Origin: Lasiodiplodia sp. COLG20
Lineage: Eukaryota; Ascomycota; Dothideomycetes; Botryosphaeriales; Botryosphaeriaceae
Assembly (NCBI GenBank): GCA_009801085.1
Contig: VNWV01000005.1
Coordinates: forward strand, 2,790,001 to 2,854,000
Direction of reading: 5' to 3'
DNA length: 64,000 nt
The notes below the pieces were generated by a model, which made no database searches, was not told the origin of the DNA, and worked only from the letters and a program-made list of their open reading frames with translations. This document shows positions 1 to 64,000 of this stretch, piece after piece. Position 1 is the stretch's first letter, and each line of letters opens with the position of its first letter. Position numbers and translations under genes: made by a program.

Positions 1-1000
1 GTCCACCTTCCGAAAGATCGCGTTACCCAGACCCACCAGGGTTACGGCTTCGTCGAATTCCAAAGCGAGGAAGAAGCCGATTATGCCGCCAAGATCATGA
101 ACCAGATCCGCCTCTATGGCAAGCCCATCCGTGTCAACAAGGCTAGCGCCGACAAGCAGAAGACGGTCGAGGTCGGTGCCGAGCTCTTCGTCGGCAACTT
201 GGACCCTATGGTGGATGAGAAGGTCCTGTTCGACTGTTTCTCGAGGTTTGGCAGTCTCATCTCAGCTCCCAAGGTATGCAGAATCACCCGTCATTGTTCC
301 GAGCCAAATCTAACGTGATCACGCACAGGTTGCGCGCGACGAGAACAACCTGTCCAAGGGCTACGGCTTCGTCTCCTTCTCTACGTTTGAGTCCTCTGAT
401 GATGCCATTGCGAACATGAACGGCCAGTACCTCATGAACAAGGAGATCAGCGTCCAGTACGCCTACAAGAAGGACGGCAAGGGTGAGCGCCACGGTGACG
501 CTGCCGAGCGTGCCCTCGCGGCGGAAGCTCGCAAGCACGGTGTCCAGCCGACCACCCAGCCTCTGCCCCCTCAGCTCTTCCAGCAGCCTTCCCTTCCGGC
601 TCCTAGCGCCCCCGCTGCCATGCTCAACGGCGCCGGCCCGACCCCGCCTCCCGCTCCCGCTGGTTTCGCGCCTCCGCCCAACTACCAGAGCGTTCCGCCG
701 CCGCACCAGCAGAGCCGCACTCCGGTCCAGTCCACCCCGCTGCCGCCTCCGCCTGCCGGTCTTCCCGCCCGTCCCCCGCCGTCCCAGGCTGGTTACGGTG
801 GCCCGGCTGGCTACGCTCCTCCCGGCTTCTCCGCTCCTCCTCCCGGCCAGTTCCCGCCTGCCGGTGCTCCGCCGCCCGGCTTTGCCCCTCCTCCGAACTT
901 CGCTCCCGGCTTCCCGCCTCCTGGCCAGGGCCCTCCTCCGCCCGGCATGCCTCCTGGCATGCCTCCGGGCTTCCAGCAGCCGGGATATAGTAGGCGCTGA
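1..1000 (+). CDS. hsh49: Splicing factor 3b subunit 4 (SF3B4/Hsh49), 5' partial
   Basis: Exons 1..273 and 329..1000; the start lies before the window. This is the U2 snRNP SF3b subunit that contacts pre-mRNA near the branch site in the nucleus. The visible part begins inside the first RNA-recognition motif (RNP1-like GYGFVEF, residues about 14-20). A second RRM follows (RNP2-like LFVGNL, RNP1-like GYGFVSF), split by the intron. The C-terminal half is a long Pro/Gly/Ala-rich tail with repeated PPG and PPP runs, ending GYSRR. Two RRMs plus a proline-rich tail is the known architecture of SF3B4. The intron is 55 bp, gtatgc..cacag, and splicing it joins ISAPK to VARDE in frame. Antisense open frames over the tail are composition artefacts. 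Confidence 0.93.
274..328 (+). other. Intron in the SF3B4 gene
   Basis: 55-bp GT..AG intron. An in-frame stop (TGA at 317-319) follows the donor, so splicing is required to keep the second RRM in frame. Confidence 0.9.
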
Positions 1001-1789
1001 ATATCGCACCGTGCTGCGCTTTTCTGAAGGCCTTCTGGATTCTATTTATTCAAGTCGTAAAAGTATGGTTGGTTGGTGGTGTGAAATACCCCTCAGCATT
1101 CAGCGGAAATAAACAAAAGTTATGGGTGGGCACAGACACGCCTACCAAAGGAACAGGGTCGGCGTCTAAGGGTTCTTTATGCCTACAGGCATGGACGTAA
1201 GTAGCCAACTGCTATTCTTGCAGGTGGATCAGTCAGTAATAAAACGTGTGCAGCGACTCGAGCGATCCACTTCCGAGAACATATCGAGTGGGTGGTGAGA
1301 GTTTGAATTGCTGCTGAATGACGCACAATTACAGTGACCTCATGTGAGAAGCTGATGCTTCTATTGCTCAAGACGTGGAGCTTGCGATGATGACTATCCA
1401 AACGGAGGGCAAAGCCTCCGAACAGACTGATAAAAGGAAACCGGAAGACAAAGTCCGGAGTGATGATAGCACGAGAGATGCAGTAAGGAAAAGCGGAGGA
1501 GACTCCTGTCAGTAATACAAAAGAAAGGAAAAAAGGAGATCAAGAAGCCAAATCCCTCCCAGAGAAACGCCCGCGCTCGCTAAGAAATGTAGTCAAAAAA
1601 AAAAAAAAAACAGAAATGCTCCTTCCAATCCACCTTTCAAACTCCTTTATCCTCCTCCCATTGCTGGACCATCCATATGCCCGTGTTGGATTCTCCCATA
1701 TTTGGTGCCTCTTTTTTCTTTTTTCTTTTTCCTGGACAATCCGTCCGTCACTCCTCTCGCCATGAGCCGTGGACGCTTCGTTCTCACGC
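1001..1789. other. Convergent intergenic region
   Basis: This lies between the 3' ends of the SF3B4 gene and the DUF2015 gene. It holds a 16-base A tract at 1595-1610 and pyrimidine-rich stretches at about 1710-1735. I see no gene or structured RNA. Confidence 0.6.
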
Positions 1790-2301
1790 TCACGAGAAAG
1801 ACACGAACTTGGGATCCCTAGGCAGGCCATCGGGACCGATGTTGTTCTTGGCGAAGCGGCCCTGGGTATAGATGCGACGGGCCTCGTCGAAGTTGCAGCC
1901 CCTCGTGCGCATGATGCGGTGCACCTCAGCCTTGGCGGCGCCGTCAAGACCGGCACGCGAGTCGCCGCCCGCAACGTTGCCGGCCAGGTCGAAGTGGGCG
2001 CTGCTGAATCCGGCTTCCATGTCGTCGGCGAAGGAGGAGTGGCCGGGGAGGCGCGAGTAGAACCACCGGCTGAAGGGAAGATGCGGGAGGTGCGAGCTCC
2101 ATCGTGCTCGGGTGAAGTAGAGGGCTGCAGCGAAAAGTGATTATTAGCCTTAGTCCTGTTGGTGTTGTTGTGGTGAAGATTGGGTCATGGAATAATGTGG
2201 CTTGGCTATTTCTAGGCAGGAGGTGAATGAGAAGACGTACCGGTTGCGATTACGAAGATGGAGAGGGCGAGGGAGTAGGCGAGATAGTTGTCGATAAACA
2301 T
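1790..2301 (-). CDS. DUF2015 family small membrane protein
   Basis: Exons 2241..2301 and 1790..2124 on the minus strand, 131 aa. The short first exon encodes a hydrophobic N-terminus (MFIDNYLAYSLALSIFVIAT), a probable signal anchor or single transmembrane helix. The second exon carries the conserved part: a FSSAHFDL segment, GGDSRAGLD, a run ending FDEARRIYT, and a C-terminal IGPDGLPRDPKFVSFS. I recognise this as the fungal family of unknown function DUF2015; length and ending fit. The 116-bp intron starts gtacgt and ends ctgcag, and the split codon (G|CC) joins in frame. No enzymatic motif is visible and the function is unknown. Confidence 0.85.
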
Positions 2302-2889
2302 ATTGGGCGATGTGTCGGAGGTTTGCTGGGGGGAAAGATGGATGTTGCAAGGGATGAGGCGGGTTGGTGGTGGCGGAGATAGCTGAGGATTGCTGGCGGT
2401 ACACGGAAGCGCGGCTGCGTGCGGAGTACAGGTGACGAAAGCTGGAAGGCAACGGAACGGAACGGCAGTAGGGAGCGGCGACGCGTGTACACGATAGTTG
2501 GTGATGTGGTGTTCTGCGGAGTATGCAGCAGGTGTGGAGCAGCTAGCCCAGCATAGCGCTGGCGTGCATGGAGCTGATGTGCGTAGTCTGCCGTCTCATT
2601 TACGACGGGTGGTGGAAAGGTAAGGTAATGCGCTTGGGCCGGCTGGCGACATCCCTCGGCGATCACCTGTCGTCAGCGCCTGGCTGCGCCTCCCAGGCTC
2701 CCCGGCCAGCCCGGAGGCCGGCGTTACCATTCATCCACGCGGCGCATGGCGCTAGGCCGCTTGTGGGTGGTTTGGCGACGGGATTTTGGAAGTGCACACG
2801 GCAACCACGACCACACGAGACGAGTGCAGGACAGCGACACGAGAGACGGACATACCTCGCAACCCCCAACAACCCCCAAATCCGCCACA
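2302..2889. promoter_or_regulatory. Divergent promoter region, DUF2015 / eL28
   Basis: This 588-bp interval lies between two diverging start codons. The eL28 side ends in a C/A-rich leader (about 2860-2889) typical of highly expressed fungal genes. I cannot assign specific factor sites. Confidence 0.5.
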
Positions 2890-3576
2890 ATGGTTCAGAA
2901 CGTTTCTGCCGACCTCGTCTGGGAGGTTACCCGCAACACCAGCGCTTTCCTCCTCAAGCGCAAGCAGGCCGGTGGTGTCCAGTTCTCCCGCGACCCGCTG
3001 AACCTGACCAACAAGCACGCCCGCAAGGTCCGCATTGCTCTGCCCGTGAAGCATTGTCTCGTGCAGTCTGGCTGACTTCATTTCCCGTGTAGTACGAGGG
3101 TTTCGTCAACGACAAGGTATTACCAATTCCGGGCAATGAGCGACAGCTTTAGGAACGATCCCGACTAACGCGACTTTGTGCGATTAAAGGCCTACGGCAT
3201 TCAGCCCACCGAGAACGGCGGTGTCCAGCTCACCATCAAGAAGGCCAACAAGTACAACAAGCCCGTCAACGCCATCCAGACCTCCACCTTCGGCCCCGCT
3301 ACCTCCTCCCGCAAGTACGTACCCCGCAACCTTGGAGGCCGCGCATCTGCCTGTTTGGAAGTATTCATGGGAGGATCGTGAGTGTTGACAGCTTGGGATA
3401 GGGTCTACAAGAACATCATCAACTCGACCGTCAAGCGCCACTACCGCGCTGACCTCCAGAAGGAGGCCGTCGCCCGCGCCTCTGCCATCAAGAAGTCCCA
3501 GAAGCCCGTCAAGGCCGCCAAGCCCTCCAAGCCCAGGGGCAAGAAGGCCCTTCAGCAGGCCGCCAAGTCCGAGTAA
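2890..3576 (+). CDS. rpl28: 60S ribosomal protein eL28
   Basis: Exons 2890..3027, 3093..3116, 3190..3314 and 3402..3576 give 153 aa. The protein starts MVQNVSADLVWEVTRN, continues FSRDPLNLTNKHARK, and after a 24-nt exon (YEGFVNDK) reads AYGIQPTENGGV. It ends in a Lys/Ala-rich tail. This is the eL28 family, a structural protein of the large ribosomal subunit, at the expected size. eL28 is absent from Saccharomyces cerevisiae but present in filamentous fungi and fission yeast. Three short introns (65, 73 and 87 bp) all have GT..AG ends, and the split AA|G codon at the last junction restores RKVYKNI. Confidence 0.95.
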
Positions 3577-5010
3577 ATCTTTCCGTCACGCTCGGCAATG
3601 AGGGTTTAAAAATGGTTAGGGGATCAGGGGGGAAAGGATAGAAAGAAGCGTCCGAGGAGGAGCATTTTCTCTCTGGGTTGGGATGATAAAGGAGTTTTTT
3701 CCATCTCATCGGCGCATGTGCGAAAAGCAAAGAGCAAATGGCTGGATTATGATCACGAGCTGGGGAATTGGCTCGGGTTCGGGGATTTTGACTCCTTTGC
3801 GCTAACTCGAATCGAAACAATTTCCAATCCAACGCTTTTTTCGGCATACTGGAGGATTATTCTTGCTGAACATATCCGACCCGGATGAAATGTTTTGGGA
3901 ACTTGGTATTGCTCTAGTGCTCAAACTTCTGGCCAAAAGTGCGAGATTGTGGGAGTTAACGCCATGATATCAATGCTGGGTTCCTTCGTGTTACAAGGAC
4001 GAAGTGGATTCAGCCGTCATTGCGACAAAGTCAACATGATTCAAGCCCTTGTTCGGACGTCTTGTCTGCTGGATTGGATCTGTACGGCTTCGTAAGCACT
4101 TTGCTCTTCTGCACAACTTCACTTTTGCGAACCGGATGAATTGCGTGCGCGTGTAAGTGTTATATGAAGGAGATTATAAGTGGCAGGGCATGAAAAAGGC
4201 ACTGATTGCATGGAGCAACGTTCCTGGTATCTTTTTGCGTCCACAAGATGAGGTTTTCTCATCGTGAAGGACCGTCAGCCCAGCGGTATACTTACCTATG
4301 CACCAAGATTATCTCGGCAAGTCCTGCAGACAATCTCGGTCTCACGCACTTTCCATGGCGACTTCATCACTACCTGATGTTGTATGTATTGTGCTAGCAC
4401 AGTTTCTTCCAGCCTTTATATCATCCTCAAACCAATCAGGTAAGCGCAATCAGACTTCTTGTCGCCAGGCGGAAAATGAACGAAGATCTGTATCGCCAAA
4501 TTTTAGAGAACGCTACAAGCTAGTAGTTCCCCGTTACAATACTTCTCCCTGACGAATTATTCTATAAATACTCAGTTACATTGCTGTTCTGCTGCAAACA
4601 CGGAGTTGTAGGTACAGGACTCCTTATCAGACACTTGCAAGACTGGAGAGCTCTGTAAGCGTGAAGTCCCTGAATAAGGTAGGATACAATATCTCGACGA
4701 CGAAACTAAACGCGTAGCTACATATACGTGAAACGAGTCTACCATCTTCGAAGGAAAAGGCTGTCCATTTGGGGAAAGACTACGCCTTTAACAGCGGATG
4801 GCTTCATATTTCCTCTTCCCATAGCATCCAGCATGTATGCCAACATAACACGAAAGTTTCAACGACCACTATCATACTTCCAAAGGCTCAAGTGGGGCTC
4901 TAGTATTTGCACTAAGGTTTCCCTAGAAATGCATACTAATAATTTTGTGCCTTCAGTCTCACAAAAATATTGGTAAGTTTTAGCTACTCACATTAAATTG
5001 TCGAATCGAG

Positions 5011-5089
5011 AGAGCTGGAGCGATGGTCCGGATGTGATGGTTTAATATTTAAATTGATGTTTGCATCCGGACAAGAGCTTCAGTTCTCC
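5011..5089. repeat. Palindromic foldback repeat, copy 1 (most diverged)
   Basis: About 79 bp. The left arm reads inward AGAGCTGGAGCGATGGTCC and the complement of the right arm AGAACTGAAGCTCTTGTCC. Both continue GGATG, and the centre is AT-rich (tttaatatttaaat). It shares the (T/C)TGAAGCT..TCCGGA arm core with the other three copies but has more mismatches, so it is probably the oldest. Confidence 0.65.
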
Positions 5090-6198
5090 AGGAAAGCGTG
5101 AATTAGAGTCAATCAAACAATGAGTTCAAATAGTGTCGCAAGACATGCTACAATTTATGGGTAGCCGAAGCCTTCGTCGGGATGTTTATAAGAGCCCCAA
5201 TTTGCCGTGAGATTTTACAAAAGCATGGCATCGAGGGCGAGCATATGGGTAATCTGCTGCATATGGCTTGTTGTTAAACAAAGGGTATAGGCTACATTTC
5301 AAGGAGTAATAATCGTCGTATCCTCCAGTATCTTAGCGTTGCCATGAGCCACAAAACCAGTTCAGAGGATGACCACTTCACTTATGCATTCGTACATTAG
5401 ACGTTGTCCAGTTGAAAGGCCTCCTGAGATTCCATTCAAACACTATTTGCAATCCGGCTATTCTGCCTGCCTTTTTGATTCGGTGACGCTCAGAAGAGCC
5501 GTGTGACTTCACTGTTGGTCTCTATAGCGACGTCCATATTAATAAAAGGTCAACAGATCTGGACCCCCACCCCAACTTGGCCTACAGTAGGGTCCCGGCG
5601 CATATAGAGAATAGATGAACAACTAGAACAACTTGAATTATTCTTTAGCTCTTTTTGCTTCGATTTGTTAAGATCTGTTCGGCAGTTGCGTTTCCTGCAT
5701 TCCTATGAAGTTCTTTCATCAACGCTGGTATTCATCGAGGACATGAATTAGTGCACCAAGCACAAGAGCAGTAAGCTTCAAGTCACAATCGACAACGTCC
5801 GAAGTCTTTGTCAAGGAATGCACGCAAATTACAAGTGTCTCTCGCAACGAGCGCAGGCACAGGTGCAACCGGCACGCCCTACCACTGTGATACATCCGCA
5901 TAAAAGCTTTGTCTCAGCTGCATCCCCTGACATACAGGCCTGCAGCCTCACCGCGCAGAAAGGCAACGCACACGACGCACAGATGGCGCACGACTCGCAT
6001 GTAATCGCTTGAGCAAGCCGCGAATACACCCTGGTGACAGAGGCGATCGCTTGAGATTCGAAGATGGTAGCCATAGCCACATCGCAATATAGTGCGTCCA
6101 TGCGGACAATATCGATCGCGACTGTCCTGTCAAAGTGGATGCCGAAAAATCTGAACCGTCGTAACTAATTTCTATTAGCATTTAAGCTCCACTTCCAT

Positions 6199-6280
6199 GG
6201 GCAGTTGAAGCTACCATCTGGACGTGGATGTTGAATTATTAAATACACATAATACGCCTCGATAGTAGCTTCAACTACCC
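6199..6280. repeat. Palindromic foldback repeat, copy 2
   Basis: 82 bp. The left arm starts GGGCAGTTGAAGCTACCATC and the complement of the right arm GGGTAGTTGAAGCTACTATC, so the element can fold into one long hairpin. The centre is AT-rich (gaattattaaatac). Most arm-to-arm mismatches are transitions. No clear target-site duplication is visible next to the ends. Confidence 0.8.
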
Positions 6281-6903
6281 ACGTACGTCGAATAATTCCT
6301 TGTGGAGAAAATTGCGAGTGATCTTCTCCACTTCTTCAGCTTTCAAGCCTCGTCCAAGAACCACGAAAACGCCGTCCTGCACTGGTTCTGGCTTCACTAG
6401 GCCGTCACCGTCACACTGACTGTCGTCATTCATGCCTCATGGTATCTGACACTGAAACACAAGCCACCAAGGATCAATCATGCTCTCGCTCCATCGCCAA
6501 GACCTCCGAAGTAGAAGGTGGATGGGTGGTCGAGATTTCGATTGCGGGAGGGGTAGGCATGACTGGTAGAGCTAGGCGGAGCCGAAGGATTGCGATCCCC
6601 TGGTTTTGTACTACCGTTGCGAGCCGACAGGTGTAGCACTGGTGATGTAGTGGAACGCTTGCATAGAGTTCCGTCGCCGTGTAAGGGGACTGTGGCTGCC
6701 TTGGCGAGAACTTTGTGTGATAGGGTGTGCTTCTCTTGAAGTGCAGTGAATGTGATTCGGAATCTTATCAAACATTGTATCAGATGTGACAGCACTACGC
6801 TAGGACTAAATAGTTATCCGATAGCCCATCTGATGAGTACAATGGCTACCGTCGAGAGAGAGGGAAGTGTGGAAACCCCCAGTTCCAAACATCTAAAATC
6901 ACT

Positions 6904-8606
6904 TCAAATGGTATACTTGAACTCCGGATGCCTGTATCCAAGCATGCCCTCGTCACCTTCCTGCAGCCTGTAGTCCCTCTTGCCAGCCGCCCTTTTCTTG
7001 TTCTCCCACAAGCAGTAGAAGATATTCGTTGTGCTGAGCACAAGAGAGAGGCACAACACGCCGATGTTGATGGCGTGGCCTCTAGTGTATCTTGGCCTAC
7101 ATGTCGCAATAAGTTAGCAAGGATAATGATCCTTCAGTGGAGTCAAGCCCAGGACCAGTAAGCCACTCCGCTCGGCGCCAAAAGTTGGCGCCGAGCCAAG
7201 CTGGGCTCTTTTCCGACAATGACGCATGTCAGACTAGCCAAGACGGAGAGCGGACTACTTACGCATCTTTTTGCAGGTAGGTAAAGGTTGCGATAAAGGC
7301 GGCCATGTTGGCAATCATCAGCTGGAAGCCGGTGCCCGTTGCTCGGACGTAGTGGGGAGCCAGGTTGTTCGCCAACCAGCCCATCACGAGAGGTGAGCAC
7401 GGAAAGACGCCTGCCGCAACGAAAAAAGTGCCACCATAGCGCGTGAGCGGTTTGGCGCTTGCAATCTGCATGATGTATCCGATGATGGCGAGCGTTGCGC
7501 CGCCGATCATGAAGGGACCGCGAACTTTGTATCTGTCGGAGAGGTGACCGACTAGGATAACGCTGAGGAATCCGCCGACATTGGGAGGTACCGTGTACAG
7601 CTGAGCTTTGACAGACGTGTAGCCAAGTGTCTTGATGATGGTGGGGAGAAACAGCGAGAACGAGTAAATAGGCGTGATGATGGCGAAGAAGTTCAGGGAG
7701 AGAATAATTGTCTGCCAGTTCATAAGGGCACGCTTGACCCAAGCCCAATTGAATGTCTCCGCTTCGACATCGCCAGTTGTTGTAGCACCGTGGGCATCGG
7801 AGCGCATGCGTGCAACTGCGCAGTTGCGTTCTTCTTCGGTCAAAAATTTCGACTCGACGGGAGCATGGGGAAGGAAGAACATGGTCGTAATGCCGACAAT
7901 CACCGTGATACCGCCTGAGAGTAGATCAAATTAACAAGAGTGTATTTCCTGGAAACGCATGTTTCTCACCTTCGATGAAGAAAATGAACGGCCAGCCATT
8001 GTAGCCGTTCGTCTTGATCCTTGCCAGACCAGTGGCTAAGAGACCGCCAAACGCTCCGCTCAGTGGAGCAGCACAGTAAAACATTCCAATACGATAGAGA
8101 AGCTCGTGGCGGCGGTAGAACATGGCCAAGTAAATGATCATGCCACCAAGGAGTCCACCCTCGGCGAAGCCAAGGAAGAATCTCGCGGCAAGAAGACCTT
8201 CATAGGACTTCACGAAGCCCATGAAAGTGCTAATCAAGCCCCAAATGGTCACCAGCCCCGGCAGGTAGTATCCAGCCTTGAGGTGTTTGAGGACGAGGTT
8301 GCTGGGGACATCGTAGCAGATGTAGGGGACGTAGAAGATGGCGAGTGCGATGTTGAACTTGTCGGCATCGAGATCAAGATCCTCCTGCAGGCCGTCGATT
8401 CTAGCATTGCCAATGTTACTCCGATCGATGAAAGCGAGGAGCCAGAGAACAAAAAGCCAGGGGACAATGTGCTTGTCGAACTTCCTGGTAACGCGCTTTT
8501 CTAGCGTGGCATCGAAGGCGTTTTGGTCCTGCCAGGTGGTGTTGACCTTCTCCAGGTGAGCCTCTTTGTTCTTTTCGATATCGGCGCTAGGCGAGGACTC
8601 GGACAT
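6904..8606 (-). CDS. MFS transporter, anion:cation symporter (Dal5/Tna1-like) family
   Basis: Exons 7970..8606, 7263..7914 and 6904..7096 on the minus strand, 493 aa, the usual size for 12-helix permeases. After a polar N-terminus come FDKHIVPWLFVLWLLAFIDR and SNIGNARIDGL, then RFFLGFAEGGLLGG in the fourth helix region and GHLSDRYKVRG in the second half. The C-terminal exon has GHAINIG, a helix, ENKKR and a final LGYRHPEFKYTI. This pattern is typical of the fungal ACS subfamily that carries allantoate, nicotinate, pantothenate and related anions across the plasma membrane. The substrate cannot be told from sequence. Intron 1 is 55 bp and intron 2 is 166 bp; both restore frame through split codons. 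It diverges from the cyclin H gene. Confidence 0.9.
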
Positions 8607-9321
8607 GATGCAGCGCGCGATTTGGTGACGGAGTCGCAGATAAGGTCAGTGAAGAGACGATGGGCAAAGCTGGAGGAAATAGCTGAAACGGCAACGAAGA
8701 CTGGGTCACGGAGGGAGAAATGTGCGGTCTGGACCGGCTCAACAGCTGCATTTAAAATATGCGGGAAACTCCCGGTGTCACTTCAGCATTGACGGTCCTA
8801 TCGGCTAGTATTGATTCCCCGCATGTCAGCGTCAGCCAGGTCCGCAATCAAAACAGGCGCCGGGGACTGGGAAGGGGACGATCATCAGGCCCGTGGGAAC
8901 TGGCGTCCGGGTCTGGGGTAACAGCCAGTCAGATCCGGGGTGGCTTGCGGCGTAGCCGTGCTGGGGTGCGGCAGCCGCACCGCCGGCCACTGACAGGCGG
9001 TTCCATGCATGCTGCCGGCGACCTCGATCGAAAAGCATGTGAGACATGATACCGCGCGGGTGACTGCAAAAGGTGTGATTTTTGGTGGCGGCGGTGTTAG
9101 TGAAGAGCTGAGCCTGCCACATTGCTTGGGGTGGGACAAGCATTTCTGGGGAAGGGCGAGGCTTGCACGCGACAAGGCGCGCCAAGTGTGTGGAGAGTCG
9201 GGGCAGGTGGGGGCCTGCAGTCGGGGCAATTTCAGCCGACACTGCAGCCTCCGACGCGTGCGCCGACTCAACGCCCGCTCCCTGCCCTGCGCTGCGCTCC
9301 AGAGCCTCTGGCACCGACACC
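8607..9321. promoter_or_regulatory. Divergent promoter region, MFS transporter / cyclin H
   Basis: 715 bp between two diverging start codons. The half nearest ccl1 is GC-rich and open in several frames by composition. No distinct motif is assigned. Confidence 0.5.
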
Positions 9322-10612
9322 ATGCACCTCACCGAGGACGAGGTCTATCGCACCTCGACCCAGTACCGCCTGTGGTCCTTCACCCCCGAGCGCCTGCGCT
9401 CGCTGCGCAACTCGACCAACGTCAATGCCGCCGAGCGCGTCAAGGCCAACATCAAGCGCTTCAGGGCTCAGAAGTCGGCCGACGATGCCGCTCAACAAAA
9501 CGGCGGCGCCAGTACTGGCTCCGACGGCCTCGACATAGACCCACTTACCCCGGATGAAGAGCTCAAGCTGGTCACCAAGATCTGCAAGACCTGCGTCGAG
9601 TTTGCCGACTTTGCCAAAAAGAACACCAAGTTCAACTTCCCCACAAACGTCATCGTAAGCCGTGCCCGTCCAGAACTGATACCGCTGCTGACCCACCAAG
9701 GCCACCGCAGTCCAGTATGTGAAGCGCTTCTATCTGTTCAACTCCATCATGGTCTACGACCCTAAGAAGATCATGCCCACATGCCTCTTCCTCGCCACCA
9801 AGACCGAAATCCACTGGACCCCCGCCGGTGAACTCGCCCCGCTACTTGGCGCTCGGATGACCGCCGAAGACATCCTTGCCCCCGAGTACCTTGTCGCTCA
9901 AGCTCTCCGCTTCACATTCGACATAAGGCATCCGTACCGGGGTCTCAACGGTGGGAACATGGAACTGATAGCCCTGGCCAAGGGGGAGGCCGCCATGCTG
10001 CCCGGATCCGGCAGGACGCCTCAAGCCGCGCAGGCCGAGATGCTGAGGCTCCCTGAGCGGGCCGACGGCGCACCGTCTACGACCGCTAGCGACGAGCGGG
10101 CTATGGTGAACCGCATCGGCAACGCCTACAACGTAGCACGCACGACGCTCAAGAGCGTAGCACCCATCTCGGACGCCTACTTCTTCTACACGCCCGCCCA
10201 GGTCTGGCTGGCCGCCATGCTGCTCGCTGACGAGCCGCTGACGCTGTTCTACGTCGACACCAAGTTCCCCAGCGCCGCTGCTGCCGCCCAGGACGAGAAG
10301 CAGGCCGCCGCGTGGGAAGTGCGGAACAAGCTCGTCGCTACCATTAGGGCGTGCGCGCAGCTGCTCGAGGCGCAGCGCAAGGTGCTCGAGGGCTCGGAGC
10401 TCGACGAGGAGTGCAAGCGCATCGCCCGCAAGCGTGACTTGTGTAGCGACCCCGAGAAGGCCGATTTGATCGGCCTGCATGCCGCGCAAAAGAGGGGTGG
10501 TGCCTCCGAAGGCCAGATGGCCGAGAATCTTGCGAAGAGGAGGAAGCTTGAACGGGAGAACAGTCAGAAACAGTCGGATGACTTTTGGGGACCCGAGCTG
10601 AAAAAGGAATGA
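9322..10612 (+). CDS. ccl1: Cyclin H, TFIIH/CAK subunit (Ccl1)
   Basis: Exons 9322..9654 and 9701..10612, 414 aa. The N-terminus has STQYRLWSFTPERLRSLR, which matches the cyclin H entry segment. The first cyclin fold follows (VKRFYLFNSIMVYDPKKIM, then TCLFLATKTE), with a further helical region containing YFFYTPAQVWLAAMLLADE. Cyclin H pairs with Cdk7/Kin28 in TFIIH, phosphorylating the RNA polymerase II C-terminal domain and acting as CDK-activating kinase. The 46-bp intron (gtaagc..accaag) lies at phase 0 between NVI and ATAVQYV. The C-terminus is charged and ends GPELKKE. The long minus-strand frame over exon 2 is a shadow. Confidence 0.9.
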
Positions 10613-10960
10613 AATGCTTTTGCGTGCATTAAACATGGGCGTAGGAGGCTCGGGCATTTATGATGGAGTTTTTCTTTCCTGGAGCTCAAGGACATTGGAA
10701 GAAAAAGAAAGTCAAGGGAGTTACACGGCGCGCGGGTATTTGCCTCGTGGTTTTGCGAGGGCTGGTTTGGTTATAGACGAGTCCCGAATCACGAATACTG
10801 GAACCAAAAGTGCGGTCATGATGGTGGGTTACGAAAGCTTTTATTTTAACAGGTACCCCTTACAAGAGATACTGCACCTGCTTGTGTAGGTGGTCGAGAT
10901 TTTTCATTCTTTAAATCTCATCTATGATCCGATGATGCCTGCTTCATCTACTCACTGAAC
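10613..10960. other. Convergent 3' intergenic region, ccl1 / RIX1
   Basis: 348 bp between the tail-to-tail stop codons of cyclin H and Rix1. Nothing beyond T- and A-rich stretches suited to 3' end formation. Confidence 0.5.
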
Positions 10961-13294
10961 TCATTCATCCTCGCCGCTCTCCTCTTCGTCCTCGTCATCT
11001 CCCATGACCAGCGTTGGCACCTCCACATCGCCGTCGTCATCCTCGTCTTCGCCATACCCTGTCTCAACAGGCACCGCGGCCGGTAGCGTCGACGCAGGCG
11101 GTTCCTGCTGTCCCTGCTGCAGCACGTCTCTCGGCGGGCTCTCAACACGGGCGCGTTTCGGTGAACGAGGCTGTGGCTCTGTTTCCGTGCTGGGTCTCTT
11201 GCTGGCGGACTGGGGTTCCTCGGGGGTGATTTCTAGTTCAGCGTTGCGTGCTTCCTCCCCCTCTGCTTGCTTAGTCCGTACGGTGACGGGCTCTGGCTGC
11301 TCTGGCACAGCTGCGTTCAGCTCAGAGTCGAGCTGCATTTCGTCGGCCGGAATGGACGCCACTGCCGACTCCTCCGGGGCACTTTTCACGGCTTCCTCCT
11401 CCTCCTCTTCCTCTTCATCCTCGTCTTCTTCTTCGTTGGCGACATTGAGGCTGCCACTGGCGTTGGCCCTGATAGCTGGGACACGCGGCCGGAGCAGAGC
11501 CTCGACGGCGGGCGATTGCGGATGCAGTCGTGCCAAGAGCGGCAGGAGGCTCGGGTTGCCCCTGGGGTCGAGGCTGAGGACGCTGGCAAGGAGAGCCTCT
11601 TCGTGCTGGATAAGGACTGCGGTGCTGTCGATCCGTGCCCGCACAGAGTTGTCCATGGCGTGCGCCGAGACATGGGTCAGGAGGAGCGGCAGGAGCGCGT
11701 AGGCGCTCTCGCGCAGACCATCGGGAATGACTACTTGCGACGCTTTGTTTTTTACATTGTTCAAAAAGCTGTCGGCGTTCATTGAGGTCTGCGGTTGGTT
11801 CTTGGTGCCGTTGGCGCCAGTCGCTGAGCCGGTCTTCGGGGCTGCTGCTGCGTCGTTGTCCCGTGGGAGGAGATCCTCGCAGCATGCGTGCATGATGCTG
11901 TTGAGACTCTTTACTTGGGGAGCGGCAAGCGTCGAGCCGATGATTGGAAGGGACTTGGAGAGTACGGAATAAGAGGCGTTGCGAACGTTCGCAAGTGATC
12001 TTTCCTCTTGGAAGACGAATGCCAGACGTTCGAGGAAAAACTCCATGACAGGAGAAACGACGCTACCAAAGCGATCCACGATGACTTCAAACAGACCAAG
12101 AGCGGCTACGTGAATGTGTGGAAGTACCGTAAAGAGGTCATTACGCTCCTCTTTTCCAATTTGGTCATTGAACGTGATTCCGCGCTCCTGGTTTTTCCTT
12201 CCCTGGCCTGCCGGAGCAGTGATGGATAATACGCGCGTAAGCAGATCCATGATATGCGCGATGCGAAAACTGACGGGGTCAGACGGAGAAGTAGAGGAAG
12301 CGGTCAGCTTAGCCAGAAGCTCGAGCAAGCCAATCAGACGCGAACTGCCGGCATAGATGCCGATCCAAGCAGGGAAACCACACTGATCGGGCTCCGATTG
12401 CTGAACAACCTGCTCGAGTGTGCGATTCGTGGTACTCGGAGGCTGGATGCCTGCAACTGACTCCCAGTCTTCGATAACGGCACGAAAGACCTTGTCCGCA
12501 GCCTGATGAGTGGCGACGATGACGTTTTGGAGTGTCTTCTCCCACTCTTCCTTGGATCCGCTCTTTGCCGCACAATTTGGAAGCTGTGCGTACAGGTTCC
12601 TTGCCGCCGCTAGGCCATCAGCGCTAAGGTAGGCATGCTCATCGGTTGAGGACTGAGCAACGACAGTGGAAAGATATTGGTTGATCTTACCCAGGTGGGG
12701 ACGGAAAGTAGTAGGGTGGCGAGGGAGCAGATGGGCCAAGCTTTCAAGAATGGTCTCAACCAGCTGTGGGGTGGCTTGATCCGCACTCCTAGCTCGGGAG
12801 AGAATGTTCATGCAAGAAGTGATGAACGGGGTCAGGGAGGGTGTGGTAATCTCTCTCACGAGGGTTTGGTAATCACGCGTCAGCATGAAGATGCGGGTCA
12901 GAGTAATGATGGCCAGGACTTTGGTGGTTGGCGGGTCGGGCTTGGTCAAGATGCCCAGGAGGCCTCTGACCCACGGGCCGCACTTCTGCAGCATCTCCCA
13001 GCCGCCGAGCTCGATGGCCGACTTTGCGAGAATCACGGCAGACCACCTCCCTTCGGGCGAGCGGTCCTGGAGGAGAGTGGAAATCTGGGTCCTGAATTTG
13101 TGGACGAGCACGGCGGTCTCAGAGGCATCCTTCCCAGAGGCATTCTGCGGAGCTGAGAGCACGGGCTTGCAGGCCGGGAGTGTCGCCGTGACATGGGGGA
13201 TGAGTGCCGGGAGCTGCTTGGCGGGGACGGATGAGAGGCGGTATGTGACGGCCTTGAGGGTATTGGCCGCGTACACGTCCTGGCTGGGGGCCAT
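10961..13294 (-). CDS. rix1: Pre-rRNA processing protein Rix1 (PELP1-like)
   Basis: Intronless, 777 aa. The N-terminal half is an all-helical HEAT-like region with the recognisable RIX1 segment (RWSAVILAKSAIELGGW, then GPWVRGLLGIL and KVLAIITLTRIFML). The C-terminus is a highly acidic tail with long Glu/Asp runs, a basic SPKRARVESPPRD stretch and a final acidic block. Rix1 acts with Ipi1, Ipi3 and Rea1 in ITS2 processing and maturation of the pre-60S particle in the nucleus. Both the domain order and the acidic tail are family-like. It diverges from the YPP1-like gene across only 266 bp. Confidence 0.88.
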   Translation of the reverse strand: MAPSQDVYAANTLKAVTYRLSSVPAKQLPALIPHVTATLPACKPVLSAPQNASGKDASETAVLVHKFRTQISTLLQDRSPEGRWSAVILAKSAIELGGWEMLQKCGPWVRGLLGILTKPDPPTTKVLAIITLTRIFMLTRDYQTLVREITTPSLTPFITSCMNILSRARSADQATPQLVETILESLAHLLPRHPTTFRPHLGKINQYLSTVVAQSSTDEHAYLSADGLAAARNLYAQLPNCAAKSGSKEEWEKTLQNVIVATHQAADKVFRAVIEDWESVAGIQPPSTTNRTLEQVVQQSEPDQCGFPAWIGIYAGSSRLIGLLELLAKLTASSTSPSDPVSFRIAHIMDLLTRVLSITAPAGQGRKNQERGITFNDQIGKEERNDLFTVLPHIHVAALGLFEVIVDRFGSVVSPVMEFFLERLAFVFQEERSLANVRNASYSVLSKSLPIIGSTLAAPQVKSLNSIMHACCEDLLPRDNDAAAAPKTGSATGANGTKNQPQTSMNADSFLNNVKNKASQVVIPDGLRESAYALLPLLLTHVSAHAMDNSVRARIDSTAVLIQHEEALLASVLSLDPRGNPSLLPLLARLHPQSPAVEALLRPRVPAIRANASGSLNVANEEEDEDEEEEEEEEAVKSAPEESAVASIPADEMQLDSELNAAVPEQPEPVTVRTKQAEGEEARNAELEITPEEPQSASKRPSTETEPQPRSPKRARVESPPRDVLQQGQQEPPASTLPAAVPVETGYGEDEDDDGDVEVPTLVMGDDEDEEESGEDE

Positions 13295-13560
13295 TTTTGC
13301 AAGTTGCTCTGGTCTGCGGCGGAGAGCGGAGGACGGAGAATTGTGATGATGGCCGCTGGAAAATAAATTCGCGCACGGACCCTCGAGGGACCAGGGTGCG
13401 GTGCGGTCCTGCTCCTTGCCCGCGTGTCGGAGAGCTGCTCCAGCGACCTGTCCGCTCCCCCAGACGCGCTCCTGCTTGTACGCCCTTCTCTCCTATCCAA
13501 ATCCGTGGCGCTGGCCTACTAACCTCCTCTCTACCCCAGGCCAGGGCTTCAACTGCAAAA
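13295..13560. promoter_or_regulatory. Short divergent promoter, RIX1 / YPP1-like gene
   Basis: 266 bp separate the two start codons. GC-rich with a CT-rich run near 13,480-13,545. No specific site assigned. Confidence 0.5.
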
Positions 13561-13569
13561 ATGCCCGCT
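13561..13569 (+). other. 9-nt first coding exon of the YPP1-like gene
   Basis: ATGCCCGCT is followed directly by a gtacgt donor. The next in-frame coding block starts at 13668 after tgcgtag. No alternative ATG in frame lies near the start of exon 2, which supports the tiny exon. Confidence 0.7.
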
Positions 13570-16500
13570 GTACGTGCCGTCCGCCGTTGCAAACGAACCC
13601 TGTCCACGACGTCACCCCGGCCGTCGAGCTCAGACTTCCCCTCATGCTGATACAGCTTCATGCGTAGGAAAACGCGAAGGCTCTCAACTACATAGGCCAA
13701 CTAGACGAGGCCCGCTGCAATGGCCGCTGGGATGTTCTGCCTGAGCTCGCGCGCAAGATCGAGAAGCATGCCTCACACCGCACCTGTATGTCCTCCCTTT
13801 ACATGTCAGCTCCCTTGCTGACCTGCCCCACCAAGGCATATACACGACCTCCCGCGCCGAGGCTCAAGTAGCTGCACACATCAGACGACAACGCTCCGAG
13901 TCCGCTCCGCCCACGCCCACCACCCCGCCGCCTGATCTTTCCTCTCTTATCGACTCGTTGGCTGCTGCAAAGGACGGGGAGGGCACCCATAAGCAGGACG
14001 TTTTCGCTGCCGAGACGTGTTTGGCTTGGATACATTGGGTCTTGGATCAGCCCAATGAGAGCCTGGCTACCTTACCAAGCAATGTCCCCGAGACCATCGA
14101 CAATTTGCGCCATGGGGATGAGTCCTTCACCGGCTGGACCCAGGTCTGCATTGTCAAGGCTGCCTACCTGAAGGGTATGTTCACACTTCTCGGAAATTGC
14201 TGCGTACTACATCTTACATGCTACAGGGTCTGTCCAGGAGAAAAAGGGCGAGATCGATGAGGCTCGCAAGACCTATGAATCCGTCCTGCATTTCGTGGGC
14301 TCCGACGTCCTGAGCACTGCTTCCCTACAGTTCAAGATTTGGTCCGAGGCTCTCCTTGCCCGTTTGTGTATACTCTTGGACGTCAGTACGCCTAGCCATA
14401 GACCCGAGGATCTCTGCGCTTCTCTGCACGCTTTCCGGCTATGGGACCGCTTGATGGAGAATGGGAAGGCGCAGTTTTCTGGCGACCCCCTGACCGACCC
14501 GCCGGACATGAGACGTGCTGTTTGGAAGGCATATTACGATACTCTCTCAATCATCCTTCGCCGGGGCCTCCTATACAGTGGCTCGTCCGATCCCGACCAT
14601 GCCCTCCTCGGCGATGCTGCAGAGCATGCTTCCGAAGAACAGTACCTGTCGGCAAGATTACAGCAGCGTGCTGAACTGAAGCTGTCCGAGACCATGTACG
14701 AGTCATTATTGCTAAAGGAAATACGGTTCCCGAAGGCGATTGAATCGAACGAAGAAGTCGACAATTGGGCCGAGTCTGTCATGAGCAACTGGCGAATCAT
14801 GTGCGGACCGGCTTGGACGGACGAGGAGCTCGGAGAAGGAGGCAAAGCTGCTGTTGGCAAGGGTGTCCTTGATGTATGTGAAGTCATGATATTCGATTGT
14901 GCGCCAAAACTAACGGTTCTTCCTAGATCCTCTACCGGGCTGCAACGAAGTCATACCATTCAACACGCATACTGCGGCATCTTTTCATTGTTCACGCCTC
15001 TCTAGCAGAATTCGATCTTGCTTTCAAGGCCTTTGACTCCTACGTGGAGATCGTCAGCAGGGGTAAGGATCGTGCAGAAAAAAGTGGAGAAGAAGACCCT
15101 GGTTTGGATGACGATAATACCGTCCTGCGCACTGCGGCTGAGGCGGTGAGAATCCTCTGCCGTTTTGGCACGAGAAGACACGCCGAAAAGGCCAAGGAAG
15201 TCGGTGAGCAAATCGAGAAGTGGTTGAAGCAACAGACGCCAGCGTCGAGGCCGGGGACTGCCACGTCTGAGGGCCCGCATGGGAAGAGATCTACCGAGAG
15301 CCTTCTGTCTCCTCGTGTGCTTGCAGTCGCATACCGTGCAGTAGGTATCAGTCGTGCCCACTGGGCAAGGCTCACCTACGAAGCAACTGCAAGGTCAACT
15401 CTCCAGGCGCAAGCCGTTCAGGCGTTCCGGAAGGCATTGCATCCGGAGTATCAAGAAACGACTAACCTCGAGACCTTGTACGCGCTAGGATTGCTCCTTG
15501 CTGAGATGCGGGACATCAATGGAGCAATCAAGGTCGTCAAGCGTGCTCTTTCTTCTAACTCCCGCGGTGATGGCTTGAGGTCAGCCGACGGTGTTGCCAG
15601 CGATGCTGATGAAGACGTCAACTACGTCCATGAGCGGAAACTGATCCCTCTCTGGCACTTGCTAGCACTACTTCTCACCGCAAAGTCAGACTTCAACATG
15701 GCCGCGAAAACGTGTGACGCCGCCTTCGATCAGTTCGACGATCCAACTGTCCTCTTCGGCAACCAAGGTGAGGCCTTCCGCAGCGAACATCTGAACGAGA
15801 GCTCTGCCGATCTCGAGAAGTCACGGAGCAGTACGAGCAAGGGTCTTGTTGATCGCATGGAGTCGTTTGAGAAAGAGGGCATCCTTCAAGTTAAGGTGAC
15901 GCAATTGATGCTACTCGAAGTCGTCGAAGGGACAACGGCTGCAGTTGACGCTAGTATGGAACTCTTGGGCCTCTACAAAAGGCTCTACGGAGATCCGACC
16001 GGTGCTATTCAGCAGCCTGAGGCCGTAGACATCTCTGTGCAAAACACTCCAGGCAATCGCGCAAGTTTCTTCGGCAAGACCAAGACGCTCAGGAAGAACA
16101 CCATCACTCAAGAAGCAGCCCCTGCTGGGCGAAGAAGCACTTCATCTCGGCCGTCTACGAACGCCACTGAAGGCGCACCTACAATTCAGGTAACGGATGA
16201 ATCTGGCAAACCCAACAGTCATCATCACCATGGCTTATTCCATCACAAGCATCACGAAAAGTCTAGCACCGGAAGCATTAAGCTGCGAAAGAGAAGTGCG
16301 AGCAACGTCAAATCGCCAGACTCGGCCGGCAAGGACTCGGAGAAGTCGGACGGCGTCGCGAATGGAACAGCGCGTCGCGGAAGCGCACCGTCGAGCTCTG
16401 GCGCAGAGCAGCCCCTTCGACCAATCCAACACAACATGTCGCCCAGCAAGCAGCCGCCTCCGCCAGGCCACGCCGACCAACCGCCGCAACAAGACACTCG

Positions 16501-17301
16501 CCTTCCCGCGCCATTCCCACAGGCCAGCTTCGCAGCAATAGAGCCGCGCTTCCCAGTGCTGCAGGAGCGGAGACACACGACATCGCTTCTGATTGACGTG
16601 TGGCTTTTCATTGCCGGACTCTACGCGCGCGCTGCGCTGTTTGAAGATGCAAAGGGTGCGGTTGACGAAGCATTCAAGCTTGCCGACAACCTCGAGTCGG
16701 AAATGGCGCAAGAGCAATCGAGTGCCAAGGCATTTTTTGAAAGAGGATGGGGTGGCGGAAAGAGCATCGAGGAGCTGTGGGGGGACATCTGGGCTGCTGT
16801 AAGTGTCCAACACAAATTGAGCAACTGTGGTTGACTAACAAGCACCAGCGCGGCGAGATTGCGGCGGCCGAAGCGGAGCCGCATGAGGCTCTGGGACACT
16901 TTGAGAAGGGTCTTTCACACAACCCTGATCACCCGGCAGCTGTGGTGGGCCTGTCAAATATTTTGCTTGACATTTACAGCAAAGTCATCCCGCCCGAGTC
17001 GGCGCAACGTGCATCGGAGAGAGAAGGCCCCAGCACCAACGGTGTGAAGAGCATTGCGCCGCACCCTGAAGAGCTCAACCGACTTGCAGCACGAGACCGG
17101 GCATACAGCTTGTTGTCGTCGCTGACCAAGCTTGGGACGGGATGGGACTATTCCGAGGCGTGGTTCGCCCTGGCAAGAGCGTACGAGGAGGGCGGGCAGA
17201 TCCAGAAGGCGAAGGACGTGCTCTGGTGGTGTGTGGAACTGGAAGACAGCAAGGCGCTCAGGAAATGGAGTTGCGTGGGAGTAGGTGGGTTTGTGCTTTA
17301 G
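13561..17301 (+). CDS. YPP1/TTC7-like tetratricopeptide protein (Rhf1-type filamentation protein)
   Basis: Exons 13561..13569, 13668..13785, 13836..14174, 14227..14873, 14927..16798 and 16849..17301, 1145 aa. Exon 1 is only 9 nt (Met-Pro-Ala). Exon 2 starts ENAKALNYIGQLDEARCNG, a conserved N-terminus of this family. Helical TPR-like repeats follow, including LETLYALGLLLAEMRDINGA and, at the C-terminus, AEAEPHEALGHFEKGLSHNP and AWFALARAYEEGGQIQKAKD. A low-complexity insert rich in Ser, Pro and His (about residues 780-930) interrupts the repeats. In yeast Ypp1 links the Stt4 phosphatidylinositol 4-kinase to the plasma membrane, and human TTC7 does the same. That role is inferred here from family resemblance. 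All five junctions keep frame. Confidence 0.8.
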
Positions 17302-17809
17302 AGCTTTCGCCTGCAGTCAAGATACCCGTTGTAAGTATCAGTACGAGCGCGTGGAACCTGTAATATGTCATTAGCGAGCAGCACTTCAACAGTAATAATT
17401 AGCAGCGAAAAGGCCGAAAAGCGCGCAGTCGACAGGGGTGGCGGTGTGCGCTAACGTCATTGTCCTTTCACCTTCGTTGAGCCGTAGCGCCGTCGCCCTC
17501 ACCTTCCACGCACACTCCCCGCGCCTTCCACCATGGTTCCCCACGCCCCACGGACCGCCCCGCCAACCCCTAACTTGCAGCTTGCGACTTCCCGGAGAAC
17601 CGCCTGCGACTTTTGCCCGTGCCTTGAGAACTCACACTTTCGCTGAAAATGACCCCAAGCACGCATCACGCGCCACGGTGTGCTGGTCATCCACGTGCTG
17701 CCCGTGCTGCCCACACCTCTTTTCACTCTCTTCAGGCAGCCTTTGCCTTCAGATCTTTCTTTCAAACGACTCAAACACGAAACAGTTCAGTCTTACTCGC
17801 CTCTACACA
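17302..17809. promoter_or_regulatory. Upstream region of the zinc-cluster-like gene
   Basis: 508 bp between tandem genes. The frame of the downstream gene stays open back to about 17,438, but no in-frame ATG is used there and the stretch is CT-rich leader-like sequence, so I treat it as promoter and 5' UTR. Confidence 0.5.
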
Positions 17810-19249
17810 ATGAGCCCTTTCTTTGTTGTCGAGCCAAACAATAGCCAAGACCACCGACGCTCCGGATCCAGCTATGCTATCAAAGACGCAAGCATGGCTC
17901 TCCAAAGCGACCTTAAGAAGCACGCAAAGCAGCAACCAGCCGACGTAGCAAAGCAAAAGCCTTACTCTCTTTCAATGCCGCCCGCAACGCCACCTCGAGC
18001 CGACTCGCCGACTCAAAAGCACCAGTTCGCATCGCCAAGTGGATCAGCGACGACTCTCGACACCTCGCCGGCGTCGACCAGCAGTGGTCCCTCGCTGGCC
18101 TCGACAGGCCCGAGCAGCGCTGCGACTTCGCCTGTCACTCAGTGCTCAGCGTTCAACCCGGACAGTCGTCAATCCAGCGGTCGAAAGTGCTCCTTCAGTA
18201 CCTTCCAGATCGTCTCAACGCCATCAGTCAAGTTCACGTCGAAGATTTCAAACCAGTCACTAGACTACTCTTCTCCAAGCACAAGTGCTTCCAGCAGCGC
18301 CGCTTCCTCTCCATCAATCAGGCCTGGAATCCGTCGTGGATCGCCGGACAGCAATTTTCACCTGAACTCTACCACGCTCGGGTCCCTGCTTCCGACGCGT
18401 AACACCTACATCAGTCCATCGCCAGCTTCCTTCTTAAAGCCGCCTCCCTTGGACCCAGACGTGCTCACCACCTTCGGCCCTTACAAGTCCCCGCATACAC
18501 TCTCCGAACTCCACTCCCTAGCATGGTCCAACCAGCCCTTTCCTATCGAATCCTGCCTCCAATGTAGACACAAAAATCTCCCATGTCCACTTACCCTCAC
18601 CTCGCCGGCCAACGCACATCTCGGACCGCTGCTGCTCAACGGCAACAACAACATCGTCAAACCCACCGCGGCACCGCGCCCGCTTGCCGCCAACCCCCGC
18701 TTCCCGGCCTGCCTCCGCTGCATCCGCGCCGGCGAAGCCGACTGCTGCATCGTACAGCGCCGCGCCACGCTAGCCGAGAAGGAAAAGATCCGGCCGCAGA
18801 TCAAGACGTTCGCCGAAGCCGCCATGCTCGACACGGCCGTCGTCGTGTTACCCACCGACCGCGACGTCGCCGATCCAGCACTCTTTGCGGCTAAGATGCG
18901 GCGCAGGGACGAGCTGCTGCACCAGGCCGAGCTGCGCGAGAGCAGGACTGCCTTTGCCCCGCGCAAAGTGACGACTATGCGCGACGTCATCAGCAGCGAC
19001 GAGGAGAAGATCGAGCTCAGGCAGGAGAGGATCAGGAGCGAGCAGGAGAGAGACCGCATACTGTTGGGCGGGACGGGTAGGGAGGAGGTGCTGTCCCCAA
19101 CAGAGAATTGGGGCGAGAAGTGGGTTGGACGGAGGGAATGGAACAGGCAAGACTTTACGGCGGACGCGAAGGGGATCCCGGATGATACGCTGAAGTTGGT
19201 GAAGACCGAGATCGCTATTCGTCGTCGTGCTGGTTTGGGCGAGGTTTGA
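17810..19249 (+). CDS. Unknown fungal protein with an atypical zinc-cluster-like cysteine pattern
   Basis: Intronless, 479 aa from the ATG at 17810 (context ACACAATGAG). The first half is a Ser/Thr/Pro-rich, probably disordered region. At about residues 249-313 there is C-x2-C-x6-C, a spacer of 41 residues, then C-x2-C-x7-C. This resembles a Zn(II)2Cys6 cluster, but the usual spacer between the halves is far shorter. A charged helical C-terminal part follows, with SSDEEKIELRQERIRSEQE. I recognise similar C-x2-C..C-x2-C patterns in uncharacterised ascomycete proteins but cannot name a function. DNA binding is possible, and a structural zinc site is equally possible. Basic residues are few between the first cysteines. 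Confidence 0.75.
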   Translation: MSPFFVVEPNNSQDHRRSGSSYAIKDASMALQSDLKKHAKQQPADVAKQKPYSLSMPPATPPRADSPTQKHQFASPSGSATTLDTSPASTSSGPSLASTGPSSAATSPVTQCSAFNPDSRQSSGRKCSFSTFQIVSTPSVKFTSKISNQSLDYSSPSTSASSSAASSPSIRPGIRRGSPDSNFHLNSTTLGSLLPTRNTYISPSPASFLKPPPLDPDVLTTFGPYKSPHTLSELHSLAWSNQPFPIESCLQCRHKNLPCPLTLTSPANAHLGPLLLNGNNNIVKPTAAPRPLAANPRFPACLRCIRAGEADCCIVQRRATLAEKEKIRPQIKTFAEAAMLDTAVVVLPTDRDVADPALFAAKMRRRDELLHQAELRESRTAFAPRKVTTMRDVISSDEEKIELRQERIRSEQERDRILLGGTGREEVLSPTENWGEKWVGRREWNRQDFTADAKGIPDDTLKLVKTEIAIRRRAGLGEV

Positions 19250-20881
19250 AGGGAGATGATGTGATGGGGGTGAATACCTCGGCAAGACTGGAAGACATGG
19301 CTTTTTGAGCGTGGAGTTATGGATCATGCGGGCAAGATGGTATTTGGTTTTAGCGATGGCGTTGCCGGATTGGGCCAACTCATATGGCTCTGGCTTATCA
19401 TCTTGCGTCGCGAGACTAAGACTTGGCGCCAAACGGCTCTAGATGGAGGATATGGCAGATAATTCAGGCGCTCGAGAAGGTCACTGGCGACAGATAGATA
19501 TTGGCAATTTTGTACATAGAAGTCATGTTTTCATGATGGGCGGAGTCGAAGAGAAAGCATGTCTATATGCTGAGCATGTAGCTAAACGCAAACTCGTGCT
19601 CAACACTGAGCAGTCAAAGCAAATTTTCTGATGAAGATGCATTTCCAAATATCATTCATGCGTGAGGAGCTGAAGCAGATTTCCGGACGTATCTGTCTGC
19701 TTTGAAACTGTCCAAATGTGTTAAAACCTAGAGTTCGACTATATATGTAAGTAAGATTAGATGCCCTGGTCGAAGAAGACTCATGGAGATACTCTCGTTA
19801 GTTTTTTTTTTTCTTTTTTTCTTTTGTCGTCAAAGTCCCACTGTCTGTACTGGAGAGTGGGCGGAAAGTATGCAGTGCCGTCACGCGTGACAGAAGGAGG
19901 TTAAGAGGAACAACGAGGCGGTAGGGGTAGTGATGGCGAAGGAGGAAGAGGTAGGTGGGGTGGGAAGCTCGGAGTAGGAAAGTGGTAGTGGTGGTGGTGA
20001 TTGGTCAGTAATAGTAGCCTTCTCCGACGCACTCCGGAACAGTAAAGACATTTTTTAACCAAACAAATTGCTGAGTGGCAGAGAATCTTCTCTTCTACTA
20101 TCAAGTCCCCATGACCTATGGTTGGGAAAGGCAGGGCGCCGGTGGCTTAAATTGAAAGACTTTGCACTGACATGTTAATCAACCTCGGACACATGTGAAT
20201 CATCCTTCGAGACACTCTAGACGAGGTACGTGCGCTCTCTCGTGAGCACACGACAGAAAAGCAGCTCACCGCCCCATACGAGATGCTTGGAAGGATCAAG
20301 CCGTTTGAACCGCTAACGACTAGCCCGAAGCTTACCGTAAATGGAAGGCACACACCTCCTGGTCTAGAAACTGTGATTCTATGAACGGAAGCATATTGAG
20401 ACATAAGCAATGGAGTTTATAAACTGTGACATTGATACTTGAACGGGAAAACAGCATAACTAGCGTTCAAAGGGTCTTCTCGGTCGAAAATGGGCCGTAT
20501 TCGGACCAATTCCACTGCGACTGAGGTATCTCGATGTTCTGCTGCAGACAACCTTGACATCAACCAACAAGGGAAAAGAAATTCCACATAAGACACCAAA
20601 TTAGACCCACGCCAGACTATCATAATTCTATCGCGCCGAAGGCTTGTACATCATGCATAACTCAATTGAAGGTACTGAATAATAATTTTGGACACCACAG
20701 GCTTGAGTTACTCAAAGGGATTCCAAAACAGGTAATAACAATGACTTTGAAGCCAAGAGCACCGCGCGGTCTACCTGAATTCGAAGCTGAGGAGCCGCTG
20801 AGAAGAAAATGAATTGGCGTGGCTCGTGTCCCATTTGGCTCATTCGAAGGGAAAAGGCGGCGTAGCTGCGGAAAGGCCCAT
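19250..20881. other. Convergent intergenic region
   Basis: 1.6 kb between two converging genes. It holds a T-rich tract at 19802-19825 and a GT/GGT-rich simple stretch at about 19,960-20,000. Only short open frames without family resemblance. A half-arm resembling the palindromic repeat at about 19,667-19,690 is too weak to call. Confidence 0.5.
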
Positions 20882-22163
20882 CTACGCCTTCAGACCATCC
20901 TTCATGCTCTGGCTGCTGGCGCTCATGGGGATGTTCTGGGTTGGCAGGGCTTCGCTCTTGCTCGCGTTTTGCCTGACCTTGGCGACGGCGTAGACAATGC
21001 CACTGACGAAACCGATCATGATGGCGCTGACGGATCCGAAGGTGACCGGGGCGTCGAAGAAAACCAGACCGCTGATGGCAATGGGGAGCTTGTTGAGGGC
21101 GCCGACCATGGAGTAAGTGGTGGAAGAGGTGACACGAACGCACCAGGCCGAGGTGTACGAGATGAAGATGGTCGAAAGGCCGGAGAAGATCATGGAGAGA
21201 ATGATGGAGGTGCGGTACTCGGTGGGGAAATTCCTCTCCAGGTTGGCGCTGGACCAGTCCTCGACGAAGAGCGAGGCGACGAGGAGAATGGGAATGGAGA
21301 GCAGGTTGTTATAGAACATGGCTGCATGCACGTTAGCACAATTGCGCGACTAGCTCGGGGCGCGAACTTACTGTCGAAGTCCTTGAAGTTGGTAAGCTTG
21401 ATGCGCTTGCGCATGCCCAGGACGTAGGTCGCACTGCAGAAGCAGTTCAAGAGCATCCACATATAGCCAGCGTTCAAGGTGGAGATCTTGTCCGAAGCCT
21501 CGGTGCTTTCACCGCCACCGTAGTTGGCCAGCGCGTGCTGGATATCGGCCCAGGCGGCGACGACGGAGCTCAGGACCATGAGGCCGAAGGACAGCAGGGC
21601 CATGGGGGTGACGGAGCCGCCAAACCACAGCACCTCGCCGTATGCGATCAGGATGATTGTCAAGTTCTTGAAGATGGTGTAGACGGGGATGGAGAGGAAC
21701 TTCAGGGCCTTGGTGCTCGTGTAGATCATGCCGATGAGGAGGATAGTGATAGGAAGCCCTGGGCAGGGTTAGCAGCGGGCATTGGCGTCTTGTTGGGCGC
21801 AGCGTACATTTCTTGGCCTCTTCGGTCTTGAAGTCGCGGTAGGAGATGACCTTGGTGGTCTTGAGCGACTGGATGGCGAAAATGCACACGAGCGACTGGG
21901 CTGGGTCAGCAATGGCCTGTGGGAGGGCGCATGGCACGTACCTGGACGCAGAGCAGGAAAAAGTTGAGGTTGAAGCCGGAGCCTGACAAGACATATTTGT
22001 TCGTAACGGTCATCAAAATGGAGCTGCCGCAGTAGGCCAGCACGGGCAGTATGGGGTTGCCGGAGAGGCCGGAGGACGGCATGGTGGGCGGTGGGGAGCG
22101 GACGGGTTTGGGAGAGTCGTGGTCGAGGTCGAGGTTGAGGGCGCGTTTCTTCTCGTCGGCCAT
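20882..22163 (-). CDS. vrg4: GDP-mannose transporter (Vrg4 type)
   Basis: Exons 21942..22163, 21808..21895, 21372..21758 and 20882..21321 on the minus strand, 378 aa. About ten hydrophobic segments as expected for a nucleotide-sugar transporter of the Golgi. Diagnostic stretches are [18 protein letters not shown] and [11 protein letters not shown] near the N-terminus, [20 protein letters not shown], and [16 protein letters not shown] (the GALNK nucleotide-sugar motif) in the fourth exon. The protein imports GDP-mannose into the Golgi lumen for mannan and glycoprotein synthesis. Introns are 46, 49 and 50 bp, and all split codons rebuild conserved residues, for example T|GG giving KKWLPITI. It diverges from the plp1 gene. 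Confidence 0.95.
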
Positions 22164-22665
22164 AGAAGGCGCTCGGGGCTAGAGGGAGATCGCGGCGGAC
22201 TGGGGTCGGTGCGGGCGGAAGAGGCTGTAAGGGGTTGGAGTCCTGAGATTCCGCCGGCGCAGGATCGCGAAGGGAGCGTGCGCAAAAGAACGGATGCGCG
22301 ACAGGCCAGACGGCGCGTGAGAGATAGCAAACACTCTCTGCGGCGTGAGTGAGGGTGTTAAATTCACGAACGGGCTACGTAGACTGCACAAACTTAATGT
22401 GGCGCAGGCTTACTCCAGACACGCCCGCGGTTGCCCTCGCAGAACGCACCAGCCCTGGTGCCGCGCGGCCCCCATGATCCTCTTGCGAGCCGCTGTCACG
22501 AAGTGCAACCCCATCTCGCATAAATCTCCGTGTCCAGCTGCGCTGCGCTGGGGGGACGCGTTGAGGAGCGGCCGGATTGGTGTGGCGGCCACTAGCGCCC
22601 GCGATTGACAGGAGAACGCCGAACGCGTCTCCCAAACCATGTCGTGAACACCCCGCCCCAGCAAA
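22164..22665. promoter_or_regulatory. Divergent promoter region, GDP-mannose transporter / plp1
   Basis: 502 bp between two diverging starts, GC-rich in the middle. No specific site assigned. Confidence 0.5.
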
Positions 22666-23343
22666 ATGTCCAACATCGACGCCAAGGTTGCTGCCATTGT
22701 CGACAAGCCCCATGATTCCGACGACGAGGATGCCCTGATCGCCGAGCTTGAGGACGACGATGCCCTCGACGCCTTCCGCGAGCAGCGCCTACAGCAGCTC
22801 CACCAAGAGTTCTCCCGCGCCAAGCAGATGCGCAACTCGGAGCATGGCACCTACCAGGAGATCAAGGAGGAGAAGGCCCTGATGGACATCACCACCTCCA
22901 CCAAGCTGTGCGTCGTGCACTTCTTCCATGCCGATTTCAACCGCTGCCGCATCATGGACAACCACCTCGAGGTACACCAGCTTGCTACATCCCGGGAGAT
23001 GAGCTTGAGCTAACATTGCACCCCTCAGACACTGGCTCCCAAGCACTTCGACACCCGCTTCCTGCGGATCAACGTAGACAACGCTCCCTTCCTCGTAACC
23101 AAGCTGAAGGTCCAGGTTCTGCCCTGCGTCATTGCCTTTGTCGATGGTCAGGGTGTCGACCGCATTGTAGGCTTTGAGGGTCTTGGATATGGCACGGACA
23201 AATTCACCACCAGTGACCTGGAAAGGCGCCTGCTGAAATGCGGCGTCCTGGTGCGCGAGAAGATGACCGAGGGACAGACTGCTACGCTAAGGCGAGCCAA
23301 GAAGGAGGAAGAGGAATACGACGATGATGATGATTGGGACTGA
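22666..23343 (+). CDS. plp1: Phosducin-like thioredoxin-fold protein (Plp1/TXNDC9)
   Basis: Exons 22666..22971 and 23029..23343, 206 aa. An acidic N-terminus (DSDDEDALIAELEDDD) leads into a helical segment, then the thioredoxin fold: CVVHFFHADFNRCRIMD, APKHFDTRFLRINVDNAPF, KLKVQVLPCVIAFVDG. The usual CxxC is replaced by a single Cys (NRC), so redox activity is unlikely, as is known for this family. The C-terminus ends in a Glu/Asp run. Homologues assist CCT chaperonin folding of tubulin and actin. The 57-bp intron lies at phase 0 after HLE. Length matches the family. Confidence 0.92.
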
Positions 23344-24236
23344 GTCGGGGAAACTGCACAAGCCCCTTAACTTGAACTCAGCCGGAGCCCGTGCCGTCAC
23401 CACCCGGTGCATTTGCTCTCAAGATACCCTTCCACTCAGCCGCATGCTGCCAACCTGCACCGACGAATGATTGTCGACATGCAAGATCCCGGCCAAGAAG
23501 GCGGGTTCCTCTAGCGGCGAACCGGCCTGGATCCACGCTGTGGCCGAGCAGAAATACAGCTTTTATGCAACGAATACTTGCAAACTGCAATCAACCGGCC
23601 GTGCGGTCTCGAGGGAGCAAGACTGGTGAAGACGAAGAGCGAAGACGTAGCGATTCAGCCTCATTGCTTGTGAATATTATGCAGCTGCACTGCGCTATCG
23701 GATACCTCGTACTATCAGGGATATGATGCATGGAATGCTCGAATCGCCATAACGCCTAATGGATGAGAACAAACTTCAAAAGAAATTAAAAGAACCGTTG
23801 AGCCTGAGTAAAACAAAACAAAAACGCCCAAGAAAAAAACTAAGCGTCGCCGCTTGGTGCAATCTAGTGAAAAAAACAAAGAGAACGCCACGCCTCGCTC
23901 TCAACCTCAAACGAGACGGTTGCACAGAAAGACGAGATGAGATTTGTGCAACCTCACCATCCCTGCTCCACTGCACTGTCGCCCTTGATGACCAAAAATT
24001 ACTCCTTCTCACCACTCCCAGCTACCCGCTGACCGCCACCAGATCCCAGCAACGACGCCACCGTTCCGTGGACCAGTAGCAAAGGGCCTTTGTAGTCAGT
24101 GCCTCTGAAACCACCTCGACTGCACGGCAAACGGTCCTGCCGCCGCCTTCATGCAGGCTGAGCTTTTTTTCAACGCCCCTGCCGCCACGATCCATGCTCT
24201 TTTCTTTCCAACCACGGCGAAAGCCTTGCACCGCTC
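23344..24236. other. Convergent intergenic region
   Basis: 0.9 kb between the 3' ends of plp1 and the GIGGAGN-repeat gene. A-rich stretches occur at about 23,760-23,880. No gene recognised. Confidence 0.5.
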
Positions 24237-25265
24237 TCAGAAGCGCCACATACTCCGATGGCTCCTCAGTCCCCTCCTCTCGCCTTCGCTGCCCACCAAC
24301 ACTGCCCCAATCCCCTTGTCCTTCGGGCTCGCCAATACTTCCCTCGCACCGCCACGGCGGCTCGCAAAAGCCCTCTCCAACCTTCTCCGTAGAACATCCA
24401 ACGCCCCATACGGCAACGGCTCGTTGCTGTAATACACGCACTCCCTCTCCCTCTCCGCCTCGTTATCCCCCTCATACCCATCCGCCTCAAACTCCTCCAC
24501 ACTGTCGTCTCCCCAGCTCACCCTCTTAACCACACCTCCCTCGCCACCATTCCCCACCACCACCTCCACCATCGCCCTCGGCACCGCCTCCCTCCCCGCC
24601 TCGGCCGCCTCGACCCTCAAATCCCCCTCACTCCTCTTCATCCTCATCATCATCCCTCCGGCCCCCAGAGCCCCCGCGCTCCTCTGCGGCCTCAGCCTCC
24701 TCTTCATTCCGCCACCGCTGCTGCCACCATAACCTGCGTCTCTGCAACGAAAGTTGCCCGCACCGCCGATGCCGACGGGGTAGGCGGCGGGCAGGCGCCG
24801 CTCGACGGCCCGGCAGCGCGCCAGCTCCTCGTCGAAGCCGAGCACGGAGCGCGCCGTCAGCGGGTGCGTGTTGCCCGCGCCGCCGATGCCGGATTTGAAG
24901 TGCGTCGACGAGGTCGTGCGGAGGGGGATGTGGTGGTGGTGGAGGGGAGGGTATGGGGATGCTGCTGTCGTTGTTGTTGCTGCGAGGAGGGGGGACGATG
25001 TGGTGGGGAAGTTGTTGTTGTCGAAACCTCCGTCATGATGGTGGGCGGCTACTGGTGATTGATGAGGCGGGGGTGGGGGTGGGATGGATGCGGCTTTGTG
25101 CCAGTTCCCGGCGCCGCCGATGCCGGAGCGGATGTAGGTGGGTTGGTGGTGGTGTTGTCTGTTTGGTGTTGTTGGGGTGGGTGGTAGGAGCGAGGAGGAG
25201 CTTCTGGTGGAGGAGCTAGTTGAGGGTCGGATGGAAAGGGGGAGGGGAATGGTGGATATGGCCAT
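24237..25265 (-). CDS. GIGGAGN-repeat protein (DUF3602/Par32-like)
   Basis: Intronless, 342 aa from the ATG at 25265. An upstream in-frame TTG is not a credible start. The protein is low in complexity (Thr, Ser, Pro and His runs) apart from three copies of the heptad GIGGAGN, at about residues 48, 131 and 170 (contexts YIRSGIGGAGNWHK, HFKSGIGGAGNTHP, YPVGIGGAGNFRC). Repeated G(R/I)GGAGN motifs mark the fungal DUF3602 family, which includes yeast Par32. A later segment, VVKRVSWGDDSVEEFE, is followed by an Arg-rich tail. Par32 has been linked to nitrogen/TOR signalling in yeast. For this protein a function is not inferable beyond family membership. It is unusual in having Ile in every repeat. 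Confidence 0.75.
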   Translation of the reverse strand: MAISTIPLPLSIRPSTSSSTRSSSSLLPPTPTTPNRQHHHQPTYIRSGIGGAGNWHKAASIPPPPPPHQSPVAAHHHDGGFDNNNFPTTSSPLLAATTTTAASPYPPLHHHHIPLRTTSSTHFKSGIGGAGNTHPLTARSVLGFDEELARCRAVERRLPAAYPVGIGGAGNFRCRDAGYGGSSGGGMKRRLRPQRSAGALGAGGMMMRMKRSEGDLRVEAAEAGREAVPRAMVEVVVGNGGEGGVVKRVSWGDDSVEEFEADGYEGDNEAERERECVYYSNEPLPYGALDVLRRRLERAFASRRGGAREVLASPKDKGIGAVLVGSEGERRGLRSHRSMWRF

Positions 25266-27131
25266 TGTGGTAGTGACTGCGGTGAGTTCACTGCCCGGAT
25301 GGTAGAGGTGTGAGAAGCGAAAGGTCTGTTGAGGATAGAAGTGGTTGAAGGGGTTCAAATATGAGAGAGTGAAAGACTCAGATTCGAGATCAACGGCTCG
25401 GCCAAAACTCTTGATTTGCTGAACACAGATATGAAGAGATGGTTCCTGAAAAGCAGGTCGTGGGTCGGATGGTTAGAATATATAGGTGCGCCACTTTTGT
25501 GGCCACCACCCTCTCTCCTTACTCCACCTACACGAGGGAAAGCAAAAAACGAGGCTTCCAGTCACTACGAATGCACGCCCCACACATCATGCGTGCAGCA
25601 GCAGCGGAAAAACGAGGCACGGACCCAGCGCATCGCATGTACCTGGTACCCGGGACGGAATGGCTGGCTTTTTGCTTCGCTTGGCTGGCCCTGGAGTCGT
25701 ACACGCTGCGCACCCACCAGTCCTCAGCGAACCAGTAGCAAATTCATATCCACCCACCATGGAAAATACGGGAGAGCAAAGAAAAACAAAGGAGAGTTCA
25801 AAATATCTGACCTGTGCCCTCATCCAGCAGGAATGCAATGACAGGAGTAGTCAAGACCGATATCTTTCCTCAAGTGAACGCAGCAGTCCAGTCCGCGGGT
25901 ACAAGCAAGATAGACATGCATAAGAGGAGCCAGGTACAGACCATGACTCATTGCTAGCTTCCGTCTCACGAGGAAGCGCGGACGTAGGACTGTAGAATGC
26001 GGGCCGCATGTGTCGGGCTAGGCAGGGCGTGGACAACAGAGACCGTCTACGCGGTATCGAAGGGATGGTGGGATTGCGAACGTGTGCTACCAGTACGAGT
26101 ACACTGCTTTTGCGACGCTATCACGACCTCGGCACGGACATCCAGACCTGACCAATTGGCCTGAGAGACTGGTTACGGGTGGTTGTTTGGAATGAGGCGA
26201 GCCCACGGTCCACCCGGAGTATCTATGCTTTTTTCCGCAGTGAAAGCCGTTTCTGGTGCATGTCGGCTCATTGCTGATGCAGTGAAGCGTGGAGGAGTAG
26301 GATTCAGGCGACAATGGTCATGAAATGACTGGCTCCGTTTCCAAGCAAGCAATTGGAAGTCTAGTTCATCGGCAATGGACGCGGATGCGGGCAGGAACCA
26401 GAAAGTTGTCCCGTACATTCGCTGTTACCACTCCCTGCCTAGCCTTGGCCAGCAAATAATGCGACATTGAATCGGGCGCATGTAAGGCTGAAATGCACGT
26501 AAATGCAGGCTCTGACGTGGACGAGGCGGGACAACAGGGCGGCTCTGCAAGATCAGTGGACCAGCTTTGTTACAAAAGACGGTTGTGAGTGTGATTGGCT
26601 GCGCGGGCGGATACATGAGCATGCAGCGGAAAGGGGAGGAAAAACCAGAGCCTGCGGATCCACAGCCGTTGGCGCTAAAGCTGCGAATGTCCATGACCCT
26701 GGTCGCTGGCAGCCTGCCTTGCATCGGATGTTGTGACATGTCGGCAAACATCAGCCGGGATCATGGGTTTACAGGAGAACGCGAACAAGCACAGCGCACG
26801 CGTCTATGTAATCTCCGAGGCAGTAAGAGAAAATTCTATCAAATGGTCTGTGTTTTACAATTCTTTCTTCCAGTACGATGGTCGACGCGTGCGAGAGTTG
26901 TCCACTCGAGTGGCCTTTTTGGGATATGTCGCATGAAACCAACCAAAGTGGTCGTGGCGCGTCGATCCACCGCCTCCTCTGCTGCAAGTTTTACCCGGTA
27001 AGAGTACGCCGGGAGATTCGAATCAGCGGCCGTTGGCCATGCGTGGGCATTTCTCTCTTTCATGTGCCAACCTACCAATGCCGGGGACCGAGTCCAGAGG
27101 CTAGCGTGAATTTGTTTTTCAGTCCTGTCAT
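25266..27131. other. Intergenic/accessory region
   Basis: 1.9 kb with the promoter of the GIGGAGN gene at its left end (CT- and GA-rich) and no recognised gene. Open frames up to about 145 codons overlap in many frames and have no family features. The right end abuts palindromic repeat copy 3. Confidence 0.5.
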
Positions 27132-27212
27132 GGGTAGGTGAAGCTATCGTCCAGACGGAAATGTGGAATTGAAAAGTCTACATACACGTCCGGATGATAG
27201 CTTCAGCTACTC
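27132..27212. repeat. Palindromic foldback repeat, copy 3
   Basis: 81 bp. The left arm starts GGGTAGGTGAAGCTATCGTC and the complement of the right arm GAGTAGCTGAAGCTATCATC. The centre is AT-rich. Its right end lies about 10 bp from the stop codon of the endonuclease-like ORF. No obvious target-site duplication. Confidence 0.85.
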
Positions 27213-27222
27213 ACACATGTCG

Positions 27223-28281
27223 TTATTCTAAGTGTTGCGCTATCTCGTACAGCTTGGCGGACAGCACGGGACAGTTCAGTTGGGTATAAAGGGTATCTCG
27301 AAGCGTCGAATAGAGAAGCACATTAGACCAGGCGGCACCATCCTTTAACGCCTTCTCAATCTCACGGAGTGGTGATACTCGAGAGCGCAAGTCACGGTAT
27401 CGGTGGTGACTATGCCATTTTGCAATGGCGTTAACAACACAGGGAATTGCTTGACGAGGCCATGGAGTAGGCGGTCCACGTGGCGGTGAAGGCTCCTGAA
27501 TAACAGCGAAATCGATATATCCCTTAAGAAAAACCTGGCAGGCTTGACTCCTTGGGTCGATGTCTGAGAGTGAAGGCGGGCTGATGGAGCTCTGATTCAC
27601 CATCTCGTAGATATCGAATAAGAGGTTGGAATCCACGCTTTGAGGATCGGTCCAGTAGCCAGGGACGTAAGGGTCGGCCGGGTTACCTCCTGGAATCAGA
27701 GGAACAAAGATGAACCCTGGGTTGGTCAAACAACGAGGGTAACACCTGCAGAGCTTTGCTCCTGAATGGCAGTACTTTCGTTGCGAATTCAGGTAGCTCG
27801 ATTCGAACACGACGTGGTGCCAGTTTTCACAGGTCTTGACCCCGCAAAGATGGGACTTTTCGTAGAAGAACTCACCATTGACGATCATGAAGATTAGGTC
27901 AACACGTGCCTTGTCGTGGTGTTGGTATGCGGAAAAGCCGTGTGCGATCCGGGTAAGATCGTAAACATGAGCTTGGTGTGTATGGCGATCGACACCATGC
28001 CGTAGAGGTGGAAGAGCCTTCGTTCGTGCAGCCGTCTTGCTTCTCTTCCAGCAACCCACACGGCCTTTAGACTTGAAGGTCTCGATCTGCTCAATAAGAG
28101 CGGTTCGGATAGCATGGTTCATGATACCGAACTGTGCCCACTCAACTTCGGAAGAAAGGAGTGTTGCGGGACAAGTGGCCTTGGAGTATGCCGCAATATG
28201 GTCTCCGAAATTGAGAGCCGAATTCACATCGAAGATGACGTAGTACCCCGGTAAATCCCTGGGACGGAAACCGGGGAGCAT
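27223..28281 (-). CDS. His-Cys-box / His-Me finger endonuclease-like protein
   Basis: A single open frame of 352 aa with a true ATG. Residues 146-184 show C146-x4-C151-x4-H156-x3-E160-x4-N165-x2-R168-x2-C171, then C178, C180 and C184. This is the spacing of the zinc-binding, active-site loop of His-Cys-box homing endonucleases such as I-PpoI (Pfam zf-His_Me_endon), with H156 as the expected general base and N165 as the metal ligand. The rest of the protein, including an Asp/Tyr/Pro-rich stretch after residue 190, is not recognised. Nuclease activity is inference. The frame lies between two 81-bp palindromic repeats. The upstream frame continues past an in-frame TAG, so the N-terminus may be truncated or spliced. 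There are no clear neighbours of related function. Confidence 0.7.
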   Translation of the reverse strand: MLPGFRPRDLPGYYVIFDVNSALNFGDHIAAYSKATCPATLLSSEVEWAQFGIMNHAIRTALIEQIETFKSKGRVGCWKRSKTAARTKALPPLRHGVDRHTHQAHVYDLTRIAHGFSAYQHHDKARVDLIFMIVNGEFFYEKSHLCGVKTCENWHHVVFESSYLNSQRKYCHSGAKLCRCYPRCLTNPGFIFVPLIPGGNPADPYVPGYWTDPQSVDSNLLFDIYEMVNQSSISPPSLSDIDPRSQACQVFLKGYIDFAVIQEPSPPRGPPTPWPRQAIPCVVNAIAKWHSHHRYRDLRSRVSPLREIEKALKDGAAWSNVLLYSTLRDTLYTQLNCPVLSAKLYEIAQHLE

Positions 28282-28364
28282 TTGTAAGTTGGCCTCATTC
28301 CCAGGCGGTTCAATGAACTCCGGGTCATCCTAGTAGTCCTCAAGTAGCAAAAAAGAACATATAT

Positions 28365-28445
28365 GGGTAGTTGAAGCTATCGTCCGGACGTAAATGTAAA
28401 ATTAATAATTAAACATTAACATCCGGAAGATAGCTTCAACTACCC
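28365..28445. repeat. Palindromic foldback repeat, copy 4
   Basis: 81 bp and the most regular copy. The left arm is GGGTAGTTGAAGCTATCGTC and the complement of the right arm GGGTAGTTGAAGCTATCTTC. Both continue CGGA, with an AT-only core (aattaataattaaa). It lies 84 bp upstream of the ATG of the endonuclease-like ORF. Confidence 0.88.
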
Positions 28446-30098
28446 GCGCCATGTTTTTTTTTTCCATCAAAATAAAGAAGAACTGGGGCATACTTCCGTT
28501 GCTATTCTTCGCTCTAGCCATCGGCTGCAGTACACTGTTAGCAAAAGGGAAATTTCAATGGTATGCGGCCGCAGCCGACTTATGGCCTGTGCGCTGTCTC
28601 AGCCCGTTGCGCCCAATACTTTGAGTCAATAGCACTCCAGATTGCAGACAGCTGATGAAGCCTCGGTTCAGGATCACTCGATTCGACACGGAGCCATAAA
28701 CATGACTATTCCTGGTCGACACGGCTCACCGCAAGAGGGGCGAGGCAAGCGGACAGTGGAAGTGGCTGTCAAGTCTGCCACACTGTTTCAGACATTTCCA
28801 ATGGCGGCAGCGCTACGACGCCACGTACCGGGTTTCGATGGATGAGATTCGCCCGAACGACTCCAGGCGCAGTGTTCCTTAGGAGCGTGGTACAGCAGCA
28901 TGAGCAGAATGTTTCAGATGGATGCAGCTGGCGACAGTTTGAGCTGTGGCTGCTCTTTAAGAGGCTCGTACCCGGGAACAAGAGCATCCCAGCAACCAGG
29001 AACCATGTTCAGCCTTTGAGCCTCTGGAATTGGCGGGGAAGCTGCTGCGCCAAGTGGCCCTCGGAATGGCGGTCCAGGGAGGGGTTTTCATTCGTTATAT
29101 GAAGACTTCGATGCTTCCACAACGCCAATCGGCCAGGGTAGAGGAGGTGGTCAGTCCTTCTCAGTGTGTGTGCTCGGAACAAGACTGCAGCTTCCCGAGC
29201 ACATGCGGGGTTGGAGGCATCTGGCAGGCGTCAGGGTTTGGGGTGACACGCTCGGTAGGTGCCGCCCATTACACAGCTTGAGCAAACTCAAAGTCGACAA
29301 ACGGTAGCACGAGAGTCGGATAGTGGCGAGCTGGAGGAAGAGTGCAGACAAGTGGTGCGCCAAGCAAGGTCATACGGGAGTGGAGTGGTGCCGGAATCCG
29401 ACAGTATGAGGCGATGGAGTGATGTTGCGATGAGGAAGCGTCGGGGTTGTCAGAACAGGCACTAGCCGTCGGCTTGCCGCAATGGGAAGGCAGCCGCCTC
29501 CGCTCTTACGATTCTTCTCTCCACTTCCGCCAACTCGGCTTCTCCAACCCGGAAACCTCAATCACCGAGATCTATGCCCATCTCTTGGAGCGAATGGGCG
29601 AACTGCAATCGACTTTCAAATTTCCATCTTCCAGGCAGCCGTGTGGAATAAGGCGGAACTTTGCGCTCCCAACCGGCCTCCTCCCAAGACACGACGCCGC
29701 ACCAAGAGGCTTGTTAGACCCACATTGGCATCCTGCCGCGAGTGGATTGGCCGGCGCGTGAGGCGAAAGCCGTTATATTGTGAGGGCAGGGAGAATGCCG
29801 TCATAGCGTTATGCCCCGCAACTTCCCCAGAGCATCTAACCCCGCCATCTTCACTCTAGGTCGCCGCACGACCGGAGAATGTCAACCCTTTGGGCGCTCG
29901 AGCTGCCAATGATCGGCACTGGCATCCGCCCTCTCCTTAGCTACAAGTATCATGCTCTCCGTCGGCGTGCTCCAGTTCCAGATCCTTCCTTCTCCGCACC
30001 TCTCCTGAGCGTCTCGTGAGCTGTGCGGCGCAGTATCCTTTCTCTCAAATAAAATCCCCTCGTCGACCTTTAATATCTCTCACACAATTAATCCCAAC
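28446..30098. other. Intergenic region upstream of bdh1
   Basis: 1.65 kb without a recognised gene. The last 150 bp (CT-rich, then ctcacacaatt) are the likely promoter and leader of the dehydrogenase gene. The rest has only short open frames. Confidence 0.5.
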
Positions 30099-31372
30099 AT
30101 GATGCGCGCTGCGAGATACTACGGCAAGGAGGACATCAGGATCGAGCAGATCCCTGAGGCCCCCACCGGCCCCCACCAAATCAAGGTGTGTATCCCAGCT
30201 GCTCTCCACACTTTTTCTCCGCACTCTTGTTCCCACTAACGACCCCAGATTGCACCCGCCTACGTCGGCATCTGCGGCACCGACCTGCACGAATATCTCG
30301 GCGGGCCAACCTTCGCCCCCACCGAACCGCACCCGGTAACCCACGACACCATCCCCATCACCTTCGGCCACGAGTTCTCTGGCGTGATCCGCGAGATTGG
30401 CGACCAGGTGCCGCAGGGGCAGTTCCGCGTGGGCCAGAAGGTTGCCATCCAGCCGACCGTCTACTGCGAGGCCTGTGGCGCCTGCCGCAGCGGTGCTGAG
30501 AACGCCTGCCACAACGGCGGCTTCATCGGCCTGTCGGGCGGCGGCGGTGGGCTCAGTGACGCCGTCGTCGTGCCCGCCCGCGCCGTCCTGCCCCTGCCCG
30601 ACAACATCCCGCTCGACATCGGCGCTCTCGTCGAGCCGCTGAGCGTCGCCTGGCACGCTACCGAGGCTGCGAATGGGTCCTTGACTGAGGACAGCGCTGT
30701 GCTGGTGCTCGGCGGCGGCCCCATCGGCCTGGCAGTGGTGCAGTGTTTGGCCGCGAAGAATGTGAAGAAGATCATCATGAGCGAGGTTGCCGCCCAGAGG
30801 CAGAAGTTTGCCAGGGAATTTGGCGCCCATCACGTTTTGGATCCGAAGACGTATGACTTGGTGGCCGTGAGCAGGCAGCTGAGCGGCGGTGATGGTCCCG
30901 ATGTAGTCTTTGACTGTGCCGGCGTGCCTGCAAGGTAAGTTTGGCATTTTGCTCCTCTCATGCTCCCAAAAGACTGACTTGAATCAGCCTCAATACCGCC
31001 TGCATGGCCGTCAAATCTCGCGGGAAGGTCGTGAATGTTGCCATATGGGAGAAGGAGGTTCCATTCCAGCCCAACATGCTCACCTTCAAGGAAGCAACCT
31101 ACACATCTGTGCTCGGATACCAGCGGAAGGACTTCGAAGCTGTCATTGAGAACCTGGCGAACGGTGAGAATTACCTTCCTTTCGTATCTACCGAGACTGA
31201 TGTACTATGCACAGGCCACCTGAAGCCTCAGCGCATGATCACAGGACGCATCCAACTCGAAGAACTCATCGAGAAGGGCTTTATGCCGCTCATTCACGAG
31301 AAGGAGAAGAATGTGAAGATTCTCGTCGAGATAGCCCCGCAACTGGAGAAGGTTGATTCGCTGACTGCCTGA
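30099..31372 (+). CDS. bdh1: Zinc-dependent medium-chain dehydrogenase, (R,R)-butanediol dehydrogenase type
   Basis: Exons 30099..30185, 30249..30934, 30988..31163 and 31215..31372, 368 aa. The start is MMRAARYYGKEDIRIE. The catalytic zinc site shows GICGTDLHEY and GHEFSG, and the structural zinc site has four cysteines in CEACGACRSGAENAC. GGGPIGLAVVQ is the dinucleotide-binding glycine motif, followed by KKIIMSEVA. This pattern fits the 2,3-butanediol/sorbitol dehydrogenase branch, interconverting acetoin and butanediol with NAD(H) in the cytosol. The exact substrate is inferred from overall likeness to yeast Bdh1. Introns are 63, 53 and 51 bp; split codons AG|C and G|GC keep frame. A second adjacent ATG (30102) is an alternative start. 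Confidence 0.9.
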
Positions 31373-32332
31373 CCGCAATACCCGTATCGTTTCATTTGAA
31401 ATTCTGGAATATACCTTGGTACGTAATGATTAAGTTGGATAAGGCTTGTACATAAGACGCTTGCGTTTAATAGTACTATGATTACTACTTGTTCCTGCAG
31501 ATGTACCAACGACTAAGAACAATAAGCACCTCTGCCGGTGTATGTCAGCCCAAACGGTGATCGAGATCTCTTTGTTGCGCTTTCCTTTCAATCGTGCAAC
31601 GTCGGGCAACCGCCAGCGACGCGGGCAACTACCAGTACCGCAGACAACCACCAGCAATGCAGGCAACCACCAGTATTGTAGGACCACCATTAGCAGCTCT
31701 AACGGCCCTGTCGTTCAGCAGAAATAGGGACGAATTAAAGTTGATATTTCCAGGGAGGGTCCAAAATTTGGGTAAGGTGGAGGGGAGGTCGGGATTTGGG
31801 TAGGGGAAGTCAGAGTTGTACGCACCTTCCATTACAGTTCAGAATAAATCAATCGTTCCAAGGTTCCTCGTTACTACTACGAGTATTAGTTTCTTGTTCT
31901 CTGATGGGCTTTGAGCCACATTCTGACCCACAATCGTTATGGTATCATCAGTTGAGGCGAAAGGAGGTTTGGGAAGACGCCTATAGCCTTGGAAATTTGG
32001 GTCATATGGAAGTACTCGAGCAGGAGCAAGAATGCTCTGACTTGCGTGCTGAGTTGCGCGCTGAGCTGTTTTTAAAAAAGAAAAAGAAAAGGAAAACGGA
32101 CTAAAGAAAAGGAGTATTCATGATGAAGAGTTGAGATTTTGCAATCAATTCTTACTTGCTACTCCTAGAATCTGTCTTTGCATGGAATCGTGCTCCCGGC
32201 CCACACTACGCTCCATAATAGGCCTCGCTTAAAGCTTCCTAAGCTTCAAAATTCAACTGTGTTTCAGGCATCGATTTGGCACCGTCTAGCCACCGCCAGC
32301 AAAGCATGCTCAGTAGACCATCATTCCTCTTC
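31373..32332. other. AT-richer spacer with a 19-bp tandem array
   Basis: 0.96 kb between bdh1 and the decayed gene. Apart from the tandem array at 31604-31679 I see no structured element. Short open frames only. Confidence 0.5.
31604..31679. repeat. 19-bp tandem repeat, four imperfect copies
   Basis: Four head-to-tail units of 19 bp (31604-31622, 31623-31641, 31642-31660, 31661-31679), consensus near gggcaaccaccagtaatgc, with a partial fifth unit after. Differences are mostly transitions. It does not lie in a recognised gene. Confidence 0.85.
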
Positions 32333-33620
32333 TTAAATGCTTAGAGCTAAGACATATTCCCGCAGCAAAGTGATACCCAATCCCAAGCCCTCGTCGTCCT
32401 CGATGGTGACGAGAGGATCTTTATAAATTAAGACCGGGTTGTTGAGAAGATTCAGAAAAGAGTTCTGTACACGCTTATGAAGCAGATGTAAAGTAACTTC
32501 CTTAATGCCATCAGGCGGCTTGCACTTGTCTTTGCGTAGCAAAGTAAGTGCGCTGGGCAAGGATTGGTCGGCGGGAATTCCGGACGGAGGTTTAACCTCT
32601 AGTATAATTTAGCGCACTGGGAACTCGGTTGCGCGTAAAGGCTACTTTATAGCCTTCTTTATGGTTTTCTCCACAGTCTTTTTCACAGTCTTCTCCAGAG
32701 CCGTCTTGATAGCCTGTTTTATGGTCTTCTTCATAGCCGACTTCATGGTCTTCTTCATGGCCTTTTTCATTACTTTCTCCACGACCTCTCCCATGGCCTT
32801 CTCCATGGCCTTGACTATGATATTTTTCATAGAATTCTCCACGGCAGTCTCTATGTTCTAGGTCATGGCATTCTCCATGAACTCAATCAATCGTTGGAAA
32901 ACCGGATGATGCTCGTCCAGGTGGTCGTCAATGGTATCTTTCAGATGCGTTTTGACTGATTCGCCAATCAAATCGTTCGTAGCCTGGGTGATTCGTGCAG
33001 TGATTGTGTCAATAGCGGCATTATCAGTAAGTTTAGTCGAGGCATCCGTTAAGCTATTGACCATTCCGGTCGCGCTGCTGGTGGCTTTAGTAAGTACGGA
33101 AGCCTCAACCGCGTCTTGTGTAGTACTTTCAGCTTGAGGTTGCTGTTCGTCGGATTTGCTTGTCCGTGCCCTTTTATTCGAATCTGTACGGACCGGAATG
33201 CTACCATCTGCGGTCCTCTTCTTTGTGATCTTCTTTGCGGTCTTCTTTGCGAGGTCTCGCTTTGAAGCTTCGTAGTGATTTTTTTTTCTCGCGCAAAACC
33301 TGCTCGATGATATAGCGCAGCTGGTCCTCCGTCAGGCCATGCTCACTTCCAAAGTCCTTTGCCCAGCCTTTAATCACTTGTGATCCTATCTCTCGCAGGA
33401 TTTCTCTGTTGGCAATTTTTCTGAAGTTTACGGTGCCGTTGTCGAAATTCCAAGCCGCTGACTGATATTTGCTCAGAAGGTGTTGTTTGAACAGGAGAAC
33501 TTTGATCGCGTTCCAAGAAAACAACTTTCGCAAAGTTTCGTCAGCGATTCGATCCATGTCGAGAATCGATTCGATAAGTGCCTTGTTCTTGTGTGGTGGA
33601 GCCATCGTGCTTTGCGACAT
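32333..33620 (-). pseudogene. Decayed gene with lysine-rich four-residue repeats
   Basis: I do not recognise the family. The first frame (33620 down to 33201; MSQSTMAPPHKNK..., about 139 aa) is helical with KGWAKDFGSEHGLTEDQL. At a run of nine A residues on the coding strand (33279-33287) the frame is lost. Removing one A would continue into a frame that reads AKKTAKKITKKRTADGS, then on through MVNSLTDASTKLTDN to RLIEFMENAM. A TAG (32858-32860) interrupts that frame, after which it continues as about a dozen four-residue units such as KKAM KKTM KSAM KKTI KQAI. Two more stops follow, then an intact stretch ending LLREYVLALSI. Either this is a pseudogene or it has introns I cannot place. No start after the shift looks real. 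Confidence 0.6.
32645..32857 (-). repeat. Degenerate 12-bp repeat encoding a Lys-rich helix
   Basis: Units of 12 bp on the minus strand, close to atgaagaagacc, encode K-K-(T/A)-(M/I/V). Regular hydrophobic residues every fourth position suggest an amphipathic basic helix if translated. The array lies within the decayed gene above. Confidence 0.75.
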
Positions 33621-34312
33621 CAGTCGCACTCGCAGCGTCGGTCTCGCCCGCGCAAATGTTGTGAAGTGGGTTGAAGTTGGCGAAGTGGGTTGAAGTTGAC
33701 GAAGTGGGTTGAAGTTGACGAAGTGGTTGAAGTGAGGGTGGAAGTATAGATAGAGAAGGCCGGAGGCTTGCTAAGCTCGTGCTGCCGGGGTTATGCCAAA
33801 ATATAGCACGGGCTATGGCTACCAGCAGCTGGATGACATGTGAGAGCGGAGAGTGCAGAGCACTGCAAAGGTCAGTCGCTGGCTCAGACACAGTTTCGAG
33901 GACCGGCAAGGTCGGGGAGTGCAGAGCAACTAGAAGGTCCTTTCACAGGGCCACCTAACTTGCTATCAACCCATGTCTTGTCATAGTGTGTTTTGCTCGT
34001 TCTAAACATAAGCATATGGGTCAATGGCGATCACGCGAGGAACCACGCCGCATGGAGTTCGGGTGGATACCTTTCTAATTATAAACTGCTGCGTGTATTG
34101 CAGCTTAAACAAACATATCCGGGAATCTAGGAAACGCTAATGACATGCGTGAATCTCAGTCCAGCCGTCTCGCACGATCTTAACCTTCTCAAGTCCCGAC
34201 TCCCCAACGCAACCACCAATGCAATCTCGCTGAAGAATGAAAGTGCAATGAATAGTACAACAGAATTGAGACATTTTGACAATTTCAAACATTAGAGACA
34301 ACTGGCACCGTG
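33621..34312. other. Intergenic region with a second 19-bp tandem array
   Basis: 0.7 kb upstream of the decayed gene and downstream of the promethin-like gene. It holds the tandem array at 33663-33734. No gene recognised. Confidence 0.5.
33663..33734. repeat. 19-bp tandem repeat, three full copies plus a partial one
   Basis: Units gaagtgggttgaagttgac at 33663-33681 (one difference), 33682-33700 and 33701-33719, then a 15-bp shortened unit to 33734. It sits just upstream of the decayed gene. The unit is unrelated in sequence to the array at 31604. Confidence 0.9.
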
Positions 34313-35142
34313 TCAAGTCAGGCCAGTGGCACCTCCAATGGCACCATTGGCAGCTCCAGCAGCACCAGTGGCAGTGCCAGGAGCGTTGGTAGCTGTGCCG
34401 GTAGTGTTTCCGACTCTCTTCTTGACGCCATCGGCGTTGGCAGTCTGCTCGACTTGGTCCTTAGCGTTTCCGACGTCGGCGGCTTGATTGATTTTCCTGG
34501 GCTGGCGCTTCTCCTTGGGTGAGCCGTTGGCGTTCTTTTCGCCGTCGTCTTCCTTTTTGTTGGCTTCGTTCTTGTAGGCCTGGCTCCGGGTATCGTTCAT
34601 CAAGAAGTCAAGCCTGCCGCCAGTCAGGCTGTTCAGCTTATCGCCGATAGCAGCACCCTTTGGAGCAGGCGAATCTCCTCCCTCGTTGAACCACTTCATG
34701 ATGTAGTAGCCGCCGAGACCCCACAAGAACAGGAAGGAAGCACCCATGGTGGTGAGGAAAATGGTAGGCAACATGACCAAGAGGGCGACGCCAACCATGA
34801 AGGCGGTAAAAAGAAGGGCAACGAGGAGGGCGACAAGCAGGGCGGCGACCAGGGAGAAGACGAAAACGGTAAGAGTGAAAACGGCGAACATAACGAGCGG
34901 CAGGCCGGTCAGGGCGAAATTCGTAAGGAGGAATGCCTTTGGGCGAGGTTATCAGCACCGCGCTTGAACATGCTGAAAGCGACAAGACATACAGAGAGCT
35001 TGGGATTATTGACGGCAAATGCCTGCAGCTTAGCGAAGAGCTCCGCTCGCTTCTCGGGCGGAAAGACGCCATCGAGGACATTCTGGGCCTTTCCCTGCAC
35101 AGTGCCGGCGAGGTTTTGGATGGTGGTTAAAATTGCGGCCAT
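34313..35142 (-). CDS. Promethin/LDAF1-like lipid-droplet membrane protein
   Basis: Exons 34993..35142 and 34313..34936 on the minus strand, 257 aa. The N-terminus (AAILTTIQNLAGTVQGKAQ, then PPEKRAELFAKLQAFAVNNP) is amphipathic. Next comes one very long hydrophobic region of about 80 residues with four helix-length segments and LWGLGGYYIMKWFNEG at its end. The tail is polar and rich in Lys, Asn, Ala, Gly and Thr, with repeated GTATGAAGAANGA-type runs. This layout is that of promethin-domain proteins (LDAF1, yeast Ldo proteins), which partner seipin at ER-lipid-droplet contacts. The role here is inferred from architecture. The 56-bp intron is phase 0. An upstream in-frame ATG at 35169 could add nine residues. 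Confidence 0.72.
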
Positions 35143-35532
35143 CGTGCTCGCAGGATGTAGTCCGGGCAAGGGAGAGGCAGGGGATGAGCAGACAAAGGGA
35201 AGACGAAGGATGGGTTAGTGACGGAAGCAGCAGGAGGAAGGAGCGACGCGGATTGATATCCGGGAACCAGCCCAGCAGCTAACATGGATTGCGTGGGCTG
35301 TGTGGCAAGTGACCAGGTGCAGCCAAACAAGATCTGTAGTTGCACGCCAATGCGAGTAGCGCACGCGTTGCGTCACTAATCGCGCGTCGAATGGAAATCA
35401 CCACCGCCCGGGCGGTGAGGCGCTGTGGCCGTGCACTGCCGCTCTTGGCGCCAAAAAGTGCCCAGCGCCGCCGGCCAAAAAAAAGTTACCGCCTGCGACC
35501 AACACCACCGCCAACCACGCCCGCCCGCCGCC
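35143..35532. promoter_or_regulatory. Divergent promoter region, promethin-like / RPA49
   Basis: 390 bp between diverging starts. GC-rich near RPA49 with an A8 run shortly before its leader. No specific site assigned. Confidence 0.5.
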
Positions 35533-37018
35533 ATGCCCGACCTCAGCGAGAAGAAGCGCAAGCGCAATGCCGACAAGAACGACCGCCCCAGCAAGAAGGT
35601 CCAGATTGACCAGCCCACGCGCCCGATGAAGCTCTCCGTCCTCGACGACAACGACCAGCTCGGCCCCGTCGTTGGTATGCCTCTTCGATCTGCTCTCACC
35701 CCTCCGCCGAGCTGACGCCACCACAGCTGCTACTCCCGGTCTATCTTTCCCCTCCGAGCTCACCCTCAAACCATACAAGAAGGACATTGAGAAGCGCCGC
35801 TACGAGCTCCTCCTGCAATCCTCCGACCACCCCAAGCTCGATTTCACCGCGCGCCAGGAGGAGGATGGCACTGCCGACTGTCTGCTCAAGGATTATGTCG
35901 GCGTCTACGATCCCGAGACCGGTTCGCTTCAGATCATGGAGGCCCAGAAGCTGGTGCTGCGGAGCACTCTGAGAAGCGAGGCCGAGGAAATGCGCGTTCA
36001 AAGGGAAGCCGCTGCCAGCCGGGAGCGTCAGACCAATTTCGCTCTTCGCCAGCAATTGGGCAAGGAGTTTGGTACCAAGAAGGCCAAGAAGGCTCTGTCT
36101 TCCATCACCGAGAACGCCATCAACCCAACAGCTGGTGCTGCCGAGGGCAACATTACCGATGCTGTCGCCAAGGCCGTCCTGGAGTCCGTGACCGAGGCTA
36201 CTGCCGACGCCCCCAGCCGCGAAGCCTTGCAACAGGCTGTTGACGAGAACAAGCCTCGACCGAAGGCCAACCTGGAGGCTGCGACCCCTGCCGAAGTCTA
36301 TCCGCCCGAAGTCCTCATTGGTGGAGATAGCATGCGCCTGATCGAAGTCAAGAGCTGGCTCGAAACCGCTGAGAAGAATGAGGATATCAGGACCCCGAGC
36401 TTGTTCGTTGCCAAGAGACTGCAGAAAACTCTGTCGTCAAAGAACGTCAAGAAACTTAAGGTGTTGAAATACATGCTGCTTCTGATCGACTTCCTGGCCG
36501 CCTTGAAGCCCGCACGGAACGGCGCCAAGAAACTCCCCCAGAGGGCCGATTTGGAGAAGAAGACGGGAACAAGCGGCGCACTTCTGGATGGAGTCAGGAG
36601 AAAGTTTGCTGACGGAAAGTACGTGATTCCACCATTGTCCGTTGCGAAATCCAGGATACTAACACAAGTTACAGCGAAATGACGAAGTGGCACGTTGACT
36701 ACCTGATCACGCACATCGCGGCGCTATCTCTTTACATCGATGATTTTGTCGTCGATACGTTCGACCTGCGGGAAGACCTTAGGCTTGACAACAAACAGTA
36801 AGACCGAAACTTGGAAACTATGCGCGCGCTTCACTCACCATTCTTTTAGGATTGGCCAATACTATCACGAACTTGGCTGCAAGGTAACAAATCCCACGGA
36901 GAAGGAACGCGAGGCAGGGAAGTACACCAAGGCCGAGGCTGTCAACCACAAGACGGCCAAGCTGAAGATTCCTCTGGACTTCCCCAAGCAGAGGGCCCTC
37001 CCCTCACGCAGGAGGTAA
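35533..37018 (+). CDS. rpa49: RNA polymerase I subunit A49
   Basis: Exons 35533..35674, 35727..36618, 36675..36797 and 36850..37018, 441 aa. The N-terminus is basic (KKRKRNADKND) and precedes the dimerisation region. The middle has KDYVGVYDPETGSLQIMEAQ and the EVYPPEVLIGG linker typical of A49. The tandem winged-helix C-terminus includes KVLKYMLLLIDFLAAL, TKWHVDYLITHIAALSLYID and a last exon ending in a Lys/Arg-rich tail. A49 pairs with A34.5 to stimulate elongation and initiation of rRNA synthesis in the nucleolus. The three introns (52, 56 and 52 bp) all splice in frame, including AA|C making the conserved ADGNEMTKW. Length fits the family. Confidence 0.92.
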
Positions 37019-37600
37019 TTCGTACTTTATTTGTCTGTATGCGATTGAAATTCATAGCTGTGAGCGAATTGGGAGGTTACGGCGTTTGTAAACAGTGAGT
37101 AGGCTTCCTCCTGTAGGGGCGAGCATCATCCGGGAGGAAAGTGCACTTTACCGAAAAAGGCAATTTCTGGGATACCCGGGACTTGGCGTTCTGGTCAAAA
37201 ATTGTTGGGTCTGTACCGCGCTTTCCCTCCTCCGACTGGGCATGTGGTGATCTCCATCCGTCTTGTTGATCCCTCTGCGACTCATCCTTACAAGCACAGC
37301 CATTCCATCGACACCTATCGCCGCGCCATACACTGGCCGGCAACCCGCTTGAGCATCATTCTCACCTAACTAATTACACCTACCACTTGCATGTGTATTT
37401 TCCTTTACAAGCCAAGCGTTGACCAAAAGATTTCCTGCTCCGCCCTCTCTCTGGGGCGAAGTACCAAGACCGCAACGCCAGCCAAGTCTCTCCCGCCATC
37501 ACGGCAGTTGCCTACGGAGCAGCCACAAGTTTCAGCCTCATCGCTCTCGAACAAGAAGACGGGTCGAGCGACTACTACGGCTCTTTCCTGCAAATCAGAC
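37019..37600. other. Intergenic region and leader of the small unknown gene
   Basis: 0.58 kb. The frame of the next gene is open upstream to 37,391, but the first 70 residues look like leader sequence. No repeat or RNA seen. Confidence 0.45.
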
Positions 37601-38213
37601 ATGTCGCAGACTCCCTCAATTGCCATCTCAGCACCGCCGCCCTCGTATGCATCTCAGAAGAGTTGGTCTTCACGTCTCTCTTTTCGCCGCAAAAGCAAAT
37701 CCAATGGAGCGCCTAGTGGGCCCACAACGGCCCCTTCTATCACGCCATCCGAGAGCCGTTCGCATGATCCGTATGCTCCGAAAACTCGGTCCTGTTTTCG
37801 GGTTTTCTGCGAGGAACTCTTTTGGTATATTCCCCGGAAGAAAGCACGCAAAGGATCCGTGGGGCAGTATCCACCCGTAGACGCCGTGTCGTGCGACCCG
37901 CACAGAGTGTATCGCACAAAATTTGGAACTTCGCGCAAGGAGCATGACTACCGAGTAGTATGTCTATGTCCATTGGTCACTGTTGCACCAGTCTCTTCCT
38001 CCTTTCACCACGGAGATCACACTGTATTGACTGACAATGAAGGGCAAAGGACGGATGGAGGCCACTGAGCGCGGCAATCTCAAGGACTGGGAGATACAGG
38101 TTGCCAACGAGGAACGGAAATTCCAGGAAGTGCTCCAACATCGAGGAGAGAAAAGACGCGCGAGGGATTCATGCCGGCCGACGCAGCCCAACGATCATTC
38201 AGGCGCAAGATAA
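37601..38213 (+). CDS. Small unknown fungal protein
   Basis: Exons 37601..37957 and 38043..38213, 175 aa. I do not recognise a named family. The first exon has a Ser/Pro-rich basic start (SAPPPSYASQKSWSSRLSFR), a Cys/aromatic patch SCFRVFCEELFWYIPRKKA, and then DAVSCDPHRVYRTKFGTSRK. The 85-bp intron (gtatgt..gaag) joins DYRV to GKGRMEATERGNLKDWEIQ, a charged helical tail that continues ANEERKFQEVLQ. The joined frame without stops and the composition change at the junction support splicing. The ATG chosen follows a pyrimidine-rich leader. An earlier in-frame ATG at 37391 would add 70 low-complexity residues. Confidence 0.6.
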
Positions 38214-39511
38214 GCGCATCCATACAATTCTGTCCATCCTGAGCCATCGAATGCTCCTACCCGCCGTACTGCCGCCGAGCGCGTCACTCGCCAGCCCGGA
38301 GCGATTTGAACCAGCTTTCCACAGGCCGGTGATACCATTCTCTCTAGCCCTGCCATCACCAATCCCATGCCCTCCTTAGCCGATCGTGAACTGGTATATT
38401 CGTATGGATGCTGGAAAAGAGCAGAAACGCCAATTAGAACACCTTTCTGGCGGCACCTGACTTGACAGCATTACCAACCCGGCATGCCCACCCACTAAAC
38501 ATCCTCCCCTTGACGAAGAATACATGGCAGTGCCTGGAGCGTCTTTTCTCCGCGCATCGAAGTCCCGTAAACAGAGCCTTAGGCGGCAGCGACAGCAGAA
38601 ACTCCTCAACTAACTGGCGGACATAGCGGAAGACAAGAGGAACATGAAGGAGTTGAACGGAAGCGACTCGGTGGGATACAAGGAGCTAGTGAGCGCGCTT
38701 GTGGACCGCAAATGGAGGGAAGGGTGGGTGAGGCCGGTGAGGAAAGTGTTTTTATGGAAGTAGAATGAGACACGTGTGCGAAGAAGGTGATAGTGATGAG
38801 GCCGGCAATTTCTTCACGGGGCATGAAAAGTCAGGAGAACGGGTAAACGTGAAATGGCATTGCAATGAAAGCGGAAGACCTGCGGATGCGCAACAATGTA
38901 AGGACTGTGTAGGAGCTCTAGAAGTTATTCATTTCTCAACACGCTCTCCATATCAAGTGCGGCAGGGCAATTCCATCTATCGATGGTATCTTTCCTTATA
39001 ACGCTTGAACGATGAGGCGGACGGTATCGGCTGTGATCCATTATCCTTCTCACACCTGATGCTCATTAACATAGGAATAAAATCATACGTGCTCAAGGAT
39101 ATGTAATTCTTTCTCAGATCTAATTAAGTCGTAGATTCTATCCTCTACATGTTCACTGTTTTTACAAGTCTGCTGAAACGCCCGTTGATGCTAAGACGTG
39201 TACCTGCAGTCCTAGTGTTGGCCTTTTGAAGCCAACCCACTAGGTTCTGTAAGGACCCAGTGCCAACCCGTATACGCGATCCGTTTCGGAAGCGCTTGGT
39301 TAATGGTGAAACCGACCGGGTCGTGATTATATCGCGCGCTTTCCACCACGATATGCTGTGATTGGCAGCCAGGGAATTTCCGTATGCAGGATCGTCGTCT
39401 TTGTGCAGAAGCTCAAGAAAAGAGCAGCAGAGGTATCGTGCAATCCGGTACTCAAGCTCTAGCCTGAGATCCCCCCTATCCAAGACATTACTGCTTTTCC
39501 AACCCTGCTCT
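38214..39511. other. Intergenic region
   Basis: 1.3 kb, AT-richer from about 39,000 to 39,150. Open frames under 130 codons only, none recognised. Confidence 0.5.
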
Positions 39512-40600
39512 TCATACCTTTCCCTCCTGCACATCCCACAGCTTCCTAATCACCTCATCCGCACACCCCTCCACCTGTGACCTCTCCTGCGGCGTCATTT
39601 TCCTCAAGACATACTTCGCCACGACATCCGGCTCCCTGCTCTCGGGGCGGCCGATGCCCACACCAATCCTCACATACGGCATGTTCGGAAGCTGTGCCGC
39701 AATGCTCTTCAGCCCGTTGTGCCCCCTCGCGCTGCCGCCCCTCCTCACCACGACCTTCCCCAACGGCTTCTCCAGCTCATCATGCACGACGACCAACTCT
39801 CCATCCTTATTCTCCTTCTTCCACCTGCCCCACGCCTGCCCCAGCGCCTTGCCGCTCACGTTCATCAAGCTCGGGCTCTGCCACAGCGTCCACGCCTCCT
39901 CCCCTTCCTCCACCCCACCACCATCCTTCTTCGCACCACCACCGATGATGCCCGGCAGCCACGAGAAGTTCGCGTTCACGCCCGCCTCGGCCTGGCGGCT
40001 GACCAGCCCGTTGCCGTAGAAGCGGTCCTTCTGCCACGCCGGGAAGTGGCGCAGGTCGCGCACCGCGTCCAGCACCGTGTGGCCCGCCGAGTGCAGCGTG
40101 TGCGCGTACGTCGGCGCCGGGTTGCCGATGGACGCGATGAAGAGCGGCACGATCTTGCCCTTTGCCGCCGCCGCCGCCCGCTTCGCCGCCGCCGAGACCT
40201 TTGGTGGCGGCATTGAGGGCGGAATGTGTGTTGTTTCGGTGGTGGTAGTAGTAGTGTCGGGTACGGGTGTGGAGGAGCGGGTGGAGGAGGAGGAGGAGCC
40301 CTCTTCGGTGATCGAGGACGATGCGTCGTCGTCCTCGGCGGCGGCCGGAGGGAGTAGGTTTTTGTTGCGGCGATTTACGCCCTTCTTGCGATCGCGTTTC
40401 CGCTGCGCTGGTGTCCGTTGGCGTGTCGGTTGTGGGCTGGCTTCGGGTGTTATGGTAGTGGAGGGCAGGTCCTGTTGCGTCTGCGCTTCGGCTTCTGTCG
40501 TGTTTTCGGTGCCGGGAACTTTTTGGTGTTGCGGCGCGTCGGTGTCGGCTTTCGGCGCGCACATGTCGATCGTTTGCGTCATTTCTGGCACTTCAGCCAT
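39512..40600 (-). CDS. pth1: Peptidyl-tRNA hydrolase (Pth1 type) with a long N-terminal extension
   Basis: Intronless, 362 aa. The first ~145 residues are low complexity (Thr/Pro/Glu/Ser runs, a basic QRKRDRKKGVNRRNKN patch). The hydrolase domain starts with PLFIASIGNPAPTYAHTLH. It shows the catalytic set of the family: Asn in SIGNP, His in LHSAGH, Asp in VVHDELE and Asn in RGHNGLKS, then YVRIGVGIGRPE. It releases peptides from stalled peptidyl-tRNA; fungal versions are usually mitochondrial. The extension is not a classic presequence since it is acidic, so localisation is uncertain. An insert GGGAKKDGGGVEEGEE interrupts the domain. Confidence 0.88.
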   Translation of the reverse strand: MAEVPEMTQTIDMCAPKADTDAPQHQKVPGTENTTEAEAQTQQDLPSTTITPEASPQPTRQRTPAQRKRDRKKGVNRRNKNLLPPAAAEDDDASSSITEEGSSSSSTRSSTPVPDTTTTTTETTHIPPSMPPPKVSAAAKRAAAAAKGKIVPLFIASIGNPAPTYAHTLHSAGHTVLDAVRDLRHFPAWQKDRFYGNGLVSRQAEAGVNANFSWLPGIIGGGAKKDGGGVEEGEEAWTLWQSPSLMNVSGKALGQAWGRWKKENKDGELVVVHDELEKPLGKVVVRRGGSARGHNGLKSIAAQLPNMPYVRIGVGIGRPESREPDVVAKYVLRKMTPQERSQVEGCADEVIRKLWDVQEGKV

Positions 40601-41283
40601 TTGTCGGGTGGGAGAAGATTGGGAAAATAAAAGGTACTTGGAGCTGGACTTTCAGTCAGGAGGGCGCAGGTCGCTATTTATTGATTATACGGGCTTCGTT
40701 GGTACCCTGACGCCGCTATTACCAAGCGGCGTCACCGAAGACACACAGTCAAAAGTTGCAGTCAGAAGTTGCACCGTCAGCCTTCACCGACGACTCAGCC
40801 ACACCTCTGCACCGCCCGGTTATGATGATCAAAAAGCCCTTGCGCATAAGCTAAACGGATCTACAGAACACTACTCCAACGTCCAACCCAGTAGAGGTAT
40901 CGCATCCGTCCTTCCCAAAAGTGCCCAGGGTTATCCATAAGAGCCGCCCACGCCTGTTCCCGATGAAACGAAAACACCTTTCCGTAGAACACCGGCCTGT
41001 ATATCGACTCCCCACCGAAAACAAAAACCGATTACTAAAATCACATAATCCCAAATACCAAAGTCAAGAAAGCAAATAAAAGGCAGTGCAGAAGAAATCA
41101 AAACGTCAGCCCCCAACAGCGGCGACCATCGCCGGGGACCCATGTACAAGATTAGAGGTATGAACAGAGTACTCCTGCACCGTCCACAATGCAAGTCGTA
41201 AAGTCGGAGGCAGTCGTATACTCGTGGCTCGGCTTTTGGCTTCATGCGCGATGCGGGGGACGGATGCCACTCATGCAGACCGC
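40601..41283. other. Intergenic region, tandem minus-strand genes
   Basis: 0.68 kb between the RFX gene stop and the pth1 start. It contains the pth1 promoter and RFX 3' sequence. No element recognised. Confidence 0.5.
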
Positions 41284-43914
41284 TCAACGGACGTTCATTC
41301 CGCCATGAGTGAAGCTATTGCTCGCGTCTGCGCCGATGTAGCCTTTCGACGTGCCGATGTTGTCGTCCATCAATGACATGCCGATGCCGCTGTCATCGAG
41401 GTCTTGGTTTTCAAAGTCCATGCCGAATGACTGGAATTTGTTTTGGTTGAAGGACTCTTGAGCGTTTCGGGCATTCACTACGGCGGGCCCTGTCAGTTTA
41501 GTCCGTGGACTGGCGTGGCTATAACATACTGTCATTACCGGACTCGTCCTTGACCTGCGAACTCATGAAGCTCGTATCCACCGAAAAGTCTGCCGCGAGA
41601 CTGCTGAACCGACTCTCATCCTGACTATTGCCGCGAACAGCCCCTCCGTTTTCTGCCCTGTTTTCCATCGATCCCTCCATCGGCGACAGTTGAGACGACA
41701 TGCGCTTGCGTTCAGGCGCCCGATGCGCCAGAAATCCACCCAACGATGCGAGCCAAAGACTTAGCTCGTCAACAAACACTTTGGTGATCCACCAAGGAGA
41801 GAAGCTAGCTCCGTTCTCCACCGTAATCTCCCGGCAAGCTGCAGTACCCACGGCACTAATGCAGTGGAGGAGTGTCCGAGCATCGGCGTTAGGGAAGCGG
41901 GTGCCGAGGTTGGAGAGGAAGTTGGCCAATCGATCAATAACCGTTTCATTTGTAATAGGGGAATCGCCGTGCTGCCGTGCGGCCTGAAGCGCTGCCTCTT
42001 GGTAATGCGTGCCGTTTTCCAACCACACAGGTGTCGAAAGAGGCAATAACAGACTCCGAACATCTTGGGTGAGGATCTTGTACGTCTCCTCGTAGCCGCA
42101 GTTCGGCAACTCGCTCTCCATGACTCGCTTCGGGTTGACATAGGTGACCCAATCCATCCACATCTGATTCCGATTTTGGTCGATCATCAACAGAGCGGCA
42201 GCAGCATGGGCTGCCTGGTTTGCGCGAAGCATACGGTGAAGCAACTGTGCAAAAAGGGTCGCCGGCTCTAGCCTTGCCTCAAGAACGTGAAGTGGGTGTC
42301 CCTGGAAAGTCTTGCTGATGTGCTTATGCAGCTCCCGAGAGATGTTGTTCAGAAAGTTCAAAACGACGGGCGGCGTTACTTGCAGGGTAAGCCTTGAGAC
42401 AAAACGGATCATCTTTTGGTACATTAACCAATCACACTCTCTTATCCAGGTTGCCATGGAAGGGTGCGCCAGGAGCTTTTGAACCGGCACAGTGAGCGTG
42501 CCGTGGAACGAGGTGAACAAACGGAAGAATTGCTTCTCCTTGCAGAAGCGAATGCAATCCACAAGGGAGGTGCAATGAGTACGATACAAAGCTGTTAACG
42601 CGTTTGCGGCATCAATGTCTGTTTTAGGCGGTACATAGTCGTGAATGTTAGGGAGCTCAATAGAGTCGTTCTCTTGGAAAGATTCTTGATCCGGCGGGGG
42701 GAACTTGAGTTGCTGCTCGTACGTGGATGACGTTTGCCTCGCGCTGCCATAACCGGGAACGTAAGGTTCAGCAAACGCGCGGCCAAACGACGGCCTCCCT
42801 GTCTCCGTGGACTTCTGTTGCGGCTCGGTAGGTTGCTCTTGAGCTGGGAAGACGGCAGTGTCTGCCGGTAGCCTTGGCATGTTACTGCGCTGATTGTTAG
42901 TATGAGCTGTCACAACGTTGGGAGCGGATCGGCCACTCACTTGAAATCAATAGAAAGGTGCGTAGAGCCCTGACGGGTATGGCTAAAGTCCTGGCTATGA
43001 GCACTGCCTGCGCGCTCGACCTCATGGCCGTCGACCGGGTCATCCACAAGAGCCAGGTCGACATAGTGGTACTTGGACTCGCCGCGAACCCCCAAGCGTC
43101 TGGTGGCAATGCCGGGGAAGATGACCCTCACAAGCTTTCCGAACGAGGCAGGATTGAGCGGTTGGACACGTTCCGTTGCACAGCGGTCGGCGTATTGCGA
43201 ATAAACACGATTCCTGGGTACTGACGTCTTCGCATGCTTACATGTTTGTCTCAGCCTGCAGATTGTTAGCATACCGTGTGTAACAGTAGGATGGTCGTCT
43301 CACCATAACATTGCAAACAACTGTTTTGATTTCTCCGCACGGGAAGTACGCTCGGTGCGCAGCACCTCTTCTGCCACCTCCTTCAGCGACCTGCCGTCCG
43401 CGCGAGTGAGCATCTCCCGTAGCTCTTTGTCGTTGGTGGCACTGGCCGAGGCGCCCTTTTTCTTCTTGTCGTCGGTCTCGGCGCCGCTGGCAGCAGCAGC
43501 CGGGTTGCTGTTACCGTACTCGGAAGCTTGCTGTTGCAGATGCATGTACGGGTTCGGCGGCGGGTGGGCGTAGGTTTCCTGGGAATGCTGGGGGATCATC
43601 TGCGGCGCAGCATGCTGCTGGTACTGCAGCATCATCATGTTGTCCTGGTGGCCGAGAGAGTGGGCGGCCTGCAGCAGGCTCTGGTCGACGGGAGCATACT
43701 GCATATGCGACTGCGCTTGGTGCCCCATGTGTTGCTGAGGCTGGGCAATAGCGTGCTGGGGATACGGCTGCTGGAAGTCGTTGCTATGCTGATCCTGGGT
43801 GGTTTGGGACTGCAGGCTGGTGGTCGAAGCACGGCTGAGCGGGCGTTGACTCGCTTTAGTACTGGCCGAGGTGGTGGAGCGCGAGCGCCGGCCCTGGTTG
43901 GGCATGGTGGGCAT
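41284..43914 (-). CDS. RFX-family winged-helix transcription factor
   Basis: Exons 43304..43914, 42941..43255, 41530..42884 and 41284..41477 on the minus strand, 824 aa. The N-terminus is Gln/His/Pro-rich. The RFX DNA-binding domain spans about residues 198-280 and is split by the first intron: FAMLWLRQTC, then KTSVPRNRVYSQYADRC, NPASFGKLVRVIFPGIATRR and LGVRGESKYHYVDL. The large third exon holds the helical C-terminal region conserved in fungal RFX factors (CIRFCKEKQFFRLFTSF and following). Relatives include Crt1/Rfx1 (DNA-damage ribonucleotide reductase control) and CPCR1 of Acremonium. Targets here are unknown. Introns are 48, 56 and 52 bp; the joins rebuild conserved residues. An additional upstream exon cannot be excluded. 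Confidence 0.88.
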
Positions 43915-44739
43915 TTGCGGGTGGGATTGGGCCTGCGTTGGTGCTTGGAGGTCAGCGATTGTTTGTGCGGGTTGCCTTGGCTGTTTACAGCAGCGCCTCG
44001 GGCCCGCGGATCCACAAAACTAGCGGTAAGAAGAACTGACCATAGCTGGGCCTTCGTGCAGATCAAGGCCAGGCCGCTCGAGGAGCAGCGGGCGCTGCAA
44101 TGGCGTCGATCGGGGGTTTGCCGGCCGCGGGAGATTCCCAAGGCACCACAGTGCGTCCGGGCAACGGGCAGCTGAACTGGACCCGGCTTGTTGCGGGCGG
44201 GCGCAGCGTGCAGGCGGGCACAGCGGGGCGGGACGGGCGGTCGCTGTGGGCGCTGGGGGCTGGGGGTTCTTCAGCGGGAGGGGCGAGGGTTTGGCGATGA
44301 GCCGGGGCGGAGAAGGTGAGATGTTGTGGCTGCAGCTGAGGATAAACAAACCTTCGTTTTCCGTTGCTAGAGCCCGACGGCCGCACGCCTGCCTCAGTCA
44401 GACGCCGTCACGTGCACGGCTTGTTATGGACGGCTGCAGCGGCGGCCCAGACCAGATCATGGATCGCCCTGCAGGCTAGGACAACGGTAGGCGGGCACAC
44501 GCTGGGCTCGGGCGGACTGCAGCGTGTTGGTTCTGCTGGCCGTGGGCGTGGGCGTAGGTAGGCGCGCGCACGATGATGCGGGCGGCAAGCCTGTCGTCAT
44601 CGGACCCTCGATTCCGCCGACGCAAACCAAACTCACGCGCTCTCGTCCACCTGTTCTCATCCTCCAGCTCCATCTGCATCCTCGCATCTGCACCCACTAT
44701 CTCACACTTCATCATACAACAACCCCCACCCTATCCACA
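43915..44739. promoter_or_regulatory. Divergent promoter region, RFX gene / yop1
   Basis: 0.82 kb, GC-rich, with a palindromic CACGTG at 44409-44414 (an E-box-type bHLH site by sequence; function unknown). Confidence 0.5.
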
Positions 44740-45611
44740 ATGTCGTTCCAGGAGAAGGCCCAGCACCAGATTTCGCAGCTCGACAAAGAGGTACGTCGCC
44801 GCCAGGCCTTCCCTGTCCCGCTCGCGGTCGCAATCTCGACGCCAACCGCCCCGTCATCACTACCTGAGCGCTCGAGCTCACCGCTGACCCGTCACGCGTG
44901 CGCAGCTGTCCAAGTACCCGGCCCTCGTCAACCTCGAGAAGCAGACCAATGTGCCCAAGGTCTATGCCATCCTCGGCGTTGGCGCCGTCTACTTCTTCTT
45001 GATCTTCTTCAACATTGCCGGCGAGTTCCTCGTGAACGTCGTCGGTTTCGCTCTGCCCGGCTACTACTCGCTGGATGCCCTCTTCTCGGCCACTAAGGTC
45101 GATGACACTCAGGTACGTGGCTCTCATGCGAGCTTTGGCCCGCACACCGCCCCGCACGTTTCAAAATAGCTAACAGTCGTTGCAGTGGTTGACGGTACGT
45201 CGAACAAAGCGCTTTCAGAGCTCCCCATCGCCGTTTTATCGTTACTGACAGATTTCCCGTGCAGTACTGGGTTGTCTTTGCTTTCTTCACGTAAGTGCCC
45301 GCTTCCGTGCTTATCGCACCATAGCTCCCGCTGATAAGGATTGCAGTGTGTTTGAGAGCCTGGTCAGCGCCGTCTACTGGTTCCCCTTCTACTACACCTT
45401 CAAGTTTGTCCTGATCCTCTGGATGGCCCTGCCCCAGACCTCGTGAGTTAGCCCGGACCCGGCACTAGGCAGTGAGCTAATGCGTCTACACAGTGGTGCT
45501 CAGGTGGTCTTCCGCTCCTTCATCCAGCCTGTTTTCTCGCGCTTCTTCTCGCAGAGCGGCTCCACCGCTGCCAACCTCCGCGCTGCCGCCGACCAGGCCA
45601 AGGCCGAGTAA
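44740..45611 (+). CDS. yop1: Yop1/REEP family ER-shaping protein
   Basis: Exons 44740..44790, 44906..45112, 45186..45194, 45265..45290, 45347..45442 and 45494..45611, 168 aa. The start MSFQEKAQHQISQLDKE continues LSKYPALVNLEKQTNVPK, then two hairpin membrane segments (VYAILGVGAVYFFLIFFNI; ESLVSAVYWFPFYYTFKFV). The conserved PGYYSLDAL segment is present. The micro-exons (9 nt Trp-Leu-Thr and 26 nt) rebuild the family sequence WLTYWVVFAFFTVFES. Yop1 and reticulons bend ER tubules. Six exons in under 900 bp is dense, but the joins are all GT..AG and in frame. The C-terminal Ala-rich tail is also family-like. Confidence 0.93.
45186..45194 (+). other. 9-nt internal micro-exon of yop1
   Basis: TGGTTGACG lies between a tgcag acceptor and a gtacgt donor. 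It encodes Trp-Leu-Thr, which is needed to reconstruct the conserved family segment DTQWLTYWVVFAF. Confidence 0.85.
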
Positions 45612-47538
45612 ACTGGCTCTCGCATTTGAAGCGAAAGAAAAATCCGAGCTGCAGCAGCTGCAACTCGGCTGGCTGGTCATATTCCGAAGTGACAAACACA
45701 TGAACGGAATATAGACGCTCTTAGGAGTGATTATCTTTGGGACGAAGGCTAGCTCTTGGGAGCTTCGAGAGCGATCCCGCTGTAAAGGTAGAGAATGCAG
45801 GAGGATGATGTATGGAAGGATGCAACTATGACTGCTATGGATAGACGATTCCGAGTAATGACAACAAAAGGGATATGCATCTAGCTTCACGTATTTCTGA
45901 TTCAGCTGTGTTTGTGCGGAGCGGGCTCCTGGGCTTCACGCGCCATGCTTCTACGCATCTCTGTTCCTCCTTCACCGCTTCGGCTCGCATTTTTTGTCGC
46001 CGCTTAGCGCGTTCTTTCAAGGCGAAGGCCAGAGTTCCGCGCCATCGTGACGGAATGACTACCCCATACTCTACGTTCTCGCCGGGAGTTCTCCACTAAT
46101 TTTCACATGTTCATAATCCCGTGTAGCGATCCCGGTCGATCTCATGTCAGGCATCCTGCCAACGGCGGCTCTGTTCGCCTCAAAAATTTGTTGTTGCAGC
46201 TGACTTGGCCCAAGGCTAAAAAGAAATTGAGGCGTGTAGGCCACGTTCGCTGGCAGACCGCTCAACACGCACCTGCACCAAGTTTTCGTACCCGACAGCC
46301 CAACCACGTCATAGGCACCATAAAACACGGGGGAATTCTCGGCCCCGGACCCCATTAGCTCCAACAACGCATCGCCGCCAGCCTATTGTTTGCTAACCGT
46401 GTCGGATCGGATCGAGAGACCGGGGTTTCATTCGAGAAGAGGTGTGGAAGGGAGTTCGGCTTCAGGCATCCTCTCGGAGGAACTGGTGGTTGAAGAGTGG
46501 ATTATGTAACGAGCTTCGCGGCTTGCCGGATTGGTCGAGAATGAGCGCCGGTTTGGTTGGTCGCTGGTCGAGCGCGCTCTAGTGTTTTGATGTGGAAGCG
46601 CGTGCTCATTTCGTAGGATGACAATGTGACCCGTATATTCAGGGAGTGACAAGTCAGTGGACCATAACAAACATCCAGAGCGGCGATACCAGAGAATACA
46701 TAGGTGGAGGAAACATATGCAGCCTTCTAGCGCCGTGTTTCAGCCAAAGGTCGCACAACTGCCCCGTTGACAGCTGGCTGGAAGTGTTCCGGGCTCGACA
46801 CCCAAGAATGTGTTCTCCAAGGAGACGACGCTAGTCTCAGCACCACTGATGCTATTTCAGGGGTGAGGAATCGTCGATTTTATCGTGTCACGCCAGACTG
46901 TCTGACCCGTTTGTTGTACTACTGTGTAAGTGTTGGCTCAAACGCTTTCCGGTGGGGCGGCTTTGAATTCCATTTTAGTCGAAGGAGAAGGAAGGTACAG
47001 AGGCGAACGCATTTTTCTTTAATGCGTAGGTCCCTTCAAGTTGCTTCTTTAGCTACGCAGGATTGGTTCTTTAGTGCTGTTTTGGATTAGGCATCGTGGA
47101 TGTGTTCCATGCTGGCATAACATGATTGGCCCAGTTCTATGACAACGCAACGATTCGTCCAAGACTTTGACCTTCCCACGCCTATCATGCCAGATACATT
47201 GCACCATATTTGTGTGCATCTGCAGGATTTTTTTGTGGAGCTTCAACAGTCATATTCGTGTCTCAATACCCGCTTTACCTGCGTGTGAACATTTCAACGG
47301 TTTTCGTGGGACCTGGCAAGGCGAAACCTTATACACTCCACTGTCACAACCTGGCTGTAAGCTCTCGGCAATTGTAGGACATAGTGTGGCTAAGCAGTCA
47401 CCCAATCCCTCAATGATTGCCATTCTTCTCTCTATGTTCCCGTGTGATGATGACTCAAATAACTTCTTTTTTGTTGTCCTTCCTTGATATTCCTTTTTAG
47501 ACTTTAGCCACTTATAGTAATCCTGAAGCCCTGGCCAT
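45612..47538. other. Convergent intergenic region
   Basis: 1.9 kb between the 3' ends of yop1 and the COG0523 gene. Only short open frames without resemblance. I see no repeat or RNA gene. Confidence 0.5.
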
Positions 47539-49601
47539 CTAATGCTTATGACCGTGGTGATGGTGATGGCCGTCTTCCCCATCGTGCTCGTGTTCCTCAC
47601 CCACCGTCCATTCTGCCCAGTACGAGTCATCCCACCATTCGTTCAGCTTCTCCTCCTTTCTCTCCAAGTCCACGTCTTTCCTACGCATCAGCTTCTCCCA
47701 CTTCTTGAACTCTTTGTCGGTCAAGAGGCAAGAGTCCAATATCGCTGTGATCTTCGTCTCGTCCAGACTCTCTCCGATGAACACAATCTCCTGCCTCCTA
47801 TCGCCCCACTTGCCCACGAAGTCCTTCCGAATCGCGGCCGCCACTTCTTCATCTGGCGCCCACTCTTCTTCCGGAAGTTCGCAGTACCAGTCTTGCTCGT
47901 ACTCAACGCGCAGCATCGCACCCGCAGTGTTCCAAGACCCCGCTTGCTGCGGTCTGGTAGCGAACCAAAGCCAGCCCTTGGAACGGTGCATCTTGGCCCA
48001 AATCGGGTCGGCGGCCTTAGCAGCGACAATGGTAGCCGGGTCGGTGGGTAAAGACTTGAAGAAGGGGTCTTCTTCCTCGTAGTTCTCTTCTTCCTCGACG
48101 AGATCTTCGCCTTTAGAATCTTTGCGCTTCGACTTCATGTGTTGCTGGCGTGTCTCGCGGGAGGATGGGGCATCAGGCATGGCTTCGTCGTCGTCAGTGC
48201 CGACGGCATTGGAGCTTCCCTTCTCAGATGCGACCTCTTCCATATCCTCGTCGTCTTCTTCTTCCTCGTCTTCTGGATCAGGCTGGATGAGAACGAATCT
48301 ACCGGCGAGCTGCTTGTACAGCTTCATCGGATCGAAGGGTTTGCGTGCCCGGTAGACAAAGCTATTGATACCGTATCTGTAGCAAGAGGGGCATTGGTCA
48401 GCATCTTTTGCGGTGCAGAGGCCTTTTGGTGATTTCCCAGAGGCCATAGGAAGACTCACTCAAGTGTTTCGGGCTTCGGCGCCTTCTTCTTCTTGCCATT
48501 GACATCCATCACGAACATCTCCTGCAGACTGGCCAGCCAGCCACTCATCATCTGCGCCTCCTCGAGATTGAACGCTCCGGTGCCGACAATCTCCTTGGCG
48601 TCGACCTGCGCATGCCGCGTCTCGATGACCTTCGCCTTCGGATTGAGTGCCTTGACGCAGCCCCGAATGCGCTCGCGTGTTGCCCGGTCCACCATGTCTG
48701 TCTTGTTGACGATGACGACGTTGGCGAACTCAATCTGGTCGGCCATCAGGTCCGAGACGGTTCGCTCGTCCTCGGCCGGCACCTGCTCTGCGTTGCCGTC
48801 GCGCGCGTAACGGTCCGTCAGGAAGTCTGCCGTGTTGAATTCGGCGAAGAAGCGGAAGGCGTCTACGACGGTGACCATCGTGTCGATGCGCGCGATCTTC
48901 TCGAGCCCACCGGCTTTGGCACTGTGCGTTTGGTAACACTTTGGTCAGCCGAGATCTGCAGTAGTAGCGCAGGGAATAGGAGACAATTGCGAACGTACAC
49001 CTTCTCAATGACTTCTCGGTCATCAAGTTGAATTTCCTCTGGGATGTCGAGCATTTCTGCACTGAGTGCGGCTGTGAATGTTTCGGCAACCTGTTGCGGT
49101 TCACTGATGCCGCTGCTCTCGATAAGGACATAGTCGAACTGACCGCCCCACGCCATGTTGGCCAGCTCGACCAAGAAGTCTCCACGGAGGGTGCAGCAGA
49201 TGCAGCCTAAACGACCATGTCAGTTTGCTAGGTCAAGCCGATGATGCGAAGTGTTGATCGGGAGGAGTGGATTCTACCATTCTGCATCTGGACGAGGTTG
49301 CCTTTGTCTTCTTTTCCCGAGAGGCGAGCAACGTGAGCACCGTCGATGTTCACTTCTGCCATGTCATTGACGATGACGGCAATCTTGAGGCCATGTGTGT
49401 TTGACTGGAGGATGTGCTTTAGAAGTGTTGTTTTGCCACTGCCCTATATTTCTGTCAGCTTGGATCCTCGAGCATAACTGTACGAGAGGTCGACGTTTAA
49501 TTCGGGCATCCACCTCGTGAGGGGTATAGGGGAGGGCAAAGGGCATGTCAGCATACCAGGAAACCCGAGAGCACAGTGACTGGTAGAAGTTTCTTCTCCA
49601 T
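47539..49601 (-). CDS. COG0523 (CobW/ZNG1-type) metal-chaperone GTPase
   Basis: Exons 49557..49601, 49278..49443, 48999..49206, 48460..48921 and 47539..48376 on the minus strand, 572 aa. [15 protein letters not shown] joins GSGKTT to form the Walker A loop across intron 1. The diagnostic metal-binding CxCC reads CICC at residues 72-75, followed by [10 protein letters not shown]. Further G-protein features are [14 protein letters not shown] and VNKTD. The C-terminal CobW domain holds an acidic insert and [15 protein letters not shown], with a terminal His-rich run ([17 protein letters not shown]). ZNG1 proteins deliver zinc to methionine aminopeptidase, and a His-rich tail suggests zinc binding here. 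That is inferred. Introns are 113, 71, 77 and 83 bp, and the joins keep conserved residues. Confidence 0.9.
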
Positions 49602-50728
49602 CTTCCTTTTTGCTCTCGTCGCCACCATTATTGTAAGTTTTAGGTGTATGAGCGGGAAATTGGATCGAGTTGAGCAGGGAAGGAAAGAGGAAGAAGTAGT
49701 CTTAGGGATTGAAGAGCAATTTATAGTTTCAATTAACGCAGAGTGTGGCCGCCTGCTTCTGTTTCCCTCGAGCCGCGCTCAACAGCGCAGCCGAGTCCTT
49801 CCACATCAGTAGCTATGGCTGGGGCTGAGCACCTTGGTGTCCATGGGCACCTTGGAGGATGGACCGGTGGTCTTACAGACCCTCTTTCCACCCACCTTCA
49901 GAGTGATCGACCAATAAGAATGCATCAGATCGTCAGCTGTTTACGTTGCTTATCTCTTTGTTCTGCAAGTGGCTAGTTCTCAGGGGTCCGACCTTAACTT
50001 GAGATGGGCTACATCCTTGGCAGACGAACAATGGAGTAGAGGAATCACACACTTTACGTAGTCAATTGAGCAATACATAGACGTGAAAATATGCGTCGCG
50101 ACCGATACAAAATTTGTTCTCACCCATGATGCAATAACATAGTAATGATGTGCCGATTAGATCAGCTGTAGGCGACAGAGAAAGTTGGCTTGCTTGTCGA
50201 GCGAAAAGCCATGCTGGGTGCCACCATGCGCATATATTCAGCTGGAGTCCTGTTGAGAAGTTGACGAAAGGGAGAAGGGAGGGGCCTGAGTAGTCATGCC
50301 GTCAGTAGTATACTACGGTGTTCAGGACGAGTGCGATGCTCATAATAAGATGAGGAAGGAATCGAGACAAAAGTATGTCCCCGCAAAGAAAGGAAAAGAG
50401 GATCATGCGCAAAAAATGAAGAAATTGTTCCAATGCTTGATTAAAGGTCTAAATGTCGCCGGACGGACAATATTCTACAGCGAATCTTTCTAGCTTCCCC
50501 CGTCATCCCCACACGGACGCGCGGTAGCTATAGGTCTACTTATTCGCACCTAATGGCTCATCCCCAGTCTGACGGTTTTCAAGACACCGTCGTGATTGCT
50601 TTAAATGCTTTACCTCTGGGAAACGTGGCGAGATTGTGTGACAATCGGATCGAGTCACTGTATTTAGGGAGGACTTATCGAGAAAGTCTCGAATTTCATC
50701 CGGGAAAGACGCTGTCCTGTGGCGAAGG
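49602..50728. other. Intergenic region between tandem minus-strand genes
   Basis: 1.1 kb holding the promoter of the COG0523 gene (right of 49,601) and the 3' side of bet5. No element recognised. Confidence 0.5.
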
Positions 50729-51366
50729 TTAGGGATAGTGCTCCGTAGAAACCAACGCGCCAGAGCTTACGATGAAGCTATCCAGTCCCATTTCGAACAG
50801 CTCGTTGGCCACTCCTACGCCGCCAGGATGCTCGACGGGCGCGAGAGGGTTCTTAACCACGAACTCGACGTAGAGGTTTGCCCAGATTTGATGCAGGACT
50901 ATGCGGAGGTTGTTCGTTTTGGTGTCGGTGAGCATGACGAACTTTAGGCGGGTGGGCGTCTCGTAGTAGTGGAGCTTGTATTCGGCGGTGCGGAAGGAAA
51001 GGAAGCTGCGAGCAAGCTGGAGCATTAGCGACAAGAGTAGAGGCAGCTCCAGGGCGTGAGCACCCACGTATCGTCCTCCCCGCCCAGCTGCTTGACCATG
51101 TTCCGTAAGGAGAAGACGGAGCCGAACATGAGCTTCGCATCGTCTTCTTTGGACAGGGCCTTGCGTCCAACTTGGCCTTCACCATCGCTCATGAGGCTAC
51201 CGCCAGAGGTAGGGCGGCCGGCCTTCGCGTGGGTCGTGGTCGGGCGTAGCCATCGCTTGCTGTAGATGCACTCGGCTAGAACGCGGTGAGCAGGCTGCGC
51301 AACTCAAGAGCGAGCGCAGGGCGGCATACTGTGGCGGTCGAAGATGTAGAAGGAGTAGATGACCAT
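50729..51366 (-). CDS. bet5: TRAPP complex subunit Bet5 (TRAPPC1)
   Basis: Exons 51330..51366, 51068..51275 and 50729..51005 on the minus strand, 173 aa. The N-terminus MVIYSFYIFDRH joins TECIYSKRW across a 54-bp intron, the typical start of longin-fold TRAPP subunits. KLMFGSVFSLRNMVKQL lies in the middle. The C-terminal exon has SFRTAEYKLHYYETPTRLKF, the classic TRAPPC1 stretch, and LYVEFVVKNPL. Bet5 is a core subunit of the Rab guanine-nucleotide exchange complex for Ypt1 in ER-to-Golgi traffic. The second intron (62 bp, gtgggt..cgcag) rebuilds GGEDDTFLSFRT. An acidic/polar insert (about residues 27-50) makes it slightly longer than the yeast form. Confidence 0.9.
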
Positions 51367-51686
51367 TTTGGCAGGTTGCTTGCAGAGCCGGGGGCTAGCG
51401 GATGGAGATGGGGCGGCCAGATGCGGGATGCAAGATGCGGGATGGGTGGATCGGAGGTTTAGGCCGACGAGTTCTACCTAACGGTCAAGCTTTCCAAGCC
51501 GACAAGGGTCCAGGAAAGATCGGCCTGGCGCGGGGTGCAAGCGCATCAGCCTGAGCTTCAACCAAAACCCACCGCGCTGCAGCGCTCACTCTCCTGTCTC
51601 CTCCCAGCTGGTTCTGCGCGCGCATTCTTCCCTTCCCGTTCTTGTACCATCCATCGCAGCTCGCCTTCATCCTTACGCTGGTGGCA
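51367..51686. promoter_or_regulatory. Short divergent promoter, bet5 / CaMKK-type kinase
   Basis: 320 bp between two diverging starts. A 14-bp direct repeat (agatgcgggatgca, then a 12/14 match) lies at 51419-51446. No named site assigned. Confidence 0.5.
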
Positions 51687-54093
51687 ATGCCGCAGCCCTC
51701 GTCGCGCCTGCAACAGCACCTCTCCGCTGATGATATCCCGGGCCTCTACCCCTCTGACAGCCTTTCTTTGGCCGTGCCCGCTACAGACGAGTCCGGCAGG
51801 CCCCCCGTTATAAAGCATGTGTATGCGCCCTGGAATCTGCCGTATGCCCGCGCCACCTAGGCTGACCCTGACGCCTTTCGCAAACAGCTCTGCGCCCGCT
51901 TATCAGAGTCCCTTGCGCCACCACCGTCGCGCTCCCTCTACCAGCAGGGAAGTCAAAGTCAGTCTCCCGTACTCAATGCCCTGCGCCGCCATCGACCCTG
52001 ACATTGCCGCACCGTAGGAGACGTTGAACGCGCGCTCCGAATACAGCAACAGCGAAGACGATGGCACAGCCCAGCATCGCATCAACCAGTACATAATCGA
52101 TCAGGAGATCGGGAGGGGCTCTTTTGGCGCCGTTCACGTGGCAGTCGACCAATATGGAAACGAATATGTAAGAGACTTGTCGTGGCAAGCCATGGCAATT
52201 CCTATCCACCATACGGCCTTCCTACACGCACGAGGACTTTGTGCTGAGCAGGATTTTCACAGGCCGTCAAAGAATTTTCAAAATCAAGGTTGCGCAAACG
52301 GGCGCAGTCAAACATGCTTCGCAGTCCGGGCGTGAGGCATCGCAAGAACCAGTACTCTGCTGGCCGCGGCTTCAACCTCCCTCTCCACCGTCACTCCGGC
52401 AGCGAACCCAATAATTCCCTGGACCTCATCAAGGAGGAAATTGCTGTCATGAAGAAGCTCAATCACCCCAATCTAGTGTCATTGATCGAGGTGCTCGACG
52501 ACCCGGACGAGGACTCGTTGTATATGGTGCTGGAGATCTGCAAAAAGGGCGTCGTCATGCGCGTGGGTCTGGATGAGAGAGCAGACCCGTACGAGGACGA
52601 GCAGTGCCGATGCTGGTTCCGAGACATGATCCTTGGTATTGAGTACTGTAAGTGCTTCGAAAGCAAGCGCCGTGCGCTCCTGTAGACTAACCAATCGCTT
52701 CTTCAGTGCATGCGCAGGGCATCATTCATCGCGACATCAAGCCCGACAATTGTCTGATTACCGACGATGATGTGCTGAAAATCGTCGACTTTGGCGTCTC
52801 TGAAATGTTCGAGAAGGACTCGGAGATGAAGACTAAAAAGTCGGCTGGCTCTCCTGCGTTTATGCCTCCTGAACTTTGCGTCCCGAAGCACGGCGACGTG
52901 TCCGGCAAAGCCGCTGACATTTGGTCAATGGGTGTCACGCTGTACTGCTTGCGCTTTGGGCGGATACCTTTCGAGAAGACGGGCATGATTGAGCTCTATG
53001 ACGCAATCAGAAGCGACAATGTTACGTTGGAAGAGTGTGAAGAAGACTTTGCTGATCTGATGCATCGGATACTGGAGAAAGATCCGGACAAACGCATTAC
53101 CATGGATGAGCTGAGGGTATGTTGTGAACCGCGAGTCTCCTGCTAGTCCAATAAGTTGACTCGTTCAGAACCATCCTTGGGTGACCCGGAGAGGAACGGA
53201 CTGCCTTTTGCCTAAGGAAGAGAACATCGCCACTATTATCGAGCCCCCTACGGAAGAAGAAGTCAATGCCGCCATCACGGGGAACATGGGCCATTTAATC
53301 ACCGTGGTAAGCATCCGACGCCTTTGTTCTTTCCCGTCAGTATAACTCACACTGCGCCAAGATGAAAGCTGTAAAACGCTTCAAGCAGCTGCTCTTCAAG
53401 AAGCGGCCTGACTTGATGCAAGGAATCTTTGGTCACCGCATGGTTGCACCTCCACTTTCCATGCGTCCGTACGTCGGAAGGTCGAAGAGTGAAACGATAG
53501 ACAACAGGCTGTGCGTGGAGAGCACGCTAGCCACAGAGGGTGTCCATCACGACATTGAGGCGTCGCCGAAGACCGAACAGCTGGCGGATCACCTCCACGA
53601 GGCAGGCGTCGCAACACCTGGGAGTGCGGGACAGTCGCCAAGGCTGGATCCTCGAGACACGCAGTCATCGCTGACTTCTGCTGAGCCGCGAACGCCGCGA
53701 CTGGAGATTGGCAAAGGACAGGCTCATGATCCGTTAGAAGACCAGTTATTTCTTGACCTCAACTGCCCCGCAGGAGAGGAGGTGTCTCCTGATCAACCGC
53801 ATGTGGTGTGCGAATCGCCAGGTGCGGTGGACATCGACGTGTACGAAAAGGCTTACGAGGAAGAAGTGCAAAGAATCATGGCTCAGCGCGGGCAGAGGCG
53901 GCCGACACTCTATCTCACCCGGCGGGTGGAGGGCAAGGAATCGATCCGGCGCAATCCGAGTCTTCTGGATGCCTTGCAGTTGGGCAGCGAAGGCCCCAAG
54001 CCTGCAGTGGCGGCGCTAGCCAAGCTGGTCGAGAAAGCCAAGAACAACGCGCAGAGCGAGGCGGGCGAGGGTTCTGGGGAAAGGGAGGCCTGA
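51687..54093 (+). CDS. CaMKK-type serine/threonine protein kinase
   Basis: Exons 51687..51820, 51888..51957, 52018..52167, 52263..52647, 52707..53116, 53169..53306 and 53362..54093, 672 aa. The kinase domain begins near residue 93 with IDQEIGRGSFGAVHVAVD; the catalytic lysine is in AVKEFSKSRLRKR. A long basic insert follows before LDLIKEEIAVMKKLNHPN. This insert between the lysine and helix C marks the CaM-kinase-kinase group. HRDIKPDNC, VDFGVSEMF and SAGSPAFMPPE (activation loop) are intact. The tail after the domain is variable and probably regulatory. Homologues activate CaM kinases or Snf1 in Ca2+ and glucose signalling. All six introns are GT..AG and in frame. Confidence 0.9.
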
Positions 54094-55547
54094 TCGCCCG
54101 CAGATAGCAACAGTTACGGGGGCGAGGGCCAGAGCAAAAGCAATAAACAGGGCAGCACGAGCTCGCGGCCGGCCGCGAGGGTCGCACATGTAATTTGCGA
54201 GAGGCGCAAAGATAGAAAACAGAGGGGTACACCAAAGCGTAATAAGAAAGCTTACTTGGATCGACGGCGACAAGCGGGCGCTTCCGTACACAGGCCAATG
54301 GCCTCCGCGTGTCCTCTGCCCGCCTCTCCATTCGTCGTCGGCCGCAGGGTGACCTCAATGGCGGAGGTATCCAGATTGTTCGCAATACATACGGCGTCTT
54401 GGCGGCGGTCACAATAGTGTCACAAGAGGGGAATTCATTCTCGAAAGTAAGCTGATGCATGCAGGGCAGGAGAAGGGCGCTGCGGCATTTAGATTATTGT
54501 CGCGTAGAGTGCCAACAGCCGGCAATGGTGGCGTCGGCGATCGCGCGTGCAGAAGTCCGGCGCGATGTGACGCTCACACGCGACAAAGAAGCACGTCGAC
54601 GGATTTGGCCCTGCGGATGGTGTTGAGAATAATGCGGTGGTGAGGCCTTTTTGTTATTGGCTTCGAACCGGCTCTTCCTCTTCTTCAGAAGACGGCTCCG
54701 GATCGAAGGCTTTCCTGGTTTTGTAAGCGGTTAGCGGACTTGGCTCGAGGGAAAATGAAGAGGGGCTGTCCGCGGACCGGCCGCCCGGCATTCACGCGCA
54801 CCTGGCCAGCAGCTGATGGGGATTGTACACGCGCAGCAGCATCGCAGTACCTAGCGCCTCTGGGTGTGGAGCGCTGAGCCATGTGAGCAACGTGATGAAA
54901 ATGGGCCCTAACGGGGGCGGGGCTAGGTACGAGCGTGCTGCGCCTACCTCATTACCAGTACTCGCCTATGTTGCATAGCCACTCGCACACGGCGAGTGCG
55001 CGGAGCAGGCCCAGCGAAAGTGCTCTTTACAGCTGCTGAGCATCTCTCTGCTGCTGCTGCCCGCGGACGCCGCCGGCGCCCTGGAGGAGAGAGCTAATAA
55101 ACTTGTCCCGAAGAGAAAAAAGCCGCAACTCACCAGGTCATACTTATTACATCGAAGTCTTTGGTAATCATCGACAAATCTCTGCTCATAGCACTCGCGC
55201 TTCTTTCGGCGGTCAAAATCCTACGTCCCAGGTCGTATCACACGTGGTTTGTCAGCGCTGCCAGCTTCCATCAAACAAGCACTTACGCCTCGGCTGGTGC
55301 CAAGGAAGGCCTTCATCCGCCGACCGCTTAACCTCGCTCCCTCCGCTGTAGCCATCTACACCACCTTCTTCCCCGACAGCGGGAGCGCTCTTGTCACAAA
55401 AAGCAGTTTTGAAGTCGCCTCAATAACCACACGACCCTGGGCTTTTGCCCCAGCCCGAGACTCTGTCTCGATACACTTCTCGCCCGCCGACCGTCCTCTT
55501 CTCCGCGCGTCACCGCCTTTAAGTCCGATCTCATACCCTGTCACAGG
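54094..55547. other. Intergenic region upstream of the Hal4-type kinase
   Basis: 1.45 kb. The part from about 55,300 to 55,547 is CT-rich and probably the leader of the kinase gene. No other feature recognised. Confidence 0.5.
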
Positions 55548-57171
55548 ATGGCCAACAAGACCTCGCCGGCTGTGAGCTCAAAGGCAACCGGCTCTCCTGT
55601 TGCCTCGACTTCGGCATCCTCGATCGCCTCTTCCGAGGGCAACTTCGCCCTCCCTCCGCCGCAGCATGCCACTCCTGCGCAAGCCAACGGCGCGCAAGCA
55701 GCAGCAGCCGCCGCCGCCGCCGCTGCCGCCAGGCCCAACCTGCCCGCGAAGAAGCCTACCATGAGCTCGAGAATAAGCGGCATCTTCGGCCGCCGCGAGG
55801 ACTCTCGGGACAGTTCCAAGGTCAACCTGGCCTCCGAGAAAATTCCCGAGAAAGTAGTTGAAGGCAAGGTGGCGAACGGCGACGGCCCGACCAGCTCGCC
55901 CAAACCAGAGCCGCGTCGTCAGCCCTCCACGAACGAGAAGAAGTCTGGCAACATGGTGGATCGCTCCAAGAGCAATGCTGAGAAGAAGAAGGAGCAGCAG
56001 CAGGCCGCCAACGTCTCCAAACGTTTCAAGCACCTCGAGGATGCCGGCCACGAGCACCAGCTCAGAGTCCAGAGGCGCGAAGAGAAGCTCAAGGATATGT
56101 TCCAGAACTTGATGCTCGGAAAGAAGAAAGAAGCGAACGCTGAGGAGCAACCTCTGAGTCTGATGTCGGGTTGGGTTGATCAACTACGCAACGACAAAGA
56201 GAAGTTCAACATCGACCACAAGGCCGGTGCTAGCTCTTCCATGACGCTGGTGCAGAAATACGGAAAGTGTCAGGAAATCATCGGACGCGGCGCGTTCGGT
56301 ATTGTCAAGATAGCCCATAAGCCAGACGCGAAGGACCCCAAGCGCGAGCAGCTGTTTGCCGTCAAAGAATTCAAGCAGCGCCCCGGTGAATCTGACAAGA
56401 AGTACAACAAGCGCCTGACGTCCGAGTTCTGCATTTCCTCTTCCATGCATCACCCCAACATCATCAACACGCTCGATCTCATCCAGGACGAGAAGGGTGA
56501 GTTCTGTGAGGTCATGGAGTACTGCGCCGGTGGAGACCTTTACACTCTCATCCTCGCGGCTGGCCAACTCGAGGTCGTCGAGGCCGATTGCTTCTTCAAG
56601 CAGCTCATGCGCGGCGTCGACTACCTCCACGGTATGGGTGTCGCCCACCGTGACCTGAAGCCTGAGAATCTCCTCCTCACTTCTCACGGAGCAATCAAAA
56701 TCACCGACTTCGGCAATGGCGAGTGCTTCCGTATGGCCTGGGAAGAGGAAGCTCATATGACCGCGGGTATCTGCGGTTCAGCTCCCTACATTGCGCCCGA
56801 GGAATACGTTGATGAAGAATTCGATCCCCGAGCTGTTGACGTCTGGGCCTGTGGCGTCATTTACATGGCCATGAGAACCGGGCGCCATCTTTGGCGAGTT
56901 GCAAAGAAGGGCGAGGATGAATTTTACACCAAGTATCTCGAGGATCGCAAAGAGGAATCCGGTTACAGGCCTATCGAGGTGCTCCGTCGTGTAAGCGCCT
57001 CCTTACCCCCTGCTTTAGTCACGGCTAACAAGCTGGCAGCGCCAATGTCGGAACGTCATATATTCAATTCTCGACCCCAATCCCAATCGCCGCTTGACCG
57101 CAGAAGAGGTCAACCGGTCGGAATGGGTTGATCAAATACGTCTCTGCAGGGCCGGAGACGAAGGATTCTAA
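55548..57171 (+). CDS. sat4: Hal4/Sat4-type serine/threonine protein kinase
   Basis: Exons 55548..56990 and 57040..57171, 524 aa. The N-terminal ~230 residues are low complexity (Ala run, Ser/Pro, Lys-rich) with [18 protein letters not shown] near the kinase domain. The domain starts [19 protein letters not shown], with [10 protein letters not shown] (catalytic Lys), [34 protein letters not shown] and [13 protein letters not shown]. The 49-bp intron joins EVLRR to [16 protein letters not shown]. The C-terminus [16 protein letters not shown] is the end typical of the Npr1/Hal5/Sat4 group, which regulates K+ transporters and permeases at the plasma membrane. Assignment to Sat4/Hal4 rather than another group member is by overall look. 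Confidence 0.85.
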
Positions 57172-57992
57172 TGAACTTGGGTGGGATATTTGGGATTTTG
57201 GCGTTGGCAGACCGCTCACTTGCGATGACGATAATGCTCTTCTCCTGCCGTAAGTCTCTCGACGGCCCGCAGCACTGAACGCGGGCTGCTTTTCTCTTCG
57301 AGCTCTCACTACCCTTTTCTTTTTCTTTTTTCGGCTTATGCATTGCTTTGTTCGAGCGCAGCATACCCTTTCGATGGCATGAGATGCGTTTTCTCTCTGC
57401 GTGCATGGCGTTTCGAAGGCATGCTCGGGTCTTAGTGCGCGCAATCCCCCTTTCCCTTTTTTTATGCCCTTTCTTCTTTTTTTTTTTACTTTGGTCGAAG
57501 CAAGCACATGGTTCATGTAGAGAGACGAGAAAGCCGGATGGGTGGTTCTTTGAAAGACGGTCCTTAGCAAGGCCGATGCATGCATACGGGCAAGTTTTGG
57601 CGGCAGCGGTACTTCTCATAAGGATCAGGTATGTCTACGCGCTCTTGTGAGAGAGGCAGCGATCGAGGGCGGGGGCTGGAGGTGGCGGGAGAATGGCATG
57701 GGTGGTGGCAGCCCCCGCGCCCGGGACGATAGTAAATGATAAATCAGATGTTGGAAAGAAGGCAGTGCATATGCCGTGACCTGAAAAGTCTGCAGCGCGG
57801 GAAGTGGGCTGCAAGCCCGGGCAAGGAGGCTGTTGGTGGTCACACACCGCTGCGGCGATTGCCGGGGTCCAGACGGCGCGGCTCAAACAGCTGAGAGCTG
57901 GCTTCTTCGGCCTATGACATCGCCTCCTGCATCTCTCCTGCTGCGAGCTTTCTCCTATGCGCCCACCAAGCATCGACTGACATGTTCAAGCA
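57172..57992. other. Intergenic region
   Basis: 0.82 kb between the Hal4-type kinase and Slp1 genes. It contains a T-rich stretch at about 57,450-57,487. No gene recognised. Confidence 0.5.
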
Positions 57993-60941
57993 ATGTGCAA
58001 GCTTGGCCGACATGTCTTCCTCGCGGCTGTTTTTCTGCACACCGTCGCTTTCGCCGATCCAACCACCGAATCTGCCATTCTCCCTTTCGTTGCCCACCCG
58101 CCGTCGATAAGCTCCTTGCCACCCGTCTCCACCTGCAGGTCCAGGGAGATCAACTACATCACCCACATTTTGCCGCAGCAATGTCTAAAGTCACGCCCGC
58201 CACCGCCGCCCGCTTCTGCGACCGCCGCGAACGATACCGTGTCCGGTGACGGTGGCCCTTCAGCTCCGGTGTCCGCCCCAACGGGCCTCGATGCCGTTGG
58301 CCAGACAGGCAATGAGACCATTTCGAGCTCCACCTCCGGCGCGCAGTCGCCCGGCAGCTCTGGCGAAACGGCCACTGTCTCTGCCACAGGATCGCAAAGC
58401 GCAGCAGGCACTGCGCAGCCGTCCACCGAAGCTGTCCACAATCCAGCCGAGCGAGAGGAGGCCGAAGCCGAAGCTGAGACCGATTCACCGCTGGACAACG
58501 CCAACTTTCTGTCTTTCGAAGAGTGGAAGAAGCAGAATCTGGCAAAGGCTGGACAATCGCCGGAGAACGTGGGCCAAGGGCGCGGGACTGCTGGTGCCCA
58601 GGGACGGAAGCCGAGGCCTGTTAACATCAACAGCGAGTTGGACTTTCTTGGAGAGGACACGGAGATCGAGCTGGACTTTGGATTTGGCAACAAAGCTGAC
58701 CGCACGGCAGCCGTTTCGGCCTCGGGCCAGCAGGCGAAGGAGACGGCTGGGGACGATGCCGCCGGCGAGCTGTCACACCGGCCACGCAGCAAGGACGCCG
58801 GGAAGACGTGTAAAGAGCGCTTCAACTACGCCTCCTTCGACTGTGCCGCCACGGTGCTCAAGACAAACTCGCAGTGCAAGAGCTCGTCGTCCCTCCTGGT
58901 CGAGAACAAGGATAGCTACATGCTCAATGAATGTGGTGCCGAGAACAAATTCGTCATTGTTGAGCTTTGCGACGACATTCTGGTCGACACTGTTGTTCTT
59001 GCCAACTTCGAGTTTTTCAGTTCCATGTTCCGCACCTTCAGAGTCAGCGTGTCCGATCGTTACCCAGTGAAGCTGGAACGCTGGAAAGAGCTTGGCACCT
59101 TTGAGGCCAGAAATAGCCGCGACATACAGGCATTCCTTGTTGAGAATCCGCTAATTTGGGCTCGTTACCTCAGGATCGAATTCCTTTCGCATTTTGGCAA
59201 CGAGTTCTACTGTCCTGTGTCACTTCTTAGGGTGCACGGCACGACCATGATGGAAGAGTTCCGCCACCAAGAAGAGGCGGCCCGCGGAGAGGAAGATTTA
59301 GATGAAGTTATTGAGAGCGAGAGCCAAGCCCTTCCCGCAATTCAACCGAATGCACAAGAGCAAGTACCTGTTGAGATACCTGCTGCTGAGCCACCGAAGG
59401 AAGCCGACCCGGCTGCACCTGCGGATGCAACGCCTGGGGGCGCTGAAGATTCAACACAATCTGAACCGGCCAATCATGGCGTTGACGGTTCTCCCACAGC
59501 TGATGATCGACCCACTCCCAAGGACAGTACTACGTCTGTTGTGCCGGACGGTAGCACGAGTCAAACTAACTCGCAGCCCGTCTCGTCCGTCACACCACCA
59601 GGCCGCCCAGACTCGGCGTATCAGCCGTCCAGCAACGTCACCCAAGCGTCGCATAATCAAACCGACGTTGAACAGCCCAAACATGCATCGACCTCGACGG
59701 ATGGTCCGCGAGTAGACGCGGGAGATTCGGCTAGTTCCAGCCAAAATGCCACGAACGCGTCCACCATTGCTTCGTCCGACGGGGACCAGAAGAACTCTCC
59801 ACCTCCCAAGGATGGCTCAAACGTGGCAGCAAATGGCACGTCGACGAGATCCATCCAATCTGGCGAGGGGACCAAGGCTTCGGCCACGCAGCCACCAAAT
59901 ACGACGCCCACGACTCAGGAGAGCTTTTTCAAGTCAATCCACAAGCGGCTCCAGATGTTGGAGTCCAATTCGACGCTGTCGCTGCAGTACATTGAAGATC
60001 AGTCGCGCATTCTCAGGGATGCGTTCACCAAGGTGGAAAAACGACAGCTGGGAAAGACGGAGAAGTTTTTGGATCAGCTGAACAGCACGGTCATGGCAGA
60101 ACTAAGGGAATTTGTGAGTGTCTCGTCCACATGCAGCGCACTTACGGCCGCTAACGCACTGCAGAGGCAGCAGTACGACCAGCTCTGGCAGTCGACGGTG
60201 ATTGAGTTGGAGAACCGCCGCGAGCAGCACCAGCGCGAGATGCTGGCCATCAGCACGCGCCTGACGCTCCTTGCAGATGAACTGGTGTTTCAGAAGCGGA
60301 TGGCGGTGGTGCAATCAACGCTGATTCTCCTGTGCCTGGGCCTCGTGCTTTTCGTGCGGTCGGGAAGCAGCTACCTGGAGCTGCCGCTGGTACAGCAGAT
60401 GATGCAGAAGTCCCAAACGGCGCTGCGCCTGCAGTTCGACAGCCCGGCCAGCAGTCCCCCTCCCAGTTACCGGCGCCACGGCCATTCGTCGTCGACCGAG
60501 GAGCGTAAGCGGTTCCGGTTCTTCGGCTCGAGCAGCGGGAACTTGTCAGACGCGTCGACGGACGGGGCGCGCAGCCCAGCGTTGGAGTTCTCGCCGCCGA
60601 CGCCGACGTCGGACGCGGAGGGCGAGATGTTGTCTGGCGAGCAGAGCCCGGAGCCGCTGCGCAAGACGCACAGCAGCCCGTCGACGCCCAGGGGCTTCCG
60701 GGACGGCAGCAAGCTCAACTGGGAGCAGGCGAGCGAGGCGAAGGTGCTCGGAGTGGGCGACGGGCAGACTTTAATGAGGCGGAGAAGTCCGCTCCGGCGC
60801 GGCGAGAGCGCTGGCGACCTTTACGAAGGGTCGCAGGCGGAGCACAAAGAGAGCGGCAAGGCTGGCGGCGCAGATCCCAATCAGCCTGGAGATTCGGGTG
60901 GGTCGGCGTCAGATTCTGACGACTGTCTCGGATATATATGA
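57993..60941 (+). CDS. slp1: SUN-like ER protein Slp1
   Basis: Exons 57993..60113 and 60165..60941, 965 aa (982 if the intron is retained). The N-terminus is a signal peptide (MCKLGRHVFLAAVFLHTVAF). A Ser/Pro/Glu-rich region contains the family motif FLSFEEWKKQNL. The SUN-like domain runs from about residue 272 (CKERFNYASFDCAATV) through EFFSSMFRTFRVSVSDRYP to EFYCPVSLLRVHGTTM at about 412. After a long disordered linker rich in Ser, Thr and Asn, a coiled-coil-like part leads to one membrane helix near residues 752-773. The rest is a disordered tail. Slp1 with Emp65 protects ER luminal proteins during folding in yeast. The intron has perfect signals (gtgagt, gctaac, ctgcag) but no stop, so the frame stays open through it. 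Confidence 0.88.
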   Translation: MCKLGRHVFLAAVFLHTVAFADPTTESAILPFVAHPPSISSLPPVSTCRSREINYITHILPQQCLKSRPPPPPASATAANDTVSGDGGPSAPVSAPTGLDAVGQTGNETISSSTSGAQSPGSSGETATVSATGSQSAAGTAQPSTEAVHNPAEREEAEAEAETDSPLDNANFLSFEEWKKQNLAKAGQSPENVGQGRGTAGAQGRKPRPVNINSELDFLGEDTEIELDFGFGNKADRTAAVSASGQQAKETAGDDAAGELSHRPRSKDAGKTCKERFNYASFDCAATVLKTNSQCKSSSSLLVENKDSYMLNECGAENKFVIVELCDDILVDTVVLANFEFFSSMFRTFRVSVSDRYPVKLERWKELGTFEARNSRDIQAFLVENPLIWARYLRIEFLSHFGNEFYCPVSLLRVHGTTMMEEFRHQEEAARGEEDLDEVIESESQALPAIQPNAQEQVPVEIPAAEPPKEADPAAPADATPGGAEDSTQSEPANHGVDGSPTADDRPTPKDSTTSVVPDGSTSQTNSQPVSSVTPPGRPDSAYQPSSNVTQASHNQTDVEQPKHASTSTDGPRVDAGDSASSSQNATNASTIASSDGDQKNSPPPKDGSNVAANGTSTRSIQSGEGTKASATQPPNTTPTTQESFFKSIHKRLQMLESNSTLSLQYIEDQSRILRDAFTKVEKRQLGKTEKFLDQLNSTVMAELREFVSVSSTCSALTAANALQRQQYDQLWQSTVIELENRREQHQREMLAISTRLTLLADELVFQKRMAVVQSTLILLCLGLVLFVRSGSSYLELPLVQQMMQKSQTALRLQFDSPASSPPPSYRRHGHSSSTEERKRFRFFGSSSGNLSDASTDGARSPALEFSPPTPTSDAEGEMLSGEQSPEPLRKTHSSPSTPRGFRDGSKLNWEQASEAKVLGVGDGQTLMRRRSPLRRGESAGDLYEGSQAEHKESGKAGGADPNQPGDSGGSASDSDDCLGYI
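60114..60164 (+). other. 51-bp stopless phase-0 intron in slp1
   Basis: Starts gtgagt, contains gctaac 13 bases before the end, and ends ctgcag. Its length is a multiple of three and it has no in-frame stop, so retention would insert 17 residues between EF and RQQYDQLWQ. Confidence 0.7.
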
Positions 60942-62642
60942 CGCGCGCGCAGCATGCCGAATAGCGATCAAAAGGGCAATGTCGCTGCCGGCTCGGGACC
61001 AGGGGGCTGGCGGTTGGCGAGCAATCACGCTGGACGGGCTTGTTGGCGGGCGCACGTGGTGTCGGTCTGTGGAGGCGGCGTGCGTGGTTATTACGTTGCG
61101 CAGGCATAGAGCATTGATTAATTAACGGCCAATTGATCCACCGCGGCGTGGAGATCTCGGGAGTATTTATGGTGAGGTCGCGAGAGCAGTTCGTGAGAGC
61201 CGCTTCCCCTAACGGCAGCGTGGGAGATCGCCGGCTCGCGTGCTGGGCGGGCTCTGGTGGGCGCACGTGCGGTGCAGCTTGGTCAGAGGCGTCGAGGCGG
61301 CAGGGCCATCATCATCAGCCATGCAGCCCGCGCCCGATGTGGAGCCCTGAACGGCTTGTGTCCGAACTCTATTGACTAGTCCAGGCCACGTTTGCCGGGC
61401 AGCAGCTTGGCCAGCAGCAGAGGAGCGCGCGGGCTATTTTCAGCCCCGGCGCTCGGACGGCGGGTGCGGTGCGGTGCGCTGGGTGAGCCAGAGCTGGCGC
61501 GAGCCTGGGATCGCGGGCTGCGGCTGAGAGTCGAGCGGGTGGTGCTGGCGCGAGTGGCGCATAGTCATGAGCCCAGCGCGGGGCTGGCCATGGCAATGAC
61601 AGAGCGAGCGCAGTCACGAGCACACCTCGCGCGCTGTAGCCTACCAGGCGCCTCAAACGGCGCGGAGTCAGCGTGCCCCTGGCCGGCGGGCTGGCCACTG
61701 GCGAGGGTCCTCTGCGTCCCCCCTCCTCCGCCAGAGGCGATCCTCCGCCGGGCCTGAGCAGCAGCAGGCGCAGCGGCCACTGCTGCTGGCCCAGAGGCGC
61801 CAAACACCATGGCTCGCGACGCTGCGCCGGGCCCTAGAGGCGCCCTAGACCCGCGGCGGCGGGAGAGCATGCCTGCTGCGTCGTGCCTGCCCGCTGCCCG
61901 ACTGCGAGGCTGCACGTGATGTCCCAGAGCCCGCCGCGCACTGGGCGGTTGCGTCGAACGAACACGCACCGCAACCTCTGCCATCCATTCCCCAGCCCAG
62001 CTGCATCATTCTCCCTCTGCAAAAGCCCTCACGCTCCTCGCGTTCTTGTCGTGCCCCTCCCAGACCCCTCCGACGCCCCTCGAGCGCTGCGCCGGGCCTC
62101 CAGGGACGCTTAACCTGATTCACGCGCCTTGTGACCCGCAGAGGCCTCTCTACCTTTAGCGCGGCGGCCACTCTGCTCTCCAGACGGGGCCCGCAGCATC
62201 ATCACCTCCGCTTGTCATTCCCTCCGAAACCACGAGCCCCCCGCCCGCAAGCTGCTCAACTCTCGGCCTGTCACCGCGCCGCATCTCATCCACACCCACC
62301 CTGCGACACCCGCGCGCTGCATTGCAAGCCCGCTCTAAGCTTGCCCGTCCCGCTCACGCAGCGTCGCCAATCGACGGAGCCCACGCCCACCACCACCCGC
62401 CCTCCTCCTCCGCCGCCCGCGCCGCTGCCCCAACCAAGGATCATCGCCAAACAGCTGCGACGCCTCTCCGTGCCCGCGCTGCCCACAACACCCACGCTCC
62501 GCCCGAGAGAGCGCCAGCTGCCCACGACGGACCTCGTCGCCAAGCCCAAGCCACTCTCCCGCCGCCTCCTCTCCACCAGCCCGCCCTTCTCGCGATAGCA
62601 ATTCACCCATTCTGACCCTAGCACCCGGCTGAGCACGCCGCA
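60942..62642. promoter_or_regulatory. Long GC-rich upstream region of GSK3
   Basis: 1.7 kb. The part from about 61,400 is very GC-rich and open in many frames by composition. From about 62,170 to 62,642 it is C/T-rich with CCTCC and CACC runs, suiting a long 5' leader of the GSK3 gene. No protein-coding gene recognised. Confidence 0.5.
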
Positions 62643-64000
62643 ATGTCGCAAAACCGGCCATCGGCTTTCTCGAGCCTACGCATGGGTGGTAAGGACGCAA
62701 TGCCCGCCGTCTCGTGTGTGTGTGCATGCTGGCTGACGTTGCCCCCCCACAGAGGTTATCCGGGAGAAGGTCCAGGATGGCTTGACCGGCGAGTACAAGG
62801 ACCTGGCCTACACGCAGTGCAAGATCGTCGGCAATGGCTCGTTCGGCGTCGTCTTCCAGACCAAGCTCTCGCCCAGCGGCGAGGACGCCGCCATCAAGCG
62901 GGTCCTGCAGGACAAGCGGTTCAAGGTGCGCCCGCCGAGCGGATCTCCCCTCCCCTCTCCCTGTGCGATGGACGTGCCCATTGACTCGTGACGCGTGACA
63001 GAACCGTGAGCTGCAGATCATGCGCATCGTGCGCCACCCCAACATCGTCGAGCTGAAGGCCTTCTTCTACAACAATGGCGAGCGGGTACGCATTGGCATT
63101 GCCCCCTCCCGCTAAGCGACTCGGCTGACAATCGCCCGCAGAAGGATGAAGTCTACCTCAACCTCGTGCTTGAATACGTCCCGGAGACCGTCTATCGCGC
63201 ATCGAGATATTTCAACAAGCTGAAGACCGTCATGCCCATTCTTGAAGTCAAGCTCTACATCTACCAGCTCTTTCGCTCCCTCGCCTACATCCACTCGCAG
63301 GGCATCTGCCACCGAGACATCAAGCCCCAGAACCTCCTGCTCGACCCCAACACCGGCATCCTGAAGCTTTGCGATTTCGGCAGCGCAAAGATCCTCGTCG
63401 AGAACGAGCCCAACGTCTCCTACATCTGCTCGCGCTACTACAGAGCGCCGGAGCTGATTTTCGGGGCGACCAACTACACAACGAAGATCGGTACGTCATC
63501 GCAATTTCGGTCGCTTCTCTTGTTCGCGTGATCTGCTTACCTAATACGACGCCACCCCTATAGATGTGTGGTCTACTGGATGCGTGATGGCAGAGCTGAT
63601 GCTCGGCCAGCCGCTGTTCCCCGGCGAGTCGGGCATTGACCAGCTCGTCGAGATCATCAAGGTCCTGGGAACGCCGACTAGGGATCAGATCCGCACCATG
63701 AACCCCAACTACATGGAGCACAAGTTCCCGCAGATCAAGCCGCACCCGTTTAACAAGGTAGGGAGGGAACGATCAATCGGTTTTCGTGTTGGCGGTTTTC
63801 TGACACTCGGCGTCACCAGGTTTTCCGTAAGGCTGATCCCAACGCCATTGACCTGATTTCCAAGCTGCTCGAGTACACGCCCACGCAGAGGCTTTCCGCA
63901 GTCGAGGCCATGGTTCACCCCTTCTTTGATGAGCTCAGGGACCCTAACACCAGGTTCCCGGATTCCCGTCACCCCAACGGCGCCGTGAAGGAGCTGCCGA
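62643..64000 (+). CDS. gsk3: Glycogen synthase kinase 3 homologue, 3' partial
   Basis: Exons 62643..62688, 62753..62925, 63002..63085, 63142..63490, 63564..63757 and 63820 to the window end. The protein starts [15 protein letters not shown] and reads [20 protein letters not shown], then the ATP loop [10 protein letters not shown] and the catalytic lysine in [33 protein letters not shown] and [12 protein letters not shown] follow. The activation loop is [16 protein letters not shown], with the regulatory tyrosine of GSK3. [20 protein letters not shown] is also diagnostic. GSK3 integrates nutrient, stress and differentiation signals. The C-terminal part beyond VKELP is outside the window. Introns are 64, 76, 56, 73 and 62 bp. 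Confidence 0.95.

Follow-up and report, generated by a model that had tools for sequence, protein, structure and literature searches.

Introduction

Whether a nuclease gene lying between two copies of one palindrome forms a single mobile unit with them, or whether the repeats reached it separately, is the question raised by a locus of the fungus Lasiodiplodia sp. COLG20 (contig VNWV01000005.1, positions 2,790,001 to 2,854,000; these 64,000 nucleotides are the window of this report). Given that the contig extends over 3.19 Mb and that the window carries nuclear-type genes, those of RNA polymerase I A49, RIX1 and a SUN-domain protein among others, the locus is nuclear. A sequence-only reading had proposed the first answer, with the palindromes as the ends of a 1.3-kb mobile unit. 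The present analysis instead favors, with a probability of roughly two in three, a nuclease gene in decay, one of a small and dispersed I-PpoI-like family, which two copies of an abundant palindrome-cored MITE, each arriving on its own, have flanked and truncated. A nuclease clade that repeatedly abuts one palindromic MITE family is a concrete substrate for enzyme tests and provides a case in which a probably selfish gene ends at a stop codon supplied by a MITE; if tolerance of insertion alone is behind the association, what is seen is ordinary nested mobile debris.

The Nuclease Frame

The frame of 352 codons runs from an ATG start on the minus strand (27223..28281), and Pfam, motif and alignment place its product among the relatives of I-PpoI. 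The 352-aa protein matches PF05551, the family that covers the zinc-binding loop of His-Cys box endonucleases, with 39.1 bits (cut-off 27; E 1.1e-9). When the ORF is combined with its relatives in a profile, the PDB search retrieves I-PpoI (E 3e-4); the ORF's single sequence as query gives no match to I-PpoI. Together with the alignment of residues, these matches bear out the nuclease homology that had been proposed, as does the His-Cys box spacing: the motif C-x4-C-x4-H-x3-E-x4-N-x2-R-x2-C begins at C146, and the three further cysteines are C178, C180 and C184.

Because the SHLC of I-PpoI aligns with S143-H144-L145-C146 in the profile alignment, the equivalents of its His98 and Asn119 are H144 and N165, which by this alignment are the predicted positions of the catalytic base and the metal ligand, respectively. 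Of the pair H156 and N165 first named as key residues, N165 is thus retained, as the metal ligand, and H156 yields to H144; H156 aligns with I-PpoI H110, which is presumably a zinc ligand. H110 is counted with the catalytic motif in PMC9587614, which sets out catalytic-residue roles in I-PpoI-like nucleases. The zinc positions C146, C151 and H156, and C171, C178 and C184, are present by alignment, with one ligand of site 1 outside the aligned part. In its catalytic motif, its zinc positions and a PF05551 score above the cut-off the protein resembles I-PpoI and the His-Cys box homing endonucleases; unlike I-PpoI, it has a cysteine (C180) in the position of one zinc histidine. As to the ββα-metal fold that was expected of it, an AlphaFold model of the nuclease from four sequences has a mean pLDDT of 34.5, too low to place such a fold.

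The frame is open but damaged. Two metagenome proteins, P0001 (86% identical to the ORF over 199 aa) and P0003 (84% over 138 aa), both go on after LRDT as ALHPA.LSRAV.QAVRD..TL, and the window homology to this stretch lies at 27212..27292 of the minus strand in a frame other than the ORF's, the change falling near 27289-27292. The ORF's own last residues beyond LRDT are unlike either protein. Since the homology shifts frame after LRDT, the last ~20 codons of the ORF are out of frame, and its TAA stop falls in the MITE-type flank of palindrome 1; what had been described as an intact 352-codon frame is thus open over its 352 codons but not intact.

The homology to P0001 and P0003 ends ~16 bp short of palindrome 1. 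P0003 itself ends in the residues RITTYVGR, and because flank plus palindrome, as AGA ATA ACG ACA TAT GTG GGT AGG TGA, would encode RITTYVGR and a stop, we infer that the P0003 gene probably carries a palindrome at the same point as the window ORF. P0001 diverges from both at that junction and continues differently. Of three copies, all ~85% identical, two thus seem to have the joint between nuclease and palindrome and one to lack it; given that it is apparently shared with a protein only 84% identical, the joint would be no recent accident and may be kept. For the N-terminal part of the ORF the relatives found are P0001 alone, over 18% of the query. A further metagenome protein, P0002 (from a 27.9-kb contig), is by eye very like the decayed nuclease of locus L059, so that a relative of L059 seems to be present in another genome.

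The Palindromic Repeat

That the ORF is bracketed by two 81-bp palindromes was also correct as first read, with palindrome 1 at 27132..27212 and palindrome 2 at 28365..28445; of the gaps to the ORF that were given, 10 bp holds and 84 bp becomes 83 bp on measurement. Both palindromes are detected on both strands by a cmsearch model built from copies other than these two (best E 2.3e-17 and 4.4e-23, respectively), and the repeat search gives arm complementarities of 78% and 88%. Each is the core of a MITE copy. On the outer side of palindrome 1 lies a degenerate MITE end of the X side (27072..27131, plus strand, with GGCTAGCGTGAATTT from 27099; outer limit approximate, by eye), which clusters with 22 other palindrome flanks. 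Its inner flank, CACATGTCGTTATTCT (27213..27228, minus strand), includes the TAA at which the ORF ends and is of a MITE flank type that also adjoins the nuclease-free palindromes L009, L014 and L066. By flank comparison the inner flank of palindrome 2 (28349..28364, minus strand), ahead of the nuclease 5' side, is likewise MITE-type, and the outer flank is a MITE Y side ending CTAGCCATCGGCTGCAGTA (28446..28541, plus strand; outer limit approximate, by eye). Two further copies of the palindrome lie in the window, one at 6199..6280 with no nuclease homology adjoining (cmsearch and flank reading) and a degenerate one at 5009..5089 (cmsearch).

Neither the nuclease motif nor the repeat is a product of chance: beside the PF05551 match at E 1.1e-9, a 14-nt palindrome arm has 444 exact matches in the 43.5-Mb genome and its reversed control 0. 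The end motif GCAGCCGATGGCTAGCG has 541 genome matches at <=1 mismatch, again with 0 for the control. In the flanks of 50 matches, one side of the element reads TGACATGAGC...CACGCTAGCCATCGGCTGC...CTGTA and the other CATATGTTATTTTTTC...CTAGCCATCGGCTGC with the same end inverted, the second flank being variable among copies. Complete copies measure ~240 bp and end TA-CAG...CTG-TA (by eye). The repeat is a MITE with a palindromic core. Tc1/mariner-type MITEs are known from filamentous fungi, and the repeat is like them in being short, with no coding seen, and in its terminal inverted repeats, the TA at both ends and its hundreds of dispersed copies; it is unlike them in having as its core an 81-bp palindrome that has changed less than the sequence around it. 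No transposase with matching ends was identified, the search for one family, DDE_1, giving five matches. Most likely the MITE would have spread as a non-autonomous Tc1/mariner-type element, with transposase supplied in trans.

Maintenance of the palindrome by pairing, whether as RNA or as a single-stranded hairpin, was considered and is rejected, since four of five measures in 31 copies do not exceed shuffles: pairing holds in 90.6% of cells (90.7% in shuffles), the covariation score is equaled or exceeded in 243/500 shuffles, 9 cells are changed on both arms (11.8 in shuffles) and further pair types number 22 (20.9; 148/500). Only pairs with change on both sides stand above shuffles (9 vs 5.1; 1/500). 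Because pairing and covariation match the shuffles, we read the arm pairing as inherited rather than maintained, the one measure being contrary. If palindromes recombine among themselves, copies should arise in which one palindrome joins two sides of the same type, and such copies are seen (two Y-type sides at palindrome 2 of the window and at L057, two X-type sides at L064).

The Nuclease Clade and Its Palindromes

The clade of the window nuclease has seven other loci, L053-L059, and six of them carry a palindrome within 1 kb (profile E 1e-10); at the exception, L056, the nearest is ~1.5 kb off. With the window locus left out, nuclease intervals set by hand and sites within 300 bp merged, 8 palindrome sites fall in 24.8 kb near the clade loci, compared with 2 in 137 kb of control sequence made up of the window, other PF05551 loci and outer flanks (conditional binomial p ~1e-5); over nine combinations of threshold and distance, p ranges from 7e-6 to 2e-4. 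In the fetched flanks of six other PF05551 loci (L060, L061, L040, L041, L047, L049) no palindrome was found. A non-random association between clade and palindrome is thus supported. Co-occurrence throughout the genome had been put forward as a check; among the best candidates, 2/44 other palindrome 2-like places and 0/39 other palindrome 1-like places are at clade loci. A site at C1:6934143 (E 0.219) was rejected as a nuclease locus, as it has no tblastn match of the window protein and lies antisense in a long acidic ORF, and the palindrome near it was excluded from the count.

The arrangement varies. In the window locus and in L054 the nuclease sequence stands between two palindromes; in L053 one palindrome lies within the nuclease sequence and a second at the 3' end; L059 has one clear palindrome and, on the opposite side, a weak half-palindrome (E 2e-4); L055 has two on one side; and L057 and L058 have one each. 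The orientation of the flanking MITE likewise differs from locus to locus. Seen by eye, only ~16-45 bp of MITE sequence follow the palindrome on the nuclease-facing side at both joints of the window, both of L053, and those of L055, L057 and L058, whereas a complete MITE end is kept at L059 and on the 3' side of L054, and a degenerate one on the L054 5' side. Plain insertion, which leaves ends on both sides, does not predict these nuclease-facing sides so often lacking the terminal repeat. The nuclease stop lies in MITE sequence not only in the window (TAA) but also at L053 (TGA, in an X flank) and L058 (TAA, in a Y flank), and at L057 the nuclease frame continues into the palindrome. At L053:4477-4600 a palindrome with a MITE X side sits inside the nuclease coding sequence. 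The coding on either side of that palindrome partly overlaps, by eye, as if two nuclease copies had been joined.

One Mobile Unit or Separate Arrivals

The bracketed block is single-copy in the genome, the seven other nuclease loci of the clade being 24-42% identical. In a set of 49 copies the average pair shares 85% identity, palindromes 1 and 2 share 80%, and when the 48 other copies are ordered by likeness to one of these two, its partner comes 34th in one case and 46th in the other; palindrome 1 is not among 45 places for palindrome 2 (best 40 of 742 candidates scored), nor palindrome 2 among 40 places for palindrome 1 (best 40 of 633 candidates scored). In light of this identity and the mutual absence from the genome-wide best candidates, the two palindromes look like independent arrivals by sequence comparison. 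Among 24 loci around palindrome 2-like copies, the window (L001) and L017 on contig C78 are nuclease loci, and none of the other 22, which belong to the 44 other palindrome 2-like places above, shows nuclease homology within 1.5 kb once matches that merely read the palindrome are set aside. Further, palindrome pairs bracket unrelated ORFs at L064, L065 and L066, in which no Pfam family was found. With a single-copy block, palindromes that are no sisters and pairs that enclose other ORFs too, the proposal that the pair marks the ends of a 1.3-kb mobile unit is not supported. No empty insertion site was seen in this genome.

At L064 (G000:C1:2674100-2675400) the two palindromes are 98% identical and enclose a 152-codon frame for which the genome offers no second match and Pfam no family; the outer arms form 169-bp inverted repeats, identical to each other, and reach past the MITE end. 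This locus is a recent palindrome-linked inverted duplication. Its candidacy as a nuclease C-terminus was dropped, there being no Pfam support and the tblastn matches there reading the palindrome.

The preferred reading, of a decaying nuclease gene flanked and truncated by separately arrived MITEs, would have MITE copies inserting at several loci into nuclease genes or next to them, often cutting off the 3' coding part and supplying a stop codon without an end of their own on the nuclease-facing side; palindrome-prone rearrangement may then have trimmed those ends. The enrichment could mean that insertions are tolerated because the gene is dispensable and probably selfish, or it could reflect a hotspot of palindrome-prone rearrangement, and a direct role of the nuclease in the association is possible. 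Counting against the preferred reading are the junction apparently shared with P0003, the many nuclease-facing sides that lack the terminal repeat, and the weak enrichment under the exact-arm count given below.

A composite-like mobile element, in which the nuclease is cargo between MITE or palindrome ends that also move alone, as in KolobokP of animals, is doubtful. Both outer flanks of the window pair do run into MITE ends, palindromes flank nuclease sequence at L054 as well as here while five more clade loci carry one or two, and the junction is apparently common to P0003. Against this, the block is not repeated and its repeats are not sisters, MITE orientation varies by locus, other ORFs are enclosed in the same way, and no transposase was found in ten window ORFs; of 46 ORFs listed around the seven clade loci, the 28 searched likewise gave neither a transposase nor any other family of mobile elements. 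KolobokP is the precedent: PMC9587614 describes it as composite-like, its repeats, which are also found alone, enclosing an I-PpoI-like nuclease and a DDD/E transposase, with a TTAA duplication and direct repeats of ~450 or 660 bp. Among the published systems considered it is the nearest to the window locus, and the resemblance in plan is real: an I-PpoI-like nuclease is flanked by repeats with terminal inverted repeats of their own, many repeats are solo and some copies are one-sided. The differences from the system so described are that the host is a fungus, that the ends are TA and that the repeats are ~240 bp with a palindrome, non-sister and of varied orientation. The flanking repeats are not sister copies in direct orientation of ~450 or ~660 bp; the one long frame between the palindromes is the nuclease ORF, which matches PF05551 alone (Pfam), so that no DDD/E transposase lies inside; and the complete MITE copies, by eye, end in TA rather than TTAA.

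Slightly more doubtful is a fungal nuclear partnership of KolobokP-like kind without a transposase of its own, in which the putative nuclease would cut at or near the palindromic MITE, nuclease genes would become joined at their 3' ends to palindromes, and the MITE would ride on, and terminate, the selfish gene.

Pure coincidence, by which MITEs are simply common near genes and the bracket is uninformative, is improbable, because palindromes are enriched near the clade loci. It has on its side the hundreds of MITE copies, their clustering in any case on contig C1 (79 sites, with 9 gaps <3 kb vs 2.2 expected) and the weaker enrichment under a stricter count, in which exact arms lie <=1.5 kb from 2/7 clade loci and from 1/25 HET genes on C1. 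The p values given above, the fetched flanks of the other PF05551 loci (0/6 with a palindrome) and the junction seemingly shared with P0003 speak against it.

Homing, in which the nuclease cuts a palindrome and its gene is copied in to leave palindrome-gene-palindrome, agrees with the semi-palindromic site of I-PpoI (noted in PMC9587614) and with the enrichment, yet is highly improbable, as insertion should leave sister palindromes and the actual pair is less alike than the average one, the joints fall not in the palindrome but 16-45 bp away from it (by eye), and so few of the other best palindrome places (2/44 and 0/39) are at clade loci.

Comparison with Introns, Mitochondrial Elements and Other Loci

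His-Cys box homing enzymes such as I-PpoI usually reside in a group I intron of rDNA, whereas the gene here is free-standing in a nuclear contig, and no Rfam family reached the gathering score within the window that would indicate a group I intron around it. The paralogues also differ from I-PpoI in having extra C-terminal sequence, and L053 in an N-terminal ORF as well. Free-standing nuclear His-Cys box genes, other than those in introns and KolobokP, are not known to have an established function. Fungal mitochondria contain palindromic elements (double-hairpin elements, GC clusters), among them mobile-looking hairpins in or near homing endonuclease genes. The likeness to the window, hairpins at homing endonuclease genes, is one of description, and the present locus differs in being nuclear DNA. 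In the literature searched, which was poor in subscription journals, no fungal case of a His-Me nuclease together with a palindromic MITE was reported.

Several minor observations concern neighboring sequences. Amidohydrolase (PF04909) ORFs lie beside nuclease sequence at L055:6020-6991 and L056:8378-9379; as a shared neighbor they were discarded, the two proteins having no real similarity. HET-domain matches number 150 scored of 429 candidates in the 43.5-Mb genome, which together with the genes of the window is in keeping with a filamentous ascomycete. Finally, the PF05551 loci L041 (G000:C23:6076) and L047 (G000:C88:367864), neither with a palindrome in its fetched flanks, are 83% identical in DNA over 346 bp, and another PF05551 locus lies at C23:28964, close to the same contig end as L041.
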